Below are positions 1 to 64,000 of a DNA stretch of 64,000 nucleotides, one piece after another (position 1 is the stretch's first letter; each line of letters starts with the position of its first letter). Made by a program: the position numbers and the translations under genes. The notes below the pieces were generated by a model. That model made no database searches, was not told the DNA's origin, and saw only the letters and a program-made list of their open reading frames with translations. The DNA is from Gammaproteobacteria bacterium (lineage in GTDB: Bacteria > Pseudomonadota > Gammaproteobacteria > Pseudomonadales > Pseudomonadaceae). The stretch covers positions 1 through 64,000 of the forward strand of contig JAHJYA010000022.1 in the NCBI GenBank assembly GCA_018826895.1, given 5' to 3'.

Positions 1-260
1 ATCAGGTCCAGGCCGTACTCGTTGACCATCTTCTCGCGGAAGCTGTACATCTCCTGAAACTTCCAGCGCGTATCGACGTGCATCACCGGGAACGGCAGCT
101 TGCCCGGAAAGAACGCCTTGCGTGCCAGGTGCAGCATCACGGCGGAGTCTTTACCGATGGAATAGAGCATTACCGGGTTGTCGAATTCGGCGGCCACTTC
201 ACGAATGATGTGGATACTTTCCGCCTCCAGCTGTTTCAGGTGGGTCAGTTTATCGAGCAT
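1..260 (-). CDS. cysD: Sulfate adenylyltransferase subunit 2 (5' part, cut by window edge)
   Basis: Small catalytic subunit of ATP sulfurylase, which with the GTPase CysN makes adenosine 5'-phosphosulfate from sulfate and ATP in cysteine synthesis. The 86 visible N-terminal residues begin [19 protein letters not shown] and contain the PP-loop motif [14 protein letters not shown] and then [12 protein letters not shown], both typical of CysD and PAPS-reductase-type adenylate-binding folds. The start is the ATG ending at 260. The rest of the gene, and presumably cysN, lie beyond the left edge. Identity is secure although only about a quarter of the protein is present. Confidence 0.95.
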
Positions 261-313
261 GGCTACTCACGAATGACGATGTGTTTAGGCCGGCGGGCCG
301 TGGACGAGGGCGC

Positions 314-342
314 ACTCTAGCACAGCACCCGCTTCTATTCAG
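314..342 (-). promoter_or_regulatory. Possible promoter of cysD
   Basis: On the minus strand a -35-like CTGAAT (337-342) is followed after 17 bp by a -10-like TAGAGT (314-319), about 55 bp upstream of the cysD start. Both boxes are imperfect. No CysB site could be recognised by eye. Confidence 0.3.
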
Positions 343-402
343 GAGCCCGGTTAGACCGAAACGATCTAGCTTTATACCTGCAGGAAAGGCCGTAATTGCG
401 CC

Positions 403-1161
403 TCAGATTGGGTTTTGGCAGTCAATGAACAGGTGTTCAATCGCAAAACGTCGTGCCAGATAATCGCCCAACGCCTGCACGCCGTAACGCTCGGTGGCGT
501 GATGCCCCGCGGCGATAAAGCTGACGGCATTTTCCCGGGCGCTATGGAACGTCTGCTCGGAGGCTTCGCCGGTCAGGTACAGATCAACCCCGGCGGCAAT
601 TGCTTGATCGATATAACCCTGACCACCGCCGGTGCACCAACCCACTCGGCGAATCATCTCATCGCCTTCGACCAGCAGCGGCTCACGACCCAGCACTTGA
701 TGCACATGGCGGGCGAAGTCACGCGGGCTCATGGCCTCCGCCAGCGAGCCGACCAGCCCCACCGTACGCGGATTACCCGGTTCCAGCGGGCCCTCCACAG
801 TGATGCCGAGCTGGGCAGCCAACTGCACGTTGTTACCCACTTCAGGGTGAACATCCAGCGGTAGGTGATATGCCAGCAGGCTGACGTCGGCCGCCAGCAG
901 CGCTTTCAATCGACGCTGCTTCATACCGGTGACGCAAGGGTTCTCGCCTTTCCAGAAGTAGCCATGGTGCACCAGCAGCACATCGGCATCCGCTTCGATG
1001 GCCGCTTCGATCAATGCTTGGCTGGCGGTCACGCCACTGACGATACGCCGAACCTGAGGACGCCCTTCGACCTGCAGACCATTAGGGCAATAATCCGCAA
1101 TCTTTGCGGCATCGAGATAGCGGTTGGCTTCCTCGACCAGGGTTGTTAGCGCAATGGCCAT
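403..1161 (-). CDS. Nif3-like dinuclear metal centre protein (YbgI family)
   Basis: A 252-residue member of the Nif3/YbgI family, whose known structures are hexameric rings with a dinuclear metal site; the cellular role is uncertain (GTP cyclohydrolase I type 2-like is a common label). Visible family motifs are DYCPNGLQVEG near the N terminus, LLVHHGYFWKGE (metal-binding HH), LLAYHLPLDVHPEVGNN, and the C-terminal FIAAGHHATERYG. The start is placed at MAIALTTLVEEANRY because AAGGA lies 8 bases upstream; an in-frame ATG nine codons earlier lacks a good ribosome site. It is divergent from algW, as in P. aeruginosa. Confidence 0.9.
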   Translation of the reverse strand: MAIALTTLVEEANRYLDAAKIADYCPNGLQVEGRPQVRRIVSGVTASQALIEAAIEADADVLLVHHGYFWKGENPCVTGMKQRRLKALLAADVSLLAYHLPLDVHPEVGNNVQLAAQLGITVEGPLEPGNPRTVGLVGSLAEAMSPRDFARHVHQVLGREPLLVEGDEMIRRVGWCTGGGQGYIDQAIAAGVDLYLTGEASEQTFHSARENAVSFIAAGHHATERYGVQALGDYLARRFAIEHLFIDCQNPI

Positions 1162-1218
1162 TCTGATGTCCTTTATAAACGGATACATGGCGCTACTTTT
1201 TATTGCCTGGCGCGCCTC

Positions 1219-1224
1219 TATAAT
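1219..1224 (+). promoter_or_regulatory. Possible -10 box upstream of algW
   Basis: A perfect TATAAT lies about 50 bp upstream of the algW start codon. No convincing -35 box is visible at 16-18 bp spacing, so this is only a candidate. Confidence 0.35.
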
Positions 1225-1275
1225 GGCGCACCTTAAGGGCCTGTTCCGGCCCTCGCAACCCTCAGGATTTCATCG

Positions 1276-2418
1276 ATGCTCCAGGCCCTGCGTTTTCTTG
1301 GCTGGCCCCTGCTGACGGGTGTGCTGCTGGCACTGCTGATCATCCAGCACTACCCGCACTGGGTCGGTTTACCGAGCCAGGATGTCGAGTTGCGCCAAGC
1401 CCCCCTCTACAGCCGCAACCAACAGGGACCGGCCTCCTATGCCGATGCCGTGACCATCGCTTCACCCGCTGTGGCCAACCTGTACACCACCAAGTTCGCC
1501 AACAAGCCAACCCACCCGCTGTTCGAGGACCCGCAGTTCCGCAAGTTCTTTGGCGACAACCTGCCCAAGCAGCGGCGCATGGAGTCGAGCCTGGGTTCGG
1601 CGGTGATCATGAGCCATGAAGGCTACCTGCTGACCAATAACCACGTGACCGCAGGCGCCGACCAGATCGTGGTGGCGCTCAAGGACGGCCGCGAAACCCT
1701 GGCGCGGGTAATCGGCAGCGATCCGGAAACCGATCTGGCGGTGCTCAAGATTGACCTGCAGGACCTGCCCGCGATTACCCTGGGGCGCTCGGACAACATC
1801 CGCATCGGCGATGTCAGCCTGGCCATCGGTAACCCCTTTGGCGTCGGCCAGACCGTGACCATGGGCATCATCAGCGCTACCGGGCGCAACCAGCTGGGCC
1901 TCAACACCTACGAAGATTTCATCCAGACCGACGCGGCGATCAACCCGGGTAACTCCGGCGGCGCCCTGGTCGATGCTTACGGCAATCTGGTCGGCATCAA
2001 TACGGCGATCTTTTCCAAATCCGGCGGCTCGCAAGGGATTGGCTTCGCCATTCCAGTCAAGCTGGCATTGGAGGTGATGCAGGCAATTATCGAGCACGGC
2101 CAGGTGATCCGCGGCTGGCTGGGTATCGAGGTGCAACCGCTGACCCCGGACCTGGCCGAATCCTTTGGCCTCGAAGGCCGTCCCGGCATCGTGGTGGCGG
2201 GTATCTACCGCGACGGCCCGGCGGCCAAAGCTGGCCTGCAGCCAGGCGATCTGATTTTCAGCATCGACGGCGAAGCAGCGGGTGATGGCCGTCGCTCGAT
2301 GAACCAGGTGGCACGCACCCGGCCCGGCGAGAAGATCAGCATCGAGGTGATGCGCAATGGCAAGCCCATGACCTTGACCGCCGAGATCGGCGTGCGCCCG
2401 CCAGCCAACGGTGGCTGA
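1276..2418 (+). CDS. algW: Periplasmic site-1 serine protease AlgW (DegS family)
   Basis: Membrane-anchored trypsin-like protease that starts the regulated cleavage of the anti-sigma factor MucA and so controls the AlgU envelope-stress and alginate response. The 380 residues show an N-terminal membrane anchor (about 8-24), a protease domain with the triad His123 (TNNHVTAG), Asp153 (ETDLAVLK) and Ser227 (NPGNSGGALVD), and one PDZ domain (about 275-370) that senses misfolded outer-membrane proteins. A single PDZ domain and an uncleaved anchor favour DegS/AlgW over DegP/MucD. AGGA lies nine bases before the ATG. A strong terminator follows. Confidence 0.95.
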   Translation: MLQALRFLGWPLLTGVLLALLIIQHYPHWVGLPSQDVELRQAPLYSRNQQGPASYADAVTIASPAVANLYTTKFANKPTHPLFEDPQFRKFFGDNLPKQRRMESSLGSAVIMSHEGYLLTNNHVTAGADQIVVALKDGRETLARVIGSDPETDLAVLKIDLQDLPAITLGRSDNIRIGDVSLAIGNPFGVGQTVTMGIISATGRNQLGLNTYEDFIQTDAAINPGNSGGALVDAYGNLVGINTAIFSKSGGSQGIGFAIPVKLALEVMQAIIEHGQVIRGWLGIEVQPLTPDLAESFGLEGRPGIVVAGIYRDGPAAKAGLQPGDLIFSIDGEAAGDGRRSMNQVARTRPGEKISIEVMRNGKPMTLTAEIGVRPPANGG

Positions 2419-2430
2419 CCTCCACCGGAT

Positions 2431-2470
2431 AAAAAAGCCGGCGTGGCCCTTGGGCGACGCCGGCTTTTTT
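2431..2470. terminator. Bidirectional Rho-independent terminator between algW and hisC
   Basis: A perfect 14-base inverted repeat (AAAAAAGCCGGCGT at 2431-2444, ACGCCGGCTTTTTT at 2457-2470) encloses a 12-base loop. The A/T tails on both sides give a T-run on each strand, which suits the convergent algW and hisC genes. Confidence 0.9.
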
Positions 2471-2483
2471 CTGGCTGCGTGAT

Positions 2484-3536
2484 TTACAAGCTGGCCAAGG
2501 CCTCCAACAGCGCCTGGTTCTGCTCGGGTGTGCCGATGGTGATACGCAGGAACTGATCAATGCGCGGCTTGTTGAAGTGCCGCACGATCACCCCCTGCTC
2601 GCGCAAGCCGGCCGCCAGCGCTGCGCCGTCCTTGTGCGGATGGCGGGCAAAGACGAAGTTGGCTGCCGACGGCAACACCTCGAAGCCCAGCGCCTGCATG
2701 CCCTGAACCACCGCCTCACGGCTGTGGATCACCTGCGTACAGGTCTGCTGGAAGTAGGCGCGATCCTCGAACGCTGCCGCGGCACCGGCGATGGCGATTC
2801 GGTCCAGCGGGTAGGAGTTGAAGCTGTTCTTGATCCGCTCCAACGCCTCAATCAGCTCCGGGTGCCCGACTGCCAGGCCCACCCGCAGGCCGGCCAGGGA
2901 GCGCGACTTGGAGAGGGTCTGGGTCACCAGCAGGTTCGGGTATTTATCCACCAGGCTGATGGCCGATACACCGCCAAAATCGATATAGGCCTCGTCTACC
3001 AGCACCACAGTGTCCGGGTTGGCCTGCAGAAGCTGCTCGATAGCATCCAGCGCCAGCAGACAACCGGTCGGGGCATTGGGGTTGGGGAAGATGATTCCAC
3101 CATTGGGCCGCGTGTAATCCTCGACCTGAATCTGGTAATCCGCATCCAGAGCAATGGTTTCGTAGGTGATGCCATACAGACCGCAATACACCGGATAGAA
3201 GCTGTAGCTGATATCCGGGAACAGCAAGGGTTTACCGTGCTGGAACAGCCCATAGAACGCATGGGCCAGCACTTCATCGGAGCCATTGCCGACGAATACC
3301 TGGTTGAGCTCTACGCCGTAGTAATCGGCGACGGCCTGCTTCAGGCGTTCGCCGTTGGGGTCCGGGTACAGACGCAGCGCGTCGCTTACCTCAACCTGCA
3401 TGGCCGCCAGCGCTTTGGGCGAGGGACCATAGGGGTTTTCATTGGTGTTGAGTTTGACCAGCTTGCTCAGCTTGGGCTGCTCACCCGGCACGTAAGGCAC
3501 CAGGTCCTTGACGAAGGGGCTCCAGAATTTGCTCAT
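2484..3536 (-). CDS. hisC: Histidinol-phosphate aminotransferase
   Basis: PLP-dependent class I/II aminotransferase converting imidazole acetol phosphate to histidinol phosphate in histidine synthesis. The 350-residue protein shows [12 protein letters not shown] at the N terminus, [17 protein letters not shown], and the PLP-lysine segment [14 protein letters not shown]. The start is [18 protein letters not shown], with a purine-rich GGAGAGAAGGG before it; an upstream in-frame start six codons earlier is less likely. It lies 66 bp downstream of hisD and is the last gene of the mla-ibaG-murA-his run. Other HisC paralogs are common in Pseudomonas; from its position this one corresponds to HisC1. 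Confidence 0.95.
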
Positions 3537-3602
3537 CTGCCCTTCTCTCCTCAAATTCGTTGCGTTTTTGATGGGTACCGCGGCGCGATACCCACTCCAC
3601 GT

Positions 3603-4913
3603 TTAGCCCTTGATGCGGTATTCGGCGCTACGGGCATGAGCCGTCAGCGACTCGCCGCGCGCCAGCACGCTGGCGACCTTGCCCAACTCGGACGCACCTT
3701 CGGCCGAGCAGTGGATGATCGACGAGCGCTTCTGGAAGTCGTAAACCCCCAGCGGCGAGGAGAAACGCGCAGTACCCGAGGTTGGCAACACATGGTTCGG
3801 CCCTGCGCAGTAATCGCCCAACGCCTCAGCGGTGTAGCGGCCCATAAAGATCGCGCCGGCATGGCGGATCAGCGGCAGGTATTGATCGGGGTTCTCCACC
3901 GACAGCTCCAGGTGCTCCGGTGCAATCCGGTTGGCCACCTCGATGGCCTGGGTCATATCGGCCACCTGGATCAACGCGCCACGACCCTCCAGCGACGTGC
4001 GGGCAATCCCCTCGCGCTCCAGAGTCGGCAGCAGTTTGGCGATGCTCTCGGCAACGCGATCAAGGAAAGCAGCATCCGGGCTGACCAGAATCGACTGGGC
4101 ATCCTCGTCATGCTCGGCCTGGGAGAACAGGTCCATGGCGATCCAGTCCGGGTCGGTCTGGCCGTCACAGACCACCAGAATCTCCGACGGGCCGGCGATC
4201 ATATCGATACCGACCTTGCCGAACACATGACGTTTGGCCGTGGCCACATAGATGTTGCCGGGGCCAACGATCTTATCCACCGGCGGAACACTCTCGGTGC
4301 CATAGGCCAGCGCCGCAACGGCCTGGGCGCCACCGATGGTGAACACGCGATCAACGCCGGCAATGCAGGCGGCGGCCAACACCAGTTCATTGAGCTCACC
4401 ACGCGGGGTCGGCACCACCATCACCACTTCTGGCACACCCGCGACCTTGGCCGGAATTGCATTCATCAGCACGGACGAGGGATAGGACGCCTTGCCGCCC
4501 GGCACATACAAACCGGCGCGGTCCAGCGGGGTGACTTTCTGCCCCAGCACCGTGCCGTCGGCTTCGGTGTAAGTCCAGGAGTCCTGCTTCTGCCGCTCGT
4601 GGTACAGCCGTACGCGCTCAGCGGCTTTTTCCAGCGCCGTGCGTTGCTCGGGGGTGATCCGGGTCAGGGCCAGTTCCAGGCGCTCACGCGGCAGGATCAG
4701 GTCGGCCATGCTGGCCACATCCAGGCCATCGAACTGCCGGGTAAACTCCACCAGCGCAGCATCACCGCGCTCACGCACGGCCTTGATGATATCCAGCACC
4801 CGATGATTGACCGCATCGTCCGAGACACTTTCCCAGCTCAGCAGATGATCCAGGTGACGCGCGAAATCCTGGTCAGCAGCATTGAGTCGACGGATGGCAA
4901 CGGGAGCAGTCAT
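3603..4913 (-). CDS. hisD: Histidinol dehydrogenase
   Basis: Zinc enzyme that oxidises L-histidinol to histidine in two NAD-dependent steps, the last reactions of histidine synthesis. At 436 residues it is of normal length. Family motifs seen are [50 protein letters not shown], the zinc-ligand segment [12 protein letters not shown], and the C-terminal [22 protein letters not shown] lies eight bases before the ATG. Between this gene and hisG is a 124-bp spacer that contains a long stem-loop. Confidence 0.97.
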
Positions 4914-4938
4914 GGCAAAGCCTCATCAGGATGGCAAA

Positions 4939-4985
4939 TCTCAGGTGCCGTAGAGTAACAAGCCCACCCGTGCGGGCACCTGAGA
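4939..4985. other. Stem-loop in the hisG-hisD spacer
   Basis: Perfect 11-base inverted repeat: TCTCAGGTGCC at 4939-4949 and GGCACCTGAGA at 4975-4985, with a 25-base loop. A second short stem (GCCC/GGGC around 4962-4976) could compete with the first. There is no T-run on the minus strand right after the stem, so it is not a standard terminator; RNA processing or attenuation are possible roles. Confidence 0.5.
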
Positions 4986-5037
4986 ATTTGGCTATGACAC
5001 GGATAGGTGTGCGCGACGTAATGCCGCGCTGAAGGGA

Positions 5038-5673
5038 TTAGCCGCGGTGTCGTGCCTCGACCGCTTCGCGCAGCGTGTCGATCAGCGCCTGGATGCGCGC
5101 ATGCTGCATCTTCATCGAGGCCTTGTTGACGATCAGCCGCGAGCTGATATGGGCGATCAGCTCCTGGGCCTCCAGGCCATTGGCGCGCAGGGTGTTGCCG
5201 GTATCAACCACGTCGATGATCTTGTCGGCCAGGCCCACCAGCGGCGCCAGCTCCATAGAGCCATACAGCTTGATCACATCGACCTGACGACCCTGCTCGG
5301 CGTAGTAGCGCTTGGCGACATTGACGAACTTGGTCGCCACGCGCAGACGCCCTTTGGGCTCTGGCGCACCAACCGCACCGGCGGTCATCAGCTTGCACTT
5401 GGCAATCTGCAGGTCCAGCGGCTCGTAAAGCCCCTGGCCACCGTACTCCAGCAGCACATCCTTGCCCGCTACACCCAGGTCGGCCGCGCCGTGCTCGACA
5501 TAGGTCGGCACATCGGTGGCCCGCACGATCAGCAGGCGCACATCGTCTTGGGTGGTGGGGATGATCAGCTTGCGGCTCTTGTCCGGATTCTCAGTCGGCA
5601 CGATACCCGCCGCCGCGAGCAGCGGCAGGGTGTCGTCGAGGATACGGCCTTTGGACAGGGCAATCGTCAGCAT
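5038..5673 (-). CDS. hisG: ATP phosphoribosyltransferase, short form
   Basis: Catalyses the first and committed step of histidine synthesis, joining PRPP and ATP. The 211-residue length and lack of the C-terminal regulatory domain mark it as the short form (HisG-S), which in known systems needs the HisZ regulatory subunit; hisZ is not in this window. Motifs include [18 protein letters not shown] at the N terminus, [16 protein letters not shown], and the PRPP-site segment [14 protein letters not shown]. The start [10 protein letters not shown] lies 4 bases after the murA stop codon, so the pair is probably translationally coupled. Confidence 0.96.
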
Positions 5674-5677
5674 GGCA

Positions 5678-6955
<1,278 letters not shown>

Positions 6956-7195
6956 TTAGGAGCGCGCGGCCCAGTTGGCACGGCTGAAGAATTTCATGCT
7001 CACCGCGTGGATGCTGCCATCGGCAATCCAATGGTTGAGGTGAGCGTAGATCTGCTGCTGACGCTTGACCGGGCTCAGGCCGGCCAACTCATCGCTGATC
7101 AGATTCAACTGGAAGTTGCAGCCTTCGCCTTCAACTTCCACTTGGGTATCGGGGAGTTTTGCCTCCAGGAGGCTTTTTACGTCTTGGGCCTGCAT
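6956..7195 (-). CDS. ibaG: BolA-family protein IbaG (YrbA)
   Basis: A 79-residue BolA-like protein. Family members bind [2Fe-2S] clusters together with monothiol glutaredoxin and affect envelope or acid-stress phenotypes. The core VEGEGCNFQLNLISDE and the helix-strand segment with HLNHWIADGSIHAVSMKFF match the IbaG branch rather than BolA itself. The start is MQAQDVKSLLEAKLP, as GAGG lies upstream; an in-frame start seven codons earlier is weaker. It lies 12 bp before murA, so co-transcription is likely. Confidence 0.9.
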   Translation of the reverse strand: MQAQDVKSLLEAKLPDTQVEVEGEGCNFQLNLISDELAGLSPVKRQQQIYAHLNHWIADGSIHAVSMKFFSRANWAARS

Positions 7196-7261
7196 GCTCA
7201 ACCTCGAACGGCGCATTGATGAACGACAACAGAGCCGAGGCTCGCGGGTCGGGCATCATAC

Positions 7262-7302
7262 AAAAAAAGCCGCGCGCCTGCGAACCTTGCCGACGCGCCG
7301 CC
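7262..7302 (-). terminator. Probable terminator after mlaB
   Basis: In the 125-bp gap between mlaB and ibaG, the minus strand reads through a GC-rich imperfect hairpin (arms near 7269-7280 and 7291-7302) into seven T residues (7262-7268). The stem is imperfect, so it may end only part of the transcripts and allow some read-through to ibaG-murA-his. Confidence 0.45.
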
Positions 7303-7320
7303 ATAACCGGCAGCAGCCCC

Positions 7321-7629
7321 TCAGGCCTGCAGCGGGAGAATCTCCAGCAGCCCGGAGACCCCGGCAATCTGCCGCATATCCTCAGGCAGGGCACGCACCT
7401 CTAGGGTCTTGCCGAACGCCTGGGCATCACGCATGAAGGCCAGCAGCAGCGACAACCCGACACTGCTGGCGCGCAGTACGCCCGCACAGTCGATCACGCA
7501 GGTCGCACCCGCGCTCGCCTGCAGCAGACGCCGGCCGTCCTCACGGACCTGTGGGCCACTGCGATAGTCCAGCTCACCGCTGAGCAACAGCAGCCCTGGC
7601 GCTTGTTCGACAATACTCGCGCGACTCAC
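7321..7629 (-). CDS. mlaB: STAS-domain protein MlaB
   Basis: Small cytoplasmic STAS protein of 102 residues that binds the ATPase MlaF and stabilises the MlaFEDB complex. The segments LLLLSGELDYRSGPQVRED, TCVIDCAGVLRASSVGLSLLLAF and the C-terminal QIAGVSGLLEILPL fit the STAS fold, with the SSVGLSLL helix that carries the conserved Thr/Ser in related proteins. The start codon is GTG and overlaps the mlaC stop by 4 bases, so translation is coupled to mlaC. Confidence 0.9.
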   Translation of the reverse strand: MSRASIVEQAPGLLLLSGELDYRSGPQVREDGRRLLQASAGATCVIDCAGVLRASSVGLSLLLAFMRDAQAFGKTLEVRALPEDMRQIAGVSGLLEILPLQA

Positions 7630-8258
7630 GACTCACCCTTGGCCTGACGCGCACGGGCAACGGTGTCCGCCCAGGTGTCGATGACCTTGTCCAGATCATT
7701 GCCATTGGTCTGCATCGACTGAGCGAACTGATCGCGGAACAGCTTGCCGACGTTGATGCCATTGATCACCACATTACGCAGCTTCCAGGTGCCATCCTGG
7801 GCCACCATGGTGTAGGACAGCGGGTAGACTACGCCCTTGCCGTCGCGGATCTCCATGTTCACCGAGCTACGCTTCGGGTCCTGCGCACCGCTTACCGGCA
7901 ATACGCGAATATCCTGATTGTCGTACTCCAGCAAGGCATTGCCGTAGAACTGCATCAGGCTGCGCTTGAAGCTTTCTTCAAAGCGCGTCATCTGCTCAGG
8001 GCTGGCCTGGCGCGAATAGCGCACGGTCATGACCCCGCGGGAAATCCCCTGCACATCCACCACGGGCCCAAGAATCTCGTTGAGCGCGTTATAGAAGGCA
8101 TCCGGGTTGGCGCGGTACTGCTCTTTGTTAGTTTTCAGATCAGCCAGCAAGGTGTTGGTCGTCTGCTCGACCACCTGATGGGCCGATTGTGCCGCGTTCG
8201 CCACCAGCGGCAGGGCCGCCAGCAACACCAGCAGGCCGTTACGCACGAATGTGATCAT
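7626..8258 (-). CDS. mlaC: Periplasmic phospholipid-binding protein MlaC
   Basis: Soluble periplasmic carrier that shuttles phospholipids between the outer-membrane MlaA complex and the inner-membrane MlaFEDB complex (Ttg2D in Pseudomonas). The 210-residue protein has a signal peptide with likely cleavage after LVANA (about residue 23), then a Tol-Tol-Ttg2 domain with YSRQASPEQMTRFEESFK and WKLRNVVINGINVGKLFRDQF. It overlaps mlaB at its 3' end and follows mlaD by 15 bp. Confidence 0.95.
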   Translation of the reverse strand: MITFVRNGLLVLLAALPLVANAAQSAHQVVEQTTNTLLADLKTNKEQYRANPDAFYNALNEILGPVVDVQGISRGVMTVRYSRQASPEQMTRFEESFKRSLMQFYGNALLEYDNQDIRVLPVSGAQDPKRSSVNMEIRDGKGVVYPLSYTMVAQDGTWKLRNVVINGINVGKLFRDQFAQSMQTNGNDLDKVIDTWADTVARARQAKGES

Positions 8259-8273
8259 CTCAGAGACTCCCGT

Positions 8274-8744
8274 TTAATTGGTTTCGTCTTTATTGACCGA
8301 ATTGAGCAGGAATTTGCCGATCAGGTCTTCCAGTACCAGCGATGACTGGGTGTCATGAATAGTGCCGCCATCGGCCAGCACCTCTTCGTCCCCCCCCACA
8401 CTGATCCCCACGTATTTTTCGCCCAGCAGCCCGGCGGTCAGAATCGAGGCGGTCGAATCGATGGGCAGGTTGTTCACGTCGCCGTCCACCTCCATGGTCA
8501 CGCGCCCGGTGTAGCTGTCACGATCCAGATCGATAGCGGTGACCTTACCGATGGTAACCCCGGCCATGGTGACCTTGGCGCGTACGGTCAGACCAGCGAT
8601 GTTGTCGAAATGGGCATAGACCCGGTAGGTGTTCTCACCCGTCACCACGGTCAGACCACTGACGCGAAGCGCCAGCAGCAGCAGGGCCAGCAGGCCTGCA
8701 AGCAGAAACAGCCCGACACCAATCTCCAGCGTGCGGTTTTGCAT
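8274..8744 (-). CDS. mlaD: MCE-domain protein MlaD
   Basis: Inner-membrane protein with one transmembrane helix (about residues 8-28) and a periplasmic MCE domain that forms a hexameric ring on MlaE and binds phospholipid. The 156 residues include YRVYAHFDNIAGLTVRAKVTMAGV and the hydrophobic ILTAGLLGEKYVGISVGG, both typical of MlaD. Its ATG overlaps the mlaE stop by one base (TGATG). Confidence 0.95.
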   Translation of the reverse strand: MQNRTLEIGVGLFLLAGLLALLLLALRVSGLTVVTGENTYRVYAHFDNIAGLTVRAKVTMAGVTIGKVTAIDLDRDSYTGRVTMEVDGDVNNLPIDSTASILTAGLLGEKYVGISVGGDEEVLADGGTIHDTQSSLVLEDLIGKFLLNSVNKDETN

Positions 8745-9541
8745 CAGAAATCTCCAAACATCAAAGCGGTCAAAATAAAGTCCAGCCCCAGCACGGCCAG
8801 CGACGCGTAGACCACGGTGCGCGTGGTCGCCCGGCTGATGCCTTCAGAGGTCGGCTCACAGTCATAACCCTGGAATACAGCGATCCAGGTCACGACAAAC
8901 GCGAAGACCAGGCTCTTGATCAGCCCGTTAAGAACGTCTTCGCGAAAGGAAACACTGCTCTGCATATTGGCCCAGAACGAGCCTTCGTAAACACCCAGCC
9001 ACTCCACGGCAACCATGGCGCCGCCCCAGATGCCCACCACACTGAAGATCATCGCCAGCAGCGGCATCGATATAAAACCGGCCCACAGACGCGGGGCAAC
9101 TATGTACTTGAGCGGATCGACACCAATCATCGCCAGGCTCGACAGCTGCTCGGTGGATTTCATATTGCCAATCTCCGCAGTCAGCGCAGAACCTGCGCGC
9201 CCGGCGAATAGCAATGCGGTGACCACCGGCCCCAATTCCCGCAGCAGGGTCAGGGCCACCATCTGCCCGACCGCCTGTTCGGAGCCATATTTGGCCAGAA
9301 TGCTGAACCCCTGCAGCGACAACACCATGCCGATAAACACACCCGACACGACGATGATCGCCAGGGACATGACGCCGATCGAATACAGCTGCTTAACCAG
9401 CAGCTGCAAGGCGTTACCCGAGGTACCGCGCCCGAACAGCGCGCGCACCAGAAAAATACACGAGCGCCCCAGCGTAGCGAGCACATCGATACCGGCACGC
9501 CCAAACAGGCGCAGCCGCTCGAGCGGAGATTGCTTGCGCAT
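8744..9541 (-). CDS. mlaE: Phospholipid ABC transporter permease MlaE
   Basis: Permease of the MlaFEDB complex. The 265-residue protein is strongly hydrophobic with about five to six membrane helices and carries the MlaE-family segments [41 protein letters not shown] and [19 protein letters not shown]. The start overlaps the mlaF stop by one base. The system keeps outer-leaflet lipid asymmetry; in Pseudomonas it was first described as the toluene-tolerance locus ttg2. Confidence 0.96.
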
Positions 9542-10350
9542 CAGCGCCCCCCCAGTAAATCTTCGCGGTAATTCGCCGCCGGAAAGTGAAACGGCACAGG
9601 TCCATCCGGTGTGCCCTTCATAAACTGACGAATGCGCGGATTATCCGAATTCATCAGCTCTTCTGGCGTGCCCTGCCCCAGCACCTGCGTATCACCCACC
9701 ACATAGAGGTAATCGGCAATGCTGGCAGTCTCGGCCAGGTCGTGCGATACCACGATGCTGGTAATGCCCAGGGCATCGGTCAGCAGACGAATCAGACGTA
9801 CCAGCACGCCCATGGCAATCGGGTCCTGCCCGACGAAGGGCTCGTCATAAATCAGAATCTGCGGATCCAGGGCGATCGCCCGGGCCAGCGCCACCCGCCG
9901 CTTCATGCCTCCCGACAGTTCATCGGGCATCAAATCCACTGCACCGCGCAGACCTACGGCCTGCAACTTCATCAGCACGATGTCGCGAATCATCTCTTCG
10001 GGCAGCTTGGTATGCACCCGCAACGGAAAGGCGACGTTCTCGAACACGTCCAGGTCAGTGAACAGCGCCCCACTCTGGAACAGCACGCCCATTTGCTTGC
10101 GCATGTCGAACAGCTCGCTACGCGACAGCTGCGGCAGATTCTGCCCGTTGACCCAGACTTCACCCTGCGAAGGCTTGAGCTCAGCACCGATCAGACGCAG
10201 CAACGTGGTCTTGCCGCACCCGGAAGGTCCCATAATGCCGGTGACCTTGCCGCGCGGCAGGCGGATGTCGATATCGTTGAATATGACCCGGTCGCCGCGC
10301 TTGAAGCTCACGCCTTTCAGCTCGACCGCGTACTCGTTCCCGGCACTCAT
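9541..10350 (-). CDS. mlaF: Phospholipid ABC transporter ATPase MlaF
   Basis: ATPase subunit of the Mla transporter, 269 residues. Walker [11 protein letters not shown]-loop region, signature [16 protein letters not shown], Walker [14 protein letters not shown] and the switch histidine SHDLAET are intact. The start [19 protein letters not shown] has GGAGTCCAG upstream; the open frame extends 40 codons further but with no family-like sequence. It is the first gene of mlaFEDCB and is divergent from kdsD. Confidence 0.95.
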
Positions 10351-10580
10351 CTGGACTCCTTGCGTACCTACTCCGTTACAGACGCACGTCCTCGCAGACA
10401 GGACACGGTGCCCGTCGGAGAGGGCCGAAAATGGCCGGGCACTATACCATTGCCGAAAGATCGCACCCAAGATGGAACATTTGCTTACGAGACAGGTTCT
10501 GAAGCGTTCAGCTGCCGTTCAGCCAATACGGTGATTTGAATGGTCAACGATTGGTGGGTGAGCCGCCTCGCCTTTACGGC

Positions 10581-10586
10581 TATAAT
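10581..10586 (+). promoter_or_regulatory. Possible -10 box upstream of kdsD
   Basis: TATAAT occurs 32 bp before the chosen kdsD start codon in the gap between the divergent mlaF and kdsD. A matching -35 element at normal spacing is not evident. Confidence 0.35.
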
Positions 10587-10617
10587 CGCGCCTTTTATGC
10601 AGGCCAACGACGACGCT

Positions 10618-11592
10618 ATGACCCAGACCAGCGACCTGATCCACTCCGCCCAACGCACCATCCGCCTGGAAATGGAGGCTGTCGAAGAGCTGCTACAGCG
10701 CATCGACGCCAATTTCGTGCGGGCCTGCGAGCTGATCCTCACCAGCAAGGGTCGCGTAGTGGTAGTAGGCATGGGTAAGTCCGGGCACATTGGCAACAAG
10801 ATCGCCGCAACCCTGGCTAGCACCGGTACTACGGCTTTTTTCGTTCATCCAGCCGAAGCCAGCCATGGCGACATGGGCATGATTACCCGCGATGATGTCG
10901 TGCTCGCGCTGTCCAACTCCGGCTCTACCGCTGAAATCGTCACCCTGCTACCACTGATTAAACGCCTGGGCATCACCCTGATCAGCATGACCGGCAACCC
11001 CGACTCGCCCCTGGCCAAGGCTGCGGAAGTCAACCTGGATGCCCGGGTTAGTCAGGAAGCCTGCCCACTGAATCTGGCGCCCACCTCATCGACCACCGCT
11101 TCGCTGGTACTCGGCGACGCGCTGGCCATCGCCCTGTTAGAGGCCCGTGGCTTCACCGCCGAAGACTTCGCCTTCTCCCACCCAGGCGGTGCCCTTGGGC
11201 GACGCCTGCTGCTCAAGGTCGAGAATGTCATGCACGCCGGCGCCAGCCTGCCCAGCGTACAGCGCGGCACGTCGCTGCGTGATGCCTTGCTGGAAATGAC
11301 CCAGAAAGGCTTAGGGATGACCGTGGTCCTCGAAGCGGATGGCAGCCTGGCTGGCATCTTCACGGACGGCGACCTGCGCCGTACCCTGGACCGCGAAATA
11401 GATGTGCGCAGCGCGCGCATCGACGACGTCATGACCCCGAACGGCAAAACCGCACGCCCGGAGATGCTCGCGGCTGAAGCCCTGAAGATCATGGAAGACC
11501 ACAAGATCAGCTCACTGGTGGTCATCGACGACGAGCAGCGCCCCATCGGCGCCTTCAACCTTGGCGATCTGCTGCGCGCCGGAGTGATGTAA
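10618..11592 (+). CDS. kdsD: Arabinose-5-phosphate isomerase
   Basis: Interconverts ribulose 5-phosphate and arabinose 5-phosphate, the first step to Kdo of LPS. A SIS sugar-isomerase domain (VVVVGMGKSGHIGNKIAATL, SNSGSTAEIVTLLP, HPGGALGRRLL) occupies about residues 35-190, followed by two CBS domains. The start MTQTSDLIHSAQRT is chosen from family length (324 residues); an in-frame ATG seven codons upstream (10597) and one further out are possible, and no strong ribosome site settles this. The stop overlaps kdsC by one base (TAATG). Confidence 0.93.
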   Translation: MTQTSDLIHSAQRTIRLEMEAVEELLQRIDANFVRACELILTSKGRVVVVGMGKSGHIGNKIAATLASTGTTAFFVHPAEASHGDMGMITRDDVVLALSNSGSTAEIVTLLPLIKRLGITLISMTGNPDSPLAKAAEVNLDARVSQEACPLNLAPTSSTTASLVLGDALAIALLEARGFTAEDFAFSHPGGALGRRLLLKVENVMHAGASLPSVQRGTSLRDALLEMTQKGLGMTVVLEADGSLAGIFTDGDLRRTLDREIDVRSARIDDVMTPNGKTARPEMLAAEALKIMEDHKISSLVVIDDEQRPIGAFNLGDLLRAGVM

Positions 11593-12116
11593 TGAACCAA
11601 GAACTCACGCAACGCGCCAAGGGCATCAAGCTAGCCATCTTCGATGTCGATGGCGTACTCACCGACGGCAAGCTTTACTTTCTGGTCGATGGCAGCGAAT
11701 TCAAGACCTTCAATACCCTGGATGGCCACGGCATCAAGATGCTCATCGCCTCCGGGGTAGCAACCGCAATCATCAGTGGCCGCAAGACCCCAGTGGTCGA
11801 GCGACGCGCGCAGAACCTGGGCATCGCGCACCTGTATCAGGGGCGCGAAGACAAGCTGGTGGTCCTCGATGAACTACTGGCGGAACTGGGCCTGAACTAC
11901 GACCAGGTCGCCTACCTGGGTGACGACCTGCCCGACCTGCCAGTGATCCGCCGTGTCGGCCTGGGTATGGCCGTGGCGAGCGCCGACGGTTTCGTCCGCA
12001 GCAACGCCCATGGAGTCACTCAGGCGCGCGGCGGCGAAGGTGCCGCCCGCGAGTTTTGCGAGCTGATCATGCGCGCTCAAGGCACGCTGGAAACGGCTCA
12101 GGCCGCCTACCTGTAG
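11592..12116 (+). CDS. kdsC: 3-deoxy-D-manno-octulosonate 8-phosphate phosphatase
   Basis: HAD-superfamily phosphatase that releases Kdo from Kdo-8-phosphate. The 174-residue protein carries the HAD motif I FDVDGVLTDG (Asp18 and Asp20), motif II AIISGRKTP, and motif IV YLGDDLPDLPV, and lacks a cap domain, as in the tetrameric KdsC family. It is translationally coupled to kdsD and precedes lptC by 13 bp, which places Kdo synthesis and LPS export in one transcript. Confidence 0.95.
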   Translation: MNQELTQRAKGIKLAIFDVDGVLTDGKLYFLVDGSEFKTFNTLDGHGIKMLIASGVATAIISGRKTPVVERRAQNLGIAHLYQGREDKLVVLDELLAELGLNYDQVAYLGDDLPDLPVIRRVGLGMAVASADGFVRSNAHGVTQARGGEGAAREFCELIMRAQGTLETAQAAYL

Positions 12117-12129
12117 GGTTGATACATAT

Positions 12130-12699
12130 ATGCTGCGCAAACTGCTCACCCCCACACTGTTCATCCTCGCGGCCGCCCTCGTGGCAGCACTCGGCTACTG
12201 GAACATCAACCCGGACAGCTTCTTCGAGCGCCCGGCTACGGCCAGCACCGAGAACGATATCGACTTCTACGCCGAGAATGCTCGCACCCTGCAATACCAG
12301 GTCGATGGCAAGCTGGAATACGAAATGACCGCTGAGCGGGTTGAACACCTCAACAGCAGCGACACCACCCTGATGACCAATCCACGCATGGACCTTTACC
12401 GCGGCAACGAATTGCCCTGGAAAGTCAGCAGTGCGCGTGGCGAAGTCGGACCTGGCGGTGACGAAGTCGAGCTGATCGACCAGGTCCGCGTCGAACGCAC
12501 CGACGCCAAGGGCCGTCCGACCATCCTCACGACCAGTCGCCTGACGGTATTCCCGCAGAAGGAATATGCGCAGACCCAGCAAGCCGTTAGAATCGACGCG
12601 GCCAACGGGGTGACCACGGCACAAGGAATGAAAGCGTATTTGAATGACGGCAGGATGCTCCTGCTGTCCAACGTAAGAGGCCAGCATGAGGTTCGTTAA
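12130..12699 (+). CDS. lptC: LPS export protein LptC
   Basis: Bitopic inner-membrane protein that takes LPS from LptB2FG and passes it to LptA. The 189-residue protein has one N-terminal membrane helix (about 5-22), then the YENARTLQYQVDGKLEYEMTAER beta-jellyroll typical of LptC. Its 3' end overlaps the lptA start by 14 bases, so the pair is probably coupled. Sequence conservation in this family is low and much of the call rests on gene order (kdsC-lptC-lptA-lptB). Confidence 0.92.
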   Translation: MLRKLLTPTLFILAAALVAALGYWNINPDSFFERPATASTENDIDFYAENARTLQYQVDGKLEYEMTAERVEHLNSSDTTLMTNPRMDLYRGNELPWKVSSARGEVGPGGDEVELIDQVRVERTDAKGRPTILTTSRLTVFPQKEYAQTQQAVRIDAANGVTTAQGMKAYLNDGRMLLLSNVRGQHEVR

Positions 12700-13228
12700 A
12701 ACCTTCCCCCTTCTGCTCAGCTTGAGCGCGGCGCTCGGAAGCGCCAGTGCCTGGGCACTGCCTTCTGATCGCGAGCAACCGATTCGTGTCCAGGCCGACA
12801 GCGCTGAACTCGACGATAAGCAAGGCGTAGCGGTTTACCGTGGCGACGTAGTGATCACTCAGGGGACCCTGAAGATCACCGGTGACACCGTGACCATCAC
12901 ACAGAATGCCCAAGGCGACATCGAGGTCTTCACTTCGGTCGGCAAACCGGCTTACTACGAGCAGAAACCGGCCGTGGACAAGCAGATCGTCAAGGCTTAT
13001 GGCCTGACCATCCAGTACTTTGCCGCTAACGAACGTATCGTACTGATCGACCAGGCGAAGGTCGTTCAGGAAGGTAATACCTTCGAAGGCGAGAAGATCG
13101 TCTATGACACCCAGCGCCAGATCGTCAACGCCGGGCGCGCCACAGGCAATAGCGTCACCACACCGCGTCCGCGCATCGACATGGTGATCCAGCCGAAAAA
13201 CAAACCCGCGACCCAGGCACCTCAGTAA
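12686..13228 (+). CDS. lptA: LPS transport periplasmic protein LptA
   Basis: Periplasmic bridge protein of the Lpt machine. The 180 residues begin with a signal peptide (likely cleavage after ASAWA, about residue 24) and continue with the OstA/LptA repeat pattern ([20 protein letters not shown], then [19 protein letters not shown]) that forms the beta-jellyroll groove. The stop codon overlaps the lptB start by one base. Confidence 0.95.
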
Positions 13229-13953
13229 TGGCAACCTTGAAAGCTCAGCATCTGGCCAAGAGCTACAAAGGCCGCCAAGTTGTCCGTGACGTCAGCCTGA
13301 GCATCGACAGCGGGCAGATCGTCGGCCTGCTCGGTCCCAATGGCGCTGGCAAGACCACCTGCTTTTACATGATCGTTGGCCTGGTGCAGGCCGATCAGGG
13401 TCGCGTACTGATCGACGATCTCGACGTCAGCCACCAGCCCATGCATGGCCGCGCCCGCGCAGGTATTGGCTATTTACCGCAAGAAGCTTCGATCTTCCGC
13501 AAGCTCAGCGTGGCCGACAACATCATGGCCATTCTCGAGACTCGCAAGGAACTCGACAGTGCGGCGCGCCACAAGGAACTGGAAAACCTCCTGCAGGAGT
13601 TCCACGTTACCCATATCCGCGACACGCTCGGCATGAGCCTGTCCGGCGGTGAACGGCGCCGTGTGGAAATTGCCCGCGCCTTGGCGACATCACCCAAGTT
13701 CATCCTGCTCGACGAACCCTTCGCCGGGGTCGACCCGATTTCCGTCGGCGACATCAAGCAGATCATCCATCACCTCAAGGCCAAAGGTATTGGTGTACTG
13801 ATCACCGACCACAACGTCCGAGAAACCCTCGACATCTGCGAAACGGCGTACATCGTCAGCGATGGTCAACTGATCGCCGAAGGCAGTGCTGAAGCCATTC
13901 TGGCCAACCAATTGGTCAAGGACGTCTACCTGGGGCACGAGTTCCGCCTCTGA
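13228..13953 (+). CDS. lptB: LPS export ABC transporter ATPase LptB
   Basis: ATPase powering LPS extraction by LptB2FG. At 241 residues it contains Walker [12 protein letters not shown], signature [17 protein letters not shown], Walker [16 protein letters not shown] and the switch [11 protein letters not shown], plus the LptB-type [18 protein letters not shown]. lptF and lptG are not in the window. rpoN follows after 134 bp, an arrangement conserved in many proteobacteria. Confidence 0.97.
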
Positions 13954-14013
13954 ATGCGACTTTTTCGCGGAGTGATGGCTGCCAGCCCTAGGCAAACCGC
14001 TCGCTTTCAGGCA

Positions 14014-14019
14014 TATAAT
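14014..14019 (+). promoter_or_regulatory. Possible -10 box upstream of rpoN
   Basis: TATAAT lies about 70 bp before rpoN in the lptB-rpoN gap. A good -35 hexamer is not visible, so rpoN may also depend on read-through from lptB. Confidence 0.3.
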
Positions 14020-14087
14020 TTGCTTCCTAGTGGCGCTTCGGCGCCCTGTAGTGGATTGCGCTCAGACGCCGGTAAATAAGGTCTGCA

Positions 14088-15596
14088 ATGAAACCATCGC
14101 TAGTCCTGAAAATGGGCCAGCAGCTGACGATGACACCTCAGCTGCAACAGGCCATACGTTTGCTCCAATTGTCGACCCTGGACCTGCAACAGGAAATCCA
14201 GGAGGCATTGGAGTCCAATCCCATGCTCGAACGCCAGGAAGACGGCGAAGACTTCGATAACTCCGACCCCCTCGCCGACGGCGCCGAAAGCCCCACGCCA
14301 ACAGCTGAGCAGGAGCCGCAATACCAGGACACCAGCTTCCAGGAGACCGCGCAAACCGTCGATAACCTGGAAGATGGCGAGTGGAACGAGCGCATTCCCA
14401 ACGAGCTGCCAGTCGACACCGCCTGGGAAGACGTCTACCAGACCAGCGCCAGCAGCCTGCCGAGCAACGATGACGACGAGTGGGACTTCACCACCCGCAC
14501 CTCCGCCGGCGAGAGTCTGCAGAGCCATCTACTGTGGCAACTCAACCTGGCACCGATGTCCGACAAGGACCGCCTGATCGCCGTCACCCTGATCGACTGC
14601 ATCAACCAGCAAGGCTACCTCGAGGAAACCCTCGAAGAAGTCACCGAGGCCTTCGACCCGGAGCTGGACATCGAAATCGATGAAGTCGAAGCCGTGCTGC
14701 ACCGCATTCAGCAATTCGAGCCTGCCGGTATTGCCGCCCGTGACCTGCGCGAATGCCTGCTGCTGCAGCTGCGCCAGCTGCCCGCACGCACGCCCTGGCT
14801 GGCAGAAGCCCAGCGCCTGGCCAGCGATTACCTCGACCTGCTCGGCGGCCGCGACTACAGCCAGCTGATGCGCCGCATGAAGCTCAAGGAAGACGAGCTC
14901 AAGCACGTCATCGACCTGATCCAGAGCCTCAACCCACGGCCGGGCTCACAGATCGAATCCAGCGAGCCGGAATACGTCGTACCCGACGTAATCGTGCGCA
15001 AACACAACGATCGCTGGCTGGTCGAGCTCAATCAGGACGCCATGCCGCGCCTGCGCGTCAACGCGCAGTACGCAGGCTTCGTCAAACGCGCCGACTCCAG
15101 TGCCGACAACACTTTCATGCGCAACCAACTGCAGGAAGCGCGCTGGTTCATCAAAAGCCTGCAAAGCCGTAACGAAACACTGATGAAAGTCGCCACGCAA
15201 ATCGTCGAACATCAGCGCGGCTTCCTCGACTACGGCGACGAGGCGATGAAGCCCCTAGTGTTGCATGACATTGCCGAAGCCGTGGGTATGCACGAGTCGA
15301 CCATCTCTCGAGTGACCACCCAGAAATTCATGCACACCCCGCGTGGCATCTACGAGTTGAAGTACTTCTTCTCCAGCCATGTCAGCACCTCCGAAGGCGG
15401 CGAATGCTCGTCCACGGCGATCCGCGCGATCATCAAGAAACTGGTCGCCGCGGAAAATGCAAAAAAGCCGTTGAGTGACAGCAAGATCGCTGGTTTACTG
15501 GAGGCACAGGGCATACAAGTGGCCCGTCGCACAGTTGCCAAGTACCGCGAATCGCTCGGCATAGCGCCCTCCAGCGAACGCAAGCGACTGATGTAG
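14088..15596 (+). CDS. rpoN: RNA polymerase sigma-54 factor
   Basis: Alternative sigma factor that directs RNA polymerase to -24/-12 promoters and needs AAA+ activators; it governs nitrogen assimilation, motility and many catabolic genes. The 502-residue protein shows the glutamine-rich region I ([20 protein letters not shown]), an acidic region II, the core-binding region, the helix-turn-helix, and the invariant RpoN box [10 protein letters not shown] near the C terminus. It leads the rpoN-hpf-ptsN-rapZ-ptsO cluster. Confidence 0.99.
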
Positions 15597-15787
15597 CACG
15601 GCACGACAGGAGGACTCGCGCAACACGGCTCGAAACACACCTGACGCTTTGTCATCCCTGCCCCGCCTTAAGGGTGCGGCCGATAACACGCTCAGGTCAC
15701 TTCTACCAGAGTCTTCCCGGCCCCCAGTGTTCCGGCGGCCGGCACTTCAAGCCGGCCTCTTACACGCGGCAACAAGGAGAAAGCGGT

Positions 15788-16096
15788 ATGCAAGTCAACA
15801 TCAGTGGACACCAACTGGATGTGACCGACGCCCTGCGCGACTATATCGACGAGAAACTGGGTCGATTGCAGCGCCACTTCGACAAGATCACCAACGTGCA
15901 GGTCATCATGGAGGTCGAGAAGCTCAAACAGAAAATCGAAGCCACGTTGCATATTGCCGGCGGTGAAATCGTCGCCAATGCCGAGCATGAAGACATGTAC
16001 GCCGCCATCGACCTACTGACCGACAAACTCGACCGACAACTCATCAAGCACAAGGAAAAGCAGCTCGACCGTCAGCAAGGCGCCATGGCTCGCTGA
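15788..16096 (+). CDS. hpf: Ribosome hibernation-promoting factor, short form
   Basis: A 102-residue protein of the HPF/RaiA family, which binds the 30S decoding centre and promotes 100S ribosome dimers in slow-growing cells. It begins MQVNISGHQLDVTDALRDYI and ends within the basic helix DRQLIKHKEKQLDRQQG, without the long C-terminal domain. AAGGAG lies 8 bases before the ATG. The 191 bp between rpoN and this gene holds no recognisable gene or clear terminator. Confidence 0.95.
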   Translation: MQVNISGHQLDVTDALRDYIDEKLGRLQRHFDKITNVQVIMEVEKLKQKIEATLHIAGGEIVANAEHEDMYAAIDLLTDKLDRQLIKHKEKQLDRQQGAMAR

Positions 16097-16111
16097 CCTC
16101 GCTCACCTCCT

Positions 16112-16576
16112 ATGATCCGACTTGAACATATCCTGACCCCCGGCCGTTCCCTGGTGAACGTGCCGGGCGGCAGCAAAAAACGTGTACTCGAACAGATAGC
16201 TAACCTGATCGCGCGTGAACTGCCTGATCTGGATGGCCAAGATATCTTCGAAAGCCTGATTGCCCGCGAAAAGCTTGGCTCGACCGGTTTCGGCAATGGC
16301 ATCGCCATTCCGCACTGCCGGCTAACCGGCTGCTCAGCGCCCATCAGTGCTTTATTACGCCTGGATGCCGCAGTCGACTTCGATGCCATCGACGGGGCTC
16401 CAGTCGATCTGCTGTTCGTTCTGCTGGTACCTGAGGCAGCAACCGACGAGCACCTCGAACTGCTGCGCCAGATTGCCAGCATGCTCGACCGTGAAGATGT
16501 GCGCGAGCGCCTGCGCAGCGCGCCTGATAGCGCGGCGCTGTACCAGGTCGTCGTGGACGTACAAAGCAGTTATTAG
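16112..16576 (+). CDS. ptsN: Nitrogen-regulatory PTS enzyme IIA (EIIA-Ntr)
   Basis: Phospho-acceptor of the regulatory PTSNtr chain (PtsP to PtsO to PtsN), which affects potassium homeostasis and carbon/nitrogen balance. The 154-residue protein has the EIIA type-2 fold with the phosphorylated His68 in NGIAIPHCRLTGC. The start ATG at 16112 is fixed by MIRLEHILTPGRSLVNV, but the 15 bases before it are pyrimidine-rich (CTCACCTCCT) with no Shine-Dalgarno sequence, so translation may depend on coupling to hpf, whose stop is 15 bases upstream. Confidence 0.96.
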   Translation: MIRLEHILTPGRSLVNVPGGSKKRVLEQIANLIARELPDLDGQDIFESLIAREKLGSTGFGNGIAIPHCRLTGCSAPISALLRLDAAVDFDAIDGAPVDLLFVLLVPEAATDEHLELLRQIASMLDREDVRERLRSAPDSAALYQVVVDVQSSY

Positions 16577-16588
16577 AGACCGTTGTCC

Positions 16589-17446
16589 ATGCGCTTGATC
16601 ATCGTCAGCGGTCGCTCCGGCTCCGGCAAAAGTACCGCCCTCGATGTGCTTGAGGACAACGGCTTCTATTGCATCGACAACCTCCCGGCAGGCTTGCTGC
16701 CGGAGTTGGCCGAACGCGCACTGCTGCATACCGAGCTGCTGCACCCGCAGGTAGCGGTATCGATTGATGCGCGCAATCTGCCCAGCCAGCTCAAGCGCTT
16801 CCCTGAACTGCTCGATGAGGTTCGCGCACGCAATATTCGCTGCGACGTACTCTATCTCGATGCGGACGAGGAGACCCTGCTCAAGCGCTTCTCCGAAACC
16901 CGTCGGCGTCATCCGCTGACCAACGAAAATCGCTCGCTGGCTGAAGCCATCGCCGATGAGAGCCTGTTGCTGGGGCCGATCATCGACCTGGCCGACCTGA
17001 AGATCGACACCACGCACCTGAACCTCTATCAGTTGCGCGACAGCATCAAATTCCGCCTGCTCAATCAGCCAGAACCTGGCACGGCCTTTCTCGTCGAATC
17101 CTTCGGTTTCAAGCGGGGCATGCCGGTGGATGCCGATCTGGTATTCGATGTGCGCTGCCTGCCTAACCCCTACTGGAAACCTGAACTGCGCGACTTCTCC
17201 GGACTGGATCAGCCGGTAGTCGACTACCTCGCCGCGCAACCCGAAGCCGACGAGATGTACCAGGATATCTTCGCCTACCTGAGCAAATGGCTGCCGCGCT
17301 TTGCCGCCAGCAACCGCGCCTACGTCACCGTGGCCATTGGCTGCACGGGCGGCCATCACCGCTCGGTGTACCTGGCCAGCCGCCTCGGTGAGGCACTCAA
17401 ACCCCTCCTGAAGAACGTTCAGGTTCGCCACCGCGACCTCAGCTAA
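16589..17446 (+). CDS. rapZ: RNase adapter / nucleotide-binding protein RapZ
   Basis: P-loop protein of 285 residues. In E. coli RapZ directs RNase E to the small RNA GlmZ and so controls GlmS and amino-sugar supply; the Pseudomonas targets are not established here. Visible motifs are Walker A GRSGSGKS (8-15), the central [17 protein letters not shown], and the C-terminal [13 protein letters not shown]. The ATG at 16589 gives [11 protein letters not shown]; a TTG two codons upstream is also in frame but less likely. Confidence 0.95.
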
Positions 17447-17455
17447 GGACCTGCG

Positions 17456-17728
17456 ATGCCGACCTGCGAAACCACCATCATCAACAAGCTGGGCCTGCAC
17501 GCACGGGCCGCGGCGAAGTTTGTCGGCGTGGCCAACCAATTTCCCTGCCAGGTGAAGGTTGGCCGCAGCGCCGACAGCCTGGTCGACGGCAAAAGCATCA
17601 TGGCAGTCATGATGCTCGCCGCCGGCAAGGGCACCACCGTGCACCTGCATACCGAAGGCGAACAGCATGAGCAAGCGTTGCAAGCCTTGCTCGAACTGAT
17701 CGGCAACTACTTCGACGAAGGCGAGTAG
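17456..17728 (+). CDS. ptsO: HPr-like phosphocarrier NPr
   Basis: A 90-residue HPr-fold protein that passes phosphate from PtsP (EI-Ntr) to PtsN. The active-site His15 lies in NKLGLHARAAAKFV, and a Ser47-containing segment LVDGKSIMAVMML follows the pattern of the regulatory serine region. It is the last gene of the rpoN cluster. The convergent ZIP gene ends only 13 bp downstream. Confidence 0.95.
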   Translation: MPTCETTIINKLGLHARAAAKFVGVANQFPCQVKVGRSADSLVDGKSIMAVMMLAAGKGTTVHLHTEGEQHEQALQALLELIGNYFDEGE

Positions 17729-17741
17729 CGCTAAGCGGGCT

Positions 17742-18623
17742 TCAGACCAGCGCGGTATCGAGCACCATCATCAGGCAGAAGCCTACCAGCAGCCCAAGAC
17801 CTGCAACGCCTTCGTAGCCCCGCGCGCGCGATGCTGGGATGATCTCGCTTAGCACGACGAACAGCATCGCCCCGGCAGCCAGGGACAGGCCCCAAGGCAA
17901 CAGTGGTGTTGCCACCCCCACCAGCCAGGCACAGAGCACCGCGAAGAGTGGCTCGACCAGCCCGGATGCGATACCGAACGCCAGCGCATGCCAGCGTGAC
18001 AGACCCGCCGCGGCCAGCGCCAGAGCCACGACCAGGCCTTCAGGGACATCCTGCAACGCAATGCCCAGCGCCAGCCCCTGGGCTTCTGCCAACTGCGCAC
18101 CCGCGGCAACCCCAACGGCCATGCCCTCAGGAATGTTGTGCAGAACAATCGCCAGCACGAACAGCCAGACACCGAGATCTACCCGTGGCGGCTGGGTCGA
18201 CGCCGCTCGCGCCATGCGCTGCCCCACCCAGAACAGTCCACCAGCACCCAGCACCACCCCCAGACTTACCAGCAAGCCACCAGCCCAGGCATTCAGCCCT
18301 TGCTGTTGTGCTGCCTGCAGCGCCGGCAGCAACAGAGAGAACATGCTCGCCGCCAGCATCACCCCGCCCCCAAAGCCCAACAGCGTATCCATCAGGCGTG
18401 CCGACACGCTGCGCATAAACAACACCGGCAAAGCGCCCAGCGCTGTACCCAGCGCACACAGCAAACCGCCTTGCAGGGCGTGCCAGATAGGCGTCGGCAG
18501 ACTCGCCTGTAAGCTCACCCAGGCCTGCTGAGCCAGTAATAGGCTGCCACCCAGCATGACGCAGCCTCCCACAAAGTAGCGCCAGGCACGGAGGTTAAAC
18601 ATCAGCAGATTCTGTTCGCGCAT
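17742..18623 (-). CDS. ZIP-family metal transporter
   Basis: An inner-membrane metal importer of 293 residues with about eight membrane helices. The two metal-binding helices are seen as LHNIPEGMAVGVAAGA and LQDVPEGLVVALAL, the signature of ZIP proteins of the ZupT/GufA type. It starts 9 bp after the sodA stop, so it is probably the last gene of the fagA operon (the PA4467 position). From that context manganese or another divalent metal for SodA is a plausible substrate; specificity cannot be read from sequence. Confidence 0.85.
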   Translation of the reverse strand: MREQNLLMFNLRAWRYFVGGCVMLGGSLLLAQQAWVSLQASLPTPIWHALQGGLLCALGTALGALPVLFMRSVSARLMDTLLGFGGGVMLAASMFSLLLPALQAAQQQGLNAWAGGLLVSLGVVLGAGGLFWVGQRMARAASTQPPRVDLGVWLFVLAIVLHNIPEGMAVGVAAGAQLAEAQGLALGIALQDVPEGLVVALALAAAGLSRWHALAFGIASGLVEPLFAVLCAWLVGVATPLLPWGLSLAAGAMLFVVLSEIIPASRARGYEGVAGLGLLVGFCLMMVLDTALV

Positions 18624-18632
18624 GCAGGCGAC

Positions 18633-19247
18633 TCAGGCGCGGAGCGCATCGTGGTAACGACGGCTCACTTCAGCCCAGTCGACCACGTTATAGAAGGCCG
18701 CGATGTACTCCGGCCGACGGTTCTGATAGCGCAGGTAATAGGCGTGCTCCCACACATCGAGACCAAGAACCGGGGTCAATCCGTTCATCAGCGGGCTGTC
18801 CTGATTGCCCGTGCTGTGCACCACCAGAGTCTTGTCGACAGTCACACTGAGCCAGGCCCAGCCACTGCCAAAACGGCTCAGCGCGGCCTGGGTAAACGCC
18901 GCTTTGAACGCCTCGAACCCGCCCAGTTGAGTGTCGATGGCTGCTCTCAGCTCAGCCTCCGGTTCGCCGCCGCCCGTGGGGCTCATCACCGTCCAGAACA
19001 GTGAGTGGTTGGCGTGTCCACCGCCATTATTGATCACCGCCGCACGCACAGCCTCCGGCAGCTCTTGCAGGCGCGTGAGCAGCGTCTCGACCGGCAGCTC
19101 CGCCAGTGCATGACCATTGAGTGCCGCATTGAGATTATTGACGTAGGCCTGATGGTGCTTGCTGTGGTGGATCTCCATGGTCTGCGCATCGACATGGGGT
19201 TCCAGGGCATCGTAGGCATAAGCTAAGGGCGGCAAGGTATGGGGCAC
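18633..19247 (-). CDS. sodA: Superoxide dismutase, Mn type
   Basis: Converts superoxide to hydrogen peroxide and oxygen in the cytoplasm. The protein has 204 residues; metal ligands are His27, His81, Asp164 and His168 (segment [12 protein letters not shown]). Gln149 in STGNQDSPL and the glycine-rich [12 protein letters not shown] favour manganese over iron. The start codon is GTG, chosen because GAGGAG lies six bases upstream and because [18 protein letters not shown] matches the usual N terminus; the frame runs on 29 codons further without family sequence. It follows orfX by 10 bp. Confidence 0.95.
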
Positions 19248-19257
19248 GGTGAACTCC

Positions 19258-19683
19258 TCAGTGATAGGTCGGTTGTACTGGCAATGAAAGGGGTGCACCG
19301 CGGGTAAGCGCGACAGGCGACGCTGATCGGCCATGCTCGGTGCTTACCTGCAACAGGCGCAGGTAGCTGTGGTTGCTGTTACGTAGCGCGGCATCGCGCA
19401 GGCCGGTACTGAGGCGCTCATCGCTCATAGCGCGCAGCAGGTGTTCGTGACAGGCACGCAGGTGCGCGATGGCGGCATCCGGGCGCTGCAGTTGCAGGTG
19501 CAGATCGGCCAGGTTGTGCTGCGACACAACCAGCGCTGCGACAGCCGCGTCAGGATCGGGCCAGCGGTCGAAGAGCACCTGTGCCAACGCCAAGGCTTGC
19601 AGGTACTGTTCCCGGGCATCAACCCAGGCGCCTTCGGCAAAATAACGATTACCAATTTGCATGGTGCGTTTCCAATGCTCCAT
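19258..19683 (-). CDS. Conserved hypothetical, TPR-like (orfX of the fagA-fumC-orfX-sodA operon)
   Basis: A 141-residue soluble, alpha-helical protein. The pattern [20 protein letters not shown]...ALALAQ and [21 protein letters not shown] resembles two to three tetratricopeptide-type helix pairs. Its place matches orfX (PA4469) of the Fur-regulated P. aeruginosa operon. The start MEHWKRTMQ is preceded by GAGGAGG at good spacing. Function is unknown; a role as an adapter in iron starvation is only inferred from the operon. Confidence 0.8.
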
Positions 19684-19736
19684 CAGACTCGCCTCCTCGC
19701 CCTCATGGGCTGTCGTGAACGCGGTGTGCGGGCCGC

Positions 19737-21125
19737 TCAAACGCCGCCAGAAGTCAGGCGCACTGGATCGAGCATCCGCTGCAACTCATCGCGACTGAGA
19801 TCGGTCTGCTCCAGCGCCACCTCGATAATCGGCCGACCTTCGCGGTACGCCTGCTTGGCGATTTCCGCTGCCTTCAGGTAACCAATCCGCGCATTGAGCG
19901 CAGTCACCAGAATAGGGTTACGCGCTAGCGCCTCCTCCAGCCGCGGACCGTTGACCTTGAAGCCGGCAATCGCACGATCAGCCAGCAAACGGCTGACATT
20001 GCTCAGCAATTGAATGCTGCCAAGCAGGTTGTGGGCGATCACCGGCAACATGACATTCAGCTCGAAATTGCCCGACTGCCCCGCCACGGCGATGGTCGCG
20101 TCGTTGCCGATCACCTGGGCAGCGACCATGGCTGTGGCCTCAGGAATCACCGGATTGACCTTGCCGGGCATGATCGACGAGCCCGGCTGCAGGGCCTCCA
20201 GCTCGATCTCAGCCAGCCCAGCCAAAGGCCCGGAATTCATCCAGCGCAGGTCGTTGGCGATCTTCATCAACGACACCGCGCAGGTCTTCAACTGGCCGGA
20301 CAGCGCCACTGCCGTGTCCTGGGAGCCGATCAGGGCGAACAGATTGCGCCCCGGGGTGAAGGACTGGCCGGTCAGCCGATTCAGCTCGACGCAGAAACAT
20401 TCGGCGAAGCGCACATGGGCGTTAACCCCGGTGCCGACCGCCGTGCCGCCCTGGGCAAGCGCCTGCAAAGCCGGACGCATGGCGTGCAGCAGTTCGATGT
20501 TGGCCTGGATCTGCTGCGCCCAGCCATCAAGCACCTGGCTCATGCGCACCGGCATGGCATCCATCAGGTGGGTACGCCCGGTCTTGACGAAACCCTGAAC
20601 GGCCAGGGACTTGTCGCACAGCACCGTCAGCAGGTGGCCGAGTGCCGGCAGCAGGCGCTCGTTGAGCTCCATCAGGGCGCTGACATGAATACAGGTGGGG
20701 ATAATGTCGTTGCTGCTTTGCCCGCAATTGACATGATCGTTGGGGCTGACCGGCGCACCGAGGATGCGTGTGGCCAGGCTGGCAATCACTTCATTGGCGT
20801 TCATATTGGTGCTGGTGCCGGAGCCGGTCTGGAATACATCCACCGGAAAGTGCGCCATGAAATCGCCTGCGAGTAACTCGCGACAGGCCGCCACAATCGC
20901 CTCGCCCTGGGCCGGCTGTAGCTGCTCAAGGTCAACGTTGGCCTGGGCCGCTGCGGCCTTAGCCAGAATCAGCGCACGAATAAAAGCACCTGGCATCAGC
21001 AGGCCGGATACCGGGAAGTTGTTCACCGCCCGCTGCGTTTGGGCGCCGTAGAGGGCGTCGGCAGGCACGGCCAATTCGCCCATGCTGTCGCGTTCGATAC
21101 GGGTCTCGCGAGTCATGTCATGCAT
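19737..21125 (-). CDS. fumC: Class II (iron-independent) fumarate hydratase
   Basis: Reversible hydration of fumarate to malate in the TCA cycle without an Fe-S cluster. The 462-residue protein shows GSGTSTNMNANEVIA, GRTHLMDAMPVRMSQ, and the superfamily signature GSSIMPGKVNPV. It is the iron-sparing replacement for class I fumarase. The ATG at 21125 overlaps the end of fagA by 8 bases and has GGAGG upstream; a second ATG three codons later is possible. Confidence 0.96.
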   Translation of the reverse strand: MHDMTRETRIERDSMGELAVPADALYGAQTQRAVNNFPVSGLLMPGAFIRALILAKAAAAQANVDLEQLQPAQGEAIVAACRELLAGDFMAHFPVDVFQTGSGTSTNMNANEVIASLATRILGAPVSPNDHVNCGQSSNDIIPTCIHVSALMELNERLLPALGHLLTVLCDKSLAVQGFVKTGRTHLMDAMPVRMSQVLDGWAQQIQANIELLHAMRPALQALAQGGTAVGTGVNAHVRFAECFCVELNRLTGQSFTPGRNLFALIGSQDTAVALSGQLKTCAVSLMKIANDLRWMNSGPLAGLAEIELEALQPGSSIMPGKVNPVIPEATAMVAAQVIGNDATIAVAGQSGNFELNVMLPVIAHNLLGSIQLLSNVSRLLADRAIAGFKVNGPRLEEALARNPILVTALNARIGYLKAAEIAKQAYREGRPIIEVALEQTDLSRDELQRMLDPVRLTSGGV

Positions 21126-21513
21126 AGGGATTGCCCTCCGCCAGTTCGCTCAGGGAAAGCGAAGGTCGCATCGGCAGAGTCGCCAGGCGATTACGCAAGT
21201 GATTGAGCCGCGCCTGTTGTTCGCGGCTTTGCGCCAGGTGCTGCAACACATAGAGCGCGCGATAGCTTTGGTCCAGACACTGGCTGCGCCAATGCCAGGG
21301 CAGACCGGCATCACTGGCGGTATCGAGCAGCAGGCCCAGGGTGCTGCTCGCCATGCGCCAGGGGCACAGCTGGCCGCGCTCGATCAGTTGCCGACCCATG
21401 GCCCAATGCAATTCCAGCAGCCGGGGCTCATCCGGCCAGAGCGCGCAGCGAATGCGAAAGCCTTGCCAGGACCAGCACTCCAGACAACCCATGTGAGGTG
21501 AACCCGCGCCCAT
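21118..21513 (-). CDS. fagA: Fur-associated protein FagA-like, unknown function
   Basis: A 131-residue protein at the head of the iron-starvation operon, at the position of P. aeruginosa fagA (PA4471). It has MGCLECWSWQGFRIRCALWP near the N terminus and a helical C-terminal half rich in Leu, Gln and Arg. No catalytic motif is recognisable. The start MGAGSPHMGCLECW is chosen because a perfect AAGGAGG (21519-21525) lies five bases upstream, while an ATG seven codons earlier has none. The Fur box is about 40 bp upstream. Confidence 0.8.
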   Translation of the reverse strand: MGAGSPHMGCLECWSWQGFRIRCALWPDEPRLLELHWAMGRQLIERGQLCPWRMASSTLGLLLDTASDAGLPWHWRSQCLDQSYRALYVLQHLAQSREQQARLNHLRNRLATLPMRPSLSLSELAEGNPYA

Positions 21514-21539
21514 GCCGGCCTCCTTAATTGACATCGATT

Positions 21540-21567
21540 AACTTACGCTAACGATAATCAATATCAA
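21540..21567 (-). promoter_or_regulatory. Fur box and promoter of the fagA-fumC-orfX-sodA-ZIP operon
   Basis: CGATAATCAATATCA at 21552-21566 matches the 7-1-7 Fur consensus TGATAATNATTATCA in 12 of 14 defined positions. On the minus strand it covers a likely -35 TTGATA (21562-21567) that pairs with TAAGTT (21540-21545) at 16 bp. Iron-loaded Fur would block this promoter, giving expression under iron starvation, as reported for the P. aeruginosa operon. Confidence 0.8.
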
Positions 21568-21661
21568 ATAGAGGCGTAAAGGACTTTATGACGACTGGGC
21601 GCTTGGGGCTTCGCGGATGGGCTAAAGCGGACGCCGGCCAGGGCGAGCCGGCACGGCAGAG

Positions 21662-21682
21662 AAAAGGCAGCCTGAGGCTGCC
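21662..21682 (-). terminator. Rho-independent terminator after pmbA
   Basis: GGCAGCC (21666-21672) and GGCTGCC (21676-21682) form a 7-bp stem with a 3-base loop, followed on the minus strand by TTTTC. It lies downstream of pmbA and upstream of the fagA promoter, separating the two transcription units. Confidence 0.8.
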
Positions 21683-21715
21683 TGGAACCGGGGGATAACA
21701 CAGCTGCAGCGCCAG

Positions 21716-21803
21716 GCTGTGTGGAGGGACCGGGCGGCGTTCCGCTTTACCCGCCACCTTTGCAGTGCCTCCACGATCAATCGTGAATAAATTCGCTCCT
21801 ACA
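21716..21803. repeat. Extragenic repeat, copy A
   Basis: A stretch of about 88 bp (GCTGTG... to ...CTCCTACA) that is clearly similar to 41207-41307, sharing blocks such as CGGGCG.CGTT, CTTTA.CCGC.ACCT and CAGTGC. Its end, GTGAATAAATTCGCTCCTAC, is nearly the reverse complement of 63074-63096. It resembles short palindromic extragenic elements that are common in Pseudomonas genomes. It lies between pmbA and the fagA promoter; no gene is supported in 21568-21832. Confidence 0.65.
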
Positions 21804-21832
21804 GAGAGCGACATATTATTTGTGTCGCGACC

Positions 21833-23179
21833 CTAGCTACCCGCCACAGTCATCCGCTCGATCAATACCGAGCCCGTGCGGATATTGCTGCGCAGCTCCA
21901 GGTCACTGCCCACGGCAACGATCTGGCGGAACATGTCGCGCATGTTGCCGGCGATGGTGACTTCCTGCACCGGGAACTGGATTTCGCCATTCTCCACCCA
22001 GTAGCCGCCGGCACCACGGGAGTAGTCGCCAGTGACCATGTTCAGCCCCTGCCCCATCAGCTCGGTCACCAGCAGGCCACGGCCCATACGGCGGATCAGC
22101 GCCGCCTGGTCTTCTTCGCCATGGCTGACGAACAGGTTATGCACGCCCCCGGCGTTGGCCGTGCTTGGCAGCCCCAGTTTGCGCCCGGAGTAGGTGCCCA
22201 ACACGTAGGAGAGCAACTCGCCGCGCTCGACAAAGGATTTCGCATAGGTGGCCAGACCATCACCATCGAACGAGGCGCTGCCCAGGGCACGAGGGATATG
22301 CGGGCGCTCATCGAGGCTCAGCCATTCCGGGAACAGCTGTTGGCCAAGGGTGCCTTCCAGAAACGACGACTTGCGGTACAGATTGCCGCCCGAGATCGCC
22401 CCAAGAAAACTGCTGAACAGCCCGGTGGCCAGCTCTGCGGCAAACAACACCGGCACCTCGCAAGTCGGCACCGGACGAGCGCCCAGCCGACTGACCGCCC
22501 GTAGTGCGGCGCGCTGGCCGATCCCGGCGGCATCCGCCAGGCGCTCGCCCTGACGGTTGACGTCATACCAGTAGTCGCGCTGCATCTGCCCTTCGGCCTC
22601 GGCGATCATCACGCAACTCAGACTGTGCCGCGTGCTCGCATAGCCGCCGACGAAGCCGTGGCTGTTGCCATACACCCGGCAGCCCTGGTGGGTGCTCAGC
22701 GTGGTGCCGTCGGCATTGCGGATCCGCGCATCGGTGTCGAAGGCCGCCGCTTCGCAAGTCAGCGCCTGCTCGATGGCCTGCTCAGGGGTGATCTCCCAGG
22801 GGTGATAGAGGTCCAGCGGCGGCAGCTCACGGGCCATCAGCGCGGCATCGGCGAGGCCGGCGCTTTCATCCTCGGAGGCATGCCGGGCAATTGCCAGCGC
22901 AGCCGCGACGGTTTCGCGAATCGCTGCGTCGCCGGTTGCCGAGGTGCTCGCCGAGCCCTTGCGCTGGCCCAGGTACAGGGTGATGCCGAAGCCTTGGTCG
23001 CGGTTGAACTCGACGGTTTCCACTTCGCGCTGGCGCACCGAAGTCGACAGGCCTTGCTCCAGCGACACCGCCACTTCACAGGCACTGGCGCCCTGACGCC
23101 GCGCTTCGTCGATAATCTGCTCGACCTGAGCCTGCAAGGCGGGCAGCGCCTGGGGGCCGATCACATCTGTTGCACTCAT
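21833..23179 (-). CDS. pmbA: TldD/PmbA-family metalloprotease subunit PmbA
   Basis: Partner of TldD in the TldD/TldE (PmbA) heterodimeric protease, which removes leader peptides of some modified peptides and acts on CcdA antitoxin in E. coli. The 448-residue protein has the PmbA-type RQREVETVEFNRDQGFGITL, and the C-terminal GLNMVTGDYSRGAGGYWVENG. It lacks the HEXXH motif, which is found in TldD. The start MSATDVIGPQALP has GGAGTGG upstream. It is separated from tldD only by the divergent darP gene. Confidence 0.94.
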   Translation of the reverse strand: MSATDVIGPQALPALQAQVEQIIDEARRQGASACEVAVSLEQGLSTSVRQREVETVEFNRDQGFGITLYLGQRKGSASTSATGDAAIRETVAAALAIARHASEDESAGLADAALMARELPPLDLYHPWEITPEQAIEQALTCEAAAFDTDARIRNADGTTLSTHQGCRVYGNSHGFVGGYASTRHSLSCVMIAEAEGQMQRDYWYDVNRQGERLADAAGIGQRAALRAVSRLGARPVPTCEVPVLFAAELATGLFSSFLGAISGGNLYRKSSFLEGTLGQQLFPEWLSLDERPHIPRALGSASFDGDGLATYAKSFVERGELLSYVLGTYSGRKLGLPSTANAGGVHNLFVSHGEEDQAALIRRMGRGLLVTELMGQGLNMVTGDYSRGAGGYWVENGEIQFPVQEVTIAGNMRDMFRQIVAVGSDLELRSNIRTGSVLIERMTVAGS

Positions 23180-23244
23180 AACCACTCCGATTCTGCACAT
23201 AGCCACAGGCGGCACGCATGGCGCCGCCGGCATTCGATTCGTCC

Positions 23245-23273
23245 TGCAGCTTGAAGCTTGCGGCTTGAAGCTG
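23245..23273. repeat. Short imperfect palindrome (AGCTTGAAGC type)
   Basis: Two near-complementary 12-base arms (GCAGCTTGAAGC at about 23246-23257 and GCTTGAAGCTGC at 23263-23274) with one mismatch pair flank a short spacer in the pmbA-darP gap. Sequences of this kind recur between genes in Pseudomonas, from memory. It could also affect the darP promoter. Confidence 0.4.
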
Positions 23274-23316
23274 CCCCTACTGCTATCATGACGACGTTTT
23301 CCATTGGACCGTCCCC

Positions 23317-23835
23317 ATGTCTGAATACCTCGATGACTTCTCCGGCGAGAAGAGCAAAACCCAGATCAAGCGCGAGCTGCACGCGCTACAGGATCTCGGC
23401 CAGCGCCTGACCAGCCTGAAGCCTGACCTGCTGAACAAACTGCCCCTGACCGACGCCCTGCGCCGGGCACTGGAAGAGGCACCCAAGCACACCGCCAATG
23501 CGGCCAAGAAGCGCCACGTCCAATTTATTGGCCGGCTGATGCGCGACCAGGACGTCGAGGCCATCCTCACCCTGCTCGACCAGGTCGACGCCTCCACACG
23601 TCAATACAACGAACGCTTCCACAACCTCGAGCGCTGGCGCGACCGCCTGATCAATGGCGATGACGCCACCCTCGAGGCCTTCGTCGGCGACTATCCTGAC
23701 GCCGACCGCCAGCACCTGCGCCAACTGATCCGCCAGGCTCAGCACGAAGCCGCGCAAAACAAAGCGCCGGCTGCCTCGCGCAAACTGTTCAAATACATCC
23801 GCGAACTGGACGAGACACAGCGCGGGTTGCGTTAA
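23317..23835 (+). CDS. darP: Ribosome-associated protein DarP (YjgA)
   Basis: A 172-residue charged, helical protein of the DUF615 family, which binds pre-50S particles and promotes late large-subunit assembly in E. coli. The N-terminal [19 protein letters not shown], the central [19 protein letters not shown], and the C-terminal [13 protein letters not shown] match the family. It is transcribed alone between pmbA and tldD, both on the other strand; its stop abuts the tldD stop. Confidence 0.93.
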
Positions 23836-25278
23836 TCAGCTCCCCGTCCCACCGACCGTGATCGCATCGATCTTCAACGTCGGCTGGCCAACGCCAACCG
23901 GCACCGACTGGCCGTCCTTGCCACAGGTGCCGACGCCGCTGTCCAGGGCCAGGTCGTTACCGACCATCGACACTTTGCTCATGGCCTCCGGGCCGTTGCC
24001 GATCAGGGTTGCGCCCTTGACCGGAGCGGTGATCTTGCCGTCTTCGATCAGGTAGGCCTCGCTGGTGGAGAAGACGAACTTGCCGCTGGTGATGTCGACC
24101 TGACCACCGCCGAGGTTGGCGCAGTAGATGCCTTTTTTCACCGAGCGGATGATTTCTTCCGGGTCGCTCTCGCCGGCCAGCATGTAGGTGTTGGTCATGC
24201 GCGGCATCGGCAGGTGCGCGTAGGATTCGCGGCGGCCGTTACCGGTGGGTGCCACGCCCATCAGGCGGGCGTTGAGCTTGTCCTGCATGTAGCCCTTGAG
24301 GATGCCGTTCTCGATCAGCGTGGTGCACTGGGTCTGGGTGCCCTCGTCGTCCATACTCAGCGAACCGCGGCGCTCGGCCAGGGTGCCGTCGTCGACGATG
24401 GTGCAGAGTTTGGATGCCACTTGCTGGCCGACCTTGCCGCTGTAATTGGAGCTACCCTTGCGGTTGAAGTCGCCTTCCAGACCATGGCCGACCGCCTCGT
24501 GCAACAACACACCAGACCAGCCGGCGCCCATCACCACCGGGAAGGTGCCCGCAGGCGCGGCGATGGCTTCGAGGTTGACCAGCGCCTGGCGCAGCGCCTC
24601 ACGGGCATAGCCCATGGCGCGGTCTTCGTTCATGAAATAGCGGTAATCGGTACGCCCGCCGCCGCCGTGACCGCCGCGCTCGCGCCGGCCGTTCTGCTCA
24701 ACGATCACGCTGACGTTGAAACGCACCAGCGGGCGAATGTCAGCTCCCAGGCTGCCATCGGTGGCAGCCACCAGAATACGGTCCCAGACCCCGGCCAGAC
24801 TGACGGTGACCTGCTTGATGCGCGGATCGAGGGCGCGGGTGGCCTGATCAACCTGCTTCAACAGTTCGACTTTTTGCGCACGGTCAATGACATCAAGCGG
24901 GTTACCCGGCGCATAAAGCGCCGTCACCTGTGGGCTGCTAAAGGCCTGCACGCGACCCTCCTGCCCCGCCCGGGCAATTGAGCGCGCGGCCCGCGCGGCC
25001 TGGCTCAGGGCTTCGGCGGTGATCGCATTGCTGTAGGCGAAGCCGGTCTTTTCCCCGGACTGCGCACGCACGCCAACCCCTTGATCGAGGTTGAAGCTGC
25101 CCTCCTTGACGATGCCATCTTCCAGCACCCAGGACTCCGATACCTGACTCTGGAAATACAGGTCGGCGGCGTCGATTCCCGGCCCCGCCAATTCGCCGAG
25201 TACCCCGGACAGTTGCTCGATGGCCAAGCCACCGGGTGCCAGCAGGTGTTCACTGACGGACAACAGCATCTCGCTCAT
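23836..25278 (-). CDS. tldD: Metalloprotease TldD
   Basis: Catalytic subunit of the TldD/PmbA protease. The 480-residue protein has the zinc motif HEAVGH at 260-265 within [18 protein letters not shown], and the C-terminal glycine-rich [16 protein letters not shown]. The N-terminal half ([20 protein letters not shown]) is homologous to PmbA. It starts 2 bp after the upstream nitrilase-family gene ends, so the three genes yhdP-like, nitrilase and tldD read as one unit. Confidence 0.95.
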
Positions 25279-25280
25279 AA

Positions 25281-26129
25281 CTACTCCAAACCTGGCAGCC
25301 GCGGTTCGGCCGCTGCAAAAAATCGTTTATGTCGGATCACCGGCATGCGCTGGCGCAACGCAGCCTGCTCACTGGCGTCCACGGCGGCGAGCAACACCGC
25401 CTCGCCTTGGGCCTGCTCGGCCAGCACTCGGCCCCAGGGGTCGACAATCGCACAATGACCAAAGGTCTCACGCCCGCCGGAGTGCACACCACCCTGGGCG
25501 GCCGCCAACAGGTAACACTGGGTTTCGATCGCCCGGGCACGGATCAGCACCTGCCAATGGGCTGCGCCAGTCACGGCAGTAAAAGCCGAGGGAGCGCTGA
25601 TCAGCTCGGCGCCGGCATCGCGCAACAGTCCATAGAGTTCAGGGAAGCGCAGGTCGTAACAGACCGTCAAGCCCAGCCGCCCGACTGGTGTATCGGCCAC
25701 CACCACCTGCTCGCCATGGGCGTAGTCATCGGACTCACGGTAACGGCCGCGACTGTCCGCCACGTCGACATCGAACAGGTGCAGTTTGTCGTAGCGCGCC
25801 GCCGTCTGGCCTTGGTCGTCGATTAACAGCGAGCACGCCCGCACCTTGGCATCAGGCTGTCCCTGGGGCGGCAAGGGCAGCGTGCCGGCGACAATCCACA
25901 GGCCCAGCTCACGGGCCGCCTGGCGCAACCAGGGCAGAATCGGCCCCTCGCCAAGCGCTTCGGCACGCCCCAGCGCGGCCAGGTCGCGACGGCCCATGGC
26001 GGCGAAATTTTCCGGCAGCACGGCGAGGCGCGCACCGCCGGCTGCAGCCTGTTCGAGGCAGCGGCGGGCGCAGTTCAGGTTCTCGATGACATCCGTCTGG
26101 CTGACCAACTGGATTGCCGCGACCGTCAT
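25281..26129 (-). CDS. Carbon-nitrogen hydrolase (nitrilase family)
   Basis: A 282-residue nitrilase-superfamily amidase with the Glu-Lys-Cys triad visible in [22 protein letters not shown] and [14 protein letters not shown]. This branch resembles NIT1-type enzymes, one of which hydrolyses deaminated glutathione; that activity is a possibility here and not proven. GAGG lies upstream of the ATG. It sits between the YhdP-like gene and tldD, as PA4475 does in P. aeruginosa. Confidence 0.9.
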
Positions 26130-26160
26130 GCAGGCACCTCGCGCAAGGCCTTATGCAGGC

Positions 26161-29100
26161 TCACTGGGGCTTCTCGAAGGGTTTGTCGAAGGTGATGTCC
26201 GGCTCCTGCAGCGGTCCCCGGACGTTGTACTGCACACTGGCGAAGCGCGCGACCCGGTCGCCGAGCAGCTTGTCGACCACGAACAGTGCGCCGCCAATCG
26301 CCGGCGCGCCAACGATCAAGGCTGCCAGCGGCAGGTTATTGGTGACGGGCAGGGTGACCAAGGCTTTGGCATCAATACGCTGATCGACCATGTCGAGGGT
26401 GCCATTGAGTTCCAGGTTACTCGACGGGCCCGTCAGGGTGATCGGCGTGCGCGTCTGGAAGACCCCGACATCGGCATCCAGCAAACCCTTGATACGGTCG
26501 TAACTGAGGCCTTTGCCAAACAAGTCGGAGAAGTCCAGGCGCAAACGCCGGCCAATCGAGTTGAAGTTGAGCAAACCAAACACCCGCAGCGCCTGGGCCG
26601 AGCCCTGCACTTCGACCAACTGGCCTTTGCGCAAGGCGGCGTCCATGCTGCCGGAGAACCGCTTGAGGCTGACCCAGGCCGGCGAGCCCGGCCAATTGCC
26701 ATCGACATCCAGGCGGAAGCTTTCACTGGTCACGGTGGGCGCGAAGCCCCAGGCCACCAATACATCCTCCAGGGCCTTGCCCTGCAAGCGGCCTTTGTAC
26801 CAACTGCGGGTCGCGCCAGGTGTGCCACGCCAGCCCGCCTCGCCGCCCAACTGCAAGCCTTTGAGGCCAATGTCCAGGTCGCGGAAGATCACTCCGTCGG
26901 CCTGAGGCCGGGCCTTCAGCGACCAGGCACCCAGCAACTGCTCGCCCTGCATGACCTGGGCGATGCGCAGGTCCAGGGCAGGCACGCTGCGCGGGTCGAA
27001 TTCGGCCAGCGGGTCGGGGGTATCGACGGCTTCGGCATCCGCGCCACGCACTTCAGCAGCAGGCAGCCGCAGGTAATCGAGGTTGGCAACGATAGGCACG
27101 CCATCGGCCTCCGGCAGCTCGATTCGGCCCTTGGTCAAGACACTCTCGACACCGAGCGACCAGCCTGCTGGTCGCGGCTGCAGATCGACGGCCAGGCCGT
27201 CGATCTGGGTGCCAAAGCCGCTGAAACGGGCAATGTTCAGTTGCACAGCCTTGAGCAGTTGCTGGGCGTCGCCCCGGTCTACCGAGCGGTAAGGTTCCAG
27301 TGCCGTCTGCCAGGTCGACAGGTCCAGCTCGCTCAGACGCCCGCGCACCCACAGCCCGGCCGTGCGCGGCAGAATCGCCGGGCCGTCGCCCAGGCGCAGC
27401 TCACCCCGCCCCTCACGAATCCGCCCGGCAGGTGCGGCGAACGCCAGGCTGGCCAGGTTGGCGTAATCGAACCAGTAACCTTGTTCGGCGCCAGCAAAGG
27501 TCATCCGCCACTCGGCATCGCGGCTTTCACCAGCAGCCTTGCCGAACGGGGCCGGCAAGTCGACAGCCAAGCCCTTGAGCGATGACTGCACCCGCAGCTC
27601 TTTATTGTTCTGCCCCAGGGTGAGGCGCAGTTGGTAAGGCAGTTGACCGCTCAGCGGCAACGCCTGACGCACGCCGAGCCACTCGGTCAATGTCGCCAGC
27701 GGCAACCGGCCATTGGCGTCCAGGCGGCTAACGGCCTGACCATTACGGCCTTCCGCTATGGCCTTGCCTTGCACCTGAGTGCCCAGTAACTGGGCCCGGA
27801 TAGCTGGCGCACTCAGCCCGCGCGCGGTGTCATAACGGAACGCACCATGGATATCGCTCAACGCCAGCACCGGTTGCGGCAGATTGAGGCTGGCGCCTTC
27901 GGCGGCAAAGTCGACCACCACTGTCGGCGCCAGTCCTTTACGCAGCGGCAGGTCGAGGTCCAGCGCGCCTTGTAGCGCCCCGCTGCCCTGCCAGTCGGCG
28001 AAGGTCTGTGCCGTGCCCAAAGGCGCCTGCTGGAGAATCTGCAAGGCGTCCTCGACACTGCTCTGCAACTCGGCGGTCAGGCGTAGACGCGGTGCCTGGC
28101 CCGGCGTCACGCTGGGAATGTCCGCGCGGACATCGCTCACGCGACTCTCGAGAATCTGCCCCTCGGGAACGCGCACGCGCACCCCTGAATCTTCGACGAA
28201 GACCTGTCCGCGCGCTTCGCGCAATACCGGCCAGCCTGGCTGGAAAGCCAGTTCGGCGCCTTCGACATCAAAGTACAGGCTCAGGCTGCGTGCCGCGGCA
28301 TCAGCTCCCTTGTTCAGCGAACCCTGGTACTGGAAAAAACCCTGATTGATGCGCCCGCCACGTATCGCGGTTTGCAGCCACTCGGCCAGGGCTGGGCTGA
28401 GCCCGGGCGAGCGCGTCGGCAGGTACTTGGCCGTGTGGGCCGCGTCCCCCTCGCGCAGGCCGACGCGCAGGTCCATGTAATCTTCCGCGGCAGGGTCGCG
28501 GCGCAGGCGAATCAGGAAATCCCCGGCGATCTCGCCCTCCTCGCCGCTCACACGCAGATAGGGGCTGCGCAGGGTGAAAGCCTCGTCGTCGAGCTGCCAG
28601 AGCAACCGGGCATGGGCTTCGGGGTAGCGCCAAGGCTCGGGGAACAGGGTTGTCAGGTGCAGCATGAAGTTGCGCGCGTCCAGACGCAGCTCACCACTGG
28701 CCAGGTCGCCCTGCACACTGCCGCTGACATTTTCCGCAGCAGGCGACGCCTGGTAAGCGGCAAAGCCAACGGCCTCCAGGTTCGCAGCAAACTGCAAGCG
28801 CTGAGCGCCCTCACGCGCCGGGCGATAATCCAGCGACAGCTGGGCTACCCGACCATGAGGCTTGAGCGTCGCCAACAGCGTGCGGGCTGTCTCCGGCAGC
28901 GGTGCCAGGGCCTCGACCAGCGGCACCAGCGGAGCGATATCCAGCCGATCGACGCCCAAGCTCCAGCGTTCTTCATGGGCCGCGTTATCGCGCTGCTGCA
29001 CCAGACCCACGCGCACGTCGCCCCAGCGGGTTTCGCCCTGGCTGAAGGCCAGGTCGTCAACGATCGCCTCGAAACCCTGGTCGCTACGCTGGAAATGCGC

Positions 29101-29994
29101 GTTGAACGACAAGTCCTGCAGCGCTACGCCTTCACGCTCGACGTAGTGGCCGGCAACCTGCGCGGCATTCAGGCGGGCACTGACACGCTGCACCTGGGAC
29201 TCGGCCCAAGACAACCACAGATCACCACCGGCCTGTAGCCGCTCCAGGCGCCAGTCGCGCGTCAGACTGGCCGGCAGCCACTGCGCCCAGTCGCTTTGCG
29301 GCAGGCTGACATAGAGTTCGGCTTCGGCCTCACGCCACGTCTGCGGCTGTAGCCGTGTACGCAGCTGCAGGGCCAGGGGCTGTCCGTCCGGCAGGCGCAG
29401 ACGACCGTCCAGGCGCTGACTGCGCATGCCGTTGCGCAGGCTCAGGTTGATATAGGTGAGGGTCTGCGCGGAAGCGCCGAAGGGCTCCACAGTCAGTTGA
29501 CTATCGAGCACCGAGACCCGCCCAAGGGCCTGGGCGGCCTCCAGTACGCGCGCGATATCCGGCGGCGGTGCATCATCGCGCTGCGGTAGGCCCTTGAGCT
29601 GCCAGGCGCCGGCTTCGTCCTGCAGCAGCGCGAGGCGCACGCCTTCGAGTTCGAGGTTGGCGATACGCGGCTGGCGCGCCAGCAAACTACCCAGCACATC
29701 GGGCACCAGGCGCACCTGGTCCAGATGAACCGCCTGTTCGCCCTCGCCCAGTTCGACATCATGGGCGATCAGCAGCGGCGCGAACCCCTGCCAGCGGCCT
29801 TCCAGGCTGCCAATGCGCAGCGGCTGGCCAAGGGCGTCGCGGGCACGGGTCTCGACCTCCTGCTGGTACTCGGCGACCAGGGGCGCCAGTTGCCGGCCCA
29901 GGCTCACGTAGAGCGCGGCACAAACCAGCACGAGGGCGCACAACCCCAGCCCCCAGCGCAACGCTGCCGCCAATACGCGTGCTAGTGCGCTCAT
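26161..29994 (-). CDS. yhdP: YhdP-like AsmA/TamB-type lipid transport protein
   Basis: A giant 1277-residue protein with one N-terminal membrane helix (about 8-30) and a long periplasmic beta-rich body with DUF3971 and an AsmA-like C-terminal part. YhdP, TamB and YdbH of E. coli carry phospholipids from inner to outer membrane; YhdP is the main high-rate route. The C-terminal LVTLPVTNNLPLAALIVGAP, GALFVVDKLLG and YNVRGPLQEPDITF match the family. It lies between rng and the nitrilase gene. Confidence 0.9.
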   Translation of the reverse strand: MSALARVLAAALRWGLGLCALVLVCAALYVSLGRQLAPLVAEYQQEVETRARDALGQPLRIGSLEGRWQGFAPLLIAHDVELGEGEQAVHLDQVRLVPDVLGSLLARQPRIANLELEGVRLALLQDEAGAWQLKGLPQRDDAPPPDIARVLEAAQALGRVSVLDSQLTVEPFGASAQTLTYINLSLRNGMRSQRLDGRLRLPDGQPLALQLRTRLQPQTWREAEAELYVSLPQSDWAQWLPASLTRDWRLERLQAGGDLWLSWAESQVQRVSARLNAAQVAGHYVEREGVALQDLSFNAHFQRSDQGFEAIVDDLAFSQGETRWGDVRVGLVQQRDNAAHEERWSLGVDRLDIAPLVPLVEALAPLPETARTLLATLKPHGRVAQLSLDYRPAREGAQRLQFAANLEAVGFAAYQASPAAENVSGSVQGDLASGELRLDARNFMLHLTTLFPEPWRYPEAHARLLWQLDDEAFTLRSPYLRVSGEEGEIAGDFLIRLRRDPAAEDYMDLRVGLREGDAAHTAKYLPTRSPGLSPALAEWLQTAIRGGRINQGFFQYQGSLNKGADAAARSLSLYFDVEGAELAFQPGWPVLREARGQVFVEDSGVRVRVPEGQILESRVSDVRADIPSVTPGQAPRLRLTAELQSSVEDALQILQQAPLGTAQTFADWQGSGALQGALDLDLPLRKGLAPTVVVDFAAEGASLNLPQPVLALSDIHGAFRYDTARGLSAPAIRAQLLGTQVQGKAIAEGRNGQAVSRLDANGRLPLATLTEWLGVRQALPLSGQLPYQLRLTLGQNNKELRVQSSLKGLAVDLPAPFGKAAGESRDAEWRMTFAGAEQGYWFDYANLASLAFAAPAGRIREGRGELRLGDGPAILPRTAGLWVRGRLSELDLSTWQTALEPYRSVDRGDAQQLLKAVQLNIARFSGFGTQIDGLAVDLQPRPAGWSLGVESVLTKGRIELPEADGVPIVANLDYLRLPAAEVRGADAEAVDTPDPLAEFDPRSVPALDLRIAQVMQGEQLLGAWSLKARPQADGVIFRDLDIGLKGLQLGGEAGWRGTPGATRSWYKGRLQGKALEDVLVAWGFAPTVTSESFRLDVDGNWPGSPAWVSLKRFSGSMDAALRKGQLVEVQGSAQALRVFGLLNFNSIGRRLRLDFSDLFGKGLSYDRIKGLLDADVGVFQTRTPITLTGPSSNLELNGTLDMVDQRIDAKALVTLPVTNNLPLAALIVGAPAIGGALFVVDKLLGDRVARFASVQYNVRGPLQEPDITFDKPFEKPQ

Positions 29995-30025
29995 ACAGTC
30001 AGGCCTTGCAGGCGCTCAGGTTCGA

Positions 30026-31483
30026 TCAAAGCAGCACCACGTCGTACTGTTCCTGGGAGTACATGGTTTCCACCTGGAACTTGATGGTGCGGCCAATAAA
30101 GGCTTCCAGATCAGCGACGTTCCCCGACTCCTCATCGAGCAGGCGGTCGACCACCTTCTGGTTGGCCAATACGCGATACCCCAGCGGCTGGTAAGCCCGC
30201 GCCTCACGCAGAATCTCGCGGAAGATTTCGTAGCAGGTGGTCTCCGGGGTTTTCAACTTGCCGCGGCCCTGACAGGCACTGCAGGGCTCGCAAAGCACTT
30301 GCTCGAGGCTCTCGCGGGTGCGTTTGCGGGTCATCTGCACCAGGCCCAGCTCGGTGATACCGATGATGTTGGTCTTGGCATGGTCGCGTTCAAGCTGCTT
30401 CTCCAGGGTACGCAGCACCTGGCGCTGATGCTCTTCATCTTCCATGTCGATGAAATCGATGATGATGATCCCACCCAGGTTGCGCAGGCGCAGCTGGCGG
30501 GCAATCGCGGTAGCGGCTTCCAGGTTGGTCTTGAAGATGGTTTCTTCGAGCGTGCGATGACCGACGAAAGCGCCCGTGTTGACGTCGATGGTGCTCATTG
30601 CCTCGGCCGGATCGATCACCAGGTAACCACCGGATTTGAGCGGCACCTTGCGCTCCAGAGCTTTCTGGATCTCATCCTCGACGCCATACAGATCAAAGAT
30701 CGGCCGCTCGCCGGGGTAATGCTCAAGACGGTCGGCGATTTCCGGCATCAGCTCATCAACGAACTGAGTGATTTTGCCGAAGGTTTCCCGTGAGTCGACG
30801 CGGATCTTCTCGGTACGCAGGCTGACCAGGTCGCGCAGGGTACGCAGGGCCAGGCTGAGGTCTTCGTAGATCACCGATGGCGTAGGCGCGGTCTGCCGTT
30901 GCCCAGCCAGTTGATCCCAGAGGCGCCGCAGGTAACGAATATCGATGAGGATTTCTTCGGCCCCGGCGCCCTCAGCGGCAGTACGTAGGATAAAGCCGCC
31001 GGCCTCTTCGATGCCTTCGGCGGCCACGCAATCGGCCACCACCTGCTTGAGCCGTTCACGCTCGGTTTCGTCCTCGATTTTCAGGGAGATACCAACATGC
31101 GCAGTACGCGGCATATACACCAGGTAGCGCGAGGGAATCGACAGGTGGGTGGTCAGGCGCGCGCCCTTGCTACCGATCGGGTCCTTGGTGACCTGCACCA
31201 CCAGGCTCTGCCCCTCGTGGACCAGCGCACTGATGCTCTCCACCGCACTGCCCTCGCGGCTGGAAATTTCCGAGGCATGGATAAAAGCAGCCCGCTCCAG
31301 GCCGATATCGACAAACGCCGCCTGCATGCCAGGCAGCACGCGCACTACGCGGCCCTTGTAGATATTGCCGACGATGCCGCGGCGCTGGGTGCGTTCGACA
31401 TGCACTTCTTGCAGCACGCCGTTTTCGACGACCGCCACGCGCGATTCCATCGGCGTGATGTTGATCAGTATTTCTTCACTCAT
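30026..31483 (-). CDS. rng: Ribonuclease G
   Basis: Endoribonuclease related to the catalytic half of RNase E; processes the 5' end of 16S rRNA and some mRNAs. The 485-residue protein has an N-terminal S1 domain (about 35-125, GNIYKGRVVRVLPGMQAAFV), the catalytic core with IDVNTGAFVGHR and GGIIIIDFIDMEDEEHQ, and the zinc-link CSACQGRGK. No C-terminal degradosome scaffold is present, which separates it from RNase E. Confidence 0.96.
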   Translation of the reverse strand: MSEEILINITPMESRVAVVENGVLQEVHVERTQRRGIVGNIYKGRVVRVLPGMQAAFVDIGLERAAFIHASEISSREGSAVESISALVHEGQSLVVQVTKDPIGSKGARLTTHLSIPSRYLVYMPRTAHVGISLKIEDETERERLKQVVADCVAAEGIEEAGGFILRTAAEGAGAEEILIDIRYLRRLWDQLAGQRQTAPTPSVIYEDLSLALRTLRDLVSLRTEKIRVDSRETFGKITQFVDELMPEIADRLEHYPGERPIFDLYGVEDEIQKALERKVPLKSGGYLVIDPAEAMSTIDVNTGAFVGHRTLEETIFKTNLEAATAIARQLRLRNLGGIIIIDFIDMEDEEHQRQVLRTLEKQLERDHAKTNIIGITELGLVQMTRKRTRESLEQVLCEPCSACQGRGKLKTPETTCYEIFREILREARAYQPLGYRVLANQKVVDRLLDEESGNVADLEAFIGRTIKFQVETMYSQEQYDVVLL

Positions 31484-31537
31484 GCGTCCATCTCTTTTGA
31501 GCAGCGCGTCGGGGGGATCACCCGCCCAAGCAAGCGT

Positions 31538-32137
31538 CTAACTATGGACCGGCACCTGCTGCCAACATTCGATGGCAAATGCCTCCAGCATTTCGGCAGT
31601 TTCACACAGGGGCAAACCCACCACTGCGGAATAACTGCCCTGCAACCGGCTGACGAAAACGGCCGCCAACCCTTGAATACCATAACTGCCCGCCTTGTCG
31701 CAGGGTTCACCGCTGGCCCAGTAGGCCGCAAGCTCAGCGTCACGTAGCGGCCGAAAGCTCACCTCGCTGACCACCACACGGGACTCGACTCGCTCGCAGC
31801 TGACCAGGGCCACGGCCGTCAGCACCTGGTGCGTGCGACCAGACAGCGCGCGCAGCGTTTCCAGCGCATCGTCCTGATCGCAGGGTTTGCCGAGGATCCG
31901 GCCGTCGAGTACCACCGCCGTGTCGGCGCCCAGCACCACAGCCTGTTCGGGCGAACCCAGAGCATCCAGTCCGGCCTGGGCTTTCGCTCGGGCCAGGCGT
32001 TCTACATAGACGCCGGGGGCTTCGCCTGGCAATGCATTTTCATCAATGGGGGCGATTTGTGTGCGAAACGGCACGCCGATCTGAGTCAGCAGCTCGCGGC
32101 GGCGCGGTGAGCCCGACGCCAGGTAGAGGGTGGCCAT
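31538..32137 (-). CDS. maf: Maf-family nucleotide pyrophosphatase
   Basis: A 199-residue house-cleaning enzyme that hydrolyses non-canonical or methylated dNTP/NTPs (YhdE type acts on dTTP/UTP). The N-terminal [18 protein letters not shown] is the phosphate-binding motif, and [16 protein letters not shown] carries the catalytic Asp/Glu area. The start [13 protein letters not shown] follows the family; the frame runs 12 codons further upstream. It is between mreD and rng, a conserved order. Confidence 0.93.
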
Positions 32138-32191
32138 GCAGACATCTCCAGCGGACAGCAGGCGCTGGCACAAAGGCAGCGCCGCCGTGAT

Positions 32192-32680
32192 TCAGTTGAC
32201 CCCGAGACGCAAGTGCAGAGCGCGCAACAAGGTACACACCCAGGGCCAAAGCAGCGCACTGACCAGCGCCGGCAGGACAAACGCCAGGGTCGGCGGCCGG
32301 CTGCCGGTCAGTGCGTTGAGCCAAAGATGCAGCAACTGGGCGAGGCCGAACACCACCATCAGCACCATGCTTTGCTGCCACATCGGGAACATCCGTAGGC
32401 GCTGGTGCAGAGTCAGCACCAGAAATGTGATCAGCGTGAGGATCAACGCGTTCTGCCCCAGCAGCGTGCCATTGAGCACATCACCGAGCAAACCGATGCA
32501 CCAGGCGGTGGTCATGCCCACCCGATGCGGCAACGCCAGCACCCAATAGGTGAGAAACAGCGCGAGCCAGAGCGGCCGGCCGATTTCCATGAATTTGGGC
32601 AAGGTGGCGACGCTGAGCAACAAGGCCAGGCCAAGACTGGCCCAGATGGCCCAGGTATTGCGCGCGCGGGCGGCGATCAT
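32192..32680 (-). CDS. mreD: Rod-shape determining membrane protein MreD
   Basis: A 162-residue membrane protein of the elongasome with about five helices. The segments PHRVGMTTAWCIGLLGDVLNG and LGQNALILTLITFLVL match MreD. The start overlaps the mreC stop by 4 bases (ATGA). MreD works with MreC, RodA and PBP2 to guide lateral wall synthesis. Confidence 0.94.
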   Translation of the reverse strand: MIAARARNTWAIWASLGLALLLSVATLPKFMEIGRPLWLALFLTYWVLALPHRVGMTTAWCIGLLGDVLNGTLLGQNALILTLITFLVLTLHQRLRMFPMWQQSMVLMVVFGLAQLLHLWLNALTGSRPPTLAFVLPALVSALLWPWVCTLLRALHLRLGVN

Positions 32681-33624
32681 GGACGCGTCTCCGTGGCAGG
32701 CTCGGCGGGCGCCGCGGCAGCAGGCGCGGCCGGCTGCTCAAGCGCTTGCCGATCTGCGGCTTCCTGAGCTTCGGCCGAATCGATAGCGCGCTGCTCCGGT
32801 GTGCGTGGGTCGGTAAACACCAGCAGCATATAGCGGCTACGGTTGAGATTGGCCGTTGGAACCGCGCGTACGATGGCGAAGGGCTGACCAGAGTCATGGA
32901 TAACTTCGGTCACAGTGGCTACCGGGTAGCCAGCCGGGAAACGCTGTCCAAGGCCGGAGCTGACCAGCAGATCACCCTCCTTGATGTCAGCCGTATCGGC
33001 GACATGGCGCAACTCCAGGCGCTCGGGGTTGCCCGTGCCGGTGGCAATGGCGCGCAGACCGTTGCGATTGACCTGCACCGGAATGCTATGGGTGGTGTCG
33101 GTCAACAACAGCACCCGTGCGGAGTAAGGCATGACTTCGACCACCTGCCCCATCAAACCGCGAGCATCGAGCACCGGCTGGCCCAGCATCACGCCATCGC
33201 GACTGCCCTTATCGATGAGGATACGGTGGGTAAAGGGGTTGGGGTCGATACCGATCAGCTCGGTAGCCAGCACTTCGTCATCGACCAGCGCGGCGGAGTT
33301 GAGCAACTCGCGCAGACGCACGTTCTGCTCGGTCAGGGCCGCCAACCGCTGCAGGCGCCGCTGCATCATCAACTGCTCGGTCTTGAGCCGCTCGTTCTCG
33401 GCGACCAGTTCGGTACGCGAGCTGAGCTCCTGGGTCGCGCTGTCCCACAGGGTCACGGGCAAGCGCCCTAGCCAGTACACAGGCTCAACGATCAACCCCA
33501 ATTGGCTGCGTGCCGACTGCAGCACGGTCAGGCGCGCATCGACCACCATCAGCACGGCCGACAGCACAGCGAACACCAACAGGCGCACGCCAAGCGAAGG
33601 ACCTTTGGCAAATAGCGGTTTGAT
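32677..33624 (-). CDS. mreC: Rod-shape determining protein MreC (probable non-standard start)
   Basis: Bitopic elongasome protein that activates PBP2. After a membrane helix it has a coiled coil (about SSRTELVAENERLKTEQLMMQ), then the beta-barrel domain with IDPNPFTHRILIDKGSRDGV and MPYSARVLLLTDTTHSIPV. The first standard codon in frame is a GTG at 33586-33588, but family-like sequence (IKPLFAKGPSLG) lies upstream of it, and a perfect AAGGAG (33631-33636) precedes an ATC codon at 33622-33624 by six bases. I place the start there (315 residues); the GTG start would give 303. The C-terminal tail is Ala/Pro-rich. Confidence 0.85.
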   Translation of the reverse strand: MKPLFAKGPSLGVRLLVFAVLSAVLMVVDARLTVLQSARSQLGLIVEPVYWLGRLPVTLWDSATQELSSRTELVAENERLKTEQLMMQRRLQRLAALTEQNVRLRELLNSAALVDDEVLATELIGIDPNPFTHRILIDKGSRDGVMLGQPVLDARGLMGQVVEVMPYSARVLLLTDTTHSIPVQVNRNGLRAIATGTGNPERLELRHVADTADIKEGDLLVSSGLGQRFPAGYPVATVTEVIHDSGQPFAIVRAVPTANLNRSRYMLLVFTDPRTPEQRAIDSAEAQEAADRQALEQPAAPAAAAPAEPATETRP

Positions 33625-33652
33625 GAGCGGCTCCTTAGTACGTCAGCCAGCA

Positions 33653-33692
33653 AACAAAAGGCTGCAAGCGGATGAGAACCCGGCTTGCAGCC
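33653..33692 (-). terminator. Hairpin with T-run between mreB and mreC
   Basis: On the minus strand GGCTGCAAGC (33683-33692) pairs perfectly with GCTTGCAGCC (33660-33669) and is followed by TTTTGTTTG. It has the form of a Rho-independent terminator, placed after mreB and before mreC, so it may reduce transcription into mreCD. Confidence 0.7.
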
Positions 33693-33711
33693 CGAGATGG
33701 GGAACGTTGCG

Positions 33712-34761
<1,050 letters not shown>

Positions 34762-34818
34762 CTAGGCAACGCGTGGGTAAAGGCAAGCGCGGAAACACGC
34801 AGGTAAAAAGTGCGGCAA

Positions 34819-34847
34819 ACTCTAACAACGGCAGGGATTTTGAGCAA
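34819..34847 (-). promoter_or_regulatory. Likely sigma-70 promoter of mreB
   Basis: TTGCTC (minus strand, 34842-34847) and TAGAGT (34819-34824) are 17 bp apart, about 70 bp upstream of the mreB start, in the 252-bp gap between divergent mreB and gatC. No comparably good promoter could be assigned to gatC. Confidence 0.45.
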
Positions 34848-35001
34848 GGCGCCAATATGGTAGATTGCCGGCTTTTACGGGCTTCTGAGCCCATCATCGC
34901 GGCCTTTGACCGCACGCTCACGGCATCCGTTCCCTGCCCTCACGTGGCGCGACGAACTGTCGCTTGTCCTACGGCTGCCGCCGTTTCCCTGGAGAACCGC
35001 A

Positions 35002-35289
35002 ATGGCGCTTGAACGCACCGAGGTGGAAAAGATCGCCCATCTGGCCCGACTTGGCCTCAATGAAGGCGAAATTCCGAGCACGACCGAGACGCTCAACAGT
35101 ATCCTCGGTCTGATCGACCAGATGCAGGCGGTCGACACCACCGGCATCGAACCCCTGGCCCACCCGCTGGAAGCGACCCAGCGCCTGCGCGCCGATCAGG
35201 TCACTGAAAATAATCAGCGCGATGCCTATCAGGCTATCGCTCCGGCTGTAGAAAACGGTCTGTACCTGGTTCCGAAAGTCATCGAGTAA
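35002..35289 (+). CDS. gatC: Asp/Glu-tRNA amidotransferase subunit C
   Basis: Small stabilising subunit of GatCAB, which amidates misacylated Glu-tRNA(Gln) and/or Asp-tRNA(Asn). The 95-residue protein starts [17 protein letters not shown], with GGAG nine bases upstream, and contains the family segment [26 protein letters not shown]. gatA follows after 15 bp. Confidence 0.95.
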
Positions 35290-35304
35290 GGAAAGCGCCC
35301 CGCC

Positions 35305-36756
35305 ATGCATCACATGACCCTGGCCGAGATCGCCCGCGGACTCGCCGACAAGCAATTCTCCGCCGAAGAACTGACCCGCAGCCTGCTGACCCGTATCCAG
35401 CAGCTCGACCCGCAGCTCAACAGCTTTATCACCGTCACTGCCGACCAGGCCCTGAGCCAGGCCAAAGCGGCCGACGCCCGCCGTGCGAACGGTGAGAGCG
35501 GCGCCCTGCTCGGCGCACCTATCGGCCACAAAGATCTGTTCTGCACCCAGGGCGTGCTGACGTCTTGCGGCTCGAAGATCCTGACCGGCTTCAAGGCCCC
35601 GTATAACGCCACGGTAGTGGAGAAGCTCGCCAGCGCCGGCACCGTGACCCTGGGCAAGCTGAACATGGACGAGTTCGCCATGGGCTCGGCCAACGAGTCC
35701 AGCCACTACGGTCCGGTGAAGAACCCCTGGGACCTGACCCGCGTACCGGGCGGTTCCAGCGGTGGCTCGGCTGCTGCAGTGGCGGCGCGCCTGCTACCGG
35801 CGGCTACCGGCACCGATACTGGCGGTTCGATTCGCCAGCCCGCAGCGTTGACCAACCTCACCGGGATCAAGCCGACCTACGGCCGCGTCTCGCGCTGGGG
35901 CATGATCGCCTACGCCTCCAGCCTCGATCAGGGCGGCCCACTGGCACGCACCGCAGAAGACTGCGCACTGATGCTGCAAGCCATGGCGGGTTTCGACGCC
36001 AAGGACTCGACCTGCGTCGATCAGCCGGTTGACGATTACCTCGCGGCCCTCAGCCAGCCGCTCGCCGGCCTGCGCATTGGCCTGCCGAAGGAATACTTCG
36101 GCGCGGGCCTGGATGCCCGTATCGGTGAGAAGGTTATGGCCGTGGTCGACGAGCTGAAAAAGCTCGGCGCGAGCGTTAAAGAGATCAGTCTGCCGAACAT
36201 GCAGCACGCGATCCCCGCCTACTACGTAATCGCCCCGGCCGAAGCCAGCAGCAACCTGTCGCGTTTCGACGGCGTGCGCTTCGGCTACCGCTGCGAAAAC
36301 CCGGTCAACCTCGAAGACCTGTACAAGCGCTCCCGTGGCGAAGGCTTTGGCGCGGAAGTCAAACGCCGCATCATGGTCGGCACCTATGCGCTGTCCGCCG
36401 GTTACTACGACGCCTACTACATCAAGGCGCAGCAGATCCGCCGGTTGATCAAGAACGACTTCGTCGCCGCCTTTAGCGATGTCGACGTAATCCTCGGCCC
36501 AACCACGCCGAACCTGGCCTGGAAACTCGGCGAGAAGAACAGCGATCCAGTCGCCGCCTACCTGGAAGACATCTACACCATCACCGCCAACCTGGCCGGC
36601 ATCCCCGGTCTGTCGATGCCAGCGGGCTTCGTCGACGGTTTGCCGGTCGGCGTGCAGTTGCTCGGCAACTATTTCCAGGAAGGCCGCCTGCTCAATGTCG
36701 CCCACCAGTACCAACAGGTCACTGACTGGCACACCCACGCACCGAGCGGATTCTGA
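35305..36756 (+). CDS. gatA: Asp/Glu-tRNA amidotransferase subunit A
   Basis: Amidase subunit that releases ammonia from glutamine. The 483-residue protein has the amidase-signature Ser-cisSer-Lys set: Lys in [11 protein letters not shown], then [17 protein letters not shown] and [13 protein letters not shown]. The ATG at 35305 has AAGGAAA upstream; another ATG three codons later is possible. gatB follows after 12 bp. Confidence 0.97.
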
Positions 36757-36768
36757 GGACGACTGAAC

Positions 36769-38217
36769 ATGCAATGGGAAACCGTAATCGGGCTGGAGAT
36801 TCACGCCCAGCTCAGCACCCAATCGAAGATTTTCTCCGCCAGCGCCATTGCCTTTGGTGCCGAGCCCAACACCCAGGCCAGCCTGGTTGACCTGGGCATG
36901 CCCGGCACCCTGCCGGTGCTCAACGCTGAAGCCGTGCGCATGGCCTGCAAGTTTGGCTTGGCCATCGACGCCGAGATCGCGCCGCAGAACATCTTCGCCC
37001 GCAAGAACTACTTTTACCCGGACCTGCCTAAGGGCTACCAGACCAGCCAGATGGACCACCCCATCGTCGGCAAGGGCTTCCTCGATATCACCCTGGAAGA
37101 CGGCACCCAGAAGCGCATCGGCATCACCCGCGCACACCTTGAAGAAGACGCTGGCAAGAGCCTGCACGAAGACTTCCAGGGCATGAGCGGTATCGACCTC
37201 AACCGTGCCGGCACACCGCTGTTGGAGATCGTCTCCGAGCCGGACATCCGTTCGGCCAAGGAAGCCGTGGCCTACGTCAAGGCGATCCACGCCCTGGTGC
37301 GCTACCTCGGCATCTGCGACGGCAATATGGCCGAAGGCTCGCTGCGCTGCGACTGCAACGTCTCGGTACGGCCCAAGGGCCAGGCCGAGTTCGGCACCCG
37401 CGCCGAGATCAAGAACGTCAACTCGTTCCGCTTTATCGAAAAAGCCATCAACCACGAAGTACAGCGGCAGATCGAGCTGATCGAGGATGGCGGCAAGGTG
37501 GTGCAGGAAACCCGTCTGTACGACCCGAACAAGGATCAGACGCGCTCCATGCGCAGCAAGGAAGAAGCCAACGACTACCGTTACTTCCCCTGCCCCGATT
37601 TGCTGCCGGTGGTGATCGAACAAAGCTTTCTCGATGAAGTGCGCGCCAGCCTGCCTGAGTTGCCGGTGCAAAAGCGCGAGCGCTTCCAGGCAGAGTTTGG
37701 CCTGTCCGCCTACGACGCCGACGTACTGGCCGCCAGCCGCGAAATGGCCAACTATTTCGAGGCAGTCAACGCTGTCTGTGGCGATGCCAAATTGGCCGCC
37801 AACTGGGTGATGGGCGAGCTGTCCAGCCTGCTCAACAAGGACAACCTGGACATCGAGCAATCACCGGTGTCGGCCGAGCAACTGGGCGGGATGATCCTGC
37901 GCATCAAGGACAACACCATCAGCGGCAAGATCGCCAAGATGGTCTTCGAGGCCCTGGCCGCCGGTGAAGGCGCGAGCGCTGACGCGATCATCGAAAGCAA
38001 GGGTCTCAAGCAGGTCACCGACTCCGGCGCCATCGAAAAGATGCTAGACGAGGTGCTGGCGGCCAACGCCGAGCAGGTCGAGCAATACCGCGCGGCCGAT
38101 GAAGCCAAACGCGGCAAGATGTTCGGATTCTTCGTCGGCCAGGCCATGAAAGCCTCGAAAGGCAAGGCCAACCCGGGCCAGGTGAACGAACTGTTGAAGA
38201 ACAAGCTCGAAGGCTGA
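36769..38217 (+). CDS. gatB: Asp/Glu-tRNA amidotransferase subunit B
   Basis: tRNA-binding kinase subunit that activates the misacylated amino acid. The 482-residue protein starts [17 protein letters not shown] and carries [28 protein letters not shown] and the C-terminal YqeY-like domain ending in [22 protein letters not shown] lies upstream of the ATG. A short GC-rich inverted repeat (about 38236-38262) follows and could act as a weak terminator. Confidence 0.97.
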
Positions 38218-38290
38218 GGCCGAAGCGCAATAAACGACGCCGGGCACGCCCGACGTTGCTTTGTGAGCAGTATGGCCAATGGGAGCCCAC

Positions 38291-38662
38291 ATGCGTCCGT
38301 TACCGATTTTACTGATTGCTCTTGCCCTGCTGAGCGGTTGCGCCAGCCAAGGCTCGATTGATGCCTCCGGCTACCGGGGCGAAGGCCAGGCGTCTTATTA
38401 CGGCGCGCGCCACCACGGCAACAAGACGGCCAGCGGTGAGCGCTTCGACCAGAACGCCCTGACCGCTGCTCATCGCACCCTGCCCTTTGGCACGCGCGTG
38501 CGGGTGACCAACCTGCGTAACGAGCGCAGCGTGGTGGTGCGCATCAATGACCGCGGCCCCTACGCCCGCGGGCGGGTCATCGACCTGTCGCGCAAGGCCG
38601 CCGAGCAACTGGATATGATTCGCGCAGGCGTGGTGCCCGTGCGGGTCGAACAGCTGCAATAA
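38291..38662 (+). CDS. RlpA-like septal-ring lipoprotein (DPBB domain)
   Basis: A 123-residue lipoprotein with signal peptide and lipobox LLSGC (Cys at about 17), followed by a double-psi beta-barrel: [37 protein letters not shown] and [19 protein letters not shown]. RlpA of P. aeruginosa is a lytic transglycosylase on glycan lacking stem peptides; the His and Asp of these motifs are retained. Unlike classical RlpA it has no SPOR domain, so it is the short paralog. The start [11 protein letters not shown] has GGGAG upstream. Confidence 0.85.
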
Positions 38663-38695
38663 GCCCGCGCCTACAACCACGAGGATTGACTGTTT

Positions 38696-39796
38696 ATGAC
38701 TGTAATGACCGCCGTCTACCTGATCGCCGGGCTGGTGCTGCTGGTCGCAGGGGCCGACGTGCTGGTACGCGGTGCCGCCAAACTGGCAGCACGCTTCGGC
38801 ATTGCGCCGCTGGTAATCGGTCTGACTGTGGTGGCATTCGGCACCAGTGCACCGGAAACAGCCGTTAGCGTACAGGCCTCGTTTGCCGGCAGCGGAGATC
38901 TAGCGATTGGCAATGTGCTGGGCAGCAATATCGCCAACGTTCTGCTGGTGCTGGGCTGTACTGCGCTGATCGCGCCGCTGGTGGTATCACGCCAGCTGAT
39001 CCGACTCGATGTACCACTGATGATCGGTGCCAGTCTGCTGGTCTACGCCCTGGCCTGGGACGGCCAGCTCAGCCGCCTTGATGGCGCGTTACTGTTTGCC
39101 TGCGTGGTCATTTACACCACGTTCTTGATCATCAGCAGCCGCCGTGCGGCAGTCAGCGAGGATGACGAGTTCGCCCGCGAATTCGGCCTCAAGGAACCCA
39201 GCACGCGCTTCGCCTGGGTCCGCGATCTGCTGCTGATCGTGCTGGGCCTCGGTCTGCTGGTGGGTGGCTCGACGCTGCTGGTCGAAGGCGCAGTCAGCCT
39301 GGCCCGCGCCCTCGGCTTGTCAGAGCTGATCATCGGCCTGACCGTTATCGCCATCGGCACCTCGCTGCCAGAGCTGGCCACCTCGGTACTGGCGGCCTTT
39401 CGTGGCGAGCGCGACATTGCCGTGGGTAATATCGTCGGCAGCAACATATTCAACCTGCTGCTGGTACTGGGCAGTGCATCGCTGGTTTCGCCGGCGGCCA
39501 TTTCCGTTTCACCCAACGCTCTGGCATTCGACTTCCCGGTGATGATCGCCGTCGCGGTGGCCTGCCTGCCGATCTTCTTCTCCGGCTTTCGTATCAACCG
39601 CTGGGAAGGCCTGCTGTTTCTGACCTATTACGCCGCTTACATCGGCTACCTGGCGCTGTTTGCCACTGGCCGCCCACAGGTGAACGCCTTCGCTGATGCC
39701 ATGCTCGGCTATGTGCTACCGCTTACCGCCATCACCCTGGTGGTGGTCGCTGCCCGCGCCTGGAAACGCCACGGTTTTTCTGACACTGGAGCATGA
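38696..39796 (+). CDS. Calcium/sodium antiporter (YrbG family)
   Basis: Inner-membrane cation exchanger of 366 residues with about ten helices and two inverted Na_Ca_ex domains. The two alpha repeats are visible: GLTVVAFGTSAPETAVS plus GNVLGSNIANVLLVLG, and GLTVIAIGTSLPELATS plus GNIVGSNIFNLLLVLG. A cytoplasmic loop follows the fifth helix (about residues 150-175). Ion specificity is inferred from the family only. The next gene starts just after the stop. Confidence 0.9.
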   Translation: MTVMTAVYLIAGLVLLVAGADVLVRGAAKLAARFGIAPLVIGLTVVAFGTSAPETAVSVQASFAGSGDLAIGNVLGSNIANVLLVLGCTALIAPLVVSRQLIRLDVPLMIGASLLVYALAWDGQLSRLDGALLFACVVIYTTFLIISSRRAAVSEDDEFAREFGLKEPSTRFAWVRDLLLIVLGLGLLVGGSTLLVEGAVSLARALGLSELIIGLTVIAIGTSLPELATSVLAAFRGERDIAVGNIVGSNIFNLLLVLGSASLVSPAAISVSPNALAFDFPVMIAVAVACLPIFFSGFRINRWEGLLFLTYYAAYIGYLALFATGRPQVNAFADAMLGYVLPLTAITLVVVAARAWKRHGFSDTGA

Positions 39797-39798
39797 CG

Positions 39799-40179
39799 AT
39801 GACTGACACACGGCAGCAGGGCTTACAGGTTCGCCGCGAAGTGATGGGCGACGCCTATGTCGATCGGGCACTCGATAACGCCACCGACTTCACCCAGCCA
39901 CTGCAGGATTTCGTCAATGAACACGCCTGGGGCGGCGTCTGGACCCGCGAGGGGCTGGACCGCAAGACCCGCAGCCTGATTACCCTGTCAGCCCTGACTG
40001 CACTGAAATGCCCCCAGGAGCTCAAAGGTCATGTACGGGGCGCACTGAACAATGGCTGCACGGTTGAGGAAATCCGCGAGACCCTGCTGCATTGTGCGGT
40101 GTACGCCGGCGTACCGGCGGCAATCGACGCTTTTCGCGCCGCTCAGGAAATAATCGAAGAGCACCTGGCGACGCGTTAG
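39799..40179 (+). CDS. Carboxymuconolactone decarboxylase-family protein
   Basis: A 126-residue all-helical protein of the CMD/AhpD fold. It resembles PcaC (gamma-carboxymuconolactone decarboxylase) in length and in the segments LQVRREVMGDAYVDRAL, GGVWTREGLDRKTRSLITL and NNGCTVEEIRETLLHCAVYAG, but no other protocatechuate gene is nearby and cysteines occur near the active-site region, so its substrate is uncertain. The ATG at 39799 is preferred because GGAG lies eight bases before it; an ATG two codons earlier overlaps the antiporter end. Confidence 0.8.
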   Translation: MTDTRQQGLQVRREVMGDAYVDRALDNATDFTQPLQDFVNEHAWGGVWTREGLDRKTRSLITLSALTALKCPQELKGHVRGALNNGCTVEEIRETLLHCAVYAGVPAAIDAFRAAQEIIEEHLATR

Positions 40180-41121
40180 TCAGATCCAGCCGGCCCACTG
40201 CAGCAGCAACAGGCCAAGGTTGGTGGTCAGCACCGCCATCAGCGTGGTGATCACGATGATCGCCGCGGCCAGCTCATGATTGCCATTCACCGCCCGGGCC
40301 ATGACGAAACTGGCCGCCGCGGTGGGGCTGGCGAAGTAGAGGAAGAGGATCGCCAGGTCCGCCTCGCGAAAGCCGTATAACCAGGCGCCCAGGGTGGCCA
40401 GCAGCGGCAGCCAGAGCATCTTCATCAAACTGGAGCTGAGCGCAATGCCGCTGCTGGCGCGTAGCGATGCCAAGCTGAGGGTGCCACCTATGCAGATCAG
40501 CGCCAGCGGCAAGGTCATCTGCGCGAAGTACTGGCCGGAAATCAGCATCCAGCCCGGTAGCGGTAGCTGCCAATAGGCGAAGGGAATCGCCAGCAGTACG
40601 CCGATAATCAGCGGGTTGCTCAGCACACTCTTGCACAGCGTCCAGGGGTCGGAGCGGGTCTCGGGGCTGTAGATCGCCAGCACGATCGAGGACAGGGTGT
40701 TGTAACAGAGGATCACCACGCCGCCGAGTACGGCCCCCACCGACAGGCCGTAATCCCCATACATGCTGGTGGCCAGTGCCAGGCCAATGATGCCGTTGTT
40801 GCCGCGAAACGCACCCTGGGTGTAGATGCCGCGGTCAGCCTGAGGGATCCGCCAGATCGCCCAGGCCCAGGCGAGCAGGAAACAGACCAGCGTGGCGCCG
40901 ACGAAATACAGCAACAACGCCGGCCGCAGCGCCATGCTCAGGTCAGCCTTGATGATGCCGAGAAACAGCAGCGTCGGCATGGTGCCGCGAAACACCAGGG
41001 ACGAGGCGGTGTTGATAAAAGCGGTATCAATCCAGCCCAGACGCTTGAGCGCAACGCCAAGAAACAGCATGGAGAACACCGGTGCGGTGATGGCGAGGGT
41101 CTGCTGGAAGACGGCAAACAT
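40180..41121 (-). CDS. AEC-family transporter
   Basis: A 313-residue membrane protein with about ten helices, in the auxin efflux carrier (AEC) family that includes malate and other organic-acid carriers in bacteria. Typical segments are GVALKRLGWIDTAFINTASSLVF, RGNNGIIGLALATSMYG and the C-terminal ASPTAAASFVMARAVNGN. Substrate is unknown. The ATG at 41121 is preferred to an in-frame GTG three codons earlier. Its stop abuts the CMD stop on the opposite strand. Confidence 0.85.
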   Translation of the reverse strand: MFAVFQQTLAITAPVFSMLFLGVALKRLGWIDTAFINTASSLVFRGTMPTLLFLGIIKADLSMALRPALLLYFVGATLVCFLLAWAWAIWRIPQADRGIYTQGAFRGNNGIIGLALATSMYGDYGLSVGAVLGGVVILCYNTLSSIVLAIYSPETRSDPWTLCKSVLSNPLIIGVLLAIPFAYWQLPLPGWMLISGQYFAQMTLPLALICIGGTLSLASLRASSGIALSSSLMKMLWLPLLATLGAWLYGFREADLAILFLYFASPTAAASFVMARAVNGNHELAAAIIVITTLMAVLTTNLGLLLLQWAGWI

Positions 41122-41206
41122 GGAAGGCACCGGGAGTTATCTGACAACACATGTTAGCTGGCTAAGCATTGCCCGGCTACCGTAGGTGGCGCAATCCAGC
41201 CCATGG

Positions 41207-41307
41207 GCTGTGGGAGCGAACGGGCGACGTTGCACTTTAGCCGCGACCTCTACAGTGCTTTCAAGATCTATCGCGAAGAAAGGCTAGGCGCGCCCTTCGC
41301 GCCTACA
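41207..41307. repeat. Extragenic repeat, copy B
   Basis: About 100 bp between the AEC gene and roxR that aligns with 21716-21803 (shared GCTGTG, CGGGCG.CGTT, CTTTA.CCGC.ACCT, CAGTGC and terminal CCTACA). It ends in its own small palindrome (GGCGCG/CGCGCC). No gene is supported in 41122-41316. Confidence 0.65.
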
Positions 41308-41316
41308 TGTCCAAAA

Positions 41317-41883
41317 TCAGCGGCGTACGGGACGCTTCTGCAGTTTGCGCTGCAGGGTGCGCCGGTGCATGCCCAAGGCGCGCGCTGTGGCGGAGATATT
41401 GCCTTCGTGCTCGCTAAGCACGCGCTGGATATGCTCCCACTGCAGGCGGTCCACCGACATGGGGTTTTCCGGCACCAGGGTGTCGAGATCCGCATGCTGG
41501 GTCAGCAGAGCGGCCAACACGTCGTCAGCATCGGCCGGCTTGCACAGGTAGTTGCAGGCGCCACGCTTGATCGCCTCCACAGCGGTGGCGATGCTCGAAT
41601 AGCCGGTGAGGATAACCACGCGCATCTCGGCATCCAGCTCAAGCAGCTTGGGCAGCAGCACCAGGCCCGAGTCGCCCTCCATCTTCAGGTCGAGCACGGC
41701 GTACTCCGGCAGGTCGGCCTCGGCCATGGCCAGCCCTTCCTCGGCAGAGCCGGCAATGGATACGCGTAAACCACGTCGACTCATGGCGCGCGCCATGACC
41801 CGGGTAAACGTGGGATCGTCGTCGACCAGCAGCAGATGCGGCTGCTCTTCGCCGTCGAACAGGGATTCGGTCTCGTCAGTCAT
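41317..41883 (-). CDS. roxR: Redox response regulator RoxR (RegA/PrrA/ActR family)
   Basis: Response regulator of the RoxSR system that controls the cyanide-insensitive oxidase and other terminal oxidases. The 188-residue protein has an N-terminal receiver domain with phospho-acceptor Asp65 in YAVLDLKMEGD and a short Fis-type helix-turn-helix at the C terminus (NISATARALGMHRRTLQRKL). It follows roxS by 2 bp. Confidence 0.95.
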   Translation of the reverse strand: MTDETESLFDGEEQPHLLLVDDDPTFTRVMARAMSRRGLRVSIAGSAEEGLAMAEADLPEYAVLDLKMEGDSGLVLLPKLLELDAEMRVVILTGYSSIATAVEAIKRGACNYLCKPADADDVLAALLTQHADLDTLVPENPMSVDRLQWEHIQRVLSEHEGNISATARALGMHRRTLQRKLQKRPVRR

Positions 41884-41885
41884 GA

Positions 41886-43145
41886 TCAGGTCCTGCTGTA
41901 GGCACGCGGCAATTTCAGTTCGGTGAGCGTACCGCCTTCCTCGTGGTTGTACAGTTTTACCGTACCCCCGGCGCGGGTCACGCTGGCCTGGCTGAGAAAA
42001 AGCCCCAGGCCGAAGCCCTTGCCCTTGGTGGTGAAGAAAGGTCGGCCCAGCTGCTCGGCAATCGCCAGCGGCACCCCGGCACCGAAGTCACGAATACTCA
42101 GGCGCAGCCACTGGTGATCCCAGTCCAGGCGGATGTCGAGCTTGTCCGGGCAAGCATCGGCGGCATTATTCAATAGATTGAGCAGCGCCTGGGTAAGGTC
42201 GGCGGGCGGCATCATGCGCGGCGGCGCGCCACGGCCCAGGCACTGGTAGCGGTAGCTGGCCTCGGGGCGCATCAGGTGCCAGCGGTTGAGGGTGGTTTCC
42301 AGCCATTCCACCGAGGATTGCTCGACCACAGCCTGGCGGCGGTCGGCTTCGGCGGCGCGAACCAGTTGCTGCAGGGTTTCCTTGCACAGCTTGACCTGCT
42401 CCTGCAGCACCGCCAGATCCTCCTGCAACAGCGGGTCCTGGTGCTCGCGGCGCAGCTCCTTGATCAGCACGCTCATGGTTGCCAACGGCGTACCCAGCTC
42501 ATGGGCCGCGCCCGCCGCCTGGGTCGCCACGGCGAGCAACTGCTGGTCACGCAGGCCCTCCTCGCGGCGCTCGGCGCGCAACTCATCCTGATCGCGCAGT
42601 TCCTCGGCCATCTTTGCCACAAAAAAAGTGATCAACGCCGCTGCCAGGGCAAAGCTCAGCCACATGCCGTAGATCAGCAGGCTTTCGCGCGGCCCGGGTG
42701 GCAACTCCAGCGGGTGCGACCACACCAGCAACAGCGTATAGCCGGCCAGCGCCAGACCCGACAGGGTGATGGTGAACAGCCATGGCAGGGTCGCTGCAGC
42801 GATGGTCAACGGCACGAGATAGTAGGAAACGAAGGGGTTGGCCGAGCCACCGGAGTAATACAGCAACACGCTGTGGATGATCAGGTCGAAGCCCAGTTGC
42901 ACTGCGTATTCCTGCTCGGTCACCGGCCAGGGGCCGCGCAGGCGCAAAGCGGTCCCCAGACACAGCACCAGCGACACGGCCAGGGTCATGCTGAGCTCGG
43001 TCCAGGGCAGCGGCAGCAAGCCGGATTTGTAGGCCAGACCGACCGAGCCGGCCTGGGCCGCGAGCACCAGGATACGGATCAGGGTCAGGCGCCACAGGTT
43101 CTGGCGACTGGCCGACAGCAGTTGGACGGGTGCGAGCATCAACAA
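41886..43145 (-). CDS. roxS: Redox sensor histidine kinase RoxS (RegB/PrrB family)
   Basis: Membrane sensor kinase of 419 residues with about six N-terminal helices. The ubiquinone-site heptad GGSANPF is at 99-105, the phospho-accepting His215 lies in AAGAAHELGTPLA, and Cys254 (VKLCKETLQQLV) corresponds to the redox-active cysteine of RegB. The ATPase domain shows GAGVPLAIAEQLG and GKGFGLGLFLS. The divergent 282-bp gap to the next gene presumably holds both promoters, but none is clear. Confidence 0.95.
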   Translation of the reverse strand: MLMLAPVQLLSASRQNLWRLTLIRILVLAAQAGSVGLAYKSGLLPLPWTELSMTLAVSLVLCLGTALRLRGPWPVTEQEYAVQLGFDLIIHSVLLYYSGGSANPFVSYYLVPLTIAAATLPWLFTITLSGLALAGYTLLLVWSHPLELPPGPRESLLIYGMWLSFALAAALITFFVAKMAEELRDQDELRAERREEGLRDQQLLAVATQAAGAAHELGTPLATMSVLIKELRREHQDPLLQEDLAVLQEQVKLCKETLQQLVRAAEADRRQAVVEQSSVEWLETTLNRWHLMRPEASYRYQCLGRGAPPRMMPPADLTQALLNLLNNAADACPDKLDIRLDWDHQWLRLSIRDFGAGVPLAIAEQLGRPFFTTKGKGFGLGLFLSQASVTRAGGTVKLYNHEEGGTLTELKLPRAYSRT

Positions 43146-43427
43146 TCCTCTACGCTCTATCTGAGCCTGGCGAGTATAACCAAGCGTACCGATGCGCTAC
43201 TGCGGCAACACGCCGCAGCGATTCTAGGCTCTGTTCTCATTTCGTCGTGAACCGCCTTGCTGCGAACGAAACGGCAACAGACCCTATAGAAGGATCGCCT
43301 CTGAAAATCGGCGGTCAGATAGTGGCAGATATTTTTTCAACACGGATTAACCCGAATCGGTCATCCGCCTCGTCTACCCTTGTGAACGCGGCCAATGGGC
43401 CGCATACGTCACGGATAAGGAATCACC

Positions 43428-44135
43428 ATGCAGCCACTGTCCCGTATTGCCACCGCCCTGGCCTTGAGCATTGCCGGTCTGTTCAGCATCGCCGCTCAGG
43501 CCGATGAGCCGCGCTACAACCAGATATCCATGAGCACTCAGGTCAGCCATGAAGTGGCCCATGATCTGATGCAGGTCACCCTGTACACCGAAGCCCAGCA
43601 AAAGGATCCGGCCACTCTCGCCGCGGAGATCACCCGTACCCTCAATGCCGGGCTGACCCAGGCCCGCGGTGTGAAAGGCGTGAGCGTGTCCCAGGGCAGC
43701 CGCAACAGCTATCCGGTGTACAGCGAGAAAGGTGAGGAAATCATCGCCTGGCGTGAGCGTGCCGAGATCCGCCTGGAAAGCGCCGATTTCGCTGCCCTCT
43801 CAAAGCTCACTGGCGACATGCTGAAAACCCTGAAGATGGGCGGCATGAGCTTCAGCATCGCCGACGCCACACGCAAGAAAGAAGAGGACACGCTGATCAA
43901 GGACGCCGTCGCAGCCTTCAAGGAGCGCGCGCAACTGACCACCGATGCGCTGGGTGGCAAGAGCTACAAGCTGGTCAGCCTCGGTCTCAACAGCGGCGGT
44001 TTCGTCCGCCCGCCAATGCGTATGGAAGCCATGAAGGGCGCTTCGTTTTCCAGCGATAGCGTGACCCCGGAAGTCGAGGCGGGTACCAGCCAGGTAACAC
44101 TGAGCGCTGATGGTGTTATCGAAGTACAGATGTAA
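43428..44135 (+). CDS. SIMPL-domain (DUF541) periplasmic protein
   Basis: A 235-residue secreted protein with a signal peptide (likely cleavage after IAAQA, about residue 25) and a SIMPL/DUF541 domain (QISMSTQVSHEVAHDLMQVT ... VSQGSRNSYPVYSE ... LVSLGLNSGG). Members include E. coli YggE, linked to oxidative stress, but the mechanism is unknown. AAGGA lies upstream of the ATG. It stands at the PA4495 position next to the dipeptide locus. Confidence 0.85.
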   Translation: MQPLSRIATALALSIAGLFSIAAQADEPRYNQISMSTQVSHEVAHDLMQVTLYTEAQQKDPATLAAEITRTLNAGLTQARGVKGVSVSQGSRNSYPVYSEKGEEIIAWRERAEIRLESADFAALSKLTGDMLKTLKMGGMSFSIADATRKKEEDTLIKDAVAAFKERAQLTTDALGGKSYKLVSLGLNSGGFVRPPMRMEAMKGASFSSDSVTPEVEAGTSQVTLSADGVIEVQM

Positions 44136-44165
44136 TTGAGGTAATCCCCGCGCTGAGCACACTCA

Positions 44166-44202
44166 GCCATGAGGTTGCGAACACTGTCGCCAACCTCATG
44201 GC
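44166..44202. other. Strong 12-bp inverted repeat upstream of dppA1
   Basis: GCCATGAGGTTG (44166-44177) and CAACCTCATGGC (44191-44202) are perfect reverse complements with a 13-base loop. No T-run follows directly, so a standard terminator is unlikely on the plus strand. It may be a protein-binding operator for dppA1 or an RNA 3'-end structure of the SIMPL gene. Confidence 0.6.
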
Positions 44203-44220
44203 AACACCCCGCCTGATTTT

Positions 44221-44236
44221 CGGCACACCCCGTGCA
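44221..44236 (+). promoter_or_regulatory. Possible sigma-54 promoter of dppA1
   Basis: CGGCACACCCCGTGCA fits the -24/-12 pattern TGGCAC-N5-TTGCA with mismatches at the first base and the first T of TTGCA, and has GG and GC exactly 10 bases apart. It is about 97 bp before the dppA1 start. No enhancer site was identified; chance matches of this quality occur. Confidence 0.35.
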
Positions 44237-44332
44237 TAGCTTCCAACAAGGTCTGGGGCTCGTCACGATCTGACACGCCACGCTTCCCTGCAGCAGACCC
44301 CTCACGGAAAACACAATAAACATGAGGTAGCC

Positions 44333-45931
44333 ATGCACAAGAACGCCTTTATCCAGGCTTTTGTTGCCGCCGGCTTGATCGCCAGCGCCCCCTTCGCCCA
44401 GGCCGCCAGCACGCTGGTGTACTGCTCCGAAGGTAGTCCAGCGGGCTTCGACCCCGGGCTCTATACCACCGGCACCGATTTCGATGCAGGCGCAGAAACC
44501 GTCTTCAATCGCCTGTCGCAGTTCGAGCGCGGTGGCACTGCCGTCACGCCTGGTTTGGCGGAAAAGTGGGACATCAGCGATGACGGTCTCACCTACACCT
44601 TCCACCTGCGCCAAGGCGTGAAATTCCACACGACGGACTACTTCAAACCCAGTCGCGAATTCAACGCCGATGACGTGCTGTTCACCTTCAACCGTATGCT
44701 CAACAAGGACGACCCGTTCCGTAAGGCCTACCCGACGGAGTTTCCGTACTTCACCGACATGGGTATGGACAACAATATCGCCAAGATCGAGAAGCTCGAC
44801 GATCACAAGGTGCGCTTTACCCTCAACACCGTTGATGCGGCTTTTATCCAGAACATGGCCATGAGCTTCGCATCGATCCACTCGGCCGAGTATGCAGACC
44901 AGTTGCTCAAGGCTGGCAAAGCATCGGACATCAACCAGAAGCCCATCGGCACCGGCCCGTTCGTGTTCAGCCGTTACCAGAAGGACGCGCAGATTCGCTA
45001 CAAGGGCAACAAGGAATACTGGCTCCCCGAGGACGTGAAGATCGACAACCTGATCTTCGCCATCAACACCGACCCGTCCGTTCGCATGCAGAAGCTGCGC
45101 GCCGGCGAATGCCATGTCAGCGTGTTCCCGCGCCCAGCCGACCTGGAAACACTGAAGAAAGATCCAAAACTGCAGATGCCCGAACAGGCTGGCTTCAACG
45201 TCGGCTACCTGGCTTACAACACCGAGCACAAACCCTTCGATAAGCTTGAAGTACGCCAGGCCATGGACATGGCGGTGAACAAGCAGGCGATCATCAACGC
45301 CGTGTACCAGGGCGCCGGCCAGGTGGCGGTCAATGGCATGCCACCGACTCAGTGGTCCTATGACGACACCATCAAGGACACCCCCTACAACCCGGAAAAG
45401 GCCAAGGAACTGCTCAAGGCCGCTGGCGTGCCAGAAGGCACCGAAATCACCCTGTGGGCCATGCCCGTGCAGCGCCCGTACAACCCCAACGCCAAGCTGA
45501 TGGCCGAGATGCTCCAGGCCGACTGGGCCAAGATCGGCATCAAGGCACGTATCGTCAGCTACGAGTGGGGCGAGTACAACAAGCGCGCCAAGGCCGGCGA
45601 GCATGACGCGCTGCTGATCGGCTGGACCGGTGACAACGGTGACCCCGATAACTGGCTAGGCGTGCTCTACGGCTGCGACTCCATCGGCGGCAACAACTAC
45701 AGCCGCCTGTGCAACAAGGAGTTCGACGGGCTGCTGAAAAAGGCCAAGGCGATCAATGATCGGGAGGAACGCACGGCGCTGTACAAACAGGCCCAGCATC
45801 TGCTCAAGGCCGACGTGCAGAACACGCCAATCGCCCACTCCACGGTGTATCAGCCAATGAGTACGCGGGTTAAGGACTTCAAGATAAGCCCCTTCGGAAT
45901 CAACTCCTTCTATGGTGTGAGCATCGAGTAA
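44333..45931 (+). CDS. dppA1: Dipeptide/peptide ABC transporter substrate-binding protein (first copy)
   Basis: Periplasmic SBP_bac_5 family protein of 532 residues that delivers peptides to DppBCDF. A signal peptide is cleaved probably after PFAQA (about residue 24), giving ASTLVYCSEGSPAGFDPGLY. The family segment FNADDVLFTFNRMLNKDDPF and the C-terminal TPIAHSTVYQPMSTRVKDFK are present. It is closely similar to the second copy at 48147-49742 throughout. It is separated from the dppBCDF genes by mdpA and psdR and has its own terminator and promoter. Confidence 0.92.
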   Translation: MHKNAFIQAFVAAGLIASAPFAQAASTLVYCSEGSPAGFDPGLYTTGTDFDAGAETVFNRLSQFERGGTAVTPGLAEKWDISDDGLTYTFHLRQGVKFHTTDYFKPSREFNADDVLFTFNRMLNKDDPFRKAYPTEFPYFTDMGMDNNIAKIEKLDDHKVRFTLNTVDAAFIQNMAMSFASIHSAEYADQLLKAGKASDINQKPIGTGPFVFSRYQKDAQIRYKGNKEYWLPEDVKIDNLIFAINTDPSVRMQKLRAGECHVSVFPRPADLETLKKDPKLQMPEQAGFNVGYLAYNTEHKPFDKLEVRQAMDMAVNKQAIINAVYQGAGQVAVNGMPPTQWSYDDTIKDTPYNPEKAKELLKAAGVPEGTEITLWAMPVQRPYNPNAKLMAEMLQADWAKIGIKARIVSYEWGEYNKRAKAGEHDALLIGWTGDNGDPDNWLGVLYGCDSIGGNNYSRLCNKEFDGLLKKAKAINDREERTALYKQAQHLLKADVQNTPIAHSTVYQPMSTRVKDFKISPFGINSFYGVSIE

Positions 45932-45947
45932 CGCAGTCGCGCAAATG

Positions 45948-45977
45948 AAAACGCCCGACCAATTGGCCGGGCGTTTT
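45948..45977. terminator. Bidirectional terminator between dppA1 and mdpA
   Basis: ACGCCCG and CGGGCGT arms around CCAATTGG form a near-perfect stem, flanked by AAAA on the left and TTTTTGTTT on the right. It serves the convergent dppA1 and mdpA genes. Confidence 0.88.
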
Positions 45978-45993
45978 TGTTTCTACGGGCCGG

Positions 45994-47223
45994 TTAGGCA
46001 CTGAACCCGAATGGGTCATCCACCGAATGGCTAGGCTGGGTAAACCAGCGTGGGCCGTTGGCGGTCATGTAGAAATGATCTTCCAGGCGGATGCCGAACT
46101 CGCCCGGCACGCAGATCATCGGTTCATTGCTGAAGCACATGCCCTCTGCCAGCGGGGTGTTATCGCCGTCGACCAGATAAGGCCCCTCGTGAATGTCCAG
46201 GCCGATGCCGTGGCCGGTACGGTGCGGCAAACCTGGCAAGCTGTAGCCAGGTCCAAGCCCGCTCGCCTCCAGGCTACGCCGCGCCGCAGCGTCCACCGCC
46301 GAACAGGGTGCTCCCAGGGTGGCCGCCTCGAACGCCGCCTGCTGGGCCGCTTTCTCTTTGTCCCAGAACGCGCGCTGGCGCGCGCTGGGCGTGCCGAAAA
46401 CGTAGCTGCGGGTGATGTCCGACAGGTAGCTGTGAACCTTGCAGCCGGTGTCGATCAGCACCATGTCGCCGTCCTTGAGCCGCTGCGCATGCTTGACCCC
46501 ATGGGGGAAGGCACTGGCCGTACCAAACAGCACAATGCAGAAGATCGAGCCTGGCGCACCGACACGGCGATGGGCCTGGCGGATGAACTCGGCGACTTCG
46601 GTGGTGCTGATGCCTTCATGGAGGATGCTCGCAGCCGCCTTGTGTACTTCCAGGGTCATGTCCTTGGCACGTTGCATCAGGGCGATTTCGGCGGGCGATT
46701 TACACTGGCGGCAGGCCGTGGTGATGCGCCCCGCGTCGACGAAACGGTAACCGCTGGTCAGTTGGCGGATCCCCTCGAACATGAAAAAAGGCAAGGAAGA
46801 ACAAATACCTAGCTGCGGCTGCGCACCATCATTGGGCAAAATTTCCAGGCGCTTCAGGCAGTTCAGAAGCAGCGCATAAGGGCTTTCATGTTCCTGCCAG
46901 GTATTGATCACGCCGGGCACGACCTGGAAGTCGCGTATCGTGCCCTCCTCGAACGCCGGCGCCAGATACTCCAGTGCGCCGCTGGCCGGCAGAATTGCGC
47001 CGACCATGCGCTCGCTGGCATTCCACTGCACGCCCGTGAAGTACTGCAAGTTGCTGCCTGCAGCAAGAAACAGCGCGGCGATGCCCTGCTCGCGCATCAA
47101 CACCTGAGCCCGTGCGATACGCGCCTGGTACTCCGCCTCGCTGATTGGCAGCGCGCCGGCCATCATGTCCTGCAGGCGCGCCAAGGCCTGCTCCGGCGTG
47201 CTGCCGCCCACTCCCAGTGTCAT
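45994..47223 (-). CDS. mdpA: M24-family Xaa-Pro-type dipeptidase/aminopeptidase
   Basis: A 409-residue cytoplasmic metallopeptidase of the creatinase/prolidase (pita-bread) fold, placed like P. aeruginosa MdpA (PA4498), which cleaves imported dipeptides. Metal ligands can be assigned in VLIDTGCKVHSYLSDITRSY (two Asp), LPHRTGHGIGLDIHEGPY (His), FSNEPMICVPGEFGIRLEDH (two Glu). The start MTLGVGGSTPEQALARL is preceded by GAGG; the frame runs 24 codons further into the operator region. It is divergent from psdR. Confidence 0.9.
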   Translation of the reverse strand: MTLGVGGSTPEQALARLQDMMAGALPISEAEYQARIARAQVLMREQGIAALFLAAGSNLQYFTGVQWNASERMVGAILPASGALEYLAPAFEEGTIRDFQVVPGVINTWQEHESPYALLLNCLKRLEILPNDGAQPQLGICSSLPFFMFEGIRQLTSGYRFVDAGRITTACRQCKSPAEIALMQRAKDMTLEVHKAAASILHEGISTTEVAEFIRQAHRRVGAPGSIFCIVLFGTASAFPHGVKHAQRLKDGDMVLIDTGCKVHSYLSDITRSYVFGTPSARQRAFWDKEKAAQQAAFEAATLGAPCSAVDAAARRSLEASGLGPGYSLPGLPHRTGHGIGLDIHEGPYLVDGDNTPLAEGMCFSNEPMICVPGEFGIRLEDHFYMTANGPRWFTQPSHSVDDPFGFSA

Positions 47224-47282
47224 TTGCCCATCCTCGTCTGAAGCCCACAACGCACATCGTCGCTGGCAATTCGCTGCGGCAA

Positions 47283-47311
47283 AATTTAAGTCCAACTTAA
47301 ATTTTGGTCAA
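47283..47311 (-). promoter_or_regulatory. Promoter of mdpA
   Basis: On the minus strand TTGACC (47306-47311) and TAAATT (47283-47288) are 17 bp apart, about 60 bp upstream of the mdpA start. The spacer and -10 box are covered by the palindrome at 47285-47301. The same hexamers and spacing recur at dppA2. Confidence 0.7.
47285..47301. promoter_or_regulatory. Putative PsdR operator 1 (mdpA, core)
   Basis: TTTAAGT-CCA-ACTTAAA is a perfect palindrome with a 3-base centre; the symmetry extends to 11-base arms (47281-47305). It overlaps the mdpA promoter, so a bound regulator would block RNA polymerase. PsdR is the likely ligand because its gene is adjacent and the family represses this locus in P. 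aeruginosa. Confidence 0.65.
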
Positions 47312-47317
47312 AGTTTT

Positions 47318-47334
47318 TTTCAGTTGGACTTAAA
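47318..47334. promoter_or_regulatory. Putative PsdR operator 2 (mdpA, upstream)
   Basis: TTTCAGT-TGG-ACTTAAA repeats the motif of operator 1 in inverted form (13 bases, AGTTGGACTTAAA, are the exact reverse complement of TTTAAGTCCAACT). Its centre is 33 bp from that of operator 1, about three helical turns, upstream of the mdpA -35 box. Confidence 0.6.
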
Positions 47335-47351
47335 AGGGCGCCCACACGTGG

Positions 47352-47380
47352 CTGAAGTCCCTGTTGCTCATGGCTATACT
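47352..47380 (+). promoter_or_regulatory. Possible promoter of psdR
   Basis: CTGAAG (47352-47357) and TATACT (47375-47380) are 17 bp apart and 29 bp before the psdR start. Neither putative operator overlaps it, so psdR may escape strong self-repression. Confidence 0.45.
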
Positions 47381-47408
47381 GCGACGACTCGAATAGCGAA
47401 CCACTTCC

Positions 47409-47975
47409 ATGACCGCAGATCGCATTGGCGAACGCTTGCGCCGCTACCGGCGGGCCGCCGGCAAGACCCTCAATCAAGTAGCGGCCGACGCAGGCCTGAC
47501 CGCCAGCTTCCTGTCTCAGGCAGAACGCAACCTCACCGGCGTATCGCTGTCGTCGCTGGCGAGCATCGCCAAGTCGCTCGATATACCGCTCAACATGCTG
47601 TTTGACCAACCCGCTCAGGTGCAGCCGGATTCCCACGTCAACGAGCGGGTGCGCTACACCGTAGGCGGCCAATTGCTGGCCTACGAGCGCCTGTCCAGTA
47701 CCTTTCCCGGCAACTCGATCAATGCGGTGAAGATGAATATCCCAGTGGGCTATCAGTCGGAACTGATCGCCCATGAGGGCGTGGAGTTTTCCTACGTGCT
47801 CAGCGGGCAGATCGTCTACACCATCGAGGGTCGCGAGTATCCCCTTGGCCCCGGCGACTCAGTGCATTTCGATGCCGGCAAGCTGCATCGCCTGGCCAAT
47901 ATCGCCGATGCTCCGGCCGAAGTGCTGACCATGACCACCATGGCGCTATTCGGCGACCACCCTGCCAACGAGTGA
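47409..47975 (+). CDS. psdR: Transcriptional repressor PsdR (XRE helix-turn-helix plus cupin)
   Basis: A 188-residue regulator with an N-terminal XRE-type helix-turn-helix (GKTLNQVAADAGLTASFLSQ, then SLASIAKSLDIPLNMLF) and a C-terminal cupin domain (EFSYVLSGQIVYTIEGREY, YPLGPGDSVHFDAGKLHRL) that probably senses a small ligand. In P. aeruginosa PsdR represses mdpA and the dpp transporter; psdR mutants gain fitness on proteins. Its position between mdpA and dppA2 is the same here. Confidence 0.9.
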   Translation: MTADRIGERLRRYRRAAGKTLNQVAADAGLTASFLSQAERNLTGVSLSSLASIAKSLDIPLNMLFDQPAQVQPDSHVNERVRYTVGGQLLAYERLSSTFPGNSINAVKMNIPVGYQSELIAHEGVEFSYVLSGQIVYTIEGREYPLGPGDSVHFDAGKLHRLANIADAPAEVLTMTTMALFGDHPANE

Positions 47976-48008
47976 TTTTTTGCTCCAATTCGGGGCAATT
48001 ATGCGCAA

Positions 48009-48025
48009 TGTTAGTGCTGCTTAAT
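48009..48025. promoter_or_regulatory. Putative PsdR operator 3 (dppA2, upstream)
   Basis: TGTTAGT-GCT-GCTTAAT matches the TTTAAGT-NNN-ACTTAAA palindrome in 10 of 14 arm positions. Its centre lies 32 bp upstream of the next copy and just before the dppA2 -35 box. Confidence 0.5.
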
Positions 48026-48030
48026 TTTTG

Positions 48031-48059
48031 TTGACCGCAATTTCAGCATGACTTAATTT
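48031..48059 (+). promoter_or_regulatory. Promoter of dppA2-dppBCDF
   Basis: TTGACC (48031-48036) and TAATTT (48054-48059) are 17 bp apart, about 88 bp upstream of dppA2. The geometry is the same as at mdpA. Confidence 0.65.
48041..48057. promoter_or_regulatory. Putative PsdR operator 4 (dppA2, core)
   Basis: TTTCAGC-ATG-ACTTAAT matches the palindrome in 11 of 14 arm positions and covers the spacer and most of the -10 box of the dppA2 promoter. Its centre is four bases toward the -10 from the spacer middle, exactly as operator 1 at mdpA. Confidence 0.55.
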
Positions 48060-48146
48060 CGAGCTCGACCCGGTGGGCTATCCGCCTTCACCGCATTCCG
48101 AGCTCGCGCTGAACCCAGGCGCGAACAAAAAGAAAAAGAGGTTCGC

Positions 48147-49742
48147 ATGCGCATGTCTCCCCTGTGCAAGGCCCTGCTCACCGCAGGCCTGCTCACCAGT
48201 GCTTCGTTCGCCCAGGCCAGTAACCTGGTGTATTGCTCCGAAGGCAGCCCGGGCGGTTTCGACCCTGGCCTGTACACCACCGGCACCGACTTCGATGCCT
48301 CGTCGGAAACCATGTTCAACCGCCTGGCCGAGTTCGAGCGCGGCGGTACCAAGGCGCAACCATCGCTGGCCACCTCGTGGGATATCAGCGAAGACGGCCT
48401 GACCTACACCTTCCACCTGCGCGAAGGGGTCAAGTTCCACAGCACCGACTACTTCAAGCCGACCCGTGACTTCAATGCCGACGACGTGCTGTTCACCTTC
48501 CAGCGCATGCTCGATCGCGACCACCCGTTCCGCAAGGCGTACCCCAGCGAGTTCCCGTACTTCACCGATATGGGTCTGGACCAGAACATCGCCAAGATCG
48601 AGAAGACCGATGACAAGACCGTGGTCTTCACCCTCAACGCCGTAGACGCCGCCTTCGTGCAGAACCTGGCGATGAGCTTCGCCGCCGTGCACTCGGCCGA
48701 ATATGCCGACCAGTTGCTCAAGTCCGGCAAGGCGGCAGACATCAACCAGCAACCTATCGGCACCGGCCCGTTCGTGTTCAGCCGCTACCAGAAGGACGCG
48801 GTGATCCGCTTCAAGGGCAACAAGGAATACTGGGCGCCCGAGCAGGTGAAGATCGATAACCTGATCTTCTCGATCAATACCGATGCCTCGGTGCGTACCC
48901 AGAAACTGCGCGCCGGCGAATGCCACGTCACCCTCAACCCGCGCCCGGCCGACCTCCAGGGCCTGCAAGCGGACAAAAACCTCAATGTGCCGACCGAGCC
49001 GGGCTACAACCTCGGCTACATCGCCTACAACGTCACCCGCGCACCGTTCGACAAGCTCGAAGTACGTCAGGCGCTGGACATGGCGGTGAACAAGTCAGCG
49101 ATCATCGATGCCGTGTACCAGGGCGCCGGCCAACTGGCCGTGAACGGCATGCCGCCGACCCAGTGGTCCTATGACGAGTCGATCAAGGACGCGCCCTACA
49201 ACCCAGAAAAAGCCAAGGAGCTGCTCGAGGCCGCCGGAGTGAAGGAAGGCACCGAGATCACCCTGTGGGCCATGCCTGTGCAGCGCCCCTACAACCCCAA
49301 CGCCCGGCTGATGGCCGAAATGCTGCAGAACGACTGGGCCAAGGTCGGCATCAAGGCACGCATCGTCAGCTACGAGTGGGGGGAATACATCAAGCGCGCC
49401 CATGCCGGCGAGCACGACGCCATGCTGATTGGCTGGACCGGCGACAACGGTGACCCCGACAACTGGCTCGGCACCCTGTACGGCTGCGCCTCGGTAGACG
49501 GCAACAACTTCTCCAAATGGTGCGATGCCGAATACGACAAGCTGGTGGTCGCCGCCAAGCGCGTCACCGATCAGCAAGAACGCAGCGAGCTGTACAAGCA
49601 GGCTCAGGTGGTGCTCAAGCGTGAGGTGCCGATTACCCCGATCGCCCACTCCACCGTCTACCAGCCGATGCGCGCCAGCGTGAAAGGCTTTCAGATCAGC
49701 CCCTTCGGGCGCAACAGCTTCATCGGTGTGAGCAACGACTGA
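48147..49742 (+). CDS. dppA2: Dipeptide/peptide ABC transporter substrate-binding protein (second copy)
   Basis: A 531-residue SBP_bac_5 periplasmic binding protein, signal peptide likely cleaved after SFAQA (about residue 23). It is nearly collinear with dppA1, with no gaps evident in the mature part, but has its own promoter under the putative PsdR operators and leads the dppBCDF genes. GAGG lies before the ATG; a second ATG two codons on is possible. The numbering is only for this window; in P. aeruginosa this place is held by dppA3/dppA4. Confidence 0.92.
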   Translation: MRMSPLCKALLTAGLLTSASFAQASNLVYCSEGSPGGFDPGLYTTGTDFDASSETMFNRLAEFERGGTKAQPSLATSWDISEDGLTYTFHLREGVKFHSTDYFKPTRDFNADDVLFTFQRMLDRDHPFRKAYPSEFPYFTDMGLDQNIAKIEKTDDKTVVFTLNAVDAAFVQNLAMSFAAVHSAEYADQLLKSGKAADINQQPIGTGPFVFSRYQKDAVIRFKGNKEYWAPEQVKIDNLIFSINTDASVRTQKLRAGECHVTLNPRPADLQGLQADKNLNVPTEPGYNLGYIAYNVTRAPFDKLEVRQALDMAVNKSAIIDAVYQGAGQLAVNGMPPTQWSYDESIKDAPYNPEKAKELLEAAGVKEGTEITLWAMPVQRPYNPNARLMAEMLQNDWAKVGIKARIVSYEWGEYIKRAHAGEHDAMLIGWTGDNGDPDNWLGTLYGCASVDGNNFSKWCDAEYDKLVVAAKRVTDQQERSELYKQAQVVLKREVPITPIAHSTVYQPMRASVKGFQISPFGRNSFIGVSND

Positions 49743-49774
49743 TAGCTTTCGCGCACCGCCTTTAAAACGGTGAA

Positions 49775-49793
49775 CCCGGGCAACGCCCGGGTC
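49775..49793 (+). other. Intercistronic stem-loop after dppA2
   Basis: ACCCGGGC (49775-49782) and GCCCGGGT (49786-49793) form a perfect 8-bp stem with a 3-base loop. No T-run follows. Such hairpins behind binding-protein genes often protect the upstream mRNA and raise binding protein over permease; that role is inferred. Confidence 0.6.
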
Positions 49794-49888
49794 CCGCCGT
49801 GGTCGAACAGCTAACCTGCAACGTGGGCGCAGGAATCGCCAGAATTCCAGGCTGCTCGATACCGTTTTGATTAGGAGTTACCCACCGC

Positions 49889-50899
49889 ATGCTGAGTTTC
49901 ATCGCGCGCCGCCTGGGCTTGCTGATTCCCACCTTCTTCGGCATCACCCTGCTGACCTTCGCGCTCATTCGCATGATCCCCGGTGACCCCGTGGAAGTGA
50001 TGATGGGGGAACGCCGTGTCGACCCGCAGATGCACGCCGAAGCCATGGAGCGTCTGGGTCTGAACAAGCCGCTGTACGCCCAGTACCTCGACTACATCGG
50101 TCAATTGGCCCGTGGCGATCTGGGCGAATCGCTGCGCACCCGCACCAGTGTCTGGGGCGAGTTCACCACCCTGTTCCCCGCCACCCTTGAACTGGCTCTG
50201 GCCGCTCTGCTGTTCGCCGGCAGCCTGGGGGTGATCGCCGGGGTGATCGCGGCCCTCAAACGCGGCTCGCTATTCGACCACGGCGTGATGGGTATTTCCC
50301 TGGCCGGTTATTCCATGCCGATCTTCTGGTGGGGGCTGCTGCTGATCATGTTCTTCTCGGTGTGGCTGGGCTGGACGCCGGTTTCTGGGCGTATCGACCT
50401 GCTCTACGACATCCCGCCAGTGACCGGTTTCATGCTCATCGACACCCTGCTCTCCGGTGAGGAAGGCGCGTTTGTCGACGCCCTGCGCCACCTGATTCTG
50501 CCGGCCATCGTGCTCGGCACCATCCCGCTGGCGGTGATCGCCCGCATGACCCGCTCGGCGATGCTCGAAGTGCTGCGCGAAGACTATGTACGCACCGCCC
50601 GCGCCAAGGGCCTGTCGCCGTCCCGTGTGGTGTTCGTGCATGGCCTGCGCAATGCGCTGATCCCGGTGCTCACGGTGTTCGGCCTGCAGGTCGGCGCGCT
50701 GCTGGCAGGCGCTGTGCTGACCGAAACCATCTTCTCCTGGCCCGGAATCGGCAAATGGCTGATCGAGTCGATCGGCGCCCGTGACTACCCGGTGGTGCAG
50801 AACGGCATCCTGCTGATCGCCTGCCTGGTGATCCTGGTCAACTTCGTGGTGGACATCCTGTATGGATTGGCTAATCCACGTATTCGCCATCAGAAATAA
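49889..50899 (+). CDS. dppB: Dipeptide ABC transporter permease DppB
   Basis: Inner-membrane permease, 336 residues with six predicted helices. The N-terminal MLSFIARRLGLLIPTFFGIT and FALIRMIPGDPVE, and the EAA-loop DYVRTARAKGLSPSRVVFVHGLRNAL, are typical of DppB/OppB. TAGGAG lies upstream of the ATG. The next gene is reached only across an inserted palindromic element. Confidence 0.95.
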   Translation: MLSFIARRLGLLIPTFFGITLLTFALIRMIPGDPVEVMMGERRVDPQMHAEAMERLGLNKPLYAQYLDYIGQLARGDLGESLRTRTSVWGEFTTLFPATLELALAALLFAGSLGVIAGVIAALKRGSLFDHGVMGISLAGYSMPIFWWGLLLIMFFSVWLGWTPVSGRIDLLYDIPPVTGFMLIDTLLSGEEGAFVDALRHLILPAIVLGTIPLAVIARMTRSAMLEVLREDYVRTARAKGLSPSRVVFVHGLRNALIPVLTVFGLQVGALLAGAVLTETIFSWPGIGKWLIESIGARDYPVVQNGILLIACLVILVNFVVDILYGLANPRIRHQK

Positions 50900-50930
50900 G
50901 GAAGGCGCCGTGCACGACTACACCGATTGC

Positions 50931-51006
50931 GTAGGGTGGATGACGCTTCACCCATCCACCCTCACGACACCCGACTGGTGGATGAAAAAAGCGTCATCCA
51001 CCCTAC
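50931..51006. repeat. Palindromic extragenic element inside the dpp operon
   Basis: A 76-bp near-complete palindrome between dppB and dppC. Outer arms GTAGGGTGGATGACGCTT (50931-50948) and AAGCGTCATCCACCCTAC (50989-51006) are perfect 18-base reverse complements, and inner arms CATCCACC (50953-50960) and GGTGGATG (50977-50984) pair inside them. It has the form of a small mobile-repeat or REP-like unit; similar GTAGGGTGGAT units occur in other gammaproteobacteria, from memory. The dppC ribosome site lies directly at its right end. Confidence 0.75.
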
Positions 51007-51019
51007 AGGATGCACGTCC

Positions 51020-51922
51020 ATGACCACCTCCACCCCACTCGACCAGAGCCTGCTCTATCCCTCGCCGATGAGGGAGTTCTGGCAGGCCTTCGCCCACAAC
51101 AAGGGTGCCGTCGCCGGACTGGGCTTTATGCTCGTGCTGATTATCTGCGCGCTGTTTGCCCCCTGGCTCGCGCCCCATGCGCCCAGCGAACAATACCGCG
51201 ACTTTCTGCTCACGCCGCCGGCCTGGCTCGAGGGCGGGCAGTGGCGTTTCCTGCTCGGTACGGACGAGTTGGGCCGCGACCTGCTCTCGCGGCTGATCCA
51301 TGGCGCGCGCCTGTCGCTGCTGATCGGCCTGGCCTCGGTACTGCTGTCGCTGATTCCCGGGGTTTTGCTGGGCCTGGTGGCTGGTTTCTTCCCGCGTCTG
51401 CTCGGGCCATCGATCATGCGCCTGATGGACGTGATGCTCGCCCTGCCCTCACTGCTGCTGGCGGTGGCCATCGTCGCCATCCTCGGCCCAGGCTTGATCA
51501 ACACCATCTTCGCCATCGCCATCGTCTCGCTGCCGGCTTATGTGCGCCTGACCCGCGCGGCGGTGATGAGCGAGCTGGACCGCGATTACGTCACCGGCGC
51601 CCGCCTGGCGGGTGCTCGTCTGCCTCGGCTGATGTTCGTCACCGTACTGCCCAACTGCATGGCACCGCTGATCGTGCAGGCCACCTTGAGTTTTTCTTCG
51701 GCGATTCTCGATGCCGCCGCCCTGGGTTTTCTCGGCCTCGGCGTACAACCGCCCACACCCGAGTGGGGCACCATGCTCGCCTCGGCACGTGACTACATCG
51801 AACGCGCCTGGTGGGTGGTCACTCTGCCAGGGCTGACCATCCTGCTCAGCGTGTTGGCGATCAACCTGATGGGCGACGGGCTGCGCGATGCGCTGGACCC
51901 GAAACTCAAGAACGCCGCCTGA
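51020..51922 (+). CDS. dppC: Dipeptide ABC transporter permease DppC
   Basis: Second permease subunit, 300 residues, with an N-terminal cytoplasmic part then six helices. Typical segments are LLGTDELGRDLLSRLIHGAR, the EAA-loop DYVTGARLAGARLPRLMFVTVLPN and LGFLGLGVQPPTPEWGTML. The start MTTSTPLDQSLLYPSP is chosen because the frame upstream is the repeat element; AGGA lies nine bases before the ATG. Confidence 0.94.
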   Translation: MTTSTPLDQSLLYPSPMREFWQAFAHNKGAVAGLGFMLVLIICALFAPWLAPHAPSEQYRDFLLTPPAWLEGGQWRFLLGTDELGRDLLSRLIHGARLSLLIGLASVLLSLIPGVLLGLVAGFFPRLLGPSIMRLMDVMLALPSLLLAVAIVAILGPGLINTIFAIAIVSLPAYVRLTRAAVMSELDRDYVTGARLAGARLPRLMFVTVLPNCMAPLIVQATLSFSSAILDAAALGFLGLGVQPPTPEWGTMLASARDYIERAWWVVTLPGLTILLSVLAINLMGDGLRDALDPKLKNAA

Positions 51923-51988
51923 GGAGGTCTGCATGCACAACGTCAACTCGATGCGCGCGGCGCACCCATGCCCACCGGAGCGCCACCC

Positions 51989-52963
51989 ATGAGCCTGCTG
52001 GATATTCGCAACCTCAGCGTGCGCTTTGGCAACGCTAATGCCATCCCGGTGGTCGACGGCCTAGACCTGAATGTGCAAGCCGGCGAAGTGCTGGCGATTG
52101 TCGGTGAATCCGGCTCCGGTAAATCGGTGACCATGATGGCGCTGATGGGCCTGATCGACGCCCCCGGCATCGTCAGCGCCGACAGCCTGCGCTTCGACGG
52201 CACCGACATGCTGCGGCTCAAGGGCCGTCAGCGTCGGCATATCGTCGGCAAGGACCTGGCCATGGTTTTTCAGGACCCGATGACCGCGCTCAACCCCAGC
52301 TACACCGTGGGTTTTCAGATCGAAGAAGTGCTGCGCCAGCACCTCGGTCTCAAGGGCCAGGCCGCCCGCCAGCGCGCCCTGCAACTGCTCGAACGGGTGG
52401 AAATCCCCGCCGCGGCCAGCCGCCTGGATGCCTACCCGCACCAGCTTTCCGGCGGTATGAGCCAACGGGTGGCGATTGCCATGGCCATCGCTGCCGAGCC
52501 CAAGCTGCTGATCGCCGACGAGCCGACCACGGCCCTGGACGTGACCATTCAGGCGCAGATCATGGAGCTGCTGGTCAGCCTGCAACGCGAACAGAACATG
52601 GGGCTGGTGCTGATCACCCATGACCTGGCGGTGGTCGCCGAAACCGCGCAACGGGTCTGTGTGATGTACGCCGGGCAAGCCGTGGAGATCGGCAACGTGC
52701 CGCAGCTGTTCAGCGCCCCCAGCCACCCCTACACCGAGGCGCTGCTCAAGGCGATCCCCGAACACAGCCAGGGCCAGCGCCGCCTGACCACCCTGCCCGG
52801 CATCGTTCCCGGGCGCTACGACCGTCCGGCGGGCTGCCTGCTGTCGCCACGCTGCCCCTATGCCCAGGCCCATTGCCGTGAACAACGCCCCAGCCTGGAT
52901 GCCCATGAGCGTGGCGCGGCGCGCTGCTTCTACCCGCTCAACCTGACTGCGGAGGTGGCCTGA
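51989..52963 (+). CDS. dppD: Dipeptide ABC transporter ATPase DppD
   Basis: ATPase subunit of 324 residues with Walker [11 protein letters not shown], signature [15 protein letters not shown], Walker [15 protein letters not shown] and the C-terminal oligopeptide-transporter extension with cysteines ([12 protein letters not shown]) that in relatives binds an Fe-S cluster. The start [14 protein letters not shown] has GGAG upstream. The stop overlaps the dppF start. Confidence 0.95.
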
Positions 52964-53931
52964 TGAATACTGTCCTGACTGCCCGAGACCTTACCCGCCA
53001 CTACAGCTTGTCCCTCGGGCTGTTCAAGCCCGCCGCCACACTCCAGGCCCTCAATGGCGTGTCTTTCGACCTGGACGCCGGCCGTACCCTGGCCGTGGTC
53101 GGCGAATCCGGCTGCGGTAAATCCACCCTGGCCCGCGCCCTGACGCTGATCGAGGAACCCAGCTCGGGCTCGCTGCAGATCGCCGGGCAAGAGGTGACTG
53201 GCGCCAACAAGTCGCAGCGCAAGCAACTGCGCCGCGACGTGCAGATGGTCTTTCAGAACCCCTATGCCTCGCTCAACCCACGGCAGAAGATCGGCGACCA
53301 GTTGGCCGAACCGCTGCTGATCAATACCCGCCTGAGTGCGGCCGAACGGCGCGAGCGGGTGCAGGCGATGATGCAGCAGGTGGGCCTGCGCCCCGAGCAT
53401 TACCAGCGCTACCCGCACATGTTCTCCGGCGGCCAGCGCCAGCGCGTGGCCCTGGCCCGGGCGATGATGCTGCAACCCAAGGTGCTGGTGGCAGACGAGC
53501 CGACCTCAGCGCTGGACGTGTCGATCCAGGCCCAGGTACTCAACCTGTTTATGGACCTGCAGGAACAGTTCAACACCGGCTACGTGTTTATCTCGCACAA
53601 CCTCTCGGTGGTGCGCCATGTCGCCGACGATGTGCTGGTGATGTACCTCGGCCGCCCGGCGGAAATGGGCCCCAGCGAGCTGATCTACAGCCGCCCGTTA
53701 CACCCATACACCCAGGCGCTGCTGTCGGCGACGCCCACCATTCACCCCGACCCGAACAAGCCGAAGATAAAACTCAGCGGTGAACTGCCCAACCCCCTGT
53801 CGCCGCCCAGCGGCTGCGCCTTCCATCAACGCTGCCCCCATGCCAGCGAACGCTGCACGCTGGAACGCCCGGCGCTACGCCCGCTGGACGGGCGCCAAGT
53901 GGCCTGCCATCACGCCGAGGAACTGAGTTAG
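52963..53931 (+). CDS. dppF: Dipeptide ABC transporter ATPase DppF
   Basis: Second ATPase subunit, 322 residues, with Walker A GESGCGKSTLAR, signature MFSGGQRQRVALARA, Walker B VLVADEPTSALDVS and the C-terminal GCAFHQRCPHASERC extension. It overlaps dppD by one base (TGATG) and its last 4 bases overlap the end of the convergent reductase gene, so no terminator separates them. Confidence 0.95.
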   Translation: MNTVLTARDLTRHYSLSLGLFKPAATLQALNGVSFDLDAGRTLAVVGESGCGKSTLARALTLIEEPSSGSLQIAGQEVTGANKSQRKQLRRDVQMVFQNPYASLNPRQKIGDQLAEPLLINTRLSAAERRERVQAMMQQVGLRPEHYQRYPHMFSGGQRQRVALARAMMLQPKVLVADEPTSALDVSIQAQVLNLFMDLQEQFNTGYVFISHNLSVVRHVADDVLVMYLGRPAEMGPSELIYSRPLHPYTQALLSATPTIHPDPNKPKIKLSGELPNPLSPPSGCAFHQRCPHASERCTLERPALRPLDGRQVACHHAEELS

Positions 53932-56459
53932 TAAACATCCCGCCGATAGCGGCCGTCCTCGACCAACGCCTGCAGCGCCGTCTCGCCGAGCAGCTCGCGC
54001 AGCACGCCATCCACCTCAGCCGCCATGCCCTGCAGGCTGCCGCAGACATAGAGCGCCGCACCGGCCTGCAACCAGCTGCGTAACTCATCGGCGGCCGCGC
54101 GCAGACGCTGCTGCACGTACAGCCGCTCGGCCTGATCGCGGGAAAACGCCAGGTCCAGGCGCGCCAGGCTGCCATCAGCCAGGTAACCTTGCAGCTCGTC
54201 CCGGCAGTAGAAATCATGGGCTGCGCTGCGCTCACCGAACAGCAGCCAGTTGCGCCGCTGGCCGGCCGCAACCCGCGCTCGCAGCAGGCTGCGCAAACCG
54301 GCCAAACCCGTGCCGTTGCCGATCAGGATCAACGGGCGGTCATCACTCGGCAGGTGGAAACCGCGGTTGTTTCGCAGCCGCGCCCGCAGTTGCTGGCCTA
54401 AAGGTGCATAAACAGTCAGCCAGCCCGAACCAAGACCCAGGCTGCCATCGGCCTGGTGCTGCTGACGCACCAGCAACTCCAGCACCCCATCGGCCGGCAG
54501 AGAGGCAATCGAATAATCGCGCCGCGGCAGCGGCTCAAGTGCCTGCAGCAGCGCCTGCGGCGCCAGCCCGAGCAGTGCCTTGGCATCTTCCGGCAGCACA
54601 CACTCAGCCAGTACATTGCTCAGCAGGCGCCCCTCACCGTCGTGACTCACCTGCTGCTCTGCCAGGCCAAGGCTCTGCATCCACTCATGAACCCGCGCCG
54701 GGGCCTGGCACACCTGCACCTCAAGAATGTCACCGGCCTGCCAGGTACAGGGCTGCAACGGTTGCAGGCCGACCAGGTAAGTGGGAGCACCCAGACTGCC
54801 GGGGTTCAGGCACTCGCGGCTGACCAGGCGCCAGGTTAATAGCGGCTCGACCGCTGCCTGCACCTGCACCCCGGTCAACGCGCCCAGCTGGCTGCGCCAG
54901 TGGTCCAGTGCCTGGGCATCACCGGCATCGACCTGCACCGGCTCGAACAGGGTCTGCGCGCCCTGTTGCTGCAACCAGCCGCGCACCCGCTCGGCGAAGC
55001 CGCAGAATTGTGGGTAATGCCGGTCGCCCAGGGCCAATAAAGCGAAGCGCAAGTGATCGAGACCTAGGGCCTGGCCCAACACGCGTCGCTCGAAAGCCCG
55101 TGCACTGTCTGGCGCCTCGCCATCGCCAAAGGTGCTCACCACGAACAGCGCCCGGCGCGCCTCGCGCAGCGTCTGCTCGCCCAGTTGACTGAGCGATTGA
55201 ACCTGCACCGGATGCCCGGCAGCCTGCAGGTGCGCTGCGCTCTGCCAGGCCAGTTGTTCGGCAAAACCACTCTGGCTGGCGAAACCGATCAACCAGGTCT
55301 CACCGCCAGCAGCGCCACCCAACTCACCCTGGGCGGCACGGATGGCCCGCTTCTTACGCCGCCGATCGAGGTACAGCAGCCAGCCGGTCACAGCGAACAG
55401 CGGCATGGCCAGGCTCGCCAGCAGCATCAGAATGCGCCCCGGCAAACCGAAGAACTCGCCCACATGCAGGGCGTAGACGCTGGCCAGCAACTGCGCGCCG
55501 AGCGGTTTTTCGCTGTAGCGCTCGACCCGGCGGACCACGCCGCTGGCCGGGTCGAGGCTGAGCTGATCAAACGCACGCGGGTGTGCCGCGCCTTCGAGCA
55601 GGTAAAACACCGTGGCTGGCTGGCCACCCAACGGCGGCAGGCGCAGGTTGTAGGTGTGCAGTTGTGGGCCTGCCGTATTGCGGATCGCGGCCCACACAGC
55701 GGTGTAATCCACCACCAGCGCGGGCCCATCCAGGGGCTCGGCAGGCGGCCGCCCACGCCCTGCACTGCGGCGCTCGCCCGCCTGGCCTGCTGGCGCATCG
55801 GTCAACAGACGCTGCACCCCGTCGCGATACCACTCGTAAGACCAGAACAATCCGGTCAGCGCGGCCAACAAATAGAGCGCCAGGCACCAAGTCCCGGCCA
55901 CCGCGTGCAGATCCCAATTGAAGCTGCGGCCCTTGCGGGCCCAATCCAGGGTCAGCCAGGCGCGCCAGCTAGCCGCCTGGCGTGGCCAGCGCAGGTACAA
56001 CCCGGACAGACAGAAGAACACCAGCATCAGCGTGCAGGCGGCGGTGATCTGCTTGCCGAACTCGCCTAGGGCGAGAAAACGATGCAGCTGCAGCATCAAG
56101 TCGAAGAACCCCTGCCCGCGCAGCTCGGGCAGTTGCGCACCGCTGTAGGGGTCAACATAGCGCGACGCACCGCGGCGCTCCCCCGCGGGTGGAGTAAAGA
56201 ACACGCGCGCTGGGCGCTCGCCGGTGACATCCACCCATAACCCTGCCACCTGGGCGCCACTCTCACGCTCGGCCCGCGCGACCAGTTCGCCCGGGGTCAG
56301 TACAGGCCCCGCCTGCTGCTGTATCACCTGCGGGTTGAGCAGTAATAGCAGCTCATCGCGAAATGCATAGGCCGCGCCCGTTACCCCCATCAGGGCCAAC
56401 ACCAGGCCGCCGGTAATACCGAACAGCCAGTGCAGTTGAAACACGGTTTTCTTGAACAC
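53928..56459 (-). CDS. Fused PepSY membrane protein and flavodoxin/FNR-type reductase
   Basis: An 843-residue inner-membrane protein. The N-terminal half is a PepSY_TM module (MFKKTVFQLHWLFGITGG, about four helices, periplasmic PepSY repeats, LHVGEFFGLPGRILMLLASL), followed by a flavodoxin domain (about 395-540, FASQSGFAEQLA, VVSTFGDGEAPDS), an FAD domain and a NAD(P)H domain (LILIGNGTGLAGLRSLL) that ends GRYRRDVY as CysJ does. It could carry electrons from NAD(P)H to a periplasmic metal or siderophore complex. The start is a GTG fixed by FKKTVFQLHW; it is divergent from a TonB receptor (PiuB-like context). Confidence 0.85.
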   Translation of the reverse strand: MFKKTVFQLHWLFGITGGLVLALMGVTGAAYAFRDELLLLLNPQVIQQQAGPVLTPGELVARAERESGAQVAGLWVDVTGERPARVFFTPPAGERRGASRYVDPYSGAQLPELRGQGFFDLMLQLHRFLALGEFGKQITAACTLMLVFFCLSGLYLRWPRQAASWRAWLTLDWARKGRSFNWDLHAVAGTWCLALYLLAALTGLFWSYEWYRDGVQRLLTDAPAGQAGERRSAGRGRPPAEPLDGPALVVDYTAVWAAIRNTAGPQLHTYNLRLPPLGGQPATVFYLLEGAAHPRAFDQLSLDPASGVVRRVERYSEKPLGAQLLASVYALHVGEFFGLPGRILMLLASLAMPLFAVTGWLLYLDRRRKKRAIRAAQGELGGAAGGETWLIGFASQSGFAEQLAWQSAAHLQAAGHPVQVQSLSQLGEQTLREARRALFVVSTFGDGEAPDSARAFERRVLGQALGLDHLRFALLALGDRHYPQFCGFAERVRGWLQQQGAQTLFEPVQVDAGDAQALDHWRSQLGALTGVQVQAAVEPLLTWRLVSRECLNPGSLGAPTYLVGLQPLQPCTWQAGDILEVQVCQAPARVHEWMQSLGLAEQQVSHDGEGRLLSNVLAECVLPEDAKALLGLAPQALLQALEPLPRRDYSIASLPADGVLELLVRQQHQADGSLGLGSGWLTVYAPLGQQLRARLRNNRGFHLPSDDRPLILIGNGTGLAGLRSLLRARVAAGQRRNWLLFGERSAAHDFYCRDELQGYLADGSLARLDLAFSRDQAERLYVQQRLRAAADELRSWLQAGAALYVCGSLQGMAAEVDGVLRELLGETALQALVEDGRYRRDVY

Positions 56460-56675
56460 CTGACACCCACGACAGCGGCGAAGACAAGCGCGGAATATTA
56501 GACGAGAACCAGTTGCAAATGTATTGATTTCCCATGTCCTGACAAAAGCAGACCCGCCCCTTACGCCGCCATTTACAAAATTTACACCTCCCCCTAGGCC
56601 TTGCCGGCTCTGGCTTTGCGCCCATTCACCGAGCAACGGGATAGGTCTCCGGGAGAAACGAATTGAACCTTATTT

Positions 56676-56691
56676 GCAAGTCATTACCATT
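56676..56691 (+). promoter_or_regulatory. Weak Fur-box-like site upstream of the TonB receptor
   Basis: The reverse complement of this stretch, AATGGTAATGACTTGC, agrees with the Fur-box-like AATGATAATCATTTGC in 13 of 16 positions. It lies about 50 bp before the receptor start in the 280-bp gap shared with the divergent reductase. A TTGAAC (56663-56668) next to it could be a -35 box. Much weaker than the fagA box. Confidence 0.35.
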
Positions 56692-56739
56692 CGCTCGCTT
56701 TCTCATACCGATAATCGCTTTGCTTCAGGAGCATTCACG

Positions 56740-58971
56740 ATGTCTTCCCTGCCTGCCCGTACCGCCCTCGCCAGCGCCATTGCCCTCACCGGCGCTGTCA
56801 GCGTCCACGCCAACGAGCCCATCGCACTGCAAGATGTCGTGGTCAGCGCCGCGGGCTTCGAGCAGAAGGTGACCAACGCGCCGGCAAGTATCAGCGTGAT
56901 CTCCCAGCAGGACCTGCAGCAGAAACGCTATAACAACTTGGCTCAGGCACTGGGCGATGTGGAAGGGATTGATATCGGCCAAGGCACCGGCAAGACCGGC
57001 GGCCTTAACATCAGCATTCGCGGCATGCCGAGCCAGTACACCCTGATTCTGATCGATGGCCGCCGGCAAAACGCCGCAGGTAACGTCACCCCCAACGGCT
57101 TTGGCGAAACCTCGACCAGCTTTATGCCGCCACTGTCGGCAATCGAGCGTATCGAAGTAATCCGCGGCCCAATGTCCACACTGTATGGCTCCGACGCCAT
57201 GGGTGGGGTGATCAACATCATTACCCGCAAGGTAGGCAAAGAGTGGACGGGATCCATTACCCAGGATTACACCTATCAAGAGAACCGAGAATTCGGTGAC
57301 ACCCGCAGCAGCAGCGTATATGCCAGCGGCCCGTTGGTAGAAAACCTGCTAGGCCTTCAGGTCCGCGGCAGCCTGTTAAACCGAGAAGAGTCTGAGCTGA
57401 GCTACGGCAACGGCAACGGCATCGACGTCAGCAAACGCGGCCCGTCACCGGTCGAAGGCCGTAACAACACCTTGGGCGCCCGCCTGACCCTGACTCCCAA
57501 CGAAAACCACGATTTTGGTCTTGATGTAGAGCGCGGCCGGCAAACCTACAACAACGATGAGTGCCAACTCGGCACCCTGGACGGACAAAACAATAGCTGT
57601 ACAGCGACCACCACAACCGCCAACGGCTATACCGACGAACAACGTTTCGAACGTGAACAAATCGCTCTGACGCATACCGCACGCTTGGGCTTTGGCACCC
57701 TGGACTCCAGCCTGATGCACAACACGACCGAAACCATTGGACGCACAATTCCGGGCACCATCGGTTTGCCGACGGCGGTCCCAGGCGCCATTGGTGGTGC
57801 TGATCGTGAACTGAAGACCACCAACCTGGTCTTCGATACCAAGCTCGCCGCACCCATCGGCGAACACCACATCGGCACCATTGGTGCTCAGTGGTGGGAT
57901 GCCGAGATGACCGACGGCATTGCCCAAACCGACTTCGAGCAGAAAACCTGGGCGGTCTTCGCCGAAGACGAGTGGCGCCTGCGTGACGATCTAGCCCTGA
58001 CCCTGGGCGCCCGTTACGATGACCATGAAAGCTTTGGCGGGCATGTCAGCCCGCGCGCCTACCTGGTATGGAACACTACCGACTACTGGACGCTCAAGGG
58101 CGGCATCAGCCGGGGTTACCGCACGCCAGACCTGAACGACCTGCACAGCGGAGTCAATGGCGCCACCCGCCAGGGCCAGGTCATCACCATCGGCAACCCG
58201 AATCTAGAACCAGAGACCACCACCAATACCGAGTTCGGCATCTACTTCGACAACCTGGCGGGCTTCAATACCAACGCCACCTTGTTCCACAACAAGTTCA
58301 AAGACCGGATAGCCGAAGGTGATCCAGTCCAGATCAGCGGCCAGGCTGGTATTCCTGATGGCAGTTATGCCCAGCAGGTCAACATTGACGAAGCCATCAC
58401 TCAGGGCCTCGAGCTGGCCGCTAGCTGGACCTTCATGCCCGCCTGGACACTCTCGGCGAACTACACCTATACCGACAGCGAACAGAAGAGTGGGGAAAAC
58501 AAAGGACAGCCACTGACCAACACCCCCGAGCATTTGGCCAACGCCAAACTCAACTGGCAGACCAGCGACCGCCTCAACTTGTGGCTGAAAACCGAGTACC
58601 GTGGCGAGCGAGCACGCTTCACTTCCTCCTACGAAAACCTGGCCAACACCAACGGTTCCTACTCCACCAACCAGTCGATCTACGACAGCCTGGGCAAGAA
58701 CACCAAAGCCTATACCCTGTTCCACCTGGGCGGTTCCTACCAAGCCACGGAAAACCTGACGCTCAACGCCACCATCTACAACCTGCTGGACAAGGACTTC
58801 GTCAAAGGCCGGGCCTACTCCACCTACACCACCCCCAACGGTGCAGGGGTTGGTGGTGGTGTCGCCAACGGCACGGCATACGGCACCGACTACTCCCAGA
58901 GCACCCAGTCCACCACCGGGGTAATGGAAGAAGGCCGCCGCCTCTGGCTCTCCGCCAACCTGACGTTCTAA
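56740..58971 (+). CDS. TonB-dependent siderophore receptor (FepA/CirA-like)
   Basis: Outer-membrane receptor of 743 residues. Signal peptide with cleavage likely after VSVHA (about residue 24), then a TonB-box-like region, plug (about 35-150: APASISVISQQDLQQKRYNN, ISIRGMPSQYTLILIDGR, IEVIRGPMSTLYGSDAMGG) and a beta-barrel ending in the aromatic residue of LSANLTF. A Cys pair in DECQLGTLDGQNNSC probably closes an outer loop. It resembles catecholate receptors more than PiuA/Fiu in the plug; the ligand is unknown. AGGAG lies eight bases before the ATG. Confidence 0.9.
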   Translation: MSSLPARTALASAIALTGAVSVHANEPIALQDVVVSAAGFEQKVTNAPASISVISQQDLQQKRYNNLAQALGDVEGIDIGQGTGKTGGLNISIRGMPSQYTLILIDGRRQNAAGNVTPNGFGETSTSFMPPLSAIERIEVIRGPMSTLYGSDAMGGVINIITRKVGKEWTGSITQDYTYQENREFGDTRSSSVYASGPLVENLLGLQVRGSLLNREESELSYGNGNGIDVSKRGPSPVEGRNNTLGARLTLTPNENHDFGLDVERGRQTYNNDECQLGTLDGQNNSCTATTTTANGYTDEQRFEREQIALTHTARLGFGTLDSSLMHNTTETIGRTIPGTIGLPTAVPGAIGGADRELKTTNLVFDTKLAAPIGEHHIGTIGAQWWDAEMTDGIAQTDFEQKTWAVFAEDEWRLRDDLALTLGARYDDHESFGGHVSPRAYLVWNTTDYWTLKGGISRGYRTPDLNDLHSGVNGATRQGQVITIGNPNLEPETTTNTEFGIYFDNLAGFNTNATLFHNKFKDRIAEGDPVQISGQAGIPDGSYAQQVNIDEAITQGLELAASWTFMPAWTLSANYTYTDSEQKSGENKGQPLTNTPEHLANAKLNWQTSDRLNLWLKTEYRGERARFTSSYENLANTNGSYSTNQSIYDSLGKNTKAYTLFHLGGSYQATENLTLNATIYNLLDKDFVKGRAYSTYTTPNGAGVGGGVANGTAYGTDYSQSTQSTTGVMEEGRRLWLSANLTF

Positions 58972-58990
58972 GTCACTCGCCGCTGCACGG

Positions 58991-59025
58991 TTCGCTGCGT
59001 CAGTCTCGGAGATTGGCGCAGCGAA
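58991..59025. other. Inverted repeat after the TonB receptor gene
   Basis: TTCGCTGCG (58991-58999) and CGCAGCGAA (59017-59025) are perfect 9-base arms with a 17-base loop. There is no T-run, so terminator activity is doubtful. Confidence 0.4.
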
Positions 59026-59127
59026 TCAAGGGCAGCACTAATGAGAACGTATAGTGTTGGTAAATATTTCCCGTCTTCTTCTGCCGCCTCCTAGAATCGC
59101 CGGCCTTTCCCCTCCGAGCGAACGGCA

Positions 59128-59730
59128 ATGAAGGTCTCCCTCAGTTTCGGCACCCTGCGCCAGTGGCACTGGATCAGCTCAGCCCTGTGCCTGGTCGGCA
59201 TGCTGCTGTTCGCTATCACCGGCATCACCCTCAACCATGCCGCGCAGATCGAAGCCCGCCCCAGCGTCACGCTACACCAGGCGCAATTGCCCAAGCCCCT
59301 GCAGAACCAACTCCTGGCGGTCGACCCGCTGCCCGAGAACCTGCCCGCTGCACTGCGCACCTGGCTGGAGGCTGAACTGGCCATCGACCTGGCCGGCCGC
59401 GAGGCTGAGTGGGAAGACGGCGAGCTGTACATCGGTCTGCCACGCCCGGGTGGTGATGCCTGGCTAAGTCTGGATCTGATCAGCGGCGAGCTGCTCTACG
59501 AATCCACCGACCGTGGCTGGATCGCCTATTTCAACGACCTGCACAAAGGCCGCCACAGCGGCGTGGCCTGGTCCTGGTTTATCGATGTATTCGCCGGTGT
59601 CTGCGTGCTGTTCTGCCTCACCGGCCTGTTGCTGATGCAGCGCTACGCCAGCGGGCGCCCGACCAGCTGGCCGGTACTCGGCCTGGGGTTACTGGCGCCG
59701 CTGCTGCTGGCGCTACTGTTTATTCACTGA
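59128..59730 (+). CDS. Small PepSY-type membrane protein
   Basis: A 200-residue inner-membrane protein with an N-terminal helix (about 14-35, WHWISSALCLVGMLLFAITG), a periplasmic PepSY-like domain (about 60-140, ending WIAYFNDLHKGRHSG) and two C-terminal helices. The HW near the N terminus and DLHKGRH pattern, with membrane histidines, suggest possible haem or electron transfer. It starts the downstream cluster of four; it could pair with the second reductase to form a split version of the fused 843-residue protein. Confidence 0.8.
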   Translation: MKVSLSFGTLRQWHWISSALCLVGMLLFAITGITLNHAAQIEARPSVTLHQAQLPKPLQNQLLAVDPLPENLPAALRTWLEAELAIDLAGREAEWEDGELYIGLPRPGGDAWLSLDLISGELLYESTDRGWIAYFNDLHKGRHSGVAWSWFIDVFAGVCVLFCLTGLLLMQRYASGRPTSWPVLGLGLLAPLLLALLFIH

Positions 59731-59740
59731 CGAGGTGTTC

Positions 59741-60253
59741 ATGCGTAAACCCCTGCTGTACGGCCTGGGCAGCCTGTTCGCGGCGCCCGCTCTGGCCGCT
59801 GAAATGAGCCTGAGCGTGGAGATCCCGCGTCTCGACGTCGCCGAATACCACCGCCCTTACGTGGCCATCTGGCTGGAAGGTAGCGGCCAGCAACACGTGG
59901 CCGACCTGGCGGTGTGGTACGACCTCAAGCTGGCCGATGCCGAAGGCGAAAAGTGGCTCAAGGACCTGCGCCAGTGGTGGCGTCGCAGCGGCCGCAACCT
60001 GCAGATGCCAGTCGACGGCATCAGTGGCGCAACCCGCGCCGTGGGCACTCACGCGCTGCAACTGAACGACCAACAGGGACCACTCAAAACACTGGCCGCT
60101 GGTGACTACCAACTGGTGGTGGAAGCCGCCCGCGAAGTCGGTGGCCGCGAACTCCTGCGCCAGCCATTCAGTTGGCCGCCGCAGCAAAACCGCACGGAAA
60201 GCGTCCAGGGCCAGCACGAGCTGGGCGCCATCACCCTCGAACTGAAACCCTGA
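59741..60253 (+). CDS. DUF2271 periplasmic protein
   Basis: A 170-residue secreted protein with signal peptide (likely cleavage after ALAA, about residue 20) and a DUF2271 domain (VEIPRLDVAEYHRPYVAIWL, QQHVADLAVWYDLK, VDGISGATRAVGTH). The function of the domain is unknown; it often stands beside PepSY, DUF4198 and TonB genes. The ATG at 59741 has GAGG upstream, 10 bp after the previous stop. Confidence 0.8.
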   Translation: MRKPLLYGLGSLFAAPALAAEMSLSVEIPRLDVAEYHRPYVAIWLEGSGQQHVADLAVWYDLKLADAEGEKWLKDLRQWWRRSGRNLQMPVDGISGATRAVGTHALQLNDQQGPLKTLAAGDYQLVVEAAREVGGRELLRQPFSWPPQQNRTESVQGQHELGAITLELKP

Positions 60254-60262
60254 GAAATCACC

Positions 60263-61138
60263 ATGAAAATGACCTACAAATGGGCAGCCCTGACCCTGGC
60301 CTTGTGCCTGCCACTCTCCGCCCAGGCCCACCGTGCCTGGATGCTGCCCTCGGCCACCGTACTCTCCGGTGACGAGCCCTGGATCAGCGTCGACGCCGCC
60401 GTGTCCAACGACCTGTTCTACTTCGAGCACTTCCCGCTGCGCATCGCCGGTATCGGCGCGCTGGACCAGGCCCCCGCCGGCGGCCCACCGGGCATGCGCC
60501 CACGCCCAGCCGCCGTTCTGCAGGTGCTCGCGCCCGATGGCAGCCAGCTGCAGCCGCGCAACGGCGCCATCGGCCGCTACCGCAGCACCTTCGATGTGCA
60601 GTTGCCGCTCAAGGGCACCTACAAGCTGGCCATCGCCAACCAGGGGCTGTTCGCCCGTTACAGCGAAAACGGCGAAAACAAACGCTGGATGGGCAAGGCC
60701 GATGAACTGGCCAAGGCCATCCCCGCCGATGCCAAGGACCTGGTGGTGACCCAGAACGACAGCCGCATGGAAGTCTTCGTCACCTCCGGCGCGCCCAGCG
60801 AGACCGTGCTGAAGCCAACCGGCCAAGGATTGGAACTCAAGCCCGTGACCCACCCCAACGACCTGTTCGCGGGTGAAGCGGCCACATTCATCTTTCTGCT
60901 CGACGGCAAACCGGCCGCCGATGTCGAGGTCAGCGTGATCCCCGGTGGCAACCGCTACCGCGACCAACTCGGCGAGATCAAGACACGCAGCGACGCCAAC
61001 GGCCAAGTCAGCATCACCTGGCCGAACCCTGGCATGTACTGGCTCGAAGCCGAGCTGAGCAGCAGCGAGAACGTCGCCAAACCGGCCACTGAACGGCGCG
61101 CCAGCTACAGCGCCACGCTGGAAGTGCTGCCGCAGTAA
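60263..61138 (+). CDS. DUF4198 periplasmic protein
   Basis: A 291-residue secreted protein with signal peptide (cleavage likely after LSAQA, about residue 22) leaving a mature end HRAWMLPSATVLSGDEPWIS. The N-terminal His and the later Ig-like C-terminal region (DLFAGEAATFIFLLDGKPAA, VSITWPNPGMYWLEAE) match DUF4198, a family often linked to metal uptake genes. A metal-binding role for the free N-terminal His is inferred. It begins nine bases after the DUF2271 stop. Confidence 0.8.
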   Translation: MKMTYKWAALTLALCLPLSAQAHRAWMLPSATVLSGDEPWISVDAAVSNDLFYFEHFPLRIAGIGALDQAPAGGPPGMRPRPAAVLQVLAPDGSQLQPRNGAIGRYRSTFDVQLPLKGTYKLAIANQGLFARYSENGENKRWMGKADELAKAIPADAKDLVVTQNDSRMEVFVTSGAPSETVLKPTGQGLELKPVTHPNDLFAGEAATFIFLLDGKPAADVEVSVIPGGNRYRDQLGEIKTRSDANGQVSITWPNPGMYWLEAELSSSENVAKPATERRASYSATLEVLPQ

Positions 61139-61144
61139 GCCCTA

Positions 61145-61184
61145 CGCCGCTCACAGGAACATGTCCGTGTTGCTGTGAGCGGCG
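61145..61184. other. 12-bp inverted repeat between DUF4198 and reductase genes
   Basis: CGCCGCTCACAG (61145-61156) and CTGTGAGCGGCG (61173-61184) are perfect complements with a 16-base loop, which can itself pair at AACA/TGTT. Only three Ts follow (CCGTTTCCCC), so it may be a weak terminator or attenuator. Confidence 0.5.
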
Positions 61185-61214
61185 CCGTTTCCCCTCTGCC
61201 GAGAGTGCCTTGCC

Positions 61215-62978
61215 CTGATCACTCGCGCCCACCTGCGGCCGCTCTGGCTGCTCAGCCTACTGCTGGTCCAACCTGCCAGTGCCGCAACGGAACCTGCCAC
61301 GCCAACCCGACTGCTGACGGCCAGCCAGTTGGCGGTGAGCATTCGCCAGCAGCGACCCGATCTGCCCGTGCGGCAGATTCAGGTGCCCGGCGACCCGCAG
61401 CAGCCGGCCCAGGTCAGCTTCGCCAATGGTCAGCAGGCGCTCGTGGCACGCAGCAGCGGCGCCCTGCTGAGCGCGCCACAAGCCGGCAGTAACAGACGTC
61501 CGCTGACACCCATGTCATGGGCTCTGCTGCTAAGCCTGTTGTACCTGGCCGGATGCCTGGGAATCGCCTGGCGCTGGCGTCGCCGGCATCCGCAGAGCAG
61601 CACGCCCAGCCCGTTGCTCATCAGCTACGCCAGCCAGGGTGGCCAGGCCGAGCGCCTGGCCCGCGAGGCTGCCAGCTACCTGCAGGCCCACGGCCAACCC
61701 GCGCGTCTGTTATCGCTGGATCAAGTCGATGCGCAGGTGTTGGATGACAGCCGTCAGGCATTGCTGGTACTCAGCACCTATGGCGACGGCGAAGCACCGG
61801 ACAACGCCGCCCGCTTCGCCCGCCAACTGCTCGGCCGCGACCTCGCCCTCAGCCACCTGCGTGTCGGCGTGCTCGGACTGGGCGACCGCCACTACCCGCA
61901 CTTCTGTAGGTTCGCCAAACAGGTCGAGCATTGGCTGCGACGCAACGGCGCGCAGCCGCTGTTCCCGCCACTCTGGGCCGACCAGTTGGACCCAGCCACG
62001 TTGCAACAGTGGTCCCAGCATCTGGGGCAGCTGGTCGGCGACAGCCAGTTGCCGCCCACGCAAACGCCGTTACTGAACGTCCACCTGACCGAGCGCCAGT
62101 GGCTCAACCCATGCAGTCCCGGTGCACCGGCTTATCGCATTTGCCTGCACACGGACGCGCTGCCGGATTGGCAGGCGGGCGATGTGCTGGAGCTCAGACC
62201 CCAAGCACCCGCTACTCAGGTGACAACCGCGCTGCAACAGCTGAACCTGGCCGCCAATTGCCTGATTGACGGTGTGCCGCTGGCCGTGCACCTGGCGCAA
62301 CGCCAACTGCCCACCGACGCCAACGCCTGGCAAGCGCTGCGCGCACTAGACGCCGACGCCGTGCTCGCACGCTTACCGTTGCTGCCGCTGCGCACCTATT
62401 CCCTGGCATCGCTGCCGGCCAACGGCGAGCTCGAACTGCTGGTGCGCCTGGTGACCCTGGCCGATGGCCAACCGGGCCTGGGCTCCGGCTGGCTGTGCCA
62501 GCACGCACCGCTCGGCGCCGCCATGCAGGTGCGGTTGCGCGCCAACCCGGCGTTTCACCACCCGCCGACAGCCACTCCGCTGATTCTGATCGGTGCCGGC
62601 ACCGGCCTGGCCGGCCTGCTCGCTCACCTGCGTACACGCCAACCCGGCGCGGCAGACACCTGGCTGCTATTCGGCGAACGCAGCCCAGAGCATGACCGCT
62701 GGTACAGCGACGCGCTGCAGCAAGCGCTACAGGATGGTCGACTGCAGCACCTGGACTGTGCCTTCACCCGCGCCGAACCGGCGCAGTACGTGCAAGACCT
62801 GCTCAGCCTGCACAGCGAGCGCCTGCGCGCCTGGCTCGCACGCGGCGCGGCACTCTATGTCTGCGGTCGTCTGGAAGGCATGGGCCAGGGTGTCGAACAA
62901 CGCCTCATCGACCTGCTCGGCGCCAGCACCGTCGACGACCTGCGCACCAGCGGCCGCTACCGCCGTGACCTGTATTGA
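61215..62978 (+). CDS. PepSY-anchored flavodoxin/FNR-type reductase (probable non-standard start)
   Basis: A reductase of about 587 residues. A signal-anchor-like segment (LRPLWLLSLLLVQPASA) leads a short PepSY-like domain, a second helix (MSWALLLSLLYLAGCLGIAW), then flavodoxin (SYASQGGQAERLA, LSTYGDGEAPDNA), FAD and NAD(P)H domains (LILIGAGTGLAGLLAHL) ending SGRYRRDLY. The flavin domains resemble CysJ and the gene at 53928-56459. In frame there is no ATG, GTG or TTG before a TTG at 61329, which would delete the signal anchor; CTG at 61215 is the best candidate, after GAGAG. The exact start is uncertain. Confidence 0.75.
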   Translation: MITRAHLRPLWLLSLLLVQPASAATEPATPTRLLTASQLAVSIRQQRPDLPVRQIQVPGDPQQPAQVSFANGQQALVARSSGALLSAPQAGSNRRPLTPMSWALLLSLLYLAGCLGIAWRWRRRHPQSSTPSPLLISYASQGGQAERLAREAASYLQAHGQPARLLSLDQVDAQVLDDSRQALLVLSTYGDGEAPDNAARFARQLLGRDLALSHLRVGVLGLGDRHYPHFCRFAKQVEHWLRRNGAQPLFPPLWADQLDPATLQQWSQHLGQLVGDSQLPPTQTPLLNVHLTERQWLNPCSPGAPAYRICLHTDALPDWQAGDVLELRPQAPATQVTTALQQLNLAANCLIDGVPLAVHLAQRQLPTDANAWQALRALDADAVLARLPLLPLRTYSLASLPANGELELLVRLVTLADGQPGLGSGWLCQHAPLGAAMQVRLRANPAFHHPPTATPLILIGAGTGLAGLLAHLRTRQPGAADTWLLFGERSPEHDRWYSDALQQALQDGRLQHLDCAFTRAEPAQYVQDLLSLHSERLRAWLARGAALYVCGRLEGMGQGVEQRLIDLLGASTVDDLRTSGRYRRDLY

Positions 62979-63000
62979 GCACACAAAACCCGCACACAGC

Positions 63001-63028
63001 AAAACGCCGCGACAATGCGCGGCGTTTT
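63001..63028. terminator. Bidirectional terminator after the reductase gene
   Basis: AAAACGCCGCG (63001-63011) and CGCGGCGTTTT (63018-63028) form a perfect 11-bp stem with a 6-base loop and A/T ends on both sides. It ends the iron cluster and may also act on the opposite strand. Confidence 0.88.
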
Positions 63029-63073
63029 CATAAAGCGATAGCGTAGTTGCTGCTGCAGCGTCGATCTGAACGG

Positions 63074-63122
63074 TGTAGGAGCGAATTTATTCGCGATTAT
63101 GCTGCGAACTTCGCCCCTACAA
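63074..63122. repeat. REP-like palindromic element
   Basis: TGTAGGAGCGAATTTATTCG begins a 49-bp element whose other end (TTCGCCCCTACA) is nearly complementary. The left half is shared, in reverse, with the end of repeat copy A (21782-21803). Elements with this TGTAGGAGCGAATTTATTCG core are common between genes in Pseudomonas, from memory. Confidence 0.7.
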
Positions 63123-63153
63123 CGTATTCAACCCGTCCCCTCCAGCAGAAGCC

Positions 63154-64000
63154 TTACAGGAAGAACGACTTCAGCGGCGGGAAGCCATTGAACTCAACAG
63201 CGCTGTAGCTGGTGGTGTAGGCACCGGTGGAGAACCAGTACAGACGATCACCGCTGGCCAGGTTCAGCGGCAGGCCGTACTTGTAGTGCTCGTACATGAT
63301 GTCGGCGCTGTCGCAGGTCGGGCCGGCGATGACCACTTCTTCCATCTCACCCTTCTTCTCGGTCCAGATGGGGAATTTGATGGCTTCGTCCATGGTTTCG
63401 ATCAGGCCGCTGAACTTGCCCACATCGGTGTACACCCAGCGTTCCACGGCGGTACGCGATTTGCGCGCGACCAGCACCACTTCACTGACCAGCACACCGG
63501 CGTTGGAGATCAGCGAGCGGCCCGGCTCCAGAATGATTTCTGGCAGGTCATCACCGAAGTCATCCTTGAGGAAGCGGATGATTTCTTCGGCGTAGGTTTC
63601 CAGGCTGTTGGTGCGGGTGATGTAGTTGGCCGGGAAGCCGCCGCCCATGTTGATCATCTGCAGGACGATGCCGTCTTCTTCCTTCAGACGCTCGAAGATC
63701 ACCTTGACCTTGGCCACGGCGGCGTCCCATACATCGATGTCACGCTGCTGCGAGCCGACGTGGAAGGAAATCCCGTAAGGCACCAGGCCCAGTTGCTTGG
63801 CCAGAATCAACAGGTCCATGGCCATGTCGGTCTGGCAACCGAACTTGCGCGACAGCGGCCAGTCAGCCGAGGTCGAGCCTTCGGTAAGGATGCGCACGTA
63901 GATCTTCGAACCCGGCGCGGCCTTGGCGATATTGCGCAGGTCGGCTTCGGAGTCGGTGGCGAACAGGCGCACGCCCTTCTCGTAGAAGTAGCGCACATCG
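63154..64000 (-). CDS. speC: Ornithine/lysine decarboxylase, alanine-racemase fold (3' part, cut by window edge)
   Basis: PLP-dependent fold-type III decarboxylase of eukaryotic ODC type, making putrescine (or cadaverine). The 282 visible residues contain LVPYGISFHVGSQQRD, QMINMGGGFPANYI, the phosphate-binding LEPGRSLISNAG and the catalytic Cys in AGPTCDSADIMYEHY near the end. The N-terminal part with the PLP lysine lies beyond the right edge. Its place matches P. aeruginosa speC (PA4519); lysine activity cannot be excluded by sequence. Confidence 0.93.
   Translation of the reverse strand, partial: DVRYFYEKGVRLFATDSEADLRNIAKAAPGSKIYVRILTEGSTSADWPLSRKFGCQTDMAMDLLILAKQLGLVPYGISFHVGSQQRDIDVWDAAVAKVKVIFERLKEEDGIVLQMINMGGGFPANYITRTNSLETYAEEIIRFLKDDFGDDLPEIILEPGRSLISNAGVLVSEVVLVARKSRTAVERWVYTDVGKFSGLIETMDEAIKFPIWTEKKGEMEEVVIAGPTCDSADIMYEHYKYGLPLNLASGDRLYWFSTGAYTTSYSAVEFNGFPPLKSFFL

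Follow-up and report, generated by a model that had tools for sequence, protein, structure and literature searches.

The psdR locus and its four palindromes

Within the window (the whole stretch of DNA that was analysed, 64,000 nucleotides in length), psdR lies between a divergently oriented metallopeptidase gene, mdpA, and a solute-binding protein gene, dppA2, and each of these two neighbours has a predicted promoter overlain by one palindrome and accompanied by a second one upstream. The features are as follows, with strand given where it applies.

45994..47223, minus strand: mdpA, M24-type metallopeptidase, ATG start
47283..47311, minus strand: predicted mdpA promoter, TTGACC-17-TAAATT (promoter scan and sequence reading)
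47285-47301: putative mdpA core operator, TTTAAGTCCAACTTAAA; 14 of 14 arm bases; overlaps the mdpA promoter at its spacer and -10
47318-47334: putative mdpA distal operator, TTTCAGTTGGACTTAAA; 13 of 14 arm bases; 33 bp upstream of the core copy on the mdpA strand
47409..47975, plus strand: psdR, XRE helix-turn-helix (HTH) and cupin regulator
48009-48025: putative dppA2 distal operator, TGTTAGTGCTGCTTAAT; 10 of 14 arm bases; 32 bp upstream of the core copy
48025..48041: dppA2 middle slot; encloses the -35 box; -0.6 bits here, whereas 20 of 72 relatives have a full operator in this position
48032..48060, plus strand: predicted dppA2 promoter, TTGACC-17-TAATTT (read from the sequence; 57 of 72 relatives have TTGACC)
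48041-48057: putative dppA2 core operator, TTTCAGCATGACTTAAT; 11 of 14 arm bases; overlaps the dppA2 promoter at its spacer and -10
48147..49742, plus strand: dppA2, peptide-type solute-binding protein
49889..53931, plus strand: dppB, dppC, dppD and dppF-like genes, possibly cotranscribed with dppA2

The psdR product matches the profiles HTH_31, HTH_3 and Cupin_2, as befits an XRE HTH and cupin regulator, and shares 82% identity with PsdR of P. aeruginosa PA7 and 99% with that of P. cuatrocienegasensis; the adjoining genes are, by sequence assignment, those of a dipeptidase and of peptide uptake. We take the recognition helix to lie in the stretch FLSQAERNL, which does not vary across 12 aligned PsdR sequences with identities down to 56%, and a search of solved-structure sequences with PsdR (E <= 1e-5) returned SinR HTH domains only. 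For mdpA, a TTG start at 47295 was considered and disfavoured, as the edge of the core operator would then fall inside the reading frame.

The first-pass annotation had described four copies of TTTAAGT-NNN-ACTTAAA, centred on 47293, 47326, 48017 and 48049. Reading the sequence confirms a palindrome at each of these centres; the exact motif is present in one copy only, the others retaining 13, 11 and 10 of the 14 arm bases, and the copy at 48017 escapes a search that allows 3 mismatches. Sites in the window nevertheless exceed chance, with 3 matches at up to 3 mismatches versus 0.22 expected and none of 100 shuffles reaching 3. A palindrome of the form TTAAG-N5-CTTAA over the core promoter is also found, exact at one of the four copies and as a near-match at three. 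A scan of the window's assembly (4.40 Mb, 88.4% complete) that tolerated 3 mismatches gave 25 places, and a reversed control pattern gave 61, so that a place at 3 mismatches has little meaning on its own; at 0 or 1 mismatch the scan finds the mdpA pair and nothing else, and no place is at exactly 2. In order of position the four sites score 26.8, 24.2, 14.8 and 21.3 bits by a weight matrix that was trained on the same locus in relatives and is to that extent circular; the rest of the window holds one further place of at least 3 bits (3.2).

In 47200-50000 the scanner reports a single promoter-like match, the minus-strand mdpA promoter, and shuffles average 0.7 such matches, which places the mdpA promoter motif itself within chance. 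The dppA2 promoter scores under the scanner cut-off, yet its letters read as had been claimed. At both promoters the core copy begins 4 nt past TTGACC, so that its centre lies 4 nt from the middle of the spacer, the latter as described at the outset. The further description of the two pairs as geometrically identical holds for the placement of the core copy; their spacings are near-identical only, the mdpA pair being 33 bp apart and the dppA2 pair 32 bp.

Sites accompany the target genes across relatives

With psdR found in 9 of 199 same-genus genomes at E <= 1e-40, the gene is uncommon, and our comparison covers the best 80 of 92 psdR loci found and is not a description of the genus. Loci L001-L072 come from Pseudomonas, Stutzerimonas or nearby MAGs, and L073-L080 from other groups. 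The weight matrix was built from 38 sites in 24 representatives (below 90% PsdR identity) and used with a cut-off of 4 bits, at which shuffled intergenic DNA gives a background of 0.18 per kb and the remainder of those loci one of 0.05 per kb.

The anticipated recurrence of the palindromes upstream of mdpA and dppA in related genomes was borne out. Among the best 80 of 92 loci, all 68 that have a divergent mdpA carry at least one site upstream of psdR, and none of the 11 that lack it does (L072 is excluded, as a contig end cuts the locus); sites lie downstream of psdR in 72 of 72 loci in which dppA (71) or dppB without dppA (L040) follows and in 0 of 8 otherwise. Neither the 68 nor the 72 loci are independent of one another, being related, with 24 representatives below 90% identity, and 10 of the 11 mdpA-less loci form a single clade. 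Ten P. protegens/chlororaphis-type loci have lost mdpA and retain the dppA-side pair (10/10), weakly so in L029 (distal copy 7.3 bits).

Individual loci show further rearrangements. Three P. protegens-type loci that were inspected (L021, L026 and L031) contain a short ORF with a start that is dppA2-like by eye, followed by a full-length solute-binding protein gene, and this short ORF seems to be a dppA2 remnant. Locus L040 lacks dppA2, has dppB directly downstream of psdR and retains an operator triplet. At L058, mdpA looks broken (two short matches) and the operator persists at 19.4 bits.

Putative operators are regularly spaced and sometimes tripled

Of the 54 multi-site loci on the mdpA side, 52 have their neighbouring sites at distances of 16-18 or 32-35 bp, and so do all 71 on the dppA side. 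The main spacings on the mdpA side (n = 68) are 33 bp (28 loci), 34 bp (11), 34+16 bp (6) and 17 bp (5), with 35, 16+18, 27 and 81 bp in one locus each; those on the dppA side (n = 72) are 32 bp (43), 16+16 bp (19) and 17+16 bp (5), with 32+32, 16+16+17, 32+16 and 34 bp in one locus each. Not every promoter keeps more than one site, since single sites occur at 14/68 mdpA and 1/72 dppA promoters. Some partners are weak: those at 27 and 81 bp score 4.8 and 4.5 bits, and those on the mdpA side of L042 and L063 score 10.2 and 7.4 bits. In PA7 there is a pair at each promoter, 34 bp apart at mdpA, where the two palindromes span 51 bp, and 32 bp apart at dppA.

At dppA, a strong middle copy (at least 14 bits) is present in 20/72 loci and a weak one (4.5-6.4 bits) in five further loci. 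This copy surrounds the -35 box, for example as TTTAAGTTGACCTTAA, and in L078, L079 and L080 a site enclosing the -35 box and the core copy are 17 bp apart. On the PsdR tree the dppA triplet label needs 3 changes, one of them on the long branch L063, though the triplet may have arisen only once. From these comparisons, the twin operators of the window appear to be a two-copy version of an array whose step is ~16 bp. The published accounts of PsdR (PMC7901475, PMC10965056), in the portions available, contain no description that we found of arrays of PsdR sites; the paired and tripled sites, the ~16 bp step and a middle slot that encloses the -35 box are new architectural detail, although we claim neither their absence from print nor that they are unpublished.

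At 10.5 bp per helical turn, spacings of 32, 33 and 34 bp correspond to 3.05, 3.14 and 3.24 turns. Two dimers 32 bp apart lie on the same face of the helix and two 34 bp apart not quite, whereas neighbours 16 bp apart lie on opposite faces, so that plain same-face contact cannot explain every form. The initial suggestion of cooperative dimers at a three-turn spacing is supported in part only: it agrees with the 32 bp of most dppA promoters and fits less well with the 33 or 34 bp of the mdpA side, which is not a whole number of turns, with the strong third sites at dppA, with the 17-bp forms and with the single-site mdpA promoters, the last of which argue against a strict need for cooperative binding. 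Geometry by itself cannot demonstrate cooperativity, and mutual support of PsdR dimers is put forward here as a prediction.

Conservation within the sites

Fixed arms around a variable centre are the pattern that would be expected of a dimer-binding site. In 14 of 17 dppA-side representatives (L049, L053 and L063 were dropped, as their spacing is not 32 bp), the arms of the distal copy carry 1.41 and 1.75 bits, its centre 0.28 and its upstream flank 0.35 bits. The corresponding values for the mdpA distal copy, from the 10 of 21 representatives with a doublet that is spaced by 33 or 34 bp and reaches at least 8 bits, are 1.76 and 1.60 bits for the arms, 0.42 for the centre and 0.28 for the flank, and the mdpA core copy follows the same pattern (1.77, 0.49 and 1.73 bits for arm, centre and arm). 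At the dppA core copy the centre is conserved too (1.68 bits), for which we offer no explanation.

In the middle slot at dppA, 11 doublet representatives have a largely fixed TTT and G to the left of the -35 box; 7 of these 11 beat a permutation at p < 0.05 and 6 of 11 a random-letter null, counts that are not independent. The mdpA middle slot shows nothing consistent. As a true operator, the window's own dppA2 middle slot was rejected on its score of -0.6 bits; it is at most a suggestive remnant.

The regulon appears to be local

The strict palindrome TTAAGYNNNRCTTAA occurs 35 times in 26 genomes, 21 times at psdR loci (by coordinates) and 14 times elsewhere, and a reversed control occurs 13 times, so that the regulon looks local, in line with the available text of PMC7901475. 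A wider regulon in the window's assembly was rejected, no other place being found at 0-2 mismatches, and near dppA1 (44333) the weight matrix gives no site above 3 bits.

Two sets of palindromes outside psdR loci were noted separately. In PA7, a lone PsdR-type palindrome (L091:720-736, 24.5 bits) lies ~140 bp before the ORF of a serralysin-type protease, which has an aprA-like reading; it is the only TTAAGTnnnACTTAA outside psdR loci among the 26 genomes, and, PA7 itself aside, it was matched in 0/36 other relatives searched. The PA7 mdpA promoter was matched in 4 of the other 36. The palindrome TTAAGCTTCGCTTAA occurs outside psdR loci in four genomes (G199, G204, G208 and G212), twice in one of them, and may form a hairpin instead of serving as an operator.

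A model of repression by paired PsdR dimers, and its alternatives

For P. aeruginosa, the portions of the literature available to us already establish PsdR as a regulator, its regulon and its motif: PsdR is reported to control mdpA and dppA3 directly through a palindrome, with two sites flanking psdR, to bind and repress both promoters, with derepression in a psdR mutant, and to recognise TTAAGxxxxxCTTAA, a motif derived from DAP-seq, EMSA and RNA-seq (PMC7901475, PMC10965056), and dipeptides are reported to induce mdpA (PMC7901475). The attribution of the window's palindromes to PsdR, originally made from adjacency and from P. aeruginosa, is well supported by this motif, by the invariant FLSQAERNL and by the way in which sites and targets come and go together; in the present organism binding is predicted from sequence.

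In the window and its relatives, then, the core copy overlaps the promoter spacer and -10, the sites keep a characteristic spacing, and they co-occur with the target genes. We think it probable that the four palindromes form two operator pairs, bound by PsdR dimers that shut the mdpA and dppA2 promoters, and that such a pair is one way of filling an array whose step is ~16-17 bp. PsdR would bind each palindrome as a dimer; on the core copy it would cover the spacer and -10 and so close the mdpA and dppA2 promoters, and a second dimer on the distal copy would sit immediately upstream of the -35 box. The cupin domain is the probable sensor of dipeptides, which would free PsdR from the DNA, and the release of PsdR would lead to the uptake protein and the dipeptidase being produced together. 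Relatives would fill the distal and core positions of the array, the middle and core positions or all three, and because the step is about the size of one dimer site, adjacent dimers are predicted to support each other.

The stretch between two operators, 15-16 bp, is itself about one dimer site. A more tentative extension, which we regard as possible though doubtful, is that a third PsdR dimer fills the -35 slot and is held mainly by its neighbours, with triplets writing the slot as an operator and with the bands seen in EMSA reflecting successive dimers. The available text of PMC7901475 interprets a two-band shift as PsdR monomer and then dimer, reports that mutation of a half-palindrome yields a faster-moving complex, and gives probes with 83-96 bp of target. 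Given that the mdpA pair of PA7 spans 51 bp, such a probe could contain both palindromes, and we suggest that in the P. aeruginosa mdpA assay one and then two dimers could give the same bands. The lone lasR site is reported, in the accessible part of the P. aeruginosa work, at ~1/3 of the binding signal of mdpA and dppA3; the lasR-type site in PA7 (16.4 bits) stands alone, with no partner at 16, 17, 32, 33 or 34 bp and the next site (7.9 bits) 98 bp off, which fits that signal without proving a role for the array.

Among explanations that compete with paired operators, the one that survives best, though we consider it unlikely, is that only the core copy is an operator, the distal copy being weak or auxiliary and conserved through slow change of a shared promoter. 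The core copy by itself covers the spacer and -10, mdpA promoters with a single site exist (14/68), and none of the window's four copies scores lower than the dppA2 distal one (14.8 bits); slow change, however, sits poorly with distal arms that are conserved at both promoters when neither the distal centre nor the flank upstream of it is, and the distal copy is kept with its spacing in 71/72 dppA-side loci. Far less probable is that the upstream pair serves mainly psdR autoregulation rather than mdpA: it does lie between mdpA and psdR, ~75-125 bp ahead of the psdR start, and a figure legend in PMC7901475, a source available in part, suspects autoregulation in this regulator family, but where the gap to psdR widens (L017, L019, L042 and L062) the sites follow mdpA, and they are missing from the 11 loci with psdR but without mdpA. 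Autoregulation of psdR could still arise as a side effect of the upstream pair. That some regulator other than PsdR binds the palindromes is equally improbable, for although binding by PsdR in this organism is a prediction, the motif is the same as the published one and the sites accompany psdR loci across families.

Relation to known systems and significance

The proposed array of PsdR dimers resembles lambda CI-type operator sets, in which dimers with an XRE fold occupy two or three adjacent operators over a promoter; spacing and outcome differ between the two, and cooperativity is proven for lambda and a prediction for PsdR. Closest is PsdR of P. aeruginosa (PA4499) acting on mdpA and dppA3, with the same regulator, neighbouring targets, motif and position over the core promoter, the difference being that the P. 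aeruginosa papers, in the portions available, give one site per promoter (PMC7901475, PMC10965056) and the window has two; in addition, PA7 has a porin-like gene after dppA3 where the window has dppBCDF-like genes after dppA2. The available text on DbuR of Pseudomonas putida (PMC12724383) likewise describes an XRE-cupin repressor over the -10 of an adjoining operon, in that case with a single 20-bp palindrome within a 44-bp DNase I footprint and no pair. For Xre-RES of Pseudomonas putida, XRE dimers have also been proposed at two operator positions, for avidity, but as part of a 4:2 toxin-antitoxin complex with modelled sites ~20 bp apart (PMC12204516, available in part).

In the dppA2-dppB gap (window 49743-49888) there is a G+C-rich hairpin that lacks a T run, but no terminator-like site was found, and PsdR may thus govern the whole transporter in this window, from dppA2 through the dppBCDF-like genes. 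How PsdR shuts off its targets also bears on models of casein evolution in P. aeruginosa, since psdR mutants are reported, in the part of PMC10965056 available, to appear and fix early as that species evolves on casein. If the operator array is true, it predicts steep, near all-or-none repression, and it would offer both an alternative reading of the EMSA bands and one reason for the weak signal at the lone lasR site.
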